Below the pieces are notes generated by a model. The model did not search any database and was not told the origin of the DNA. It worked only from the letters and a program-made list of their open reading frames with translations. Source: Strigamia acuminata (taxonomy: Eukaryota; Arthropoda; Chilopoda; Geophilomorpha; Linotaeniidae). From it: a DNA stretch of 64,000 nucleotides. Shown in pieces: positions 1-64,000 of the stretch (position 1 is its first letter; each line of letters begins with the position of its first letter). The DNA lies in NCBI GenBank assembly GCA_949358305.1, contig OX442314.1, positions 13,261,060 through 13,325,059 of the forward strand, read 5' to 3'. A program made the translations under genes and the position numbers.

Positions 1-2653
1 GAATGTCTTGAAAACTGCAATTTATGATTGCATTTGTGGAGACGTTTCTCCATACTTATTGATTACGGTCGAAAGGCCGTGAGTTTGTCTCATGTTTTCC
101 AAGACAAAGTGCACCCGCCCGTCTGCTTCTTGGGTTAGAATTTGGTTAAGCCCACATGCAATTGAATTTGTTTATTGAAGATGTCACAGAATTTCGACAG
201 AAACTAGCTCCGAATTAAATGTTCAGCAGACAAATGATGCAGTATTATGTACTGTAATCGTGTAAAATTTAAAATATCTGTATTTGGCACATTTACTGAG
301 GAAAATAACGAGTTGAATTAGTGCAGAAAGTTGCAAGATTAAAACCAAATGTGTTTATGTTTAAATAATTTCAAAATAATTTATTTACGCAGAGTAATCC
401 ATAAATTAGATACATATATTTATTCTAAAATAAAAGGTTTCCGAAACTAGCTAAAGATGAAACATTAATGTCTTATTTTCTTTTTACCTTACACTTAATT
501 TCCTCGTGACAAGGAAAACTAGTCGCGAGTTGTTTACAAGTGCTGCATTAAGTCTTGACCTAATAGGACAAATAAACAGAGACAGTTTGGAAGCAAGTTC
601 ATCAGGTCGTTCATAAATTATTTACCAACTCGTAATTAAAAATTAAAATAAAACTTTTTCTAATAAGGGTTTGTCAGAGACGAGAAAGTGCAATTAAAAG
701 TGGAATTGATAAAAACAATCGAGAACACAGCACTAGGTAGTTTTTCATCTCTTATTTTTAATTTAACTTTAACTGAACCGGTGCTGATTGTGGAATTAAA
801 ATTGAAACAAAAGTCGGAAGTAATTAAAGAAAGGCTAGAAGTTCTTAAAAAGCTGTCAGCTAGGAAACAGCGAGCTGTTACGGGCGTCATTTGGACCATG
901 CTTCGGAATTTTACGATGGCAAAATGAATGGCTTTACTTGTACAATTTTTTCCATCTCTCTCTCGCACACTTCTTTCCCTTCTCCAACACGTATAAAACA
1001 CATGTTCCCCTCGGAATTTCATATTCGCAGAAACTTTCTTGCATTAATCGGCGCCTACTCTTATATATATATGTATATATATGTATATGTATATACGGGT
1101 GCTCGGTCCTTTTTCACATCTGCTACTCACACTCTCTGTTGGCTGGTATTAAATGTCTTCTGGCACCAGCTATTGACACCAAAGGCAAAGTGGCTTTGCC
1201 TGCTGGTGCCCAATGTCTTTGCTCGTGGGACCCACGGGAGTCGTCAGCTGTGTTTTAAGTTTTCAGTGGACCGATAACAATCTCATTTCCATTTTTTTTT
1301 TTTTTTTTTTTTTATTTTTCTTTTGTTTTTCTTTTGTCACAAAAAGGTAAAGGAGAAAAATGTTGGTCTTATCATGGTCGCCCTTTGCGCTCCGCTGCTG
1401 ACCACTGTTTGCAACGAGGTAATTGCAAACGAGGAAAAGCAGAAAAGATGGTGGAAAAGTCACGTCCGTGGGGTTTAATATGATTCGTGTTGGGTCGACG
1501 TCAACAGATTTGAACACGACCTTTAGTGAACCCTTTCTCTATGTTCTCTTTTGTCAACCCCCTGCAGACGACGAAGGCGCGTGCCACCTTTCCCTTTCCC
1601 TTTCTCCTCTTGTTCGGGGATATTAATTTGGCATTGCAGCACGCGCCCGATGCCAGTCGAGGTATTTTCATACGACTTGTCTTTGCCAATGAAATTGCTC
1701 GATACTTATTTGATGAGACTTAACCGATTAAAGTGTTCAAATTTGAACTGCGTTTGGGGATTAGTGCGGGCTCGGTGTCAAGATTTTGTTTGTTTTTGCT
1801 GCTGCGTGACAAGCATGATGGATCACTCGGGTTGACATTAGCCTCATTTATTGTGGCCATTTATTTTCATGATGCAGTGAAAACATGCTTTTGGAGGGCA
1901 CTTTGGAATCTTCAGGTTTGGAACGGAGAAAGAGCATCGCCCTCGGAGCACTCATTTGCCTCGGCATTGGCAGCGTGCCAGTCGCCGCTCTATTTTATTT
2001 TACATTTCTCTCCCTTTGACTATCACCAAATGATTGGCACTGGCACATCACATCGGTGGCGTTGGTGGCTCTGCCTTTTTAAATCTATAACTCTAAATAT
2101 TTGCTTGTGTGTTATAAACGTGTCTCTTTAACGCAACTTTGGTGGCAACAACCGAAGTGATATCATTTGTTGCGTGCAATTTATTGAACAGTTATGTTTC
2201 CATTAAAGAAGCGGAGGGAAGCGAAGCATTTGGCAATATTCTTTCCTATGTGCCATACGACCTCAACATTCAAAGTCATCGTCTAGCGACGTGTCAAATG
2301 TACATGCTTGTTAGCACTGGCCGACCTTAGGAACCGCCGCAACGGCGTTGTGTGGGGAATATGGCCCCATGGACCAATGACTGGTGCGGACTCTTATTGG
2401 CGCCTTTCTCGTACAGCGCAGATAAGTGCGTGCACATGCAATAAAAGTCTGACCTTTTCTCTTATTTTTCCGGCGAGGAGGAGAGGGAGGGAGGGAGGCG
2501 AGTCGACGTGCAAATTCTCGAGTCTCGTCGTTTCTGAATGAGAAATGAGAAATCTATAACTGTGACCTTTTAAATTTGGAAAACAAATGAGAATGACATT
2601 TGGGGATTGAAATTTTTATTTTATTAAAATGTTTTTTTTTTTATTTCTTATAG
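1..2653. other. Non-coding stretch, probably neurexin intron
   Basis: No exon with recognisable homology was found on either strand. The first visible neurexin exon starts at 2654 in mid-protein, so this is most likely the intron before it. It contains an AT dinucleotide-rich tract around 1060-1095, a poly-T run around 1290-1313, and a short imperfect direct repeat around 1140-1220 (two copies of a GCTGGT...AATGTCTT motif). Open frames here are short and look random. Confidence 0.6.
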
Positions 2654-5600
2654 TTTTTTATCACGGTTGATGGAGTTTACACTGAAAGAGGAACAACTGC
2701 AGGGCCCTTCACCATGTTGTCTAGCAGTGCAGTCTACGTTGGAGGCAGCGACAACACCGAGGGCTTACAGGGATCTCGAATTAGGAGCAACTTTGTTGGT
2801 TGTTTGAGAAAGGTTTGTGAGATAAATATTCTGACTTAGACAACTAATGAGTCAGTGACAGTTGACGCAGTTCTATGTTCTAGTTTTTTAAATTTGTGTT
2901 TAAATGTTATTTTACTAAACTTACGGAACGTTTTAGAACGTTTTCTAAACTTATGAAACCGGTGTCATTTTAAAACTCAGAAAAAAATTTACTTCTCACA
3001 GATTACTTTTTAGGTGAATTAATTCTATTTGAACCATTTTATAACACTAGAAAAATCGGGTTGCTAACTGCTTTCAATTCTAGGTTTTGCAGCCATAAAG
3101 TTTGATTTTTGCTATTTTTAATTTTTTTTTTCTAAACTTATGAAAAGTAGTCGTATATATTTTTTTTGGAAATTTTTTTTTTTAATTTTGTTTAATAATA
3201 TTAGATTCAATCATTTATCTTGGCTGTCAGACTGGATTCACCTGAGAATCGAATTGCTCGAACACCATCTGTTGATTCGATTCGTCTAGAGAAACGGATT
3301 AAAGATTACTTTTCTCAATACTCATTACATCATAGACAGAAATATGAAATTGGTTTAATTCTCAATGGGCACAATGCAATTGAAAGTACAAGGGTTGATT
3401 TCAATTTAACTGTCGTTGCGAACATTCGCTTACATCCAACTTGATGTTTGAGTTAAAACTGTAGAGTTGAACTTTTTTGATCATTTGTGTAACCATTTAT
3501 GCGAGTAAGTTGGAGTTGTTGACATTGCATGTATAGCGGAAGTTATTGGGCAATTCAATTAAAACCGGTATGTCTGATGTTATATTTTCTTTGCGCACGC
3601 TCCGTAGGTTGAATTCACTGCCGACACCCTTAATTTGAACTTGATCGAACTGGGCCGTCTTGGCAATAAGCTCATCAACGTCCATGGCAACATCCAGTTC
3701 ATGTGTCAAGAAGTAGAAGCGGCTGATCCAATCACTTTCACCAACAAGGAATCTTTCTTGGTAAATATCACAATCTCGTTTCCTCACATATTCTACTAAC
3801 ACACTGGTGAAATGTCGACTTTGCATCTCCTACCTACACGATATCGATTTGAACGTTCAAACAACTGTTGACATGCTTTTGGGCCCTCTAATGACACGAT
3901 TTCGGCAAAAGCTTATTGTATGCTCAAAAACACACGGTCACGCGAAATGATTCGATGGCCGCTGGGAAATGCCACTGTTGAGGTCGAAACACTTTTGGTT
4001 CGCACTGCCCTGTGTTCACCTGCTGCTAATTGCTAGCTGTAAAGAAAAGGTCGTGAACTATCGATCCATATGGAGTGGGCTCGCGCAATAATTATGGGGT
4101 TAGAAAGGAAGGAAGGAAGAAAAGTCTTTTTTTTTTTTTTTTTTTAAAGAAGATATTTAGAAGAATTATGTGTTCGCTGAGAATAGATTTTAATTTTTTT
4201 TTTTTACCAGCAAAATTTTGTTAAGAATTCAGATTTTTTTATATATGTTTTTTAGCCGAATTGTGGTCGTTGTCAGCGGCTTGCGTATGCAGCTATCGGT
4301 TGGTCGCATGGAAGAATCCACCTCCATCTTTCAACCAACTGATAACTGCAATCGTTAAGGACTTAAGTTCTCATGTGGTTCAAAAATATATTTTATAATA
4401 TATTGCTTTTTGCGGAATAAATTCCAAAAGTTCATTATTTGTATATTAAATAATGTATTTCATAATACAATCGAAAAAATTGAAAATTCATTCATATTTG
4501 ACATTGAATTCAATGCATTTCAAAATACATTGCAAAATATTTTTGAATCATGTGGGTTGACCGGTTAGGTAAAATTTTTTTTTTTTTTGTTTTTCTGAAT
4601 TATTTAAGTTTTCAAATTCAAAACTCAAAAGCAAGAGAAAAAAATATTTAATCTCATATTTTCCGTGAGTAAGAAATTGTTTTGTTTCCATAAGAATCTT
4701 GCGAAATTCCAATTACGTAAGTTCAGGTTATATCTGGCGCTTAAACAAACATAAGTTTTAAGTTAGTAAACGGAAATTATTACCGAATGTTTCTGTCTGG
4801 ATAGCGACAAAACCCTTCGGCGGTTAGCATGTAATAATAAATCCAACAACTATTTTGTTTATTGGATTTTATCCATCCAACGAGGATGCCTCCAGTTTTA
4901 ACCCTAACGACTAGGGCATGGACTAGGTCAACGTCGAGACGGAAGATTTGGACAAGTGCTTGTAAACAATCTCTTATCTCACAATGAATGAAACACATTG
5001 AATATTAATTGAATATTAATTTCTGCAATGAACCATGTAAAGCCTGTTGGCACAAGTGCGAGAGATTATAAGCTAAAGAGTTTTCTTGATTTTGATTGAA
5101 AATGGCCGGGAATCTCGCAAAATTACATCAGCTCTTTCTTGATTGCTTCTTGAATATGATTTTTTTTTTCTAGAAGAACTTTTCAAATTGATAATTTGGC
5201 TGTGCCATATCAATTTCTCGTCGTATTATTTTCAATAAATTGATTTTTACATTCCGTCTGTTTGAAATTTCAGCCATGAAGTCATAAAACAAGTGAGCGC
5301 GTATGGTCCTGTATGCTATTACTCTTGTTGTGTAACTTGCTTGCAATCTCTCAAACGAAGGTTCAATTCATGCTTATGCATACAAAATAAACTGGAAAGA
5401 GCTTAGAATGACTCCAATGCTAAGTTATATTCATTATTACCGGTACCGTAAGACTTTTTTTTAAAAAAGGTGATGTATGATTTTCTAATTAGATTTGAAC
5501 TAAGTAAATGTTCTTAAAGAGGATTAAACATCCGAGCAATAATTTACTACTGGTGAAGTGGAAAGCTTAATGAAAATATTTTTTTTGAATTCTAGATAAG

Positions 5601-8600
5601 TAGTTTATATATATTTATACAATGCCTATTCCATTATTCACAATTTGTTCTATTTTTTTTAGAAAAATTAAAAAGCACTTGTGCTACTGCCAAAGGGTTG
5701 CTGCCAGACTTTTCAAAAATCCGACACATCGTTAGCTTAAGCTTCTTATTTCTGATTAGATTTAAACTAGGTGAATATTCTTGAGGAGGATTATTAGACG
5801 TCTAAGTAATAATGTACATCTAGGCTAATAAGTTTCACCATTAATCTTAAATGGTAGAGAGTATAGAATTAATTTCTATGTATATTAATGTGCACTTGAG
5901 GTACCCACTTCCATTGTCCACAAGGCGCATTCATAAAGCCATTTAACCTTGTTTAACATTAGTTTAAATAATCTAAACAAGTTAAAATGGCTTTTTGGAT
6001 GCGCCTATGTTTATTTCTGCACTTGTTTCTACTGCCAAAGGCTTGCTGCTAGATTTTTTTGTTTCTACAAACTTTTTGTTTGGCGACTGATTTTCACAAT
6101 AATTGATTGATTGATTTGTAAATGAAATTTAATGTTTTGTATACGCACACTATACACTTTTATCTTCACTTTCACTTTCCCTATTAACTGTTAGTAGTGT
6201 GTAGTAGGCAATAAAAATGGCACTCTTTTGTCTGGCACTTAGGAATCAGGTAGCCGTGAGGACCCTATTACCTTTACTACCATGGATTCTTTCTTGGTAG
6301 GTACTGAATTCTGTCCGTGGGAATGTATTCATTTATATGTATTTATACTCCCACCTTATTTGTTTATAAGTTTTTATGGATAAATCTTTATGACTTTTCA
6401 TTAGTAGATAGGCCTATTCTATTTATGTTGGCTTTTTGCCTTTTTCTTAACGTGGACTGAAATTTGGAAATTAAAATCTCTAAATTACATGTGTCTGTGG
6501 AAATGAAAAGTGTTTTCCACACATTTTTAATGAGGTCTTGGCTTTTAAAATATTAATTCTATTAAAAGCTTATTAATACTGTTATTAAAAAGTTCTTGAC
6601 TTTTTCTGAGTCGAACAATTACCAAACTTTGTATTATTTGCTTGAATTGAATTGAATGTTGTTGCACTTTTTTGTTTTTCTTTTCTCTCCTCTCTTTCTC
6701 TCTTTCTCTTTCTCTCTCTCTCTTTCTCTTTCTCTTTATTTGCTTTTTATGCAATTCAGCACGGGAAATGGCAGTAATCACAGCAGTTGGGTGCTTAATA
6801 GTTTTGATAATTATTTTTTTACTTTTTTGTTTCTCTTTAAAAAAAAATTCAATAATTTATTCATCGATTTTATATCAACATTTGTTGTGTGCATGCTTTT
6901 TTTTTCTTCTCTTCTTTCTTTAGATTCTCCCAAGTTGGGAAGGAACTCGAACTGGCAGCATCAGTTTCAAGATCCGTACGAACGAGCCAAACGGATTACT
7001 CATGTATAACAGCGGCGCCACAACTGCAGGCGGCGATTTTTTCGCTTTCGAGATGATGGACGGACATATTTATTTACTACTCAACTTGGGCTCAGGTGCA
7101 GTCAAAGTGAAGGCGAGCAATCGACGCGTGGACGACGGGCATTGGCATGCCATCACTTTGCGCCGTTCTGGTCAAACGGCAAGAGTCACGGTCGACGAAT
7201 CTGCAGCCGATTTCGTCACGCCAGGCAATTTAAAAAAAAAATCTAAAAAATTTTATATATTTATAAAAAAATATTTTTTTTGCTAATTTGCATAGGGGAA
7301 TCGAATCAGTTGGATTTGGAAGGCGCGCTTTTCGTCGGCGGAGTGGGCACTAGTTTGGATGCGATTGTCGTGCCCGTTGAACTATGGACAGGAACTTTGC
7401 GTTATGGTTACGTGGGCTGCATGCGTGATCTGGTTGTGAACGGCAATGCTGTCGACATTGCCACGTATGCCAAGAAGCAGGACTCGGGAAGTATTCGGCC
7501 TGCGTGCCACACACTGCCACCGCAATGCGACAGTCAACCATGCATGAACGGGGGAGTTTGCTCCGAAGGCTGGAACCGCTTCATCTGCGATTGCTCGGCA
7601 ACGGGTTTCGTGGGACCAACTTGTGGAAAAGGTATAAAAAAAAAATTAATTCTCAGAAAAAAAACTCTTCCGAAATAAATGATGGACAAGAAAATTACGT
7701 GACAGTTGAAAGTGGTCGTACATCATTTTGACATATTGTCATTTCTGTCTGTCGCTTAAATGACGCTTTAATGGATTTTTTTGTGTGTAAAGAAACAAGT
7801 TGATTTTTGATGGAAATATTATAAAAGGCGGAGTTTAAATCGTGCGAGAAGAAAGGGATTTATTCGAGCATCACAACCACTAATGGCACGGGAAACAGGA
7901 CTCGAATGCGATTTGCTTCGTCGTGTCCATGTGACAATGGGCGAATTGTTATTTGCTCTTGGCATTGTTCTGCGTAAAATATGCGTCTACGCGTCTTAAT
8001 CTCCGGACGTTCAGTTCAGTCCAGCGTTGGATTATCAGTTGGCCGCACAATAAAGATAAAATTGGCTCTGCATTCGTAATGGATTGAACATTGAACTCGC
8101 TCTCAAAAGGTTTAAATCATTTTATTACGCTCTTATCTCTTTATAGTGACCCAGCTACAATTAAACTACCGTAGGTAGAGTTACAATTTAATACACGAAA
8201 AATAGAATAAAACATTTTATTCGAGACAAATCCAAGAAAACAAATCAAAACACTTTTCATAGACATGGTTTTATGTTGCGAAAGGATACAACTAATGAAG
8301 AATGGCGGATTAAAACGGGGAATAAAAAAAAATGTATGAAAAAGAGAGGTCTTAAAAGACGAGATAAGTTCTTTGCAGTTATTGATGGTGGAATTAATGA
8401 AAAAAAAATAGGTTTCCATTTGAGAAAGGGTGTATACCCACTAAAGAAATATGCTAGGCAAGCGAAAGAGAAGGATAGACGGAGTGAAAAAGCTCTTTTG
8501 TTGTCGATTTAGGTTTTACAAAAGCAATTCACGTTTCGGTTGCACAAGAGACTCACTTAATGAGTATTGAGTTAGACAAGAGTCCTGCTCCCCCTCATTT

Positions 8601-11600
8601 GTCCCAGAAGAACGCACTTATTTTGTCGCCGGTATTAGGAAGAGGAGCACATTTCTGTGTATAAAAGGTCCTTTGCGGTGGACCTAACAGCTCTTGGAGT
8701 ACTCTTGCACCGGCCATTCTCTTATCAACGAGAGGGAATACCGTGTCTTGTCGGTTTGCTCTTGTAAAGAAATGTGTTTGGAATAAAAGCCACTGCAATT
8801 ACAAATGTAATGCAATTTTTTTGTTTTTGTTAGAAGTGTACAATGTATAAATATTTTTCAACGGATAAATTAATAATTACTGCGCTAATTTGGTAGATTA
8901 ATTTAACTTAAGTTTCCCATAGGGCCAGGAAGCCAAATGAGTAGGTTTGCCAGCCTAATTAGTGGGATATTGTGTAAAGAGGAGGTGGCATTGACATCCA
9001 CGTCCACATGTTTTGTCTCCCATCGCCTTTAATGCTAATTCGCTGTCTTAGGCTTCGCAAATTGAATTTTCGTCTGGATTTGTCAATTTTCTTTCATCAG
9101 TGCCTCCCTTCGATTTCTTTCCTAACAAAACAACCAAGACGCGATTTTTTTTTACAATTATATTTAGTTTGTTCATTCATAATGGAGATTATAAAATGAT
9201 GTTTTGTTCTTATTTTTTAATAACTCCGCCTTTGGTTGTGCGCAGTGAGCCAAGCTGAAGGAACAAATCTCAACATTTGAATGCAGTCTTCATTTTAAAT
9301 TGCAATTCGTGGAATAAGACTCGCTATTTGTTTTCATCTAGTGTGTCAAGACGAAAATGAGCTTGTATAGTACTCTCTAAAAGTAAAGTTTTCCTAAAGC
9401 TGATATTTATTCGGGTGTGAAAAATAAAAGAAAAGAGAAAAAAGTGTGTGAAAAAGTTGAGATTCAGATTGCAGCGAGGTGTAAATCTCTATTTCTTGTT
9501 ATTTCCTCAATTTTCAGATGCAACGACGCTGAATTTCAACGGCGACCAATACCTTCGAGTATCTTTACCGGACGAATCACATACTCAAGCAGAAGACTTA
9601 GTACTGCGCTTTCGCACCACTCGTCCGAGTGGTCTTTTATTAGCTTCCACCACCGAAAAGACAACGGACCGCCTCGAAGTGGCCATGGAACTCGGGCGCA
9701 TTAAATTGGCCATTCATCTTGGCGATAAGGAAAAAGTAGGTTGTGATTCTGAATTTGAAACGATTAAAGCAGAGGGGAATATTTCTTTTTCGTTTCTTAT
9801 TACGTGTGCGGCTCGTAATTTTAATTTAAAGGAATAAAAGAAGAAAAAAAGGAATTTAAAAGTTTTGAATTCAAGTGCACCGTGTGAAAATTAATTGGAG
9901 AAACTCATTTCCGTTGCTAGCAAGGCGTTTTGCACTTTTCATTTCATTTCCCCTTTACCTTTACCGCTCTCGCACTCTCTGAAATCATTACACGACGAAG
10001 GAGGGAACTGATACATCAGAAAATAATTTTCTCAGCCCCGTTTTTGCCGGTTGATGTGCAAGAAAAGAAATTTCTCACGCTAGAACAGTTTGAGTAAGCT
10101 GATAGTCTATTGTGAGCAGATTGAGGATGTCTTTATTAAGCTGGCAAAGGCAAAAGCTTTGTTTCAAGTGGATAGATAGATATATTCGTTTTATCTGAGC
10201 TCAAATTCGCTCCAAATCGCTTTATTACGCTTTTAAAAGAGATATTTTGTTAATTTTACTTTCAAGATAATGCACGCAGGAAGTGGACTAAATGATAACC
10301 AATGGCACACACTACGCATGTCTCGCAGGGGCCGCAGCGTTGAACTCAAGGTGGATGATGAACCAGCTGTTTTAGGTAAATGACCTAAACCCTTCTCGAT
10401 CTAACCTTTCCCTTTCTTTCCTTTCCTTTCCCCCTCGTTAGCTTCAATAAGGCCCGAAAGGATTCATCTTAATGTCTAGCCTAACACTACATAAACGAGT
10501 GCATTAAACTTAAAGAAAATTTACTTTGCAAAAGAAGCATCTGCAAATAATGGCAACTTCATGCTGCAATCTCTTGTCCTCATGTCACATAGGAAGAAAC
10601 AAAGAAAGACAAATTAGATTTTGCTGGGATTTCATTTCTTAATTGTAAATTATTTAACTTTTTCTTATTAAAAATTTTAATAAACATGTTTAGACAAGTG
10701 GGCAAGAGTGGCAAAGCACTGGTGTGCACTGTCCGCAAGGAAAGGGAACCATACCTGAGCCTTTTTAATTTAAATTTAAAATAAAGAAAAGAAAAGAAAA
10801 AAAAAAAATAGAAACAAAAAAATCCCTTCTAACCGACCGAAATGTTTTTTTGTTTTGTTTTTTTTTAAATTCTGTTTTTTTGTTTTTGTTTTTTTTTTAT
10901 CTGTGAAAGCGAAGCCTGCCATTTTTCTGATTGGCTCTTATCTTTTCCCTTTTGCAGACGAAGTCTCAGGTAAGCACACAACCCTTGAGTTTCGGACAAT
11001 GCACATTGGTGCTGTTAGCGGCCTTGGTCCCCCTGCCCCTCAACAGTCGACTGCCGGCGCCGGTGGCGGTGGCGGCCGTGAGACCCGTGAGAGCCCAAAT
11101 TTTGTTGGTCACATGCAGCAGCTCGTCTTTAACGGAGACCGCTTCTTTGATACGGCTCGCACTGGGCAAGTGGCCAACATGGAGGTGACAGCAAAATTTG
11201 GGAAGAAGGAACTCGTTGTGCACCATCCAGTGACCTTCAAGTCCAAACACACTTTCGTGGGCCTGTCGCAACTGAAGGCGTACTCGACCATGAACTTGTA
11301 CTTCCAGTTCAAGACGCTCGAGCCGAACGGGCTCATCTTGTACAATGTGGGCAAAGGCCAGGATTTCGTGGCCATCGAATTAGTGAACGGACATCTCCAT
11401 TACTTGTTCAATCTGGGTGATCGGGCGTGGCGCGTGCGTTCCAACACGCGCAACACGCTCAACGATAACCGGTGGCACGCGGTGACGATCGGTCGGCCGA
11501 CCCCGCGCCAGCACACGCTCATGGTGGACGATATGATAGCCACGGTGACGTCGGCGGGAAACAACATCCATTTGGATTTAGATGGGGTGTTGTACGTGGG

Positions 11601-14600
11601 CGGAGTGCCCAAGTCTATGTATTCCACTCTTCCGAAAATGGTGCAATCCAAACACGGATTCGAAGGATGTTTGGCATCTCTGGATCTGAACGGAGAAACA
11701 CCCGATCCCACGCGGGATGCACTCATACCCAGCACGAGCGTTGTTGCCGGATGTGATGGTACACAAATCTACTTGAACCACTGAAAAATATTGAATGAAT
11801 GAATGAATGCCCTCTGTCTTTCCTTCCCACCTTCTTTGCAGTGCGCTCAAACTTCGACAACTCCGACAATTTATCATTTCTTGTTCTCTATATCAATATC
11901 AATTGTTAAATTTCCTTTTCGTTTTTACAGTTTCTACACTTTATCGCCTTTAACTTTGAAACTTTCTTTAGATTTACTGTTTTTAATTCTGTCATTAAAA
12001 AAAGATTAATGATTAGGTAATTAATTCAAGTAAATTTAATTTTGCACAAAAGTCGACGGTATTTTTCTTTTTCTTTCTTTTCTTTTTCTTTTTTCTTTTT
12101 CTTTTTCTTAATTTTTTTTTCGTTTGGATACCGTTAATGTAAAGCTTTAGCCCGCTCTTGTTTTATATCATCGTTGAAAAATTTATTAAATTGTTTAACA
12201 CGAGCAATTAGGCATGGTTTTTTACATTACTCTTTTTTTTCTTTTTCTTTTGATTTATGTTTTAATAGGACCAAGTACAAAATGCAGCCCGCATGCGTGT
12301 GCCAATAGAGGAGTTTGTATTCAACAGTGGAACAGTTACACGTGCGATTGCGATATGACATCGTTCACGGGCCCTACCTGTTCTGATGGCAAGTTTTATT
12401 TTGCTTTTTTTCTTTCAAATTTCCATATTTTGTAAAATCTTTTATTTATTTATTTATTTGTATCTTTTAGAAAGTTCAGCGTACGAATTCGAGCCATCCC
12501 ATGGTGTCATCACATTTACTTTCCCATTGGATAAGCGTCCCGACACCAAGGCCGATTTGTTGGCTTTGGGTTTTATCACCAACAGAGATAAGGCAACACT
12601 AGTGCGCATTGACAGCAGCAACACCAACGATTTTATGGAACTAGGAATTGTACGATTTTTTTTGTACAATCAAGCTTGAAATATGAAACTGGAAAAAAAA
12701 AATATTTTATTTTTTAGGTAAATGGTAATATTATGATGATGTACAATATGGGTACTGAAGATCATCCAATTGGGGAAATGGCCACTAAAGTTAACGATGG
12801 CCAATATCATGTTATACGCTTTACTCGCTCCGGAGCTAACTCCACCTTTCAATTAGACGATTATAACGTGCAAATTAGACAACCAGGAGGTTAATCCTTT
12901 TTAATAATAATAATAAAAATTAAAATAAATATATAAATAATAATATATATATATTTTTAAAAATGTTTTTGAAGGCAAGCAATTGATTGTGTTCAATAGT
13001 CAGTCACGAATCCAAATTGGTGGACGACTTAACTCCATAAAAAGGACGGTCGAACAGCCTTTCGAGGGAATTATCTCGGGGCTCGTATTCAACGGATTGC
13101 GCGTTTTGGATTTAGCTTCCGAGCGCGATCCTAGAATCACCATTCAAGGCGATGTAACTCTGTTGTTATCCCTACCTTTGGCGGTCAGTGGGAGTATACG
13201 TCCCACGCGCCCGTCTGGGCGAATTCAAGGTGAGACGCAAATCTCCCGGATGCAACAGGTAAGCAAACAAGAAACTAAAACCAATTGAAGACAATTAATT
13301 GAAACTCGATATAGACGACAGCCACAGGTAGCTCCGACACGGATGATATTGTTTTCTCCGGCTCCGGGTGTGGAGCCGACGACGACGAAGATTGTGCCAC
13401 AACACTGGACACTGGTTCAGGTAATGCTGCAACCCACCTGCATGTCCTATATGTTTAATTATGATCAAAATAATTGGAGTTCTAGTTTCAAGCATGAGAC
13501 AAAAAGTAATGATAATGAATTTAATTTGAATTTTTAAAAAAAAAATTATGTAATGTTTTTGTCTCACAATTTTGTATGTATAGAGTGCTTGCACGATCCC
13601 TTCACTCACTCACTCACTTCACTCCACTTGACTTCACGTCACTTGACTTCCCTTCACTCACGACCCCATCACTGTCTCGATTGGCTTGTTGAATTTAAAG
13701 GAAAGCAAAGGAAAGCAAAGTTTGAATAGAGATTCCCTTAGCAAAAACCTACACAACGTGATATGTAACACCACTCGTAATTGACTTGTGATTTGTGCCT
13801 TGCAGTAGCATGAGTTTAATTTCTTGATGGTATAACTTTATATTGGTATATTGGTATATTGGTATTGTATTTGTATTGTACTGTTCTGCTTTGTGTGGTC
13901 TTTGCTGCAGGCGATGATCTGATTACCCCGGTGTTCATTCCCACCACCACTCCAAAACCTCGAAAAACCACCACAACTCCCAGTCCAAGAAAACGACCCG
14001 CGGAGGGATCAGGCAAGCACTGTGAGGATGACGACGAGGATTGCGAACAGGGCTCTGGCTCGGGCGAGCTGAGCGGAGTCCGTCCGAAAGTAACCCCCGA
14101 CGACATATTCTTCCCTTCGACAGCTGTGGTGACCACGACGACGACCACGACTCGAGCGTCGGTGAACGCGCACACGCCGACCCTGCAGAGGCCCACGCTG
14201 CCCCCCATCATCCATTTGCCCGAATCGGAACGCGAACCGACCACGAGGGCTCCGCGAGGCAAGACGGGGGACTTTCTTCCGCCTTTTCCCACCACTTCAC
14301 TGCCGCCCATCTTGTTAGCTACGACCGATCGGCCTATTGTTTTCGTCAACTACGACGATTCGCACGGCCGCCGCCCGAAGACCGAGTACGGCGGCTCGCC
14401 GGGGAGCAACGCGCAGAGCACCGCGCTCGTGATTGGCGTGATCGCCGGCATTCTCATCGCCATCGTCCTCATCATTCTGCTCGTGTACAAATGCCGCGGC
14501 CGCTCCGAGGGATCGTATAAAATTGACGAAAGCAAAAACTACCAGTTTGCGGCGTCGGGAGGCGTTGGCGTGCCCGGAAACAGCCTGATGCTGAACGGAC

Positions 14601-14701
14601 AGAGGCCGCCGCAGATGAACGGCAATCTCAAGATGGGTGAAAAGGCCAATAAGTTACCCAAGAAGAAAGACCTCAAAGATATCAAAGAGTGGTACGTTTA
14701 A
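2654..14701 (+). CDS. Nrx-1: Neurexin-1, 3' portion (end of LNS2 to C terminus)
   Basis: Presynaptic adhesion receptor (binds neuroligins and other partners), single-pass type I membrane protein. Exons read at 2654-2812, 3608-3760, 6924-7224, 7296-7631, 9518-9735, 10267-10375, 10958-11758, 12269-12388, 12471-12649, 12718-12889, 12975-13258, 13315-13420 and 13911-14701. All junction phases agree and give 1242 codons to the TAA. Order: end of LNS2, LNS3 (6924-7440), EGF (around 7510-7631), LNS4 (9518 to about 11200), LNS5 (about 11200-11758), EGF (12269-12388), LNS6 (12471 to about 13190), acidic and Thr/Pro-rich stalk, transmembrane helix (around 14410-14490), cytoplasmic tail ending KEWYV, a class II PDZ ligand. 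LNS1, the first EGF and most of LNS2 lie outside the window. Introns after 7224 and 12388 start with GC instead of GT. The identification is very secure; exact alternative isoforms are not. Confidence 0.96.
2917..3155. repeat. Dispersed repeat, copy 1 (neurexin intron)
   Basis: About 240 bp clearly similar to 38474-38706, with the same order of short landmarks (ACGTTTTCTAAACTTATGAA, CTCACAGATTACTTTTTAGG, GAACCATTTTATAA, TTTCAATTCTAGG). A TTCTAAACTTATGAAA motif sits near both ends as a direct repeat. No terminal inverted repeat or ORF is evident, so the class of element is unknown. Confidence 0.75.
5483..6070. repeat. Diverged tandem duplication in neurexin intron
   Basis: The segment around 5483-5715 and the segment around 5750-6060 are diverged copies. 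Both contain GATTAGATTT.AACTA and then AGGATTA, TTCCATT..., CACTTG and CTACTGCCAAAGG motifs in the same order. The second copy is interrupted by a short MITE at 5923-6006, which is absent from the first copy and so inserted later. Confidence 0.6.
5923..6006. mobile_element. Short MITE, CATTCATAAAG family
   Basis: An 84-bp near-palindromic element. The left end starts AGGCGCATTCATAAAGCC and the complement of the right end starts AGGCGCATCCAAAAAGCC, with about 33 bp of terminal inverted repeat. Related ends are found at 16055-16336, 37449-37630 and 43505-43664. Confidence 0.7.
6243..6296 (+). other. Candidate 54-nt neurexin cassette exon
   Basis: A phase 0-0 stretch of 18 codons flanked by a CACTTAG acceptor and a GTAGGT donor. 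It encodes a peptide ending [12 protein letters not shown], which closely copies the end of the preceding exon ([12 protein letters not shown] at 3725-3760). Included between 3760 and 6924 it would repeat the linker just before LNS3. If the previous exon were skipped it would give a shortened LNS2-LNS3 linker. It could instead be a decayed exon copy. It does not correspond to a vertebrate splice site that I know. Confidence 0.5.
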
Positions 14702-16054
14702 CTCGGTGCAAATGAGCAAATCCCAACTTTTCACATCCTCCCGTTGACCAAGAGAGAGGGGCAATAATTGCAGCGCCTCTGACGAATGAAGATGACATTT
14801 ACATTTTCTCAGAGCGTCTCTCCGTTGCGTCCATTCAACTGGCAACTAGCCTTTAACTTCTAATAACTAGTGCAATGAACCAACATCCCCACTTTGATTT
14901 ACTTTTCTACGTGTTCCAACGTGAGGGAGGGAGGGAGGGAAGAATTATTATATCATTTACAATTCATTTATTAAAATAAATTTTAACAAAAAATATATAT
15001 AAAAAAAAAAAAAATTTTAAAAAAAAAAACAACCAAAAAAGCTGAGTAAGTTCCTGAATTAGGTGTGCCAATTCTCATTTTGTACTGTCAAACTCGTATC
15101 ATTTTCCGAACACCACCGCCACAACATTCCATCTTCGTTAGAAAGAGATAGAGAAAGAAAGAAACAAACAAAAGGGCTCCTTCTTATTTTCGATCTTTTT
15201 AATGCCCTGGAAACCAGATACTTCGACTTTTACTCGTTTTCATTTTACAAACAGTTGTTCTTCCGAAGCCGTGTTTGTCTTCATTTTTTATTTTTCTTTC
15301 TTTCTTTCTTTCTTTATTTATTTAAATTGATTTTTGAAAAGAGGAATTGCTACAAAAGCAAGTGTGTCGAGTTCTTCTGTATCTCGTGTATGGTTTTCTA
15401 GCTTGTGTACCTTCACATGCCATAACAAAGAGAAAAAAGAAAAAACTTGAGAAAATTTTATGTCTCATGCCAAGATTATATGTCGTGTGTTGATTGATGA
15501 GTTGGACTAATTGCATAACCATTTATTTATTACTATAATTTTTTGTATAATAAAACACTGACAAAGTATTAAATTGTTTTTACAATGTAAATCAAGTGGA
15601 ATGGATTTAAAATTGCTGAATCACAGAGGGGAGCTGAGCTGGTCTGATGTCAAATGTGTGATGCAAGATTTTGTTGGTGAAAGTGAAAGAATATATTAAA
15701 TGTATAAATTCAAAGTTATTTGAAATTGAGAAAAGGAATTTAAAGCTATGACAATAAAGTTTATTCATAAAATTATTGCGATATTATATTTTCTATTTTA
15801 TAGGCTTTTCCTCTCATGCTACTGGATTTTCACAAGTAAGAAACAATACAACTTTTAGCCCCATGTTAATTCCATTTTCAGTCTTTTGGAATATTTTTAG
15901 CTAGCAAGAAGTTACACGCCGTACCGAAAATAATATAAAATACCAAGACAAAGAAAATAACATCCAATTTAGATATTTTGGGTTGTGTTTTGGGTAAAAT
16001 TTAAATTGGAAACTGTAAAAAATTATTCGATGTCACAATTTGCCAGACAATCAG
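14702..16054. other. Neurexin 3' UTR and intergenic DNA
   Basis: After the neurexin stop codon the sequence is AT-rich, with a GGGA tandem run near 14926-14942 and a CTTT run near 15292-15315. A poly(A) signal AATAAA occurs near 15548 and another near 15753, so the 3' UTR is probably 0.85 to 1.1 kb. No further gene is supported before 16689. Confidence 0.6.
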
Positions 16055-16336
16055 TAGACACATTCATAAAGTCATGTTTAACCTAAAGTTAGGGAGACTG
16101 AACACATAAGCTACCAAACAATTTTGAAGTCATTATACATTTATTATTTATATTTATATTTTGTGGTAAAAATTAAAATGTTGAAGCTTAAGGTTTTACA
16201 TTCTAAAGTTCCAAATGTTGGATGTTTAAAAACAAGACTAAATAGACCGCCATTTTTAAAGTTAGATGAAGACGAGCAGTTCAAATGTGTTTCTTAAAAT
16301 ATTGCTTAGTCTAAATTACTTTATGAATATCCCTAG
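16055..16336. mobile_element. MITE-like element, CATTCATAAAG family
   Basis: The left end (AGACACATTCATAAAGTC) and the complement of the right end (AGGGATATTCATAAAGTA) are imperfect inverted repeats related to the elements at 5923, 37449 and 43505. The 280-bp interior has no coding capacity. It lies between neurexin and the UPF0696 gene. Confidence 0.55.
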
Positions 16337-16688
16337 AATAGTCGCTTGAAGTTTCACGAACCGTGCTTTCGAGTTGAGTCGGCTTCACTGCATTGTTCCG
16401 AGGCTACTTGAGTGACTTCATTTGTTTGCACTTTTGAGCCGCCATATTTAGGTGCGATAGAACCATGACCAGCAGTGTAAAAATGGAGCCCCGCTGACCG
16501 GATCACATGTTGATAAATTTACTTTCGCGTCACTACTCAGCTGACAGCTTTAATGATCCGTATCGGGACTTCCCCTGCTGAGTTTACTGCGGTGTACGAG
16601 ATAACCACTCAGCTGATATTAACCTTTTAAATTTTCCGTTGTCAGGTCTTGAATTTGCACCCTCGTTTCATACTTCAAAACTTTGGAC

Positions 16689-17537
16689 ATGAGTGCCCCA
16701 AGACGAACATTTCGTACCGAACATGGGCTCCAAAGCGAAACGGGTGCGAGCAAATTGCCCAAAACAGCTGAAGAATTAGCTGCCGAATCAATGGCTGCAT
16801 GTATGGATGAAATCGTATACTACGACCCGAAGGAAAGCAAAGAAACATTAGACGAGTGGCTTGAATCGTTTAAACCGTCTCAAATATTGAGGTAAATATT
16901 AAATATCTGTAATAATATTTTTCAGTCACAAAATAAGTAACGATAAATTAATTTATTAATTTTATCCAGAGAGGATGGTGTCGGTTGGATCGTGGCAATG
17001 GGTAAGACTGACGATTATGAAGACTCGCGAGATGTCATCAATCTACAAAAAGCGTGGAAAGATTTGGTAGAGTCAAAAGCGCCCATTACGTACGACATCA
17101 TAAAGAAACTTGCTATCAGTTATAATGTAACCACCGGTAAGTGGCTATTACACGTGCCTACCGGAGCGAAGGTCGATTTTTTGTGGCGAATAATTGCAAC
17201 CAGCATTGTAAAGAATAACCTGGACGGCTATTCTTTTTCCGCTAAAGTCAGTCCGTACAATCCAGAAGAACCAAATCACGTCATCTGTGTGTACAATCAC
17301 AATTACACCAACGACCAAGAGGTGTTTTTGCTCGAAAAAGCCATCAGGGTTGCCGGTGTGAAGCGCTTGCTTCACTATAAGCCTGATGTGTTCACTAACT
17401 GCGGGATTTACCGTAGGAATAAGTGGGAGTTGCGCCCAACCATTTACAGAAGCGAATATAATTTACAGAATAAGCAATCTGAGATTTTTTCGCACGATGA
17501 TGTCCTTGTTCACACGAATGAATTAAGTCAGGATTGA
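16689..17537 (+). CDS. UPF0696 family protein (C11orf68/BLES03-like)
   Basis: Two exons, 16689-16891 and 16970-17537, joined in phase 2 (AG|A) to give 256 codons. I recognise the UPF0696 family from the whole-length pattern: an N-terminal acidic stretch with YYDPKES, then the DEWLESFKPS block, WLLHVPTGAKVDFLWRII and a C-terminal GIYRRNKWELRPTIY block. The family is widespread in eukaryotes; I recall an eIF4E-like fold for the human member, and its cellular role is not established. The start chosen is the ATG at 16689, because the frame opens only a few codons earlier without another ATG. It ends convergently with the cathepsin gene, 156 bp from that gene's stop codon. Confidence 0.88.
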
Positions 17538-17666
17538 AATAAAAGACAAATTTGTTATTTTTCTTTCTCGAAATTTACAATAAACATCTTGTAAGTAAAT
17601 TGTTTGTATATAATTCATTATGTTTATCTCTGCTTCTGAGTATTTTACAATTTCATACTTTTAAAT

Positions 17667-17689
17667 ATAATCCGAATTGGTTCGGATTA
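17667..17689. terminator. Hairpin between convergent 3' ends
   Basis: A perfect inverted repeat, AATCCGAA-TTGG-TTCGGATT, lies between the convergent stop codons at 17537 and 17694. It could form a small stem-loop in either 3' UTR. Function is not shown. Confidence 0.35.
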
Positions 17690-17693
17690 GACA

Positions 17694-19796
<2,103 letters not shown>

Positions 19797-21048
19797 CTTC
19801 TTTTCTACTAACAACAATACGGCTCCGCATAGCGTTCAACCTATGACTGCTTTATATTTTCTGACTCATTATCATGATATCATCCATCACATGATATACG
19901 ACCACAAGACCAATAGATAGAAAATTTTTTAATGTTTCAATTTCACACATACAATAAAAGCGATGTTCATATACAACCCACCAGAGTACACGAGGAAAAT
20001 CTGTAGCAAATTTTTGCATGACCAATTTGTTTTTTGTTTTTTGTTTTCTTTTATAATATTTACATAAACTAAATTACTTGTCCGAACTAATTATTCCATG
20101 CCCAGCATGAAAAAATATATATACTGGTATTTCAATTGCTACAAATTCTTGATAAGATATTTTTTTTTCTCTTACATGTCAAAACAAATAAAAATAAAAA
20201 TTCATTTCATTAACGTGGTGGTAGAAAGGAACGAACCAAAAACAAAAACAGAAAATGTTTGTGTAATATATATTATTTGAAACTAACTTTTTTTTTTAAT
20301 ATATATATTTATATATATTTTAAAACACTTATTATTAGGGCCTACATAAATTATTTTTAGTGCCCTTTTTGGGTTTCAAAGTGTGAGCATTGATTTTAAA
20401 TTAAGATATCAGGCACCTAGAAACATTTAAATGTATTAACTCCACACTGGTTAAAGTGAAACATCATTAATAAGGCCCCCACTCACTTTCACTAAATTAC
20501 ATGATTTTATTTTATTAAATTTGATTTAATGTTTTACTCAAACACGTAGTGTAATCAATTAGTTAATCCTAAATTAATTTTACTTTGAATAAAGTAAGAA
20601 GTGCAAAAAAAAGAAGAAAAACAAAAGAAAAACTGAGAATAAAATAACACGAAACATATTTTTTTCTTTCTTTTTTCAATATAAACTAATTGTAATAATT
20701 TGGTTTAAAATAAAAAATTATATATACCGGTATTCGATAAATTAATATTTTTTTTTTCATTGATAAAGCATTTCTCGGGGTCTCCTTAGACCCAAGTTAC
20801 TAGTAAAAACTCATTATTGAAATCAACATTCACATGAAATCGCCCCTTTTTCATTTCGGACAAATTATTATTACATACAAATCAAAGGCAAAAATTCTTG
20901 CAAGCGAAAACTTAGCGAAATAGTTTTGTACAATGAATAATGTGATGAAAAGTTAGCAGTTTTATCATGTGCAAGACTAATACATCAACATGAACGAATC
21001 TCAACAAATCTTTGTAAATTTAAACGTTAGCAGACAATTTCCTCCATT
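19797..21048. other. Intergenic region, cathepsin F to HECTD1
   Basis: AT-rich DNA with many homopolymer runs. It should hold the cathepsin promoter (just after 19796, reading leftwards) and the HECTD1 3' UTR (before 21049). I see no further coding region, RNA gene or clear repeat. Confidence 0.6.
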
Positions 21049-24000
21049 TTAATTCAAATGAAATCCCTTTTCACGAGTGGCTGCTAAAAGTCTTTCTCGC
21101 ATTATGTCTTCGCTCGAATAATCGGGTAACTTTAAATAATGGACGCAAGTGTTGACTGAAGGATAGCTACCGTCCGTAGCGTCCACTTTACGAACTATAG
21201 TCAATCTTGGGTATAGATTAACCAAACCTCCCGGCGGAAGCGAAGAGCATCCAGTTGTAAACTGCAAAAACGCCTTGCGTTCGTCAGCGTTCATATTCAC
21301 AAGCACATTAACAAATCGTTGAAATCCGGGGCTAAAATAACAATTTTCATTTTAATTTATTTAATTCCATAAACAAACAAAAAAAAATTACCTTTCACGA
21401 GTATAACCAAGTTTAGGCTCGGTGTAATTCAAAATGTCTTCCCTGCTCCAAGATGGCGATTGATCCCCACTTAACATTAAACGACCTTCTTCCGGACTGA
21501 ACGACCCCAACTTTTCCATCGGAAAAACTTCATTAAAACCAGCTATTTTAAAAATTAAAATGTATTCAATTAAATATACACGTTAAACACTTTAAATTTT
21601 TAATTTTAACCTCTAAACGCTTCCATTTGAATGCGAATTCCTTTATGTAGACAGAAATCGTAGACGAGTTCTAAATATTCTTCCAGGTTGTATATATTCA
21701 CTTCCTGTAACAAAACATCAATGCATTAAACCGCACAATTTAAAACAATCTGTTTAATAATTTACTTCCTGCTCTCCATCGGCTTTCAAATCGACTGCAG
21801 TAAATCCGTATACACGAGATGAAGGTAAATATTGAAATGTTAATCTACAATCAAATCAAATTAAATTAAAATAATCAAATCCTTCATTAAATTAATAAAT
21901 ACCCTAAATCTTCTAGTTTCACTGGAACACCGTGCGGGCCATCTGGACTTCTGAGAGCTAAATTTTGAATTTGATTAGCTTTATCTTCTTCCGAAAGTGC
22001 ATTGTCAGCGGAGATTCGTAGTTTCTGTGCCGCTAGAATATTTAACTGTTTGAGGAATTTTGCGCGGTGCGGGTCAATCATGAATAAGTCTTCGTCGTCC
22101 AGAATACCGTGATACCTTAAAAGAATAAAGAAAAACCCAAATAAATACATCAACAAACGAAATAAGTCAATTTTTCACTCGTACCAAGCTGGAATGTCAT
22201 CTGATCTTAGCTTGGGTGGATCCAACTCGAGTTCTTTCTCACTCTCCTCAGAAATGAACGAAGAAATCATCACATCGTCCGATGTTGGTGGGCAATGACT
22301 TCCACGGAAACTGTTGTAACTATTCCGCATCGGAGTTCTACGCAAATAAATTAATTATAAATAAAAAATAAAATAAAAAAAGATTATATTCCAACTCACC
22401 TCTGTCTCACGTAGCAACTCACTTCGCCCAGACACATTAATTTGAGCAGCGGCCTGGACAGAGGTAAGTCCACTAATCTGTTGTCTTGTAAAGTTTTAGC
22501 CAAAAACGCTCCCAAAAACCAAAAAAGCTTTTCTACTCTATTAATGGATGAAGATTCTTGACATAAAGGAGCGGGGAATAAACCGCCAGGCCTCATTATA
22601 TAATATCCAGGTGGTTTCACACCTTCACCAAGATCAACCTAAATTACAAAAGAAAGATTAATAATTAAATTCAAATTTTTCCACAATTCTATCCAAATAT
22701 TCACTTCTCGGTCGTGCTGATCGACTAGTTCATCCTCACAGAGCCACATTCCCAAATCTTTGCGTTGCAACTCCGCAGCTACTAATGCATAAAATTCTAA
22801 AGTTGGTCCCAAACCCGTGCCTTCTTCGTCTTGAAATTCAACCTATGTTTTCATAACAAACTCGTTTTAATTCAATAAATTTAGTTTTAAATGTCAAACC
22901 ATACTTCTAAAATGCTCTTCTTGTTTGCATGTATTTTCATAACTTGTATTGCCCAATCTAATAATTTGCTACCTCGAGGAACCTTCACCCGGTCGTGTTT
23001 GAGACGACCCACTCTGTACTCGTGGGGATCATCGCGCCTCGGCGATGGACCTCGAGTTCTTTCTACCGTAGCATCTCTCTGATTTTGTAGCCACACTATT
23101 GACCTGCAATAACATCAAACAATTATACGATTAAATACGAAAAAAAATATTTAATCATCGCACAAACGCACCTAGACGTTCCAAAAGCTGTACAAGTGAA
23201 GTATAATTGTCGAGTTTCAAAAGGAAATAACATTGGGCAAGAATATGTAAAATCTTCGCACCAATCTGGTAAAGCATTGCAAGATAACACCAGAGGATCC
23301 TAAACCAAAAGAAAAGAAAGTTTAATACAACTAACACACAACTAATTCAACATTAAATTATTACTTGAACTTGTTGGACTAGTTTATTGGTTATTTTTTT
23401 ACTAACAAATTCTTCCATTGGGACTTTAAAAGTGCGCTCGTCTTCTGTAACAACAAATAAACAATTACTATAAACGTAAATCGTTAAACTTCTCGTCTAA
23501 CCAACCTTGATAGCTCTCCTTTAACTTATTTTCGTTAGCTAACACATACAGAACCCTAAGAAGTTGTAACACTTCATCTACTGTACACGAAAGAGGATCG
23601 GTGGTTAAAATTGCCGGTGTGCCATCATTGCGAGAATCTCTGCGCGAAGACGACTGACTCATAGATTGATACGTTCCCTCCTAAAATACAAATTAAATTC
23701 ACTATTTAACTACAAAAATTGAATTTTATAACATACTTCTGATTTTCCTTCTTCTTCTTCTTTCACCTCCTTATATATAATGCTAAAAAATATAAAAAAT
23801 AATAAAAAATAATCAAATATTGCAGTAACACTCTTCTCTCTCAATTCCTTACGTGTAAGTGGGTTCCCATACTCGACGAAGTTTATCTTGCCGACTGCCC
23901 GCTTGTGAGCTCTGCATTAACTGCTGCACAGCACGAAATATAGTCCAATTTGGGTCTTTCAACTCAATTTCCAAATCTGACATTTGCTGAAAATACAATT

Positions 24001-27000
24001 CCAATATAAATCTCGATCAAATCGAGACAAATTCAAGATCCTAATTACCAAAAATGAGCTAACCCCAGGCAAATTTGGCCCTTTTAATGTTAAGACTAAT
24101 TTTGGCTGCGGTGTTGAGTCTTGTTCCGTGCTCGAATTAATTTCCCCAGTTCCTAAAACCAATAAATCAAAAATCAATAATTCCAAACATTGGCTCCAAT
24201 AACGAATAATTAATCAACCTGGAGGAGGTATTTCAAGATCTGTCGTTTGATTGATATTCGTTCTTCCTGGTCTAGGATCAAATGCAGGAATCAAAGCTGA
24301 AAACTGTCTCTTCAACACGAATTCGTCGTCCCAACTTCGACGTTTTCCGTTCCGACATTCGTATCCTTCCTCTTCCTACAACAAAAAATGAACAAAAATA
24401 AACAAATTAAATTACTCGAGCAAAATCCCAAACTACCATGACGTCTTCGTAATCGTCGTCGTCCTCGTTCTCATCGTCTTCTTCGTTTTCATCCTCATCG
24501 GGTTCGGGTAATTCGTCGTCGTCCTCCAAATCGGCCAGTAAGGACGTTGCCCGACAACTCTCCAGGAAGTCCTGTGACATGGAAACAAGCTTCAAACCCA
24601 AAGAAATTTGGTCATAAAATTTTTAGGTTAGTTTTTCAAATAATTGTAATTTCACGTTCGGCTACTAATGACTAAAACTAACAACAGACAATCAGAATCA
24701 TTAATTAACCAACCTGCTCGCTTTCGCTCGACGTCGAAGTGAGACTCATAGTAAGTGCTTGACTTAATGATGCGACATTGCTGGTTGTAGTGCTCACGTT
24801 GGTCGCATTTGCATTGGGACATCCACTCGATGTCAGACTTGGATAACTCTGAGCTGTGCTAAGAAGACCTCCTACCGAAACAGAGTAGAAAAAACACTTG
24901 CAATTTAAAATTTACATCTTTCGAAACACCTTCCGCCAATTTTTTGTACACTTTAAAATGAAAATGAGACTCCTTTAGACCCAATTATCTTGCAGGATGT
25001 TTACATGTTTTCATTTGAATAGAGTTTTTTTTCTCTCGAATTCACGAAGAAATAATAATAAGAATAAATAATGTCCTCCCAATTAAAATAAAAAACGAAA
25101 ATAATTTCCAAAGAAAAGCTTGTGCTCTGTGCCAATCGAACAAAACATTAATAAATTAACCATAACCAAAAAGAACAAACAAAAATTAAACAGGGTTTAA
25201 TTTGCATGCAGCTTTCAATTAAATTTAAATTTAAATTAATAATAATAAAATAAAAAATAATATTATTTTTAAATTAAATTAAATTAAATTAAATTTTAAT
25301 CGAAACCAATCATCAACTCCAAAGTGATTAACAAAAACATCATGCCAATCAATCAATCAATCAATCAATTCATTCACCCACAAAGAAAACAAAGAAAAAA
25401 CAAAAGGCCAATCAATTAAAATACAAACAATTATAACAAACTCTAACCTGGAAAATTGGATGAGAGCGCAAGCCTCACCAAACTGCTGACATTATTCGGG
25501 CCTCTCGGGAAGACAGAAGAGGCGACCGAATTATTGGAATTGTTGGCCCCAGGAGCGCCAGAAGCTCGGCGCCTAGCCACTGCGGCAAACGTCTCGAGTA
25601 GACTCCGAGAAGGTTCTGCTGTACACATACTGCTAGACAAGTTGGGCACACTAACGCTCATGGGGTTTGTGACAGTAGTGCGGGAGGGACTGTTGGGGGT
25701 GTCGCTCTTCTTACCAACAGCGTCCAGGTTGGCCACACCGGACCCCGGCACAGACGCCATTGACGACGAAGTGGACGACGAGTTAAACACGTCGCCCGAT
25801 TTCTGCTTCTCCCTTTTCAGTGCCTTGTCCTTCTCGTTTTTCACTTTCTCTCGCGCCGTCACGCGGCTCTCGGCGGCGGCTGACTTCGACGTAGACGGCG
25901 CCAAGCTGATCACCGAGGCTGACGTCACCATCACGGCGTTCGTGTACGCGGAGTTGAGGATGTCGTTGTTCCTCGAGTCGAGGAGCGGCGGCGGCGGCGT
26001 TTTGTGTTTCAAAAGGCTCTCCCGCGCTATTGCTATACCTATTCCGTTATTCTCCTCGAGAACGGCGGCGTCTTGGATCGAAGAAACCATCGGCTCCGAG
26101 TGCACCACCACCGCCGTCTGCGCATTCATGGCCGTCGAAGTGATGGTGTTCGCTTCGTTGTGGTCCTCCTCCACTTGATTAATCGTCACGGCAACTAACG
26201 CCTCGGCGCTCGCCAAATTGATAACGCTCTCCGCTATCGTTAGCGCAGCCTAAACAAAAATTTCAAATCAAAAAATTAACTAAAAACCAAAATATTTATT
26301 CAAAATATTTATTCAAATTACCTTAGTTGTTATGTTATCAGCTGAAGCTGCTTGTTCCGTGCTCGCCACTGATGGGGTCGTGTTTTCTTCGGTCGCTTCT
26401 GGCAGACTGGGCGTCGAACTACTTTTACGACTAGTTAACACACTAGTGGTAGTTACACCCTTTGCCGACGAACTATCGGTCGTTACTGTTTTAGCTTTAG
26501 TAGTCGAAACCGTCACTGTATTTTGAACAACAGAGGTGATTGCGTGGGCTTCAGGATCGTAGCCGGGGGCCAATTTTAGGTCATATTTACCCTCAGCTCC
26601 CATACGGTACGAATTGGAACCCCCGTGATCCCACGTCACATCAATCCAACCTTGCAACAAAAATACATCCCATTCAAATAACACAACCAAACACAACGCA
26701 AACTAAACAAAACGCCATCTCCGCCTACCATTATGAAGCTCGCCCGTGACGGTGCCTTCAGCCGAGGGATTCCCGTCCTGATCCCTCCATTTCCAATCAA
26801 TTCCTCGCACAACCCGCGCTCCAACCACCATGTGTTTAAGAACTTGAGTTCTCATAATTCGCCGCTGTCTCCTCAGATTCGCTTCGGCTTCTTTAGCAGC
26901 TTTACCTGAACAAATTCAATAATTATTATATTTCTATTACGTCACCACATTCACGTATTTACCGAGATCTTCGCACACTCCAGTCACCGACCCGTACACT

Positions 27001-30000
27001 TCGAATCCCGATAAAGACAAATAGTGAGTTTGCCCGCTTGCGTTTTTGCCACTTTGTTGAATTCGAATGTGTCTCCAACCCTGCGTTTCATCAGCGGGTG
27101 GTTCTATGGGCCACGAGGCAGTAGATCTGCAACAACAAAATTAATAAACATTTTCAAGTCACTCTTAACAATCAATCGTACCCAGGTTCGTTTAAAGAAC
27201 AATCGTCTATGTGGGTATACAGTGTTGTCCAATTTAATCCGTCTTTCGACGCTTGTAGAAACCAATTCCTGAGCGCCGATCTACCGTATCCCCTCGCATG
27301 CCTCACCGTGTAACTGCTCGGAATAATCCACAATCCCAAGTCTATCGCAAACCACGCTCTTCTAATTTACAAAACAAATTCATGTCGTCAATTACTGTAA
27401 TTAATTAATTAATTTATTTATTTTTATCAAAATTTACTTGTCATCGTTAGTGTGGCAATTCAGTGCAGAATTATCACGACTCAGAATATCCTCTAGTCTC
27501 CCGTAAGGTAAATTGCGGCCTTCGGACGACGTTACAACGACGAGGCCGTACTGTGCCGGATTAACCCATTCGTACGCGGTCCTGTAATAAGTCGCAAGTT
27601 GAGCAAACCGGGCATAATTTGGATGGATTGAACAAAACAAACGGACCTTGAATTTGTGCCTATCCAATATATTATACCATTTTCGTCGAAATCGCGTTGG
27701 TGTTTGAATGTGACTTTCTGTCCTTCTTTTAGTTTTTTCACAAAGGTGTAGGTCGACCGGTCGTAATCGTACCACTGTTTAGCAACCTAATTTCACATGA
27801 TACGATCAACAAGAAGCACAAACTGACAAGACACACTTTACCATTTTTAGTAGATATCTTTCCAATTGTCCTATAGTGGTTAAGGGTTCCATTTTTAAGC
27901 TCCGACTCGTCCTGTCGATTAGCGTGCTCTCACCAACTGCACGCTCTAACCTAAATCGAAGCCTTCTCGTGAGAATCTACAAAAATAAATAACAAAAATA
28001 CATTATTTTGTTCCAAAACCACAACCTCGAAGATCAAATAACGCTAACGACATCAAACGTTACGTAAAATCTATTTTTATTACAATTATCGAGTAGCAAT
28101 CCCCGATAAATACTTACTTGTAACCCATAACCAGAACTAGGCGTATCGTACAAGTATATCGGAAGTTTTTCAATGGATTCTAAAACTGCTACTAACTTTC
28201 GTACAATTGCAACACAAGGTGCCAAGGAACTAAAAATAAATAAATACACAAATAAATAAAAACCCCAATGGAAATAAAAATCAAATTCTCACCCATCATC
28301 TTCATGCTTGTCCTTAAAACAATTTTTAAATATGCGAACCCTTTGTTTCAGTAATTTCTTTTTCTTCGAAAGACCCTTCATATTATCTCCATAAGTCTTT
28401 TAAAAAAAAAAAAAATTAATTTAAAAAAAAAGTTTTTTGTTTGTCATTTCAAATTGAATTGCAATTACATTCGGCGACAATAACTTGAGTAAAGCTTGAA
28501 CCAGCCCGCTGCTATGCATTTCGTAAGCAGACACCGTCCTTTCATCATTCAGTAACTGTGTAAGTTCTTCGAGCGCGCCCCACAAAATCTCCTTCCACTC
28601 GTTCTCAATTTCCTTGTTGTTCAGCTGTTTCTGACACGCTCTTTCGATCTGCGCAACGATGTTACATAATTTAGCAACAACTCCCCGCGGTTGTGCCTGA
28701 GCCGCTTTGAAATGATGTTCGTACAGTTCTCGCGCCTGAACTTTAACCTGAAATCAATCCTTAAGTTTCCACGTAGCTTCTTAAAAATGAAATACTGACG
28801 CATACTTTCTGCTTCATTGCCTCGATTTTCGATCGGAATCGTTTGCCTCTTTTGCCCGTCCAACCGGCAGCAAATTCAGGCCCTAATGTCGTTTCAGCCG
28901 TGAACGAATGTTTTGTTCCTCTGTTCGATTCGAAAATAAACCCAGGTAACTCTTCGCGCAGTATGGTCGCTTGCTGCAATTCAAAAGTGTCAATTTCTAA
29001 CGTAAAACTCACCAAATCAATTCGATAAACATACCTGTTGCCCATCCGAATTGTGGATGCACATTTCTCCTTCCTTTTTACAAACTAACGACCAATTCCC
29101 GACAACTAATCGCGTGCTACCGGGAACGGACAAAAGGGGTTGACTAGGGGTGCTGGGTTTAACTTGGCTGCGAGCCCGTTGTAATTTTTCTAGAAATTCG
29201 CCGCGATTCTCTGAAAAAATAACCAATTAGCTGCCGAATCGAGATAATTTCTCGTTTCGTTGTACCGGAGCTATCGGAACCACCTTCGGGGCTCCCGCTG
29301 GAGTACATCGTTGCCAGTTTGCCGTCCAGAATGAATCTAAACCATCCGTTACTGCCGTTAGACAGTTCCAGAGCGGCCGCATCGCTCCATATGTACAAGC
29401 AATCGCGTCCTCTCGCGATGCACCAATCGCGCCAGTGATATGGCTTGCCGGGAAGTATTTCTTTCGAGTCCTCCATCGCCACTTCTTCGTCGTCCTGCAG
29501 CAAAACACACTGTCGTAAAAATTAATCTCAAGCAATCAATTAAAAATCAATCGACAAAAGAATAATTACTCCGTCGTCTTTGGCTTTAGCTCCCTCCTCT
29601 TCGAGCTCGATGGGACCAGCTAACAACAACACTTTGCTAAACACTCCCAATCGTGCGAAATGCTCCAGAAAAACATCTTTTCCTTTAATCATTAAATCTT
29701 GAATTATTTGCAAAGCTACTAAATGACCATCTTCGTATTCCTAAACAGGAAAAACGTCAATTAATCCGCAAAATTTATCAAAAACAAAACAAATTTACTT
29801 CGTTATCTAACACCGTTGCAATCACTTCGACTAACATGGACGCAAAAATTGATCCACCACATTCAGGATTACACACATCTGCTAAAAGTGACGGTTGAAT
29901 GTAGTGGACCATTTTTCGAATTAAACTGAGGCTAGCTTTTCTATAATACAAAAAAAAATATATAAAAACACATAAAAATACTCCGTTTAATTATTTCATT

Positions 30001-32317
30001 TATACCTGACTGAGTGAATCATTGTACTGTGATATGTTTGGCAAAAAACTGGAAGTAGCCTCCTCAAATAAACCGGAGCCATGTCCGGGTCACCCTTGGG
30101 TTCACTGTCGTCGCTTTCGCCAATGTCTTCCTTCTTCTCTTTGTTATCGACTGGCATCATCCACTCGCCTGCGAACGAAGCCAATTAAAGCATTTCAAAC
30201 ACTCCGCATCCGACATCAATTTACCAGGCGATTGAAGAATTCCGGCCACCTCTCGATGCCCTTCTTCATTTCTTTCCCTCGCTTTGTCTAATGGAGTTTT
30301 GCCGTCTTCATCACGCAAATCAGGATTAGCACCATGTCTGAGCAAAACTTTAGCAATTGCCGGACGTCCGAAACAAGCCGCGTAGTGAAGTGAAGACGAT
30401 CTTTGGCCTTTGTTGACGTCTGCACCTCTATCACAGAGAAATTCCACCTGATCCCCCAACAAAACGGGAGAAAAAAATAAACACAATAAACATTATTCGG
30501 TTGATACCACAAACACAATTGTATGAACGATCCAAGTAAACCTCGTCAATAACCTACCATCTCTTGCGTCCCAAAAGCGGAGGCCCAATTTAATAGTGTT
30601 TGTCCAACGTCGTCCATAAAATTGACTTCAATTCCTTAATAGAAAAAACAAATAAGTAATCTACTCCCAACTACGTACAAAATGCAAACAAAAAAACACT
30701 TCACCTCCCGCGTCTATCGCATCAATCAGAGCATCGGTGTCTTTACTTCGAATACAATCTATCAATTGCCGATGCGTTCTTTCACCGGCACTGTCCATTC
30801 TTCGCAAACCTGGAAGACGGCTAGTCACACTAGATATACCAGATTTGGGAAGTGCTTTTCGGCCTTCAAATAGTAACACTAATAAAAGATCAACTAGACG
30901 CATCGTGTCTAAAACGCATCTGTTTTTAAAAAATTAAAATTATTATTGTTATTTATTTAATTAATTCCTACGAACCTTTCATCTCCCTGTAGTGCTCGCT
31001 CAATAGCTTCTGGTAATTCAGACCTTAAAAGATCCTAAATATAAAGACAAATTAGGTAAATGAGCTAAAATTTCATTTTTTATTTTATTTTATATAAATC
31101 GTACGTGTGTTATACTAGGAGATCCACGACAAAGTGTTGATAACAGACTAATAATAGTGGAAACGCTTGGCGACGATTTTGTTTCTGTAGTGGTCGCAGC
31201 TGGACCGCCAGGAGTCCCGGAGACACTGGGGACAGCGTGGGGCACTGCAGCATTTGAAAGGCGAGTTAACAATTCATAAACCAAGCCGTGTTCCGCCAAT
31301 GGGGCTGGATCAACACCCCTTCTCGTGAACCGATCTGCCAAAGAAGCAAAACATCGGAGAGCACCATCTGCAACCTGATTCAAAAACAAATTAATTTAAT
31401 TTAATTTAATTTAAAAAAAAAAATTTAAATTTACATGACTATCTTCGTGTTTTAGAAGAGTCGAGAGAGATTCAACACAAGTTGGGAGCGACGCATCCTG
31501 AGGTTCCATTTTGCCGCACAACCGCGAAACCACAGCCATTGCCGAGTGTAATGTATCTTTGTGCACTAACGACCCGTTATCGCGAATGAAAGTGAGAACA
31601 CAATTTAATCCACCTGCTTCGAAAACAGCTCCCGCTTCACGAGTGCATATTAACTCCAAAACCTAGAAAAAATTAAAAAAAATTAAAAAAAAAACTCAAC
31701 AAAACTTCAAATCAAAATGGATCTAATCAAATCATCACCTTAATACACTGCTCGGAAAGATCTTTACTAGTACGAGAAGATAACTCGGCAACAACAAGTC
31801 TATTGCACATTGCTTTAATGGCACCGTCAACAGCGACAATCCGTCTGGTGCATTCTGCCGACACGTCCAAATAGTAAGTTATTGCTCTGGCAGTCACTTC
31901 TAAAACATTATCAGGAGCACATTCGTCCAAAAATATTCGACACAGCGCTGGAAGAAACGTTCTCGGTGGACAACTAAAAAAATGATAATAATAATAAAAA
32001 AATTAAAATAAGAAAATAATAAAAATAATAAATAGGGATTAAAACAAATTAAACCATTGATTTAATACGTTATTACGCAATAAAACACGACGAGATGAAA
32101 ATAAAATTGGAATTTGATATGTAATCGCAAATAGGGGTTTGAAAAAGATGAGTCATTAGTTAAATATTGAAACTAACCTTTCAAAACATCTATCCACGTT
32201 ATCCGACATTAACAATAGCATACATAATTGTTCTAAAGCAATGAGTTGCATATCCCTTTCATCTCCTTGGCCCATATTCAACCACTCGAGCAAGGTTTCG
32301 GGGTCGACCTCCGCCAT
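21049..32317 (-). CDS. HECTD1: E3 ubiquitin ligase HECTD1
   Basis: HECT-type ubiquitin ligase. It starts at the ATG at 32317 (exon 32178-32317, [19 protein letters not shown]) and ends at the TAA at 21049, in about 30 exons with short introns. The N-terminal helical region (31104-32317) is very close to vertebrate HECTD1, including [15 protein letters not shown]. Ankyrin repeats lie at 30180-30800 ([36 protein letters not shown]). The SUN/F5-8C-like domain is at about 26960-27480 ([13 protein letters not shown]), and a MIB/HERC2 domain at about 26540-26835 ([17 protein letters not shown]). A Ser/Thr-rich exon of about 800 nt covers 25447-26250 and an acidic run of Asp/Glu lies at 24437-24570. 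The HECT domain occupies about 21049-23400, with the catalytic Cys ([12 protein letters not shown]) encoded at 21145-21147. The gene is complete. Exact exon edges in the middle were not all resolved. Confidence 0.95.
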
Positions 32318-33324
32318 TTTGATGTATTAGGCCCAGTGGTGATAAGCCTACGGTTTAGTTCAAACTCTTGTACGGTAGCTTACAGATGCTCCAATCAGTC
32401 GGAGACGAGGTAGCAGAAGGATACCAACATCAAATTCGCAAACCTACGTGGCCAAAATGGAATGCTAATTAAAATTACGTCAGCTGTTCGTTTCGTTAAA
32501 TGAATGAACGCATTAGGTAGCTGATCCGAACACAAAAGAACTGTGCACCTACCCACTGAATTCCTTCCACTTTTCACATTATCTTGTACGAGATTTCGAG
32601 GGACGATGGAGAAAATATTCTATCTAGAAATTCGATTGGAAACAGTTCAAATTCTCCTGTTGCGACTCACAATCACAAGCACGGCAGAGCATCCAACGCG
32701 ATAAACCTTATAGTCACTTAGCACGATTGGTTGGCCTCGATTTCACAACCCTGATCCGTGCATCGTAAAAAGCAAACTATGAGAGCGTCATTGATTACAC
32801 GGCGACTGCTGGTGACGAATATTTGAAGTTTTTATCGAATTTTCTGCCGGCGAATAAATATTCGAATTAAATTTAGAACATCTTTTGTTTTGTTAGTTAA
32901 TTTCTTTATTAAACTGTAAGGAAATAATGTAGGGATGTAATGTAACGCACGATTTTAGGTAGTTTCGTTGTTAGATCGTTTTTTAAGAAAATAATAACAT
33001 GTCAGGCCTAATCTTTTAATGAATAAGCACACGTGATACAAATTTTAAAATAAACAAAAACAATAAACGAAGAGCTTTCGATTACATAAAATGAGTTTAC
33101 AAATGATTTCTATTGAAATTGAAAATTTGTTAATTTAGTTTCGTTAAAAAAATTCAAACTTATGTCCTGTTTTGTCGGATTTTACGACAAAACAAGAAGT
33201 CTTAAACTTACTAATCAAAATTAAACGAACAATATGTTCATTACTTCAAAAAAATATCATGTAGTGTGAAAAATAAAAACCATGAAGTATGTAATCCATG
33301 AAATATATAAACACCACAATAAGT
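32318..33324. promoter_or_regulatory. HECTD1 upstream region and ERH 3' flank
   Basis: About 1 kb between the HECTD1 start and the ERH stop, both on the minus strand. It must contain the HECTD1 promoter and 5' UTR and the ERH 3' UTR. On the minus strand a possible ERH poly(A) signal lies just past the stop. No ORF of interest is present. Confidence 0.5.
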
Positions 33325-33912
33325 TTATTGGGTTTTCGCTGCCTGGCGTCGAAGCAAAATGTAGATCTTCTCCTTGATCCAATCTTTGTTGTAGGGGGCG
33401 TAGCTGTTTGAATTTCTTTGGTACCTAAAAAAAACAACACGAAACAAATTAAACGCAATTCAAATTAAAACCAAACCATGTAACTTACACGAGACAACTT
33501 AAATCAGTCAACTGATCCACAAAATCAAACAACTGACTGATATCGTATGTAATTGAAGGGGTGTTGGGATTCTGCCTTTTCAAATGGTCTTCGTACATCT
33601 TGCACACGCCTTAAATTTAAAACAAAACACACAAAAAATTACTTTTAATTCGGATTAATTTAATTTCACCAACTCGGACGAGATTTGGTTGAGTTATGAG
33701 CGGAAATTCAGCCTCTACGCGCACGTTATTTAACATTTATTTAAATTCTCAATTGATTGTACCTTCCATGCATTCGTTGACAGATTCGTAATCCGAATAC
33801 GTTCTCGTGTCCGGCTTCACCCCCGGTTGCACCAGTAAAATTGTATGCGACTGGAAATAAAATAGGTTAGAAAACTTCGCTTTTAAATTCCGAACAAACA
33901 AATCCAGACCAT
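33325..33912 (-). CDS. ERH: Enhancer of rudimentary homologue
   Basis: Small, highly conserved nuclear protein of 103 aa acting in mRNA splicing and other RNA-linked complexes. Coding exons are 33910-33912 (the ATG alone), 33763-33850, 33489-33609 and 33325-33424; phases agree. Landmarks: [39 protein letters not shown] and [18 protein letters not shown]. The first coding exon is only the ATG, directly followed by a GT donor, the arrangement I recall for vertebrate ERH. The gene lies head to head with SLC39A9, 424 bp away. Confidence 0.95.
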
Positions 33913-34336
33913 TTTTCCCGACGAATAAACTCAGAACTGGATTAGTCGAACGTGGCTTCTGACAGAACCTAGCCGGCGCTGGTACCCGTTTAGGTTTTGG
34001 TTTTCTCGATCTGGCGCTACGGTGCTGCCACCGTGTTTAAATAAACAAACAAATACGCTTCGTTTACGTTTAAAAATAATTTAAAAAGAAAATAAAACAA
34101 TTCGTATTACAAACGTAAGAGAAAAAAAAATTTAATTGAATAAATAAAAACGGAATTGCAAATGGCGTTTAATCGTTTTATCTTCGATTTTTATAAACGG
34201 GTGCGAATCGTGGCTCCCCTTGGTGGAGTATTGTGAAAGTGGTGTTGATTTAATGGTGTGTTCAGTGGAGTGTCGTAAGTGTAGTCGTGTTCAAACATAT
34301 CGGCATGATCTTTAGTTTTCTATTTATTACAAACTG
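33913..34336. promoter_or_regulatory. Probable bidirectional promoter, ERH/SLC39A9
   Basis: The 424 bp between the divergent start codons of ERH (minus) and SLC39A9 (plus) must contain both 5' ends. It is less AT-rich at 33950-34030 (CGGCGCTGGTACC and CGATCTGGCGCTACGG) than its flanks. No TATA box is obvious in a suitable position for either gene, as expected for housekeeping genes. Confidence 0.6.
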
Positions 34337-35563
34337 ATGGATGAAACTTGGGTGCTCATTTTGCTCTCACTGGCTATGCTAGTGGGTTGCTATGTTTTTG
34401 GAATTATACCGTTAATTTGCAATCTCTCAGAGGTAGATCAATTCATTTCCCGGTCGGTCACGTTTTTTTATTATTTCGGATTTATTTTTCAGGAAAAACT
34501 TCAGATCACTTCAGTTTTGGGAGCTGGTTTGTTAGTGGGAACTGCCTTAGCTGTCATCATACCGGAAGGCGTAAACACATTGTATTCGACACAAAAAGGT
34601 ACGGTACAGAAAACCAGTATGTTGCAATAACCTTATTTCTTTTTTTTAAAAAAAATATTTTTCATTTTTTTTTCAGTGTTCAATGCTGCGGAACAGAAAG
34701 ACACGGCTTCAAACTTAACTCAAGCGCACGTCCATAGCAACTTGCACAATCAAATTGGCATGGCTTTAGTCCTAGGGTTTGTTTTCATGCTCATCGTTGA
34801 CCAAATTGGAGGCGGACACGGCAGAAGTCAAGGTTACAAAGAAGGAAACTAATGCAACGTTTCAGTTAATTAATTTTTCGCGTTATTAGATGCCGAAAGT
34901 GGTCTTGGGAAAGACAGAACTAAAATCACGGCTACATTAGGACTCGTTGTGCATGCTGCAGGTTGCTTGAATTTGTCGTTTATTTCTGAAATATTTTTAA
35001 AATAATCAATTTTTTCTTGTGTTTTTATCTAGCTGATGGTGTTGCTCTTGGAGCAGCAGCTACCACTTCTCACACTGACGTCGAAATGATAGTTTTTATC
35101 GCTATCATGCTTCACAAGGCACCAGCAGCCTTCGGTCTCGTAACATTCCTTTTACATGCGGGTCTTGATCGGAGTCGTATAAAGCGACATCTTCTCATAT
35201 TTGCTTTATCTGCACCTGTGCTTGCCGTTGTCACTTATTTCGGGATCAGTCAGGTGTGAACAACTGTTATTTAAATGGAATTTTTTCGTTTGATTAATTA
35301 AATTTTGATTTTTTTTAAAAAATGTTTAGGAGCGGAAGGAAACATTAAGCACAATGAATGCAACTGGTTTTGCAATGTTATTCAGTGCTGGCACTTTCTT
35401 ATACGTGGCTACAGTTCACGTTTTACCAGAAATTATTCTACGCTCTCAACATCATGGCTCAACTATTAGTGATAGTAGTAAAACTTTTCAGAAAAAGGAA
35501 CTTTTCACACTCATACTTGGTGCAACCGCACCGCTCTTGTTGGCTATCGGACATCATCATTAA
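34337..35563 (+). CDS. SLC39A9: Zinc transporter ZIP9
   Basis: ZIP-family zinc transporter of the Golgi and plasma membrane, moving zinc toward the cytosol. Six exons (34337-34432, 34493-34598, 34677-34832, 34890-34961, 35033-35253, 35330-35563) give 294 aa; the human protein is 307. The N terminus ([18 protein letters not shown]) and [20 protein letters not shown] block match ZIP9. The metal-site motifs are present: [11 protein letters not shown] in transmembrane segment IV and HKAPAAFG in segment V. There is a His pair or triplet at the C terminus (GHHH) and a His-containing loop (HVHSNLHN). Poly(A) signals of the AATAAATAAATAA type follow near 35725. Confidence 0.94.
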
Positions 35564-36150
35564 ACAAAAAGAAAAAGAAAAAAAATTGGGAAATATATGA
35601 ATATGATATTGTTTATATTTTTATGATTTATTTGACAGAACAATGAGAAAAACGTAAAATGTATAAATTTATTTGTACTTTTATTGTGATTTTTTATGTT
35701 GTGGAAAATTAGGTTGTTTTGTTTAAATAAATAAATAATTTCGTTATTTAAAAAGCAATAATGTTGCCATTTATATAGGAAGAGGAAGATAATAGGCGTA
35801 TTTTTTAAAACAAAAAAATTCTTGTCTGGTATATTGTAGATATAATCACGTAACAGTTAATTCAGAATACGATTAAGCAATGATTGGAACAAGCGTTATT
35901 AAATTATTATCATTGAAATATCAGAGGAAAATGCTCTCGCAGTACTTAAAAGAAAAATTCGGATATTTCGTATTGTCCGATCTGTGTCCCGATTGCACCG
36001 CCATCACGTGTGAGTGAAAGAAACAACTTATCACAGACTGACACATCGCCAAGTTTTTTCCTACTCGTTGCAGACCGGCTACCGATTGCGGTTGTTTTCG
36101 TTTAGAGCAAGGTTGCATTTAGTGTAGTGTTCGTTCGATCGGTTTTCAAC
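35564..36150. other. Intergenic, SLC39A9 3' UTR to first DHRS7 copy
   Basis: Contains the SLC39A9 3' UTR and poly(A) signals (near 35725-35745), then the presumed promoter of the first DHRS7-like gene. I see no other gene. The 5' flank shares sequence with the second DHRS7 copy only from the start codon on. Confidence 0.55.
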
Positions 36151-37970
36151 ATGGATCTTTGTTCTATTTTGTTCTTCGTGTGCGTGGTTTGTGCCGTTGT
36201 TGTTGGTGTTATTTTAGCGCGATCTGATAGTGATTTGACATTGTGGTTTTTGGAAAAATGGGGGAAGCCTCTGAGTGAGTATTTGTAAACTTGGAGGTAT
36301 CTTAGCAACATAAATAATTCTTTCTTTTTTATCTTGTAAACAGATAGCTTGGCGGGGAAAGTGGTGTGGATCGTCGGGGCCTCGAGTGGAATCGGCGAGT
36401 TTTTGGCGTACGAACTTGCGAGTCAGGGAGCCAAGTTGGTTTTATCAGCCAGACGAGAAGATGAATTAAATAGAGTTAAAGCTGAATGTTTAAGTAAGTA
36501 AAAATAATTTTTTAATGCAAATTTCCATTGATAAAATTGCAATGAAATTTTTTTTATTACAAAAATGCAGTTTCAGGAACTAAAAATCGAAAAATAAAAT
36601 TCTTTTTGAGTATTTAACAAAGCTGAGATAATTATTGTATTTGTTGGAAAATGCTTTATGAAAATAAGAGAAACTGTATTTTCTTGATTTCTACTTGTAT
36701 TATGAAATGTGCATTTGATCGATCACTACATCTGTGAACAATGATTTTCTAGAACGAGGAAAGTCTACAAGTGCAGACATATTAGTTCAGCAATTGGATG
36801 TAACCTCGGCTGTCACTCATTCTGCAAAGGTTCAGGAAGTGCTAAACCATTTTGGACAGGTGCTAAATAATAAACAGTAACAAATAAATGTATGGTAAAA
36901 ATAACTTTGTATTGTAGGTGGATGTCTTGGTAAACAATGCCGGTCGTACTCAGCGTGCACGATGGGAGAAAATCGATTTAGATGTCGATCGTCAACTTTT
37001 TGAACTCAACGTTTTCGGGATTATAAATTTAACTCGCTGTTTATTGCCGAGCTTTCTCAGCAAAAAGAAAGGACACGTGGTCACCATGAGCAGTTTGGCA
37101 GGAAAAATGGGTATATTCGAAATAATATGTGAAATAAATCCAAATTTCAATAAAACTAAAAATAAATACTGGTAAACATATGCGACAGGTGTTCCCGGTT
37201 CCGCTTCTTACACAGGATCAAAACACGCTCTGCATGTTCGTATATAATCAAACCGAATAAATTACCTTCGTAATCATTTCTCTTAGGGTTACATGGAGTC
37301 TCTGCGATGGGAAAAAAGCCGTGACCGTATTGACGTCACCATGTTGTGCCCGGGACCCGTAATGTCGAACTTATTGGAGACAGCTTTCACAGGAAATGTT
37401 GGCGAAGTAATACATTTGTTTTTAAAAATATATCGAATGGAAAATACTAGATGCATTCATAAATTAATTTCGACTAAACCGTATTTTAAACATCATATTT
37501 AACCTCCTTTTCTCGATCTATTCGTAACTTCAAAAATCGTGACCGATTTAATCTATTTTTAGTCGCAGTGGGCATGCGCAGGACATTTAAATAACAAAAC
37601 ATTTTAAACATGACTTTATGAATGGACCTAGTAAAATACTTACCTTTCTTAAATAGGTTGCGGATCAAAAATGGTCGATGAAAGACAACCGTATGCCCAC
37701 CGATCGTTGTGCTCGTTTGTGCGCCGTCGCCATTGCTAACAGAGTCGACGAAGCGTGGATTAGCAACCAACCGCTGCTGTTATCTGTTTACGCAATGCAA
37801 TACTTGCCGACCATTACTCGAATGTAAGTTGATGTTGAATTTGTTGGTACTCAAAAGTAATCGAATTAATACGATGTCTAAATATTTGCTCGCGTTTCAG
37901 GCTTGGTTCTGTGCTTGGTTACAAAACGATGATGAAAAGTCGTGACGGCTCGTCCGCAAAAACAAAATGA
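36151..37970 (+). CDS. DHRS7: DHRS7-like short-chain dehydrogenase, copy 1
   Basis: SDR-family NAD(P)(H)-dependent oxidoreductase anchored by an N-terminal hydrophobic helix (residues about 3-24), probably in the ER membrane. Eight exons (36151-36274, 36344-36493, 36753-36859, 36918-37110, 37189-37235, 37287-37406, 37657-37823, 37901-37970) give 325 aa. The cofactor-binding motif is GASSGIGE, the NNAG motif is intact (VLVNNAGRT), the conserved Ser is in VVTMSSLAG, and the active-site motif is YTGSK. The C-terminal half contains the LCPGPV motif. Order and length fit vertebrate DHRS7. A second copy with identical exon lengths lies 3.7 kb downstream on the same strand. The substrate cannot be told from sequence. 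Confidence 0.92.
37449..37630. mobile_element. MITE in DHRS7 copy 1 intron
   Basis: The left end AGATGCATTCATAAA and the complement of the right end AGGTCCATTCATAAAGTC are inverted repeats flanked by CTAG or TA. The same element sits at the same intron position in DHRS7 copy 2 (43505-43664), so it inserted before the gene duplicated. Confidence 0.65.
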
Positions 37971-38299
37971 AATTCATATCAAGCTACATGCTGAGCTGGA
38001 TAAAATCAAATAACTCATTCCGTTCTTTTCGTCTGTGTTAGATTACTACTGTTTGTATTTGAAAGACTTTTTTTTTCCTTACACAATAATGTATTAAGGT
38101 ACTATAATAATTAAAAAAAAATTTTCTTTATACATTTAACTGATAAAATTTCAACAGCACTTATTTGTACAATATTTAAAAAAATGTACAAATTCGTGTA
38201 AAACAAACTGATCAAAACAAATTTATTTGGCTGGCCATCATATTTACCTTACAAATAAAACGAAATTATACAGACCTAAATAAACATATGAATCGGCGC

Positions 38300-38322
38300 A
38301 TAAAATTGCAATAGCTCAAAAC
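38300..38322 (-). pseudogene. Copied tail of the Tigger-derived gene
   Basis: The segment 38250-38322 aligns with 44271-44351, the sequence that runs through the stop and last seven codons of the Tigger-derived gene at 44329. Similarity stops abruptly at GCTCAAAAC in both places. The stop codon is altered here. This is the downstream edge of the block duplicated with DHRS7, not a gene. Confidence 0.65.
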
Positions 38323-38434
38323 GTTAACAGTGATATGACCATATCGAAAAATGATATCGTTTTCAACCATATGTAAGAAATTGTTAGTGCCCTGATACTA
38401 CAATATGATCTGCTGCTTAATCAGCTTTTCGTAT

Positions 38435-38480
38435 TACAGTCGAACCTCCTTACAACGAATCGCGATATAACGAATTACGG
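38435..38480. mobile_element. Pogo/Tigger-type terminal repeat (one end)
   Basis: TACAGTCGAACCTCCTTACA followed by ACGAATCGC closely resembles both ends of the MITE at 41302-41433. Only one end is recognisable; the following DNA runs into the dispersed repeat at 38474. Confidence 0.5.
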
Positions 38481-38706
38481 TTTTGAACGTTTTCTAAACT
38501 TATGAAACAGGTGTTATTTTAAAACCTGTTCACGAAAAAAAAAATAAAGCTTCTCACAGATTACTTTTTAGGTAAATTTCATCCTTTTGAACCATTTTAT
38601 AAAATCTGGGTGCTAACTTCTTTCAATTCTAGGTTTAGCAGCCCTAAAGTTTGATCTTAGCCATTTTTTAATTTTTTTCTAAACTTATGAAAAGGGAGTC
38701 GTATTT
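38474..38706. repeat. Dispersed repeat, copy 2
   Basis: Copy of the repeat at 2917-3155 in the neurexin intron, in the same orientation, with small indels. It lies just inside the pogo-type end at 38435, so it may be the interior of a larger non-autonomous element. Confidence 0.75.
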
Positions 38707-39227
38707 GTTATAACAAATAGGTAAAAATGGCCTATTTGGTTAGTTGGCTCTTGGACGAGGTTGGCCATAGAACACCACGTTTAAAAAAATTCGTTATAAC
38801 ATGGGACGATGACGACCTTTTAATCCTACCAACTAGTAGTACCAGGGATAGATTGTATCAAGTGAACGGAGTTAGATATAAATACAGTACAAAATGGTTC
38901 TCAGTACATTACACTTTAATGGTTACCGGATATAATTATCACAATAATTATTCCGGCCAATATAAATAAAATACTAAATTATATTATTATACAAAGTACT
39001 AATGCCAACATGTGGCTCTATCACATTATAAACTATACAATACATTGGCTGAATGACCCAAAAATAATATCATTACGTTTTGCTGATCATCCGGTCCAGA
39101 AAAGAATGGAACTTTCCTGTATTTGGAAATATTGATGTCATCTAAGCCGGTCTGGGTCAGCCTCGTGGTCCGGTTCATCACGTAATGTGTCGTCAGCTTC
39201 GATCGGAGAGGTGCTGTTGACTTTGCT

Positions 39228-39980
39228 GACTTGAGTTTCTTTCCCAGTTATCGCGTTGTTTTTTCCCATTTATTGAGTTTCTTATGAAAAAAAAATTAAA
39301 GAAATTTTTTTTTAATATTTAAATCCTGTACTACACCAAAAACGATGGTTTCTGGTGTGGTTATTGCTATCTTCCCGAATGTGAGCGGTATTTGCAGCCT
39401 GTGTTGCGTTATTTGTGAACAACGTCTCGCACGAAAAAAATAACGCACAAGCCTAGATGACAAGCATTTGTTGGTGATAATAATGACATTGTTTTGTGCG
39501 TCGTCAGGTGGCGTGCAAGCGTATTTGAATATATATATGTAACCTACCGGTATGTAACTAATAAGAGTATAAACTTCACTTCCTGTTTAACATGCTGCAA
39601 ATGTAACACACGTTTTATTTTATCTCCAACCACATCTTAATGCCAATAACCCCATCCATAATCTCAACAGCATTAAAAAAAATAGTGGTGTCACGGACAT
39701 TGTGTTCTGCAGTATTGCAAATACAGTACATCTTGATTTTGTAGTGTTGTTCACTGACTTTGGCACCACTGCCGTTCAGATTATGGATGGGGTTATTTGC
39801 ATTAAGATGTGGGTGGAGATAAAATTAGACAAGGAAGATAACAATAACCACACCCAGAAACCATCGTTTTTGGTGTAGTACAGGGTTTAAATTTAAAATA
39901 AAAAAATTCTTAATTTTTTTTCATAAGAAACGCAATAAATGGGAAAAAACAACGCGATAACTGGGAAAGAAACTCAAGTC
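39228..39980. mobile_element. Long foldback element with interrupted arm
   Basis: The left arm begins GACTTGAGTTTCTTTCCCAG and the complement of the right arm is the same. Pairing runs inward through a CTGTACTACACC / GATGGTTTCTG stretch to about 39378 (left) and 39828 (right). It resumes at 39610-39666 against 39774-39828 (TTTTATCTCCA.CCACATCTT). The right arm is continuous, so the left arm carries an insertion of about 235 bp at about 39378-39609. Total length is 753 bp. No transposase is present. Confidence 0.7.
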
Positions 39981-40315
39981 TCAAGTCAATCGTAATCTGA
40001 GTGCAACGCGTACTGCAGTAAAATCACAATTATTAAAAATTAAAATACAATGTTCAAATAAATACTACATATTTATTGTTTCAAACCTGTAAACGTCATC
40101 AATTCATTCGTCCATCCATCGCCAGCACGTTTTTTTTCGTTATTGCATTTCTTTTTATTCCGCGTTTTGTTGCGTTGTTGCGTTATCTCGGAATATCGCA
40201 ATGCGTTGTTTCTGCAAGAATGCATTGCAATATTAGGAAAAAAATAACGATGGGCATTACTTTGGCAACGCACACAAGCTTACGATCAACATTCACAAGC
40301 ACACCATTATCAACT

Positions 40316-40700
40316 CTATACTGCTAATGGACTTGATGCAATTGTGTGGCAAGTTGCACAGACACCAAACGTGAATCGGGTGAAGCAACAGGAGTCATTA
40401 ACATCCAAAGACATTGGATACCTATAAAAATGGTCTGCTATGGCATTTTCCTTCCCTGAGCAATGTACTGGCGTGTAATCAAAAGACCCAAAATCCACAA
40501 CATACCTTGCGAAGTTCCTATTCAACGTAGCCGTATTAACAATCATATGCGGTTGTAAAATTATCAAAAACCAACGTAAAGTGCGATCCTAACAAATAAA
40601 ATCTAAATTTTTCATAGAGAGTCCAATGCACTGCCTTTTTAAACTTCAAATTCTTTAATCTTGTGGCTTCAAACACCATACGCACCTCCCAGACCATCGG
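40316..40700 (-). pseudogene. Decayed Gypsy-type RT/RNase H fragment
   Basis: On the minus strand one frame reads KKAVHWTLYEKF.FYLLGSHFTL-like sequence, followed after a break by FARYVVDFGSFDYTPVHC and GKENAIADH...RYP. This is the typical run of the RNase H-like end of Ty3/Gypsy reverse transcriptase (KFRPYLLG...F.L.TDH, GKEN..ADALSR). A stop or frame change separates the two parts, and no long terminal repeat was found. It is an old fragment. Confidence 0.65.
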
Positions 40701-40743
40701 CAAAATATGTGCCCACTCTCAACTCAACTAAATGACATTTATT

Positions 40744-41175
40744 ACTATAGGGTGTCCCAAAAATAACGCAAGATTTGAATTAGCCGCCATTTGTGCAGTA
40801 AATTGTTGGCAACCCTGAAACAACAACGATTTGACAGCTGAAAGTTTAGGGTTTTACCTGCCGAAATTGGATTATATTGATGTGGCCAATATGTGGTTTC
40901 AACAAGACAGTGCCACATGTCATATTGCCATACAACCATGGAAACAATTCAATTACTGCATGAAACATCACTGGTTTCGGTGATCAGAATTAACCCCTTT
41001 TTCTTGCACCGTCTTGTTGAAACCACATATTGGCCACATCAATATAATCCAATTTCGGCAGATAAAACCCTAAACTTTCAGCTGTCAAATCGTTGTTGTT
41101 TCAGGGTTGCCAACAATTTACTGCACAAATGGCGGTTAATTCAAATCTTGCTTTATTTTTGGGACACCCTATAGT
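40744..41175. mobile_element. Mariner-derived palindromic foldback element
   Basis: The two ends (ACTATAGGGTGTCCCAAAAA) form an inverted repeat of about 165 bp with only about three mismatches. The left arm and loop encode a piece of mariner-type transposase around the second catalytic Asp (MWFQQDSATCH), followed after a frame shift by METIQLLHET. The element is a rearranged derivative in which one end, including part of the transposase gene, has been copied in inverted orientation. Arm similarity suggests it is young. Confidence 0.8.
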
Positions 41176-41301
41176 AGCTAGCTTTTATCACGCGAGATAT
41201 TAATGCCCGAGACCAAACATTAGACTTGCAAAAATTCAATGTGATAATCCTGAGTGACGACTGACGACCGCACATATTCCTTTTCTTTTTTTTTACATGA
41301 A

Positions 41302-41433
41302 TACAGTCGAAACTCTTTGTAACGAATCGCAAGGGACCCGAAAAATGGTGTCTTATGCCTATGGCCAAACCGGCCATTTTTATGTATTCGTTATTTGTTA
41401 CATCGGGATTCGTTATAAAGAGTTTCGACTGTA
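41302..41433. mobile_element. Pogo/Tigger-type MITE with TA target site
   Basis: A 132-bp element whose ends TACAGTCGAAACTCTTTGTA and the complement TACAGTCGAAACTCTTTATA continue as ACGAATC. This gives 27 bp of inverted repeat with one mismatch, including the TA target. It has no coding capacity. The ends match the single end at 38435. Confidence 0.8.
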
Positions 41434-41682
41434 TAAGCATGACTCACATATTTATTATTATTATAATTTCATGTCTGGTTATCCGCCGGTACCGGTTTTG
41501 TATGAAAAACTCAAGCTGAATTTTATTTATTTTATTCTTTGATTGCTTATTTCGAATCAATAAAATGTTTTTTCTTTGTTCAGAACAACAAAACTATAAG
41601 AATGGGTGTTTTTTTCAACTTCCTTCTGGCCTATTATAGTTTCTCTGCTTTATGTAAAAGGATTAAGACAGAACACAACTAC

Positions 41683-44004
41683 ATGGATCTTTGTTCTATT
41701 TTGTTCTTCGTGTGCGTGGTTTGTGCCGTTGTTGTTGGTGTTATTTTAGCGCGATGTGATTGTGATTTGACATTGTGGTTTTTGGAGAAATGGGGGAAAC
41801 CACTGAGTGAGTATTTGTAAACTTGGAGGTGTCTTAGTAACATAAATTATTCTATCTTCTTTATTTTGTAAAAAGATAGCTTGGCGGGGAAAGTGGTGTG
41901 GATCGTCGGGGCCTCGAGTGGAATCGGCGAATGTTTGGCGTACGAAATTGCGAGTCAAGGCGCAAAGATGGTTTTATCGGCAAGACGAGAAGATGAATTA
42001 AATAGAGTTAAGGCTGAATGTTTAAGTAAGTAAAGATAATATTTTAACGTAAATTTCCATTCATAAAAGGGCAAAAAAATGCAATAAAAATTAAAAAACT
42101 TACAAACAAAAAATTATTTTCTTTGTAGTTAGATACACCCAATTCTATTTTTACACGGTCTTTGTTTTATACGATTTTGATTTAATACACCTAGAAAAAT
42201 AAATTCCACTCAGTTTTAACGCGATTGTTTTGATTTAACATGGTTCTTATAGAGATTTATAAAAAAATACATAAAGTAGCTGCATTTAAAGAATCATGTT
42301 TTAAGTGCGTTTGGTGTTTTGTGTTCGTTTTTGTAACTTACCACCACAAAAACAAACATCTATAACACGATCTTTTCGAATGTAATTAGTGTCTTTTTTT
42401 CAACACGTTTTTTCCCCGAATGTATCTACCATTTAAAAACAGAATTGGGTGTATAATATTTAAAATAATTAAGATAATTATTGTATCTACAGCAAAATAA
42501 TTTATGAAAATGTAAGAAAATTGTATTTTCTTGCATTTTATTATAAAAATTTGATTTCATCAATCATTAACATTTTCTAGGACGAGGAAAGTCTACAAAC
42601 ACTGACATATTAGTTCTGCAGTTGGATGTAACTTCAACTATCACTCATTCTTCAAAGGTTCAGGAAGTTTTGAGCCAATTTGGACAGGTGATAAATAATA
42701 AACAGTTAACAAATAAAACGTGTTACAAATAACATCAGGGATCCGTAATACGCGCAACAATACCAATCCCACCTAAGAATGGTGTTGCGTAGTGCAATTA
42801 TTCGTACGCGCGACAAATCGCATACAAATCACGTAGGCTTGCGTGTGCGCAAGTCGCAACTGCAAATTGTTCTGCATCATGCCACGATTCGTACGCGCGA
42901 TTATGCATGCAAACAGTTTGCTTAATCGCGACGTCGCGGGTAAGAATATCGCGTGTATTTTAGGTTGATATTTTGGTAAACATGGCCGGTCGCACGCTAC
43001 GCGCACGATGGGAGAAAATCGATTTAGATGTCGATCGTCAACTTTTTGAAATCAATGTTTTCGGGATAATAAATTTAACTCGCTGTTTATTGCCGAGCTT
43101 TCTCAGCAAAAAGAAAGGACACGTGGTCACCATGAGCAGTTTGGCAGGAAAAATGGGTACCGGTATATTCGAAATAATGTGTGAACCAAATCCATATTTT
43201 AACTAAAATTAAAAATGAATTCTGATAAACATTTGCAACAGGTTGTCCAGGTTCCTCTTCCTATACAGCATCAAAACACGCTCTACACGTTCGTATACAA
43301 TCAACTCAAATAAATTACCTTTATAATTAGTTCTCGTAGGGTTACATGGAGTCTTTGCGATGGGAAAAAAGCCGTGACCATATTGACGTCACCATGATAT
43401 GCCCGGGAGTCGTAACGTCGAACATATTCGAGACGGCTTTCACTGGAAATTTTGGAAAAGTAATAAATTTTTCTTTTTTTTAAATGTATTAAACACAAAA
43501 TACTAAGCGCATTCATAAAGAAATTTCGACTAACCAGCATTTTAAACAACATAATTAAACTGCTTTTCTCAATTTAACTTCAAAAATGGCGTACGATTTA
43601 GTCTATGTTAGTCGCGGCGTGCATGTTTAACTACAAGTTAAATATGACTTTATGAATGGACCTAGTAATATATCTACCTTTCTGAAATAGATTGCGGATC
43701 TAGGCTGGACGGTTAAAGACCAGGGAATGCCCACCGATCGTTGTGCTCATTTGTGCGCCATCGCCATTGCTAACAGAGTCGACGAAGCCTGGATTGGCAA
43801 TCAACCAGTGCTGTTAACTGGTTACTTAATTCAATACTTACCGACCATTAGTCGAATGTAAGTTGATGTTGAATTTGTCGATCCTCCAAAATTGCCGAAT
43901 TAATACGATATGACAATATTTACTCACGTTTCAGGATTGGTTCTACGATTGATCTCAGTAAAATGATGACAGGTTGCGACGGTCCGTCCGCAAAAACAAA
44001 ATAA
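41683..44004 (+). CDS. DHRS7-like short-chain dehydrogenase, copy 2
   Basis: Tandem duplicate of the gene at 36151. All eight exons have the same lengths (41683-41806, 41876-42025, 42581-42687, 42964-43156, 43242-43288, 43340-43459, 43691-43857, 43935-44004), giving 325 aa without frame breaks. The cofactor motif GASSGIGE and active-site YTASK are intact. The usual NNAG motif reads NMAG (ILVNMAGRT), an uncommon change in SDRs. The exon ending with the conserved CPG motif reads MICPGVV. An in-frame ATG at 41602 would add 27 residues, but similarity with copy 1 begins at 41683. Introns 2 and 3 are enlarged by insertions at 42133-42454 and 42735-42960. Confidence 0.88.
42133..42454. mobile_element. 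MITE present only in DHRS7 copy 2
   Basis: A 320-bp element in intron 2. The left end ATACACCCAATTCTATTTTT and the complement of the right end ATACACCCAATTCTGTTTTT are a 20-21 bp inverted repeat. It is absent from the same intron of copy 1, so it arrived after the duplication. There is no coding capacity. Confidence 0.7.
43505..43664. mobile_element. MITE in DHRS7 copy 2 intron
   Basis: Counterpart of the element at 37449-37630, at the same intron position, with ends of the CATTCATAAAG family. The two copies have diverged and differ in length. Confidence 0.6.
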
Positions 44005-44328
44005 AACTTCACTTCACGGCACGTGTTGACGGATAAAATCAAACTCATTTCGTTCTTTTCGTCCGTGTTAGTTTACATTTGAGCTGTTTTTAAAAGACGT
44101 TTTTTTCCTAACACAATAATGTATTAAAGTACCACAATAATTAAAAATATTTTTTCTTTATACATTTAATTGGCGAAATTACTAACAAGCACTTACAAAC
44201 AACACGATATTTAAAAAAATACAAATTTCGTCTAAAACAAACTGACCAAAACAAATTTGAGTGACAATAATATTTACCTTTCAGATAAAACGAAATTATA
44301 CACACCTAATAAACAAATGAATGGGCGC

Positions 44329-46029
44329 CTAAAAGTGCAATGGCTCAAAACTGGGCACTTTAATTGTGTTTTCGGTCATTTTATTCAGTGCCATATCCTC
44401 GATGCTAGCCAGAGCGGAGAACACTTGACCAGGAACATTTTCTTGCGACTGAAAATAGGTGCGCAACGAGCGCACCAAACCGAGCACGTCCTTGGGTTTG
44501 GGCGGCGGTTGTCCACATTCCTCCATATCCGCATCTTCGCCGGCGAGCCCGTGGCTGGCAGTGTCGTTAGAATCTGGTTGCGAAGCGTGCGGGACCCACT
44601 CGTTGATGGACGAAGAAGTTTGGTTCCACGTCTCCTCGCAGATCGGAAGGAACTCGTCAATGTCGATGTATTCTAAGGCAGACATTTTGTGAGTGATCTG
44701 ACAACGTTGCAAATAGGCCGCGATCAGTTTGTTTAGCACTTGCGCCTGGTGCGTGTACTCCTCCTGATTGATCATAATGTCTCCCGTCAACGGATGGATG
44801 AAGCCGGATTTACGAAAACAGCCCATGATGGTCACCGGACTCACCGAGTCCCATGCCCACGACAACATGTCCGCCGCGTCGCGCACCGTCGCGATTCTCC
44901 GCTCACCGACGTTCGTTTCGGCCAAAGCGTGTTGCAGCAATCTGCGCCGATAGTAGCACTTGGTCACTTGTTTGACCCCCTGCACTAAGGGGTGGTACAT
45001 GCCGGTGTTGGGCGGCAGGAAGCGCACTTCGGTCGCTTGGAGAAACACGTTGAGATGATGGGCGGGACAGTTGTCTATGAAGAGCAGAACTTTGCGTTGT
45101 TGCCATTTCATTTTCTCGTCGAATCGCAGAAACCATTTCTCGAAGAGAATCGCGTTCATCAGCGCCCGTTTGTCGGAACCGTACGTCACGGGGAGTGATT
45201 TGACGCCCTTGAACGATCTGGGGTTCGGAAATCTTCCGATCAAAAGCAATTTCTCCTTCTCGGAGCCGTCCATGTTGCAGCACAGAAGCGCCGTCAGTCT
45301 GTCCTTGTTCTGACCCGGCAGCGCCACGTTCTCCACCTTCTGTCGGAGCAAATCGTCGGGTAAAAGGTGGTAGAGGAACCCGGATTCGCCGGCTACGAAT
45401 ATATCTCGCGGAGCGTATTGTTGGAGGATCGAAGGCAACTCGTGTTGTTGCCAATCTCTGACAACGGCCATGCCTATCGACGACTTATCTTTGCCTCCTG
45501 CTTTAAAATGAATATTATGTCGCGATTTAAAACGTTCCAACCAACCATTGCTTGCCTTGAAATCGTTCCTGCCCAACACCTGCGCGAGTTCTTTCGCTTT
45601 GGTTTTCACCATCGGGCCACTGACCGACGCGTTTTTCGAGCACGCGTCGCGGTACCAGCGCAGTACGGAGTCTTCCACTTCCCCTATGGACGACGTGCGC
45701 ACTCTTTTCAGGGAAATGTTGTGGCATTTGTATTGGTTCATGATTTTCTCCTTGTTTTTGTAGATGGTCGATAGAGTGCTCTGAGAAATGCCGTATTCCT
45801 TTGCGATTTCGTTCTTCTGTCTCTTCGTCGATTCGACTTCGCGGATTATTTCGGCTTTGGTTTCGAGACTCAGCGCGCGTCTTCGGTGAATGGCTTCGAC
45901 TTTCTGCGATGTTTGGAGGTTTCTACTGATGGCTGATTTGGCTGATAGTTTGGCTTGTCTTTTATTGTTTTCGATTCTTGGTTCCAATTTCACGGGAGTT
46001 TCCACCAAATTGTACGTCGGTTCATTCAT
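44329..46029 (-). CDS. Tigger/CENP-B-like transposase-derived protein 1
   Basis: Intronless ORF of 566 aa from the ATG at 46029. Upstream of it the frame is open to 46071 but has no earlier ATG. Order: Psq/CENP-B N-terminal helix-turn-helix (residues about 45-85; EIAKEYGISQSTLSTIYKNK), second CENP-B/Tc5 helix-turn-helix (about 95-160), DDE-superfamily domain (about 190-370), then a poorly conserved linker and a conserved C-terminal block rich in aromatic and hydrophobic residues. The first catalytic Asp of the Tigger motif (normally DE[TS]G) is Gly (AGESGF), the second is kept (LLFIDNCPAH), and the third (normally LDQG) is Val (PLVQG). It is therefore likely a DNA-binding protein without transposase activity. 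The neighbour at 46596 is a paralogue. No terminal inverted repeats were found flanking it. Confidence 0.88.
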   Translation of the reverse strand: MNEPTYNLVETPVKLEPRIENNKRQAKLSAKSAISRNLQTSQKVEAIHRRRALSLETKAEIIREVESTKRQKNEIAKEYGISQSTLSTIYKNKEKIMNQYKCHNISLKRVRTSSIGEVEDSVLRWYRDACSKNASVSGPMVKTKAKELAQVLGRNDFKASNGWLERFKSRHNIHFKAGGKDKSSIGMAVVRDWQQHELPSILQQYAPRDIFVAGESGFLYHLLPDDLLRQKVENVALPGQNKDRLTALLCCNMDGSEKEKLLLIGRFPNPRSFKGVKSLPVTYGSDKRALMNAILFEKWFLRFDEKMKWQQRKVLLFIDNCPAHHLNVFLQATEVRFLPPNTGMYHPLVQGVKQVTKCYYRRRLLQHALAETNVGERRIATVRDAADMLSWAWDSVSPVTIMGCFRKSGFIHPLTGDIMINQEEYTHQAQVLNKLIAAYLQRCQITHKMSALEYIDIDEFLPICEETWNQTSSSINEWVPHASQPDSNDTASHGLAGEDADMEECGQPPPKPKDVLGLVRSLRTYFQSQENVPGQVFSALASIEDMALNKMTENTIKVPSFEPLHF

Positions 46030-46595
46030 CTTGATAAATGATGGTGGGAGGAGGAGTAATTTTTTTTTCAATCAAATCACACAAACAAATGACATGCGAA
46101 ATTGCAACTTCGATATTAAAACTGTCAAATTTGTCTTCCGAGAGAATCTGAAATGAAAATAAAAAGAGAGATTTAAATTTAGAATTTTTCTCTTTTTAAA
46201 TTAATTAAATTTTTTTTTTTAAATAAAAATATAAAAATAAAATAAAATCAGCTGAGGCTTGTGGTTCCAGTTTTAAAATTAATAATATTTCAGATTCTCT
46301 CTCTGAGACGTAAAGTAAAAATTGGGAAAAATTCATGTAAAATTTCACGTAAAAGACAGTTTTCTCTCTCTTTTTTTTATACAATAATTATAAAAAAAAA
46401 AAATCACCATTTGTCTACCTTCCAGTCGTCGTTTAGTGTCAACTCACTCAAAATATTCAAAACACCTAAATTCATTTAAATATACAAATCATTTACCACA
46501 TGAACCCATAGAAATTTTACACAATAAAAATAAAAAATAAAAATATAAGAACCGGCGAGAAGAAAAAAACTGGCAAATCACTCACACACTTATAA
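46030..46595. other. Spacer between the two Tigger-derived genes
   Basis: AT-rich 566 bp holding the 5' flank of the gene at 44329 and the 3' flank of the gene at 46596. A GAGAGAATCTGAAAT motif near 46139 is repeated in inverted form near 46291 (ATTTCAGATTCTCTCTC). One copy looks like a splice acceptor on the minus strand, so a 5' UTR intron is possible. No other gene is seen. Confidence 0.45.
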
Positions 46596-48302
46596 TTAAA
46601 AATGCATAAACTCCAGCCCAGGAGTTTTCAGCACATTCTCAGTCATCTTATACAAAACTGACTCTTCCAAATTCGCAAGCGCGGCGAACACTTGTCCCGG
46701 AATATTCTCCTGACTCTGGAAAAACGATCTCACAGACTGCAACATGTTCAACACCTCCTTCGGCTTGGGCGCCGGCTGCCCCAACTGCTCGTCGTCGTCC
46801 TCCTCCTCCGACTGATGCAGCGGCGGTTGCTGCGCCGCCTGACTCTGGTCCTGATTATTCGTCGGCGGCTGATTCGGATGCGGCAAAGGCGCCTGATTAG
46901 GCAGCTGATTCGGTTGCGGAAGCGGGAGTCCCCCCTGCGAAGCTTGCGGCTGCTGGCCGGGCCACGCGCTCATCACTGGCGAGCCCTGGTTCCAAGTGTC
47001 CTCGCAAACCGGCAGAAACTCGTCCACGTCGATGTACTCCAGCGCGGAGATTTTGTGAAGAACTCGCCGTCGCTGTAGGAAAGCCGCGATGAGAACGTTC
47101 AACGCTTGGACTTGGTGCGTGTACTCGTCCAAATTGATGGGGATCTCGCCCATGGCCGGGTGCATGAAGCCGGATTTTCGAAAACAACTCATGACGGTGG
47201 CGGGACTGACCGATTCCCACGCCCACGCGAGCATGTCGGCAGCATCTCGCACCGTAATCGGCTTCATTTTGTCCGGGTTTTGTTCCGCCAAGGCACGTTG
47301 CACGATGCGCCGCCTGTAATAGCATTTGGAGACTTGTTTGATGCCTTGCGACAACGGATGGTACATGGTGGTGTTGGGCGGCAGGAATCGCACTTCCGTC
47401 GCCTGCAAGTAAACGTTGAACCGGTGCGCCGGGCAGTTATCTATGAACAAAAGCACTTTGCGTTGCTGCCACTTCATTTTCTCGTCAAACCGCAGAAACC
47501 ACTTTTCGAACAGAACCGCGTTCATCAGCGCTCGTTTGTCGGACGCGTAAGTCACTGGCAGAGATTTGACGCCTTTAAAAGAGCGGGGGTTAGGAAATCG
47601 TCCGATTAACAGCAGTTTTTCCTTCTCGGAACCGTCCATGTTGCAGCAAAAGAGTCCCGTCAAGCGGTCCTTGTTTTTCTGTATGATTGGATTCGTGGCA
47701 CTTTTCTGCTTGACTAGATCATCCAAAGTTAAGTGGTAAAGAAAACCCGATTCGCCAGCGACAAATATGTCTCTGGGCGCGTACTGCTGGAGGATTGTGG
47801 GTAATTCGTGCTGCTGCCAGTCGCGGACCACAGCCATGCCGATGTTCGCCTTTTCCTTGCCGCCACTCTTAAAATGGATCCTGTGTCGTAGTTTGAAACG
47901 CTCCAACCATCCGTTGCTGGCTTTGAACGTGTTGTTGCCGACCACTTGCGCTAGTTCCTTCGCTTTGTTCTTGACCATGGGTCCGCTAACGGAGATGTTC
48001 TTCGAACACGCGTCGTGGTACCAGCGGAGAACGGCTTCTTCGACTTCGCCGATGCTCGACGTGCGAACTCGTTTGAGGGTCACGTTGTGCCGTTTGTACT
48101 GATCTAAAATCCTATCTTTGTTTTTGTAGATTGTGGATAGTGTACTGTGTGAAATGCCGTACTCTTTGGCAATTTTGTTTCTTTGTCGGTTCGAAGACTC
48201 TACGTCACGTATTATATCAACCTTAGTCTCTAGAGACAATGCTTTCCTTCTATTAGGAGTTCGCACTGGCGCAGGAGCCACAGCTGCTTCAGCCATTTTC
48301 AT
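46596..48302 (-). CDS. Tigger/CENP-B-like transposase-derived protein 2
   Basis: Intronless ORF of 568 aa starting at the ATG at 48302. It is similar over its whole length to the product of 44329-46029. The Psq helix-turn-helix is at residues about 20-68 and the second CENP-B helix-turn-helix at about 75-150. In the DDE domain the first catalytic Asp is Gly183 (AGESGF), the second Asp288 is kept (FIDNC), and the third is Ser318 (PLSQG). A Gln/Pro-rich linker occupies about residues 445-510 and is absent or different in the paralogue. The C-terminal block (SVRSFFQSQENIPGQVFAAL) is shared. Many third-base differences with no amino-acid change in the DDE region point to selection on the protein. 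This is a domesticated gene rather than a live transposon. Confidence 0.88.
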   Translation of the reverse strand: MKMAEAAVAPAPVRTPNRRKALSLETKVDIIRDVESSNRQRNKIAKEYGISHSTLSTIYKNKDRILDQYKRHNVTLKRVRTSSIGEVEEAVLRWYHDACSKNISVSGPMVKNKAKELAQVVGNNTFKASNGWLERFKLRHRIHFKSGGKEKANIGMAVVRDWQQHELPTILQQYAPRDIFVAGESGFLYHLTLDDLVKQKSATNPIIQKNKDRLTGLFCCNMDGSEKEKLLLIGRFPNPRSFKGVKSLPVTYASDKRALMNAVLFEKWFLRFDEKMKWQQRKVLLFIDNCPAHRFNVYLQATEVRFLPPNTTMYHPLSQGIKQVSKCYYRRRIVQRALAEQNPDKMKPITVRDAADMLAWAWESVSPATVMSCFRKSGFMHPAMGEIPINLDEYTHQVQALNVLIAAFLQRRRVLHKISALEYIDVDEFLPVCEDTWNQGSPVMSAWPGQQPQASQGGLPLPQPNQLPNQAPLPHPNQPPTNNQDQSQAAQQPPLHQSEEEDDDEQLGQPAPKPKEVLNMLQSVRSFFQSQENIPGQVFAALANLEESVLYKMTENVLKTPGLEFMHF

Positions 48303-48854
48303 ACGGCTTTAAAGAGTTATCTACCTGTGTAACATTCCTCTCCGAGACCACTCGCAAACAGCCGAAGGTGAATCATTTCTTATTTGTATTTCTGTATGGA
48401 TAAATAACAATAAAAAGTGTGTCAACAAATCAAATTAAGAAAATGTCTTATCAGTGACGTAAACAGTGAGTACCCTACATATGAACATTTGAGTTTCAAA
48501 GTACGATTAAAAATTTTGTTTAATTTCTAATAAAAAAAATTAAAAAATACGATTTAAAATGTTTTCATGAATTAAGATTAACAATTTTTTCATCTTGTAC
48601 ATCTTTGTTGGACTTACGAACAATTCGACTTGCAAACTCGTTTGCATGTAGGGGACGTAACTGTAAATGTAAACAAATGTAAACAAATGTAAACAAATGT
48701 AAACAAACACAAGTTTGTAGAATAAAAAAAAGAAATTTTCAATTTTTTAGCTGTTTTGCAGTTGAAATTTGTTTGCGGCACTGAAATCGACTCATTTTCT
48801 TGATAAATTAACAAAATTACCTTAAAATTATTATTATTATTATTTTACTTCAGT
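48303..48854. other. Spacer with 11-bp tandem repeat
   Basis: Upstream flank of the gene at 46596 and 3' flank of the HTD2-like gene. About four tandem copies of AAATGTAAACA lie at 48664-48708. No coding region was recognised. Confidence 0.6.
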
Positions 48855-49806
48855 TTAAGATTTTTGGATGATCAATTTCGCATTCCCTTTTAACACAATC
48901 TTAAAAAGAAAAAAAATATATATATTTAAAAATTCAATAAAATAATATATAAAAACACTCACAGCTGATCTTTCCAATACACTGCATGTATAATTCGCTT
49001 CGACTATTGTTTTCCTAACGTCAGTTATGTGAACTCGGGCAACAACGGTTTCCCCAATAAACACTAAAAAATATTTCATTTTTAAATAAAAAATAAATTG
49101 TAATTAGAAAATTCTTTATAATCCAATACATACATGGAGAAGTATATTCCAAATTCTGATTAACCACAATGCAACCCGCACCTGGTAATTTCGTGCCCAA
49201 AACAGCAGAAATCAATCTAGAAATTTAAAAAAAGAAAAAAAATAGACATGAGTAATTACACTCACGACACGACAATCGCTTAAATGATATCCTGGACTAA
49301 CATGAGATACATATCTGTATCTTTGCCTTGTTGTAATGACGAGGTGTGTTTTGGTTGGGCGCATTCGTTATTACAACGCAACTCGTTTATAGAACACCAA
49401 ATAACAAGCGAATCTACTGCAGAAAATTACGTCATTTTGATGCACGCGATCAAAATGAAAAGGCACTCGGTTACGAGAAAACGGAGGGAAAGCACTTTTC
49501 ATCGTTTCACAATGCAATCGTACGCTTGAAATTTGGGCCTAGCATACGCTAACTGCCATTTCTTTTTACGCACCCGTTCAAAAGAGCACCGTGTACGATA
49601 CAGCGACCGTATTTCGTACTGCGTGCAAACGCGGCATCCAGATGAATTGGGTTGTTGTCTCCGGAAATTCGAGCGAAATTTGCTACGTCTTGATACGTAA
49701 ATGTTCTCACAATTTCTGCAAAATCATTCACTGCAATGGTATAGAAACGTAAGTTAGGGAAAACGAACAAAGACCTCGCTAATACGCGCGGCCGACATAA
49801 TGCCAT
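48855..49806 (-). CDS. HTD2: Hydroxyacyl-thioester dehydratase type 2-like (MaoC)
   Basis: Probable mitochondrial fatty-acid synthesis enzyme (3-hydroxyacyl-ACP dehydratase). Four exons (49574-49806, 49134-49216, 48963-49063, 48855-48899) splice with agreeing phases into 153 aa; the human enzyme is about 168. The N terminus starting at the ATG at 49806 is Arg-rich without acids (MALCRPRVLARSLFVF), as in a mitochondrial presequence. The hotdog-fold R-hydratase motif is present (FARISGDNNPIHLD, with the catalytic Asp and His), followed by VHGALLNG, LGTKLPGAGCI and the GETVVARV strand. The ORF frame opens further upstream but without a better ATG. Confidence 0.87.
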
Positions 49807-50057
49807 CGTTATGGAGTGTCGCCTAGTGTCAATTATAAGCACTTTCTTATGTAAACACGATATTATCAAAAACAACTTTATTGAGAAAGCAGCAACTAGG
49901 AGACATTCTTAATTGTTTTTTTTTATGTTTATAGTTTGGCTTACTTTTTATTTTTATTTATTTACAGTGTTCGCTCAATTTTATACAACAACCATTTGAA
50001 TTACTGTACGTTTATAAAAACCTACTCCTGTAGGCGACATTTAAAGTTATATAATGC

Positions 50058-50066
50058 AATTTATTG
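50058..50066 (-). promoter_or_regulatory. Poly(A) signal for the small-ORF transcript
   Basis: AATAAA on the minus strand near 50060-50065, about 190 bp past the last small ORF. An acceptor (TTTCAG, near 50130) upstream of it suggests a 3' UTR exon. No other AATAAA was seen between the four ORFs in a position that would end a transcript. Confidence 0.5.
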
Positions 50067-50257
50067 TGTTTTAGGCACAACCTAAAAACAAAAATCCGAC
50101 TTATGTAGAAATAATCTTCTCGTCTGAAAGATTTAAATCACCAAATCACAAATCACCGATTGCTGTTTTTATATATTTTTTTCCATTGTTTCTTCATACT
50201 GTGATCAAAATTCAAACTTATTAAATTTAATAATTGTGAAAACAAAACTTCTTACTT

Positions 50258-50419
50258 TTATACGGCATGTATTAATAATTTTAGAATGACTAAGAAAATG
50301 TAAAAGACAATTAAAAGTGGGATGACGTGTCTAAGAAGAAAGTCATAGGTTTCGTCAACCGACTTCTTCGACAACATTTTCCTAAAGATTTTCTGAACGA
50401 TATTTTCATTTCGAAACAT
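50258..50419 (-). CDS. Small membrane protein ORF 4 (53 aa)
   Basis: Fourth and last ORF of the cluster. The 53-aa product starts at 50419: a basic N-terminal half (IFRKMLSKKSVDETYDF), then a single hydrophobic helix introduced by RHVIP and rich in Ile, Leu, Val and Phe, ending HAV. It resembles the three ORFs upstream in length, layout and the (H)xxIP step into the membrane. An acceptor TTTTCATCCAG lies 12 nt before the ATG, and removing the preceding intron also removes several upstream ATGs. A donor (AAAA|GTAAGA) follows the stop directly, at the place where ORFs 1-3 have their intron. Family unknown. Confidence 0.6.
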   Translation of the reverse strand: MFRNENIVQKIFRKMLSKKSVDETYDFLLRHVIPLLIVFYIFLVILKLLIHAV

Positions 50420-50555
50420 TGAATGACAATTCTGGATGAAAAGTTAGGGTTAAGCTAAACTCAACATTCATCCATTTTAAAGTAACAATAAATACAGTTC
50501 CCATTGTTTAGACAATCCAATTCGCCCTTTACAAATTACAAAGAAATCTTTTAAG

Positions 50556-50850
50556 TTAATATGCTGCCTCTTCATCCGCATGAGTGAATCGTCCAGCCAG
50601 ACTAATTCTGAGGATACAGAAAATTAAGTTCTTATTTTGAAAAAATTCGTTCTCAGTTTGTAACATCAAATTACACTTACAAAGTGGCATTTGCATATTT
50701 TACAAGAAAAATTATGAAATATATAACCGCAAGCATAGGTATAATGTGCATAAAAAGCATGTGATAATAAAGTCGAATGACATCACTGTCTAAAACATCC
50801 TCATCAAGGGTTTTCTTATCTTTGAAGCCATATAGTATAGTTATATTCAT
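50556..50850 (-). CDS. Small membrane protein ORF 3 (73 aa)
   Basis: Two exons, 50681-50850 and 50556-50607, joined in phase 2 (TT|A). The 73-aa product has an acidic N-terminal part (KKTLDEDVLDSDVIRLYYH), then MHIIP leading into one hydrophobic helix, a donor directly after the helix, and a short tail ending HADEEAAY. An acceptor (AAATTTTCAG) sits 19 nt before the ATG, with a matching donor just after the ORF 2 stop. I do not recognise the family; membership in the cluster is based on layout, motif and intron phase. Confidence 0.62.
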
Positions 50851-50941
50851 TTTAAATTAGCTGTTAAATCTGAAAATTTAAAATTACTTAACTCTAATAC
50901 CCAAAAAAATAAAAAATTAAATTAAATTTACTTGAGAAGTA

Positions 50942-51183
50942 TCACACTGGTGTTTGAACAAATCTTCTAGGCGGACTGTAAGTAACTAGACATTAATTCA
51001 TCCGGTTATTGATAACTACGTGTAGTTGAATACTTACTTAATTCGATTATATGTGTATATCGCTGAAGCATACAGTATAAACACAAGGATAACTGCAGGA
51101 GTGATATGAAAGAATAGGATATGAAACAAAAAGCGAGCTAGTCTATCAAGCAGTGACTGTTCATATTCATCATGAAATAGCAT
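50942..51183 (-). CDS. Small membrane protein ORF 2 (59 aa)
   Basis: Two exons, 51038-51183 and 50942-50975, joined in phase 2 (AA|T). The 59-aa product has an N-terminal segment with DEYEQSLLDRLARF, then FHITP opening a hydrophobic helix (VILVFILYASAIY), and a basic tail (PPRRFVQTPV). Its ATG at 51183 is only 18 nt from the stop codon of ORF 1, in the same exon, which is why I think the ORFs share a transcript. If the intron were retained the protein would stop one codon later, at 49 residues. Family unknown. Confidence 0.65.
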
Positions 51184-51201
51184 TCTTTGAATTTTCCAAA
51201 T

Positions 51202-51541
51202 TTAACGGCGAGAATTTCGAGAAGTTCGAGAAGTTCGAGAAGTTCGAGAATTGTGAGGAGAACTAAAAATGTAAAATAATAAATTATTTTTTATAATCTA
51301 ACTTAGTGACAATAAAAACTATATTTCATTAATTAATATACGTGTACTTATTATAACGGCCGGCAGTTTGCGGAATGAAATACAGAAAGATCAGCAAGCA
51401 GATGAATGGTATAATTAATAAATTAAATGAAAATTGAAGTAGACCGAGAATAATAGATTGCAATAGCCCGGTAACAACAGATTTCACTAGCAAGAAAATT
51501 GAAGAAATTATACCAAGCGGCGATTCATATCGCATGTCCAT
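51202..51541 (-). CDS. Small membrane protein ORF 1 (84 aa)
   Basis: Two exons, 51348-51541 and 51202-51262, joined in phase 2 (AA|T); 84 aa from the ATG at 51541. It has two hydrophobic segments: residues about 9-33, then residues about 38-58 with LLIIPFICLLIFLYF. The tail is an Arg/Ser/Thr run (SRTSRTSRTSRNSRR) encoded by a 9-bp tandem repeat. Upstream DNA (51542-51860) is a remnant of the neighbouring J-domain array. The similarity to ORFs 2-4 is weakest here and rests mainly on the IIP step, the intron position and phase, and the adjacency. Family unknown. Confidence 0.62.
51216..51251. repeat. 9-bp tandem repeat coding the ORF 1 tail
   Basis: About four copies of AGTTCGAGA (complement TCTCGAACT). 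In the ORF 1 frame each copy codes Ser-Arg-Thr, so the length of the basic tail can change by whole triplets of residues. Confidence 0.8.
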
Positions 51542-51559
51542 ACAGGGATCAGATGAAAG

Positions 51560-51860
51560 GTTTTAAATTCCAAAATATATAAAATCTGCTTAACTTCATG
51601 ATTAAAAAGCCTGAAAATTTAACATTGTCATAAAATGTTGTTGAAATTTAAAATGTAAAGCAACGAATAGTCAAAAAATAGAGCAAGAGGGAGCTGTAAA
51701 CAATGTGAATAACAATGTCATGATTCTTAACTCATTAATGTATCATATGAATAATTGTCACTTGAACAGATATCACATTTTTATTATTGGCGGTATAACT
51801 TACATTGAAATAAAAAAGAAATGAAATGAGGAGGAGGAAGTGGGTAAACAAAGATGCAGG
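51560..51860 (-). pseudogene. J-array unit 0, J gene deleted
   Basis: 51560-51832 matches the 3' flank of the J-domain genes (52830-53105, 56520-56790, 61880-62160). At GAAATGAAATGA it then jumps directly to GGAGGAGGAAG and TAAACAAAGATGCAGG, which is the 5' end of the unit (compare 55490-55535). The about 2.4-kb gene body between these points is missing. It lies just upstream of small membrane ORF 1 on the same strand. Confidence 0.75.
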
Positions 51861-53191
51861 TCACCGATCATTTCAATTCTTGGAGTGACAATAAACGGAT
51901 TTTAGCAAGTATGTGACAACTCATTTTAGCAAATTAAAATTAGACGATGACAATGTCCTCCAAAACTTCAATTTGACCACAGGGAACAAGAGATATTCAT
52001 CAAATCCAACAGGAAATGTCTGCGATTTTTTCCAAGGTCGGCACCCTTTTTTATGGTCCGGTGACCCTTTTCCCAAGACTCACAAGAGGATTCAAAACCA
52101 ATTAGCAGTAGTGCATTTGCCAGACTTGACGTCGCGAGTTTCATGCCAACTTCTTTCTTTGCATAAAAAATACATAAAATTATGTGAAAAGAATTATGCA
52201 CGCACAATGATGTATACAAAAGTAGATGAATTTCTATCGTAACATCTCATCAATATCAGGAAGGATATTTTATACGGAAATGTTGAAATAATGATGATTC
52301 AGAGCATCTTTGGCAGTAAATACGAATAAATATACTGGGTATACGAATACATAGTCGGGTCGTAAACCAAGGTATGCTCCAAGAAGTGACTCTTTTCTGC
52401 TAGGTGTCTTTATGTGGGATCGGAGAGGGAGAACAAATATGCAGTTTGCAGGTCACCTGCATTTAAATGACAATCAAGGGATTATAACAGACATGTGAGT
52501 AAACTCTTTTCGAAAAGCAAAATGAGAGATAATAACAGGTCCTCTAAAAAAATCAAATTTAACCAGATGAAACAAACGAGATAAACAAAAACAAAAAGTG
52601 ACTGCCGGTTTTGTCCAAGGTCGGCACCCCAAGGGTCCAAGGCTCATAAGAGGATTAAAACCTAATTGACCACCAAACAAATTGAAATACTCGAACAAAT
52701 ACCGCAAATTTTTATTTTAAAGATTATATAAAAAATGGAGCAAGAGAGAGAGAGAGCAATAAACGATGTGATAAATCTCAATCCATTAATATGTCAATTC
52801 CACACAGGAATCTGTAAAAGGCTTCAAATTCGAAAATATATAAAATCGTCTGCCTAACTCCGTGATTAAAATGTCTGAAAATCTAATGTTGTCGTAAAAT
52901 GTTATTAAAATTTAAAATGTAAAGCGACGAATTATAAAAAAAATATTTAAAAAATAGAGCAAGAGGGAGCTCTAAATGTGAATAACAATGTCATGATTCT
53001 CAACTCATTAATATATATCGTATGAATAATTGTCACTTGAACAGATATCACATTTTTATTATTGGCAGTATACAATGAAATTAAAAAGAAATGAAATGAA
53101 TTATGGTCTTCTCTCGCTTCTCGAAATATGGAAATTCGAATCTAACTCTAAATTATCACAGGCTTACTCTTTAATTTCCTTCCAGAGAAAG

Positions 53192-55467
53192 TCAATTCTC
53201 TAACCACTGCATCCAAACATAACAAATATGATCATAATCATCCGAATCTCGTTAAAAAGAATTGAAGTTTACCTTGTGAAGACGACTTAAAGTTCGACTC
53301 AACGCTTCCGCCAACATCTCATCCGCATCTATCAATATCGGTTTATTTCCTAAAACCAAGTGAGACGTCATTTTTGTAAATTTGCTGAAACAGAAGGAAA
53401 AGAGAACGCTTATTAACCATGAATCATATTTAATGTTAAAATTAAATTACTAGGAAATCAATTGACGACTTACAATAAATGCAAATCGAAATAGATCATT
53501 TGAAAGTCTAGACAGATTGAAACTCATCTTGATGTAATGTAATTGTGTAACAGGGTTGATGAGTTTCTTAGCCCGAGATGTCGTTGAAGTACACAAGTCA
53601 CGAATTGAATTTCTCAATTGATACATTTCTCGAAATGCGACTTGGTTAGTGCCCAACACGGACACATCCACTAGGATCCGTTTCATCTCTTGAAACAAGA
53701 AATTTGAAGCCAACATGAAAATCGAACAAACCATGGTCGAATCGTGTAAATTCGTACATAAATCAATGTAATGTAAAGCTGAAGCGACGTTAATGCTTTT
53801 GCCACTCCGTCTCGCTCTATCATACGTCAAGGGTGAACAGCTGTTAAGATGATTGCAATATTCATAATTAGCGGGAATGAGTACATCGTTGACAGTGACT
53901 TCTTCAGCTAAGCTAGCAATCATGGCTTTGATGTGTTTCGCGTAAAGCAAAGAAGCGACGGCAGAGTGCACTTCTTCACTTGGTAATAACATTACGGCAT
54001 TTTGGAAAGCTTTTAGTGATGCTTTATAATTCCTTTTATACCCAAAATAATGGCCCTTCAATATGAGGAGTGCAGCATCAAATCGAAGTAGATAGCTTCC
54101 ATTTCCACATTCTTTGATTATGGATATATCCTTAAACATCTCTCTCTCGATTGACATTCTGTCGTAGATCTCCCTTATTACGCTATCTCCATATTTGCGA
54201 AAGTGGCCCGATATTTTCTTCAAATATCCATCTTTATTTGCACAGAAGTCGTGCATCCAACCGCGTAAAACTTTAACTGTCTGCGAAAAATATAATTTGA
54301 AATGTATATTTTGTTTTTATTAGCACTTGCACTTGTCGATCAATCTTACCTCATCTTCACTCTGTCTAAGGGAACTGAACACTGCAGTTTTCCACTCCAC
54401 GTTTCTCAAATCTACGCAAAATTGTTCGATGTGTTCAAAGACGCTCTTATAAATTTTGCCATTATCAAAATTATCAACAAAATTTAAAGTATGGAACTCG
54501 TTGATCCATTCGTGGAATCTTCGTTGAAAAATTTCCGACAGTTTTTCGCCTCTTTTCAATCCCGTAAAAATCGTCTCTCTGTTTGCACCGTACTTATAAT
54601 CGTATTCCGCCCGATTTGCCGGATCGAATAGCGTGATTTTGGCTTTGTTTAAATTTTTCATCCACTCTTCACTTCCTCCCTTGTCTGGATGCGCCATTCT
54701 AGCCATAATCCGCCATGCGCTCCTAATCTCCGTAAATGTGGCGTCGCTTCGAACGCCAAGTAGAGCGTACAAGTCTATATCGTCACTTGTTTCGGACATT
54801 ATATTTTTGCAATCTGAAATGCAAATTATATAATTCAATCACTGTACCAATCAACGTGTAATCAACTTAAGTTCATTTTTTTAAATAAATAAATTACGAT
54901 TCTATCTGCACCCTAACTTGTAAGTAAAATAAAGATACCATCTCTATTTTCGCAAATTTTAAAACTATTCGTCCGCAATATGACAATTTCTTGATTTCGA
55001 CTCTTGTTTCACACAGCAAAATATAAAATATAAATAATATAAATAATAAATTTACTTTATTTATCTACGTATACCGGTGATCAAGTTTAATTCATTTTTT
55101 TGGCGTATAAATAAATTGAGATTTTTTTTACAGGCTAAGTAAAAGAAAAAAAAATCTTTCAGTTTTCTATTTTTAAGAAATGTAAAACCACGGCTCGTGG
55201 TAACACCATCAGTCAACACCATAACAATTTCTTTTGATTAATTTTACATAACACCGCAATAAATTCATTATTTCTTCAATCACCGATCTCAAAGAGTTAA
55301 TCCAAAAATCTAAATAATTTGAAATACTACCACTTACTCTTAACCTCGGTGCATTCGACAAGTTTCTCACAGAAGTGACTTCTTTTTCTCCTCTCTACAG
55401 TAGTCTCTTTGTTCACGGATGTGACGTCATTCCCATTAGCTAGAACCGAAGACGCATGCTCGCGCAT
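53192..55467 (-). CDS. J-domain (Hsp40) protein, array copy A, intact
   Basis: Putative Hsp70 co-chaperone. Exons 55338-55467, 54350-54813, 53451-54280, 53273-53384 and 53192-53206 join with agreeing phases into 516 aa. Residues about 57-120 are a J domain (LYALLGV, HPD motif at 85-87 in AHPDKGG, then LFDPANRAEYDYKY). After a helical region, exon 3 holds a TPR-like helix pair (KGHYFGYKRNYKASLKAF) and a long helical stretch of no known family. The protein ends WLEN. The start is taken as the ATG at 55467. The frame continues upstream through a poly-Leu stretch, but only from a TTG. An ATG inside exon 2 (54800) could give a shorter form. A poly(A) signal lies near 53058. The third exon junction uses GTAATTT (TA|C, Tyr). 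Confidence 0.8.
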
Positions 55468-56882
55468 GCTGAAGACGTGTCCATAAGATAGGAGGAGGAG
55501 GAGGAGGAGGAGGAGAGTAAACAAAGATGCAGGTGACCGGTCATTTCAATTCTTGGAGAGACAATAAACGGATTTTAGCAAGTATGTGACAACTCATTTT
55601 AGCAAATTAAAATTAGACGATGACAATGTCCTCCAAAACTTCAATTTCTCCAGAGGGAACAAGAGATATTCATCAAAGCCAACAGCAAATATCTGCTATT
55701 TTTTCCAAGGTCCGGTGACCCTTTTCCCAAGACTCACAAGAGGATTTAAAACCTATTAGCAGTAGTGCATTTGCCAGACTTGACGTCGCGAGTTTCCTTC
55801 AATAGAATGATCATGCCAACTTCTTTCTTCGCATAAAATAAAAATAAAATTATATGAAAAGAATTATGTACGCACAAAGATATATACAAAAGTATAGATG
55901 AATTTCTATCGTAACATCTCATCAATATCAGGAAGGATATTTTGTACGGTAATGTTGAAATAATGATGATTCAGAGCATCTTTGGCATAGTAAATACGAA
56001 TATATATACTGGGTATACGAATACATAGTCGGGTCGTAAACCAAGGTATGCTCCAAGAAGTGACTCTTTTCTGCTTGGTGTCTTTATGTGGGATCGGAGA
56101 GGGAGAACAAATATGCAGTTTGCAGGTCACCTGCATTTGAATGACAATCAAGGGATTATAACAGACATGTGAGTAAACTCTTTTCGAAAAGCAAAATGAG
56201 AGATAATAACAGGTCCTCTAAAAAAATCAAATTTGACTAGATGAAACAAACGAGATAAACAAAAACAGAAAGTGACTGCCGGTTTTGTCCAAGGTCGGCA
56301 CCCCAAGGGTCCAAGGCTCATAAGAGGATTAAAACCTAATTGACCACCAAACAAATTGAAATACTCGAACAAATACCGCAAATTTTTATTTTAAAGATTA
56401 TATAAAAAATGGAGCAAGAGAGAGAGAGCAATAAACGATGTGATAAATCTCAATCCATTAATACGCGAATAATTAATTGTCAATTCCATACAGGCATCTG
56501 TAAAAGGCTTCAAATTCGAAAATATATAAAATCGTCTGCCTAACTCCGTGATTAAAATGTCTGAAAATCTAATATTGTCGTATAAAATGTTATTAAAATT
56601 TAAAATGTAAAGCAACGAATTATAAAAAAAATATTTAAAAAATAGAGCAAGAGGGAGCTCTAAATGTGAATAACAATGTCATGATTCTCAACTCATTAAT
56701 ATATCATATGAATAATTGTCACTTGAACAGATATCACATTTTTATTATTGGCAGTACTGTATACATTGAAATTAAAAAGAAATGAAATGAATTATGGTCT
56801 TCTCTCGCTTCTCGAAATATGGAAATTCGAATCTAACTCTGAATTATCACAGGCTTACTCTTTAATTTCCTTCCAGAGAAAG

Positions 56883-59166
56883 TCAATTCTCTAACCACTG
56901 CATCCAAACATAACAAATAAGATCATAATCATCCGAATCTCTATAAAAAGAATTGAAGTTTACCTTGTGAAGACGACTTAAAGTTCGACTCAACGCTTCC
57001 GCTAACATCTCATCCGCACCTTCCAATATCGGTTTATTTCCTAAAACCAAGTGAGACGTCATTTTTGTAAATTTGCTGAAAAGAGAACGCTCATTAACCA
57101 TAAATCATATTTAATGTTAAAATTAAATTACCACGAATTCAATTGACGACTTGCAATAAATGCAGATCGAAATAGATCATTTGAAAGTCTAGACAGATTG
57201 AAACTCATCTTGATGTAATGTAATTGTGTAACAGGGTGGATGAGTTTCTTAGCCCGAGATGTAGTTGAAATACACAAGTCACGAATTGAATTTCTCAATT
57301 GATACATTTCTCGAAATGCGACTTGGTTAGTGCCCGACACGGACACATCCACTAGGATCCGTTTCATCTCTTGAAACAAGAAATTTGAAGCCAACATGGA
57401 AACCGAACAAACCATGGTCGAATCGTGTAAATTCGTACATACATCAATGTAATGCAAAGCGGCAGCGACGTTTATGCTCTTACCACTCCGTATCGCTGTA
57501 TCATACGTCGAGGGTGAGCATTTAAGATGATTGCAATAATCGTAATTAGCGGGATAGAGTACATCGTTGACAGTGACTTCTTCAGCTAAGCTAGCAATCA
57601 TGGCGTTGATGTGTCTCGAATAAAGCAAAGAAGCGACGGCAGAGTGCACTTCTTCACTTGGTAACAACATTACGGCATCTTGGAAAGCTTCAAGTGATGC
57701 TTTATAATTACTTTCATACCCCAAATAATGGCCCTTCAATAAGAGTAGTGCAGCATCAAATCAAAGTAGATAACTTCCGTTTCCAAATTCTTTGAATATG
57801 GACATATCCTTTAATATCTCTCTCTTATTTCTCATTCTGTCGTAGAGCTGCCTTATTACACTATTTGTATATCCATATTCGTGAAAGAAGTCCGATATTT
57901 TCTTCAAATATCCATCTTTATTTGCACAGAAGTCATGCATCCAACCGCGTAAAACTTTAACTGCCTGCGAAATATATAATTTGAAATGTGTATTACCGGT
58001 ATGTTTTTATTAGCACTTGCACTTGTCGATCAATCTTACCTCTTCTTCACTCTGTTTAAGGGAACCGGACCCTGCTGTTTTCCACTGCACGTTTGTCAAA
58101 TCTACGCATAATTGTTCGATGTGTTCAAAGACGCTTTTATAAATTTTGCCATCATCAAAATTGTCAACAAAATTGAAAGTATGGAACTCGTTGATCCATT
58201 CGTCGAATCGCTTTTGAAACATTTCCGACAGTTTTTCGCCTTTTTTCATTCCCGCGAAAATCGTATGTTTGTTTGCATCGTACTTATAATCGTATTCCGC
58301 CCGATTTGCCGGATCGAACAGCGTGATTTTAGCTTTGTTTAAATTTTTCATCCACTCTTCACTTCCTCCCTTGTCTGGATGCGCCGTTAACACCATAATC
58401 CGCCATGCCTTCTTAATCTCCGTAAATGTGGCGTCGCTTCGAACGCCAAGTAGAGCGTACAAGTCTATATCGTCACTTGTTTCGGACATTATACGGTATT
58501 TATGCAATCTGAAATGCAAATTATATAATTCAATCATTGTACCAATCAACGTGTAATCAACTTAAGTTCATTTTTTTAAATAAATAAATTACGATTCTAT
58601 CTGCACCATAACTTGTAAGTAAAATAAAGATACCGTGTCTATTTTCCCGAATTGTAAAACTATTCGTCCGCAATATGACAATTTCTTTCGATTTCGACTC
58701 TTGTTTTACACAGCAAAATATAAAATATAAATAATGTAAATAATATATTTACTTTATTTACCTGCGTATACCGGTGATCAAGTTTAATTCATTTTTTTGG
58801 CGTATAAATAAATTGAGATTTTTTTTACAGGCTAACTTGTAAGTAAAAGAAAAAAAAATCTTTCAGTTTTCTATTTTTAAGAAATGTAAAACCACGGCTC
58901 CTGGTAACACCATCAGTCAAAATCATAACAATTTCTTTTGATTAATTTTACATAACACCGCAATAAATTCATTATTTCTTCAATCACCGATCTCAAAGAG
59001 TTGATCCAAAAATCTAAATAATTTGAAATACTACCACTTACCCTTAACCTTGGTGCATTCAACAAGTTTCTCACAGAAGTGACTTCTTTTTCTCCTCTCT
59101 AGTCTCTTTGTTCACGGATGTGACGTCATTCCCACTAGCTAGAACCGAAGACGCATGCTCGCGCAT
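56883..59166 (-). pseudogene. J-domain gene, array copy B, broken
   Basis: Same exon layout as copy A. Exon 1 has a 5-nt deletion that shifts the frame, so it ends after KKKSLL. The start of exon 2 carries an extra 5 nt with an in-frame TAA before the internal ATG. In exon 3 a CGA codon of copy A has become TGA (57761-57763). After that the frame stays open for about 200 codons (57128-57763) and the last two exons (down to 56883) are intact. Using the exon 2 ATG, copy B could still make a J domain of about 225 residues ending SYLL. It may be a recent pseudogene or a truncated-product gene. Confidence 0.72.
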
Positions 59167-59373
59167 GCTGAAGACGTGTCCATAAGATAGGAGGAGGAGG
59201 AGGAGGAGAGTAAACAAAGATGCAGGTGACCGGTCATTCCAATTCTTGGAGTGACAATAAACGGAATTTAGCAAGTATGTGACAACTAATTTTAGCAAAT
59301 TAAAATTAGACGATGACAATGTCCTCCAAAACTTCAATTTGACCAGAGGGAACAAGAAATATTCATCAAAGCC

Positions 59374-61035
59374 TGTGGTGATCTCAATATATTTCACCAC
59401 TTAGGAGATGAATTTATTTGTCTCTTAATTAATTTGGCTTGGCACACACCAAGTCAAATCATGTGACCAAGGGGAGGAAACTTCCCTAGGCACATATCAC
59501 CCCAGGTTGGCCGGGGTAAAAACGGTAATTAACCGTTATGGTGCAATAATCCGTTGTTGCACCATTTTTAGCTAATTGCCGCAATTTCGAAGCGTGCCGG
59601 GCTCACGCCCGCGCTTTGAACGGGACTCTTGATCAAAACTTACAACCCACAACATCACTGCTTTCTGCTCTGCCAAAAGTATTGATAGTGGAACGTATTT
59701 TTGATTCAAGACCTTTGCTTTCTTGCACCAACTGTGCAGGAACAGCTTTACCGCGTTTGCGTGAATTAGCCGTCGCTAATTTACGCCTTGTCGTCTCGAG
59801 AAGGAGGGAAGCCCGCCCGACGTGAACCACCGCCATCGCGAACGCGCGAACGTTCGCCATCGTCGTCGTACGCCGAACGGAAGACTCGCGTGAACCATCG
59901 TCCCGAGTTACGAGGACCATCGTACGTGAGTTTCGAGTGGAGGAAGATAGTCGCCATCTTCCTAACAACAAGTGATGTTGTTAAGCACGCTTTGTCGTGC
60001 TTTTTCATCACGTGCAACAATAGTTGTACGATTTTCCGTATTTAATCTCTTTATTATTCATTATTATTGTATAACCGATAAATAAAAGATATTGTGCTTT
60101 TAGACTTCTAAACCTGATGTTTAGAGTTAAACTTCTAAACCTGATGTTTAGAGAGTCTCTTGAAACGGTTCTGTCCGTCTGTCTGTCCGTCTGTACGCAT
60201 CCATATCTCAAAATCTATAGCAGGTGAAGACAAACGGATAACGGCAATAAATTCAGCGTACCTGTATTGGTATCCTAGGATCTTTCCAAAAATTTCCGAC
60301 CTCCGGTTGAATTAATAAACCGGTTTTAGTGCATTTTAGACTTCTAAACTCTATGTTTAGAAAGTCTTATGAAACGGTCATGTCCGTCCGTCCGTCTGTC
60401 GACAACGATTCCGCAAAAACTACCGCAGCTAGAGCCAAACGGACAACGGCATTAAATCCAGCATACTTATATTAGTATCCTAAGATATTTTCAGATTTCT
60501 CCGACCTCCGGTTGAATTAATAAACCGGTTTTAGTGCACTTTTAGCGGTGAATTTCATGAAAATTACGGAAATGACGTCATCATGACGACGTCATTTCCG
60601 TAATTTTCATGGAATAGACTTGGGACAGACGGAAAACGGAAAACGGGAAACGGGAAATTATAACGACGGAAATGCGAAGCTAATGAAACGTTCGTTGTAC
60701 GCGATTGGTTTACATCCCGGCGCCGGCGTATTACGCGCATTTGGCGGCGTTCTGGGCGAAGAAGCTTTTGAATGATTTAATTGCGAAATTGGTTGTTTTG
60801 TGTCATTAATTTATTATTATTATTTTTTTAAGTAGGGGCAGGGTTTAGAAGTCTCATATGTAATGCTTCCCTGCATTACAAATGTTTACTTGTTTATTGA
60901 TAAAACTGTCTATTTTATTTCCTAACTTAACCCTAGATAATTTAGGCCGCTTGATATAAGTCCTTCGTGGCATTCAACTGCGGTATTCTGGTTTATTTAT
61001 TAGAAATTTACCAGATAAAATCCGGATTGCAGCAC
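59374..61035. mobile_element. Solo-LTR-like insertion in unit C
   Basis: The flanks CATCAAAGCC and AACAGCAAATATCTGC are continuous in unit B (around 55670-55690), so the insertion site is exact. The insert starts TGTGGTGATC and ends GCAGCA(C), with GCC repeated on both sides (target duplication of 3-4 bp). It contains AATAAA near 60080, several copies of an ACTTCTAAAC...GTTTAGA motif followed by TGTCCGTC runs, two copies of a CCGACCTCCGGTTGAATTAA block (60297 and 60509), and a long palindrome at 60556. No protein domain is encoded. The TG...CA ends favour a solo LTR of 1.66 kb, but another non-autonomous class is possible. Confidence 0.65.
60556..60611. repeat. 24-bp perfect inverted repeat with 8-nt loop
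   Basis: The arms 60556-60579 and 60588-60611 are exact complements, separated by ATCATGAC. Each arm ends in GACGTC at the centre, so each side carries a TGACGTC half related to the CRE motif (TGACGTCA). It lies within the insertion at 59374-61035. Confidence 0.9.
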
Positions 61036-62254
61036 GCCAACAGCAAATATCTGCTATTTTTTCCAAGGTCCGGTGACCCTTTTCCCAAGACGGACAAGAG
61101 GATTTAAAACCAATTAGCAGTAGTGCATTTGCCAGACTTGACGTCGCGAGTTTCCTTCAATGGAATGATCATGCCAACTTCTTTCTTCGCATAAAAAATA
61201 CATAAAATTATGTGAAAAGAATTATGCACGCACAAAGATATATACAAAAGTAGATGAATTTCTATCGTAACATCTCATCAATATTAGGAAGGATCAGGTA
61301 AAAATTTTCGATTTTTTATACGGTAATGTTGAAAAAATGATGATTCAGAGCATCTTTGGCAGTAATACGAATAAATATACTGTATATACGAATACAGAGT
61401 CGGATCGTAAACGAAGGTTTGCTCCAAGAAGTGACTCTTTTCTGCTAGATGTCTTTATGGGGGATCGGAGAGGGAGAACAAACATGCAGTTTGCAGGTCA
61501 ATTGCATTTGAATGACAATCAAGGGATTATGACAGTCATGTGAGTAAACTCATTCTAAAAAGCAAAATGAGAGATATAAATAACAGGTCCTCTAAAAAAA
61601 TCAAATTTGACCAGATGAAACAAACAAGATAAACAAAAACAGAAAGTGACTGCCGGTTTTGTCCAAGGTCGGCACCCCAAGGGTCCAAGGCTCATAAGAG
61701 GATTAAAACCTAATTGACCACCAAACAAATTGAAATACTCGAACAAATACCGCAGATTTTCATTTTAAAGATTATATAAAAAATGGAGCAAGAGAGAGAG
61801 CAATAAACGATGTGATAAATCTCAACCCATTAATATGCGAATAATTAATTGTCAATTCCATACAGGCATCTGTAAAAGGCTTCAAATTCGAAAATATATA
61901 AAATCGTCTGCCTAACTCCGTGATTAAAATGTCTGAAAATCTAATATTGTCGTATAAAATGTTATTAAAATTTAAAATGTAAAGCAACGAATTATAAAAA
62001 AAATATTTAAAAAATAGAGCAAGAGGGAGCTCTAAATGTGAATAACAATGTCATGATTCTCAACTCATTAATATATCATATGAATAATTGTCACTTGAAC
62101 AGATATCACATTTTTATTATTGGCAGTACTGTATACATTGAAATTAAAAAGAAATGAAATGAATTATGGTCTTCTCTCGCTTCTCGAAATATGGAAATTC
62201 GAATCTAACTCTGAATTATCACAGGCTTACTCTTTAATTTCCTTCCAGAGAAAG

Positions 62255-63858
62255 TCAATTCTCTAACCACTGCATCCAAACATAACAAATAAGATCATAA
62301 TCATCCGAATCTCTATAAAAAGAATTGAAGTTTACCTTGTGAAGACGACTTAAAGTTCGACTCAACGCTTCCGCTAACATCTCATCCGCACCTTCCAATA
62401 TCGGTTTATTTCCTAAAACCAAGTGAGACGTCATTTTTGTAAATTTGCTGAAAAGAGAACGCTCATTAACCATAAATCATATTTAATGTTAAAATTAAAT
62501 TACCACGAATTCAATTGACGACTTGCAATAAATGCAGATCGAAATAGATCATTTGAAAGTCTAGACAGATTGAAACTCATCTTGATGTAATGTAATTGTG
62601 TAACAGGGTGGATGAGTTTCTTAGCCCGAGATGTAGTTGAAATACACAAGTCACGAATTGAATTTCTCAATTGATACATTTCTCGAAATGCGACTTGGTT
62701 AGTGCCCGACACGGACACATCCACTAGGATCCGTTTCATCTCTTGAAACAAGAAATTTGAAGCCAACATGGAAACCGAACAAACCATGGTCGAATCGTGT
62801 AAATTCGTACATACATCAATGTAATGCAAAGCGGCAGCGACGTTTATGCTCTTACCACTCCGTATCGCTGTATCATACGTCGAGGGTGAGCATTTAAGAT
62901 GATTGCAATAATCGTAATTAGCGGGATAGAGTACATCGTTGACAGTGACTTCTTCAGCTAAGCTAGCAATCATGGCGTTGATGTGTCTCGAATAAAGCAA
63001 AGAAGCGACGGCAGAGTGCACTTCTTCACTTGGTAACAACATTACGGCATCTTGGAAAGCTTCAAGTGATGCTTTATAATTACTTTCATACCCCAAATAA
63101 TGGCCCTTCAATAAGAGTAGTGCAGCATCAAATCAAAGTAGATAACTTCCGTTTCCAAATTCTTTGAATATGGACATATTTTTAAATATCTTTCTCTCAT
63201 TTCTCATTCTGTCGTAGAGCAGCTTTATTACACTATTTGTATATCCATATTCCCGAAAGAAGTCCGATATTTTCTGCAAATATCCATTTTTATTTGCACA
63301 GAAGTCGTGCATCCAACCGCCTAAAACTTTAACTGTCTGCGAAAAATATAATTTGAAATGTATATTTTGTTTTGCACTTGTCGATAAATCTTACCTCTTC
63401 TTCACTCTGTGTAAGGGAATTGACCACTTTTGTTTTCCACTGCACGTTTCTCAAATCTACGCCTAATTGTTCGATGTGTTCGAAGACGCTTTCATAAATT
63501 TTGCCATTATCAAAATTGTCAACAAAATTGAAAGTATGGAACTCGTTGATCCATTCGTCGAATCGCTTTTGAAACATTTCCGACAGTTTTTCGCCTTTTT
63601 TCATTTCCGTGAAAATCGTATGTTTGTTTGCATCGTACTTATAATCGTATTCCGCCCGATTTGCCGGATCGAATAGCGTGATTTTAGCTTTGTTTAAATT
63701 TTTCATCCATTCTTCACTTCCTCCCTTGTCTGGATGCGCCATTAACGCCCTAATCCGCCATACCTTCTTAATCTCCGTAAATGTGGCGTCGCTTCGAACG
63801 CCAAGTAGAGCGTACAAGTCTATATCGTCACTTGTTTCGGACATTATATTTTTTCAAT
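62255..63858 (-). pseudogene. J-domain gene, array copy C, broken (partial)
   Basis: Exons 2 to 5 are visible; exon 1 lies beyond the window. Exon 2 opens A|AT TGA if spliced as in copy A, a stop caused by one base change. The internal ATG then starts an intact J domain (HPDKGG). Exon 3 has the same TGA as copy B (63133-63135). From about 63178 down to 62255 the sequence is almost identical to copy B, while exon 2 differs from both A and B at many residues (KVWRIRALMAHPD). This mosaic suggests gene conversion with copy B. Confidence 0.7.
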
Positions 63859-64000
63859 CTGAAATGTAAATTATATAATTCAATCACTGTACCAATCTAC
63901 GTGTAATCAACCTAAGTTCGTTTTTTTAAATACATAAATTACGATTTTATCTGCACGCTAAGTAAAATAAAGATACCGTTTCTATTTTCCCGAATTTAAA

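What the first reader, a model, noticed from the sequence alone, without database searches (positions are those of the whole stretch)
50050..51541. Four tiny membrane-protein ORFs that look like one polycistronic spliced mRNA
On the minus strand, ORFs of 84, 59, 73 and 53 codons follow one another within 1.3 kb. ORF 1 stop (51202) and ORF 2 ATG (51183) lie in one exon 18 nt apart. A 62-nt intron with GT...AG borders separates the ORF 2 stop from the ORF 3 ATG, and a similar intron separates ORF 3 from ORF 4. One AATAAA follows the cluster. Animal mRNAs with several small ORFs are known (tarsal-less/pri, sarcolamban), but I do not recognise these proteins. Reading as one transcript is inference; trans-splicing at the acceptors before ORFs 3 and 4 would be an alternative and equally notable.
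Basis: partly seen in the sequence, partly recalled or inferred. Interest (0 to 1): 0.87.

Follow-up and report, generated by a model that had tools for sequence, protein, structure and literature searches.

The report
Four-ORF membrane microprotein gene cluster
A 1.5 kb stretch of an animal chromosome carries four tiny membrane-protein reading frames that are repeated 18 kb away in the same layout, and two of the four have changed their amino acids unusually fast, which suggests real but unstudied proteins; whether they share one messenger RNA needs RNA data.

Summary
The four ORFs are there and beyond chance: 0 of 3000 dinucleotide shuffles gave more than two. A second full-length copy (B) lies 18.5 kb away with the same order and splice-site dinucleotides; two partial copies lie nearby, one split by an LTR-type insertion; no other match at E<=0.001 in the 237.5 Mb assembly. 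The cluster belongs to a tandem array whose unit was DnaJ gene + ORF1-4. ORF2-ORF3 and ORF3-ORF4 look paralogous; ORF1 is marginal. Introns and flanks are 89-98% identical between A and B, ORF1 only 81%, ORF4 78%, with excess replacement changes (joint omega 4.2, p=0.0003; none of the five other frames significantly above 1). This supports coding and diversifying selection. ORF2 looks conserved; ORF3 is frameshifted in B. The 84-codon ORF1 is not conserved; an unspliced 66-70 aa form is. One spliced polycistronic transcript is the simplest reading: one AATAAA, conserved GT/AG pairs, gaps of 18, 31 and 51 nt, and a conserved 64-nt intron that puts the first AUG after ORF3 in frame with ORF4. 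It is unproven without RNA. No homologue or family was found.

The parts
51202..51541 (-). ORF1: unspliced 51541-51329 (70 aa) or spliced 51541-51348 + 51262-51202 (84 aa); very hydrophobic. Fast-evolving.
   Evidence: 81% nt identity to copy B against 94% in the flank; omega 3.5, p=0.023
50942..51183 (-). ORF2: exons 51183-51038 + 50975-50942 (59 aa; 49 aa if unspliced)
   Evidence: splice dinucleotides and C-terminal exon kept in copy B; dN 0.050, dS 0.176, p=0.057
50556..50850 (-). ORF3: exons 50850-50681 + 50607-50556 (73 aa; 57 aa if unspliced); frameshifted in copy B; split by an insertion and degraded in the third copy
50258..50419 (-). ORF4: 53 aa, Lys/Arg-rich start, C-terminal TM-like segment; open in four copies (A, B, C, D). 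With the 64-nt intron it extends to AUG 50504 (60 aa).
   Evidence: omega A/B 8.5, p=0.001
50432..50495 (-). 64-nt putative intron before ORF4 (GTATTT..CATCCAG), sites kept in A, B, C and D; joins the first AUG after ORF3 (50504 in A) in frame to ORF4 in A and, with the equivalent upstream AUGs, in B and D, not C
50976..51037 (-). 62-nt putative intron inside ORF2 (GTAAGT..ACAG), 61/62 aligned bases identical in copy B
50871..50930 (-). 60-nt putative intron between ORF2 stop and ORF3 ATG
50608..50680 (-). 73-nt putative intron inside ORF3
51263..51347 (-). 85-nt putative intron inside ORF1 (weak donor GTACAC); not needed for the conserved ORF1
51542..51829 (-). T5: region upstream of ORF1 with a conserved GTAAGT (51803) and TTTACAG (ending 51694) pair; in unit E the homologous stretch follows the stop codon of the DnaJ gene's last exon directly
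50060..50065 (-). AATAAA, the only one between the ORF1 start and 50000 on this strand; kept in copies B, C and D
53100..54799 (-). DnaJ-domain gene copy U1 of the same tandem array (this unit lacks the small ORFs)
56791..58489 (-). DnaJ-domain gene copy U2 (in-frame stop in exon 2)
62163..63844 (-). DnaJ-domain gene copy U3 (in-frame stop in exon 2)

Best explanation
A family of single-pass membrane microproteins, found only at this locus in this genome, born by tandem duplication inside a unit that also carried a DnaJ-domain gene, and most likely transcribed as one compact, cis-spliced multi-ORF RNA ending at one poly(A) site. Ribosomes would reach the later ORFs by leaky scanning or reinitiation across gaps of 18, 31 and 51 nt that hold no AUG once the 64-nt intron before ORF4 is removed. 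The peptides would sit in a cellular membrane by a helix that begins near a conserved proline. ORF2 keeps a constrained role, while ORF1 and ORF4 were driven to diverge, as expected of peptides that bind a changing partner (pathogen, mate or selfish element). Shown: ORFs, duplication, paralogy of ORF2-ORF3 and ORF3-ORF4, excess amino-acid replacement in ORF1 and ORF4. Inferred: transcription as one unit, splicing, translation, membrane location, the nature of the partner.
For: Second full-length cluster with the same order and splice dinucleotides. In-frame 15-nt indels in ORF1 and ORF4. ORF1 replacement changes 33/139 against 30/576 in nearby non-coding sites, p=7e-10; ORF4 30/115 against 39/412, p=1e-5; synonymous changes not significantly raised (5/44, p=0.09; 4/29, p=0.51); ORF1+ORF4 replacement against synonymous p=0.0099. 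The non-coding pools left out ORF3 exon 2 (9/52), and the ORF1 pool held the 51262-51184 exon (3/52); changing either choice leaves p at 5e-5 and 1e-9. Pairwise codon ML: ORF1+ORF4 omega 4.2, p=0.0003; trimmed alignment omega 4.0; 0 of 120 neutral simulations reach it; the other five frames give omega 0.29-2.14, none significantly above 1, with 5-26 codon pairs lost to stops each. ORF4 between B and C is constrained: 3/153 against 50/568 around it, p=0.0026. Paralogy shuffles: 13/2000 (ORF2-ORF3), 10/2000 (ORF3-ORF4). One terminal AATAAA. No AUG in the first two gaps; a 64-nt intron with sites kept in 4 of 4 copies gives ORF4 an upstream in-frame AUG in 3 of 4.
Against: No RNA, ribosome or peptide data. 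Omega over 1 rests on the A/B pair; ORF4 A/D (omega 3.1, p=0.083) and B/D (1.67, p=0.45) are not significant, and NG86 tests per ORF are not either (ORF1 0.09; ORF4 A/B 0.155, A/C 0.22, A/D 0.81). Gene conversion between copies could distort rates. ORF2 purifying selection is only suggestive (p=0.057, 0.195). ORF3 is broken in B and disrupted in the third copy; ORF1-2 are lost from D and reduced to a piece in the third copy: part of the array is decaying. ORF2-ORF4 direct similarity is absent (823/2000), ORF1 paralogy weak (96/2000), and 11 pairs were tested without correction. Unspliced, four AUGs lie between ORF3 and ORF4; the donor of the 64-nt intron (GTATTT) is weak; copy C lacks the in-frame AUG. 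No orthologue from another species was available.
Confidence: 0.53

Rival explanations
1. Four small tandem genes, each with its own promoter and transcript; the closeness is just the result of tandem duplication in a compact genome.
For: ORF2-ORF3 and ORF3-ORF4 are paralogous; ORF4 survives without intact ORF1-3 in copies C and D; unspliced, four AUGs precede ORF4.
Against: Gaps of 18, 31 and 51 nt (spliced) leave little room for promoters; only one AATAAA.
Confidence: 0.2
2. A polycistronic precursor resolved by spliced-leader trans-splicing at acceptors before ORF3 (50870) and ORF4 (50431).
For: Both acceptors are conserved between copies, that of ORF4 in all four.
Against: Conserved cis GT sites lie 60 and 64 nt upstream of the two acceptors; mitochondrial gene strands suggest an arthropod, where SL trans-splicing is not general (both recalled). 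SL1 search uninformative.
Confidence: 0.07
3. Decaying remains: the cluster was once part of a longer unit and is now drifting, with the high replacement rate reflecting relaxed constraint.
For: ORF3 frameshift in B, insertion and losses in the third copy, losses in D; DnaJ copies U2 and U3 have a stop codon, and DnaJ pairs of this group have omega 0.33-1.31 in 15 of 16 comparisons, 2.28 (n.s.) in one.
Against: Relaxation gives omega near 1 and equal rates in ORFs and introns; here ORF1 and ORF4 replacement rates exceed nearby non-coding rates about 4.6- and 2.8-fold, and ORF4 is open in four copies.
Confidence: 0.15
4. Non-coding sequence whose AT-rich composition mimics small hydrophobic ORFs.
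For: AT-rich region (30% GC); hydrophobic ORFs arise easily from T-rich codons.
Against: 0 of 3000 shuffles reach three; frame-specific substitution signal.
Confidence: 0.05

Closest known systems
sloth1/sloth2 (Drosophila CG32736/CG42308; human SMIM4/C12orf73)
   Same: Paralogous single-TM microproteins (79 and 61 aa, 27% alike) on one transcript with a very short gap (abstract and passages seen, PMC9681215).
   Different: Two ORFs, conserved in other eukaryotes, mitochondrial complex III; here four ORFs, no homologue found, two fast-evolving, in an amplified array. Not compared sequence to sequence; Pfam gave no match over cut-off.
tarsal-less/pri and sarcolamban loci
   Same: Multicistronic transcripts encoding smORF paralogs (as stated in PMC9681215).
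   Different: Those peptides are shorter (recalled); here 49-84 aa with putative introns between and inside ORFs; one transcript unproven.
Drosophila dicistronic and polycistronic gene models (FlyBase)
   Same: 159 dicistronic pairs, seven tricistronic, two tetracistronic sets in release 6.04; about 18% of polycistronic loci hold similar genes; stop-to-start gaps -34 to 319 nt in polycistronic-only loci (passages seen, PMC4528330). Gaps here (18, 31, 51 or 136 nt) fall inside.
   Different: Those rest on transcript evidence; four related TM ORFs with diversifying selection do not appear in the passages I saw.
DUF4519 (PF15012)
   Same: Weak match of ORF4 (E=0.046, 14.3 bits) over residues 18-46.
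   Different: Far under the curated cut-off of 27 bits.

Membership tests
Polycistronic paralogous smORF locus (sloth/tal/sarcolamban type) | Two or more smORFs on one mature mRNA | not testable with these tools
   No RNA data; layout compatible
Polycistronic paralogous smORF locus (sloth/tal/sarcolamban type) | At least two of the smORFs are paralogs of one another | tested here: met
   ORF2-ORF3 13/2000, ORF3-ORF4 10/2000 shuffles; ORF2-ORF4 not direct (823/2000), ORF1 marginal (96/2000); 11 pairs tested
Polycistronic paralogous smORF locus (sloth/tal/sarcolamban type) | The frames are under protein-level selection | tested here: met
   ORF1 and ORF4 on the A/B pair; ORF2 suggestive (p=0.057 and 0.195); ORF3 not shown
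Polycistronic paralogous smORF locus (sloth/tal/sarcolamban type) | Conserved in other species | not testable with these tools
   No related genome is held; protein search of ORF2 found no candidate
Sloth/SMIM4 or other known microprotein family | Sequence match to a curated family | tested here: not met
   Pfam: none over cut-off for the four ORFs, searched in unspliced form; PDB sequences: nothing for ORF4 below E=0.67
Spliced-leader operon | SL RNA gene and SL reads at internal acceptors | tested here: inconclusive
   Rfam SL1 gave no match, but neither did the 14 control genomes; no reads
DUF4519 (PF15012) | Score above curated cut-off | tested here: not met
   14.3 of 27 bits

The most novel reading that the evidence does not exclude
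The unit DnaJ gene + four membrane microproteins is a conflict module: a tetracistronic set of TM peptides in which ORF1 and ORF4 diversify under an arms race (defence, gamete recognition or a toxin-antidote-like selfish element) while ORF2 stays fixed as a partner, and copies have split into chaperone-only and peptide-only units.
Probability: 0.12. Interest if true: 0.85.

Novelty: new variant of a known kind. Interest (0 to 1): 0.56.

Why it matters
Multicistronic mRNAs with several related microproteins are few in animals, and the studied ones are conserved (sloth; others recalled). A tandem set whose introns are better conserved than two of its reading frames would show that polycistronic microproteins can also be the fast-changing side of an evolutionary conflict. 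It also shows how paralog comparison inside one genome can detect coding smORFs.

Tried and rejected
Chance AT-rich ORFs: rejected by shuffles. In one search the observed count was 3 because ORF1 touched the edge of the stretch; repeated with more flank. The count of four for B includes an out-of-frame ORF in the broken ORF3 region, so B has three true members open.

I raised the one-transcript odds slightly for that (0.50 to 0.53) and lowered separate genes and trans-splicing by 0.02 and 0.01.

Viral origin of the unit: two viral-contig scans, with DnaJ-protein exon 1 and with its last exon, found no relative; the protein database gave one weak DnaJ-domain hit. This does not exclude it.

Known family for the peptides: Pfam, PDB sequence and protein searches negative; only ORF2 went to the protein database and only ORF4 to the PDB search (1 of 4 ORFs each).

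Species: cytochrome oxidase on contig C157 and gene strands suggest an arthropod, by recall only; not settled.

Structure prediction was not run: single helices without an alignment would say little.

Apart from passages of PMC9681215 and PMC4528330 I saw listings only.

Full report
WHAT IS THERE. The window is C1:13261060-13325059 of a 237.5 Mb, 157-contig genome. On the minus strand between 51541 and 50258 lie four ATG ORFs, each with a strongly hydrophobic segment. Downstream on this strand a MaoC-domain frame starts at 49806. In 3000 dinucleotide shuffles of the 1611-nt stretch the count of non-overlapping TM-like ATG ORFs of at least 48 aa was 0 (2769), 1 (226) or 2 (5), against 4 observed.

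COPIES. Protein and DNA searches of the genome found the cluster once more in full, at C1:13331057-13329557 (copy B; window scale 69998-68498), plus partial copies D (ORF4 with part of its flank) and C/E, all within 33 kb; matches elsewhere had E of 2.8 or worse, and the DNA search showed none at E<=0.001 (only the best candidates are scored by that tool). Coordinates above 64000 continue the window's numbering into flanking sequence that I fetched. C (end of ORF3, ORF4) and E (pieces of ORF1 and ORF3) are two halves of one copy: between them lies a 6914-nt insertion with identical 1161-nt terminal repeats, and the ORF3 sequence resumes on the other side with a few bases repeated, as an LTR-type element would leave it. 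The A/B alignment shows the GT and AG of the four listed junctions, the acceptor before ORF4 and the AATAAA at 50065 unchanged.

THE ARRAY. In order on the minus strand the unit is: upstream region, DnaJ-domain gene, its last exon, a 288-nt stretch T5, ORF1-ORF4, AATAAA. The C/E copy keeps a 467-codon open DnaJ frame, T5 and pieces of the ORFs together; B joins a DnaJ remnant to the full cluster; A keeps T5 and the ORFs only; units U1-U3 at 54.8, 58.5 and 63.8 kb keep the DnaJ gene and lose the ORFs about 18 nt after the ORF1 start. The DnaJ family has 8 matches at E<=0.001 in the genome (13 candidates scored), all in this region.

ARE THE ORFS CODING? Identity between A and B by segment: 5' flank 94.4%, intron 1 94.1%, exon 51262-51184 94.2%, intron 2 98.4%, ORF2-ORF3 gap 94.4%, intron 3 88.9%, ORF3-ORF4 gap 92.6%, 3' end 89.9%; ORF2 exons 93.2 and 94.4%, ORF3 exons 91.1 and 82.7%, ORF1 81.2%, ORF4 78.4%. 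In ORF1 and ORF4 the changes are mostly replacements: ORF1 dN 0.288, dS 0.117; ORF4 dN 0.328, dS 0.130. Replacement rates exceed nearby non-coding rates (p=7e-10 and 1e-5), synonymous rates do not significantly; replacement against synonymous, pooled, p=0.0099. Codon likelihood gives omega 3.5 (p=0.023) for ORF1, 8.5 (p=0.001) for ORF4 A/B and 4.2 (p=0.0003) jointly; ORF4 A/D 3.1 (p=0.083) and B/D 1.7 (p=0.45) are not significant. Dropping ambiguous codons leaves omega 4.0 (2dL 8.9); the five other frames give 0.29 to 2.14, none significantly above 1; 0 of 120 neutral simulations reach the joint statistic. ORF2 goes the other way (dN 0.050, dS 0.176, p=0.057; ML omega 0.41, p=0.195). ORF3 has 7 replacement and 0 synonymous changes before a frameshift in B. 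ORF4 of B and C is better conserved than their flanks (3/153 against 50/568, p=0.0026), but sequence exchange between copies could do the same. DnaJ pairs of this group show omega 0.33-1.31 in 15 of 16 comparisons and 2.28 (p=0.14) in one, so the excess is particular to ORF1 and ORF4.

RELATIONSHIP OF THE ORFS. With shuffles made inside and outside the TM segment separately, of 11 pairs tested ORF2-ORF3 (13/2000), ORF3-ORF4 (10/2000) and ORF3-ORF4 of B (8/2000) stand out; ORF1-ORF2 and ORF1-ORF3 are marginal (96/2000 each); the other six are not significant (249 to 1841 of 2000). The start Met and one proline at the beginning of the TM segment are the only invariant columns in seven aligned sequences. 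The simplest history is an internal tandem duplication, with ORF1 very diverged or independent.

ONE TRANSCRIPT? For: one AATAAA, conserved cis sites, short gaps. A 64-nt intron before ORF4 (GT at 50495, AG ending 50432) has its sites kept in 4 of 4 copies, and when removed an AUG upstream of the donor reads in frame into ORF4 in A (60 aa), B (67 or 78 aa) and D (70 aa), not in C; in A against B this needs a 13-nt deletion and a one-base insertion to cancel. The stop-to-start gaps then are 18, 31 and 51 nt without an AUG between, inside the -34 to 319 nt range of fly polycistronic-only loci (PMC4528330, passages). ORF1 has T at -3, ORF2 and ORF3 have A at -3, so leaky scanning past ORF1 is plausible. 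Against: no RNA evidence; GTATTT and GTACAC are weak donors; AUGs inside the upstream ORFs are many. T5 carries a conserved GTAAGT..TTTACAG pair, so a leader intron is likely. Promoters cannot be placed from sequence. I rate a shared transcript for at least two of the ORFs at about 0.6 and for all four at about 0.45 (judgement).

COMPARISON AND VERDICT. It would work most like sloth1/sloth2 and other multicistronic smORF paralog loci (PMC9681215, abstract and passages), but no named sequence family was matched and the defining feature, one mRNA, is untested. What is unusual is the combination: four TM microproteins, birth inside an amplified DnaJ unit, and diversifying selection on two of them. 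Function is inferred from that pattern only.

Noticed in passing
44329-46071 and 46596-48308 (-): Two long tandem single-exon open frames (580 and 570 codons, stop to stop), 73.5% identical over 1257 nt; the first matches DDE_1, Tc5 and CENP-B_N domains, the second was not searched. Possibly domesticated transposases.
   Followed up: partly
C1:13315382-13366656 (window 53100 to about 105600 on the extended scale): Array of eight DnaJ-domain genes with no other match at E<=0.001 in the genome; the distal group has further long exons after the DnaJ part (open frames of about 295, 350 and 435 codons) with no Pfam match over cut-off.
   Followed up: partly
extended window scale 83105-76192 (-): 6914-nt insertion in ORF3 of the third cluster copy with identical 1161-nt terminal direct repeats, holding a 1446-codon open frame of low complexity; identical repeats suggest a recent LTR-type insertion.
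   Followed up: partly
extended window scale 107-128 kb (+): Tandem series of short-chain dehydrogenase-like exons next to the DnaJ array (name by recall).
   Followed up: no
G000:C8:11426218-11426364: Fragment matching mitochondrial COX1 on a large contig, probably a numt.
   Followed up: no
extended window scale 108557-108874: Short tandem repeat array (copies offset by 21 nt) with long open frames on both strands.
   Followed up: no
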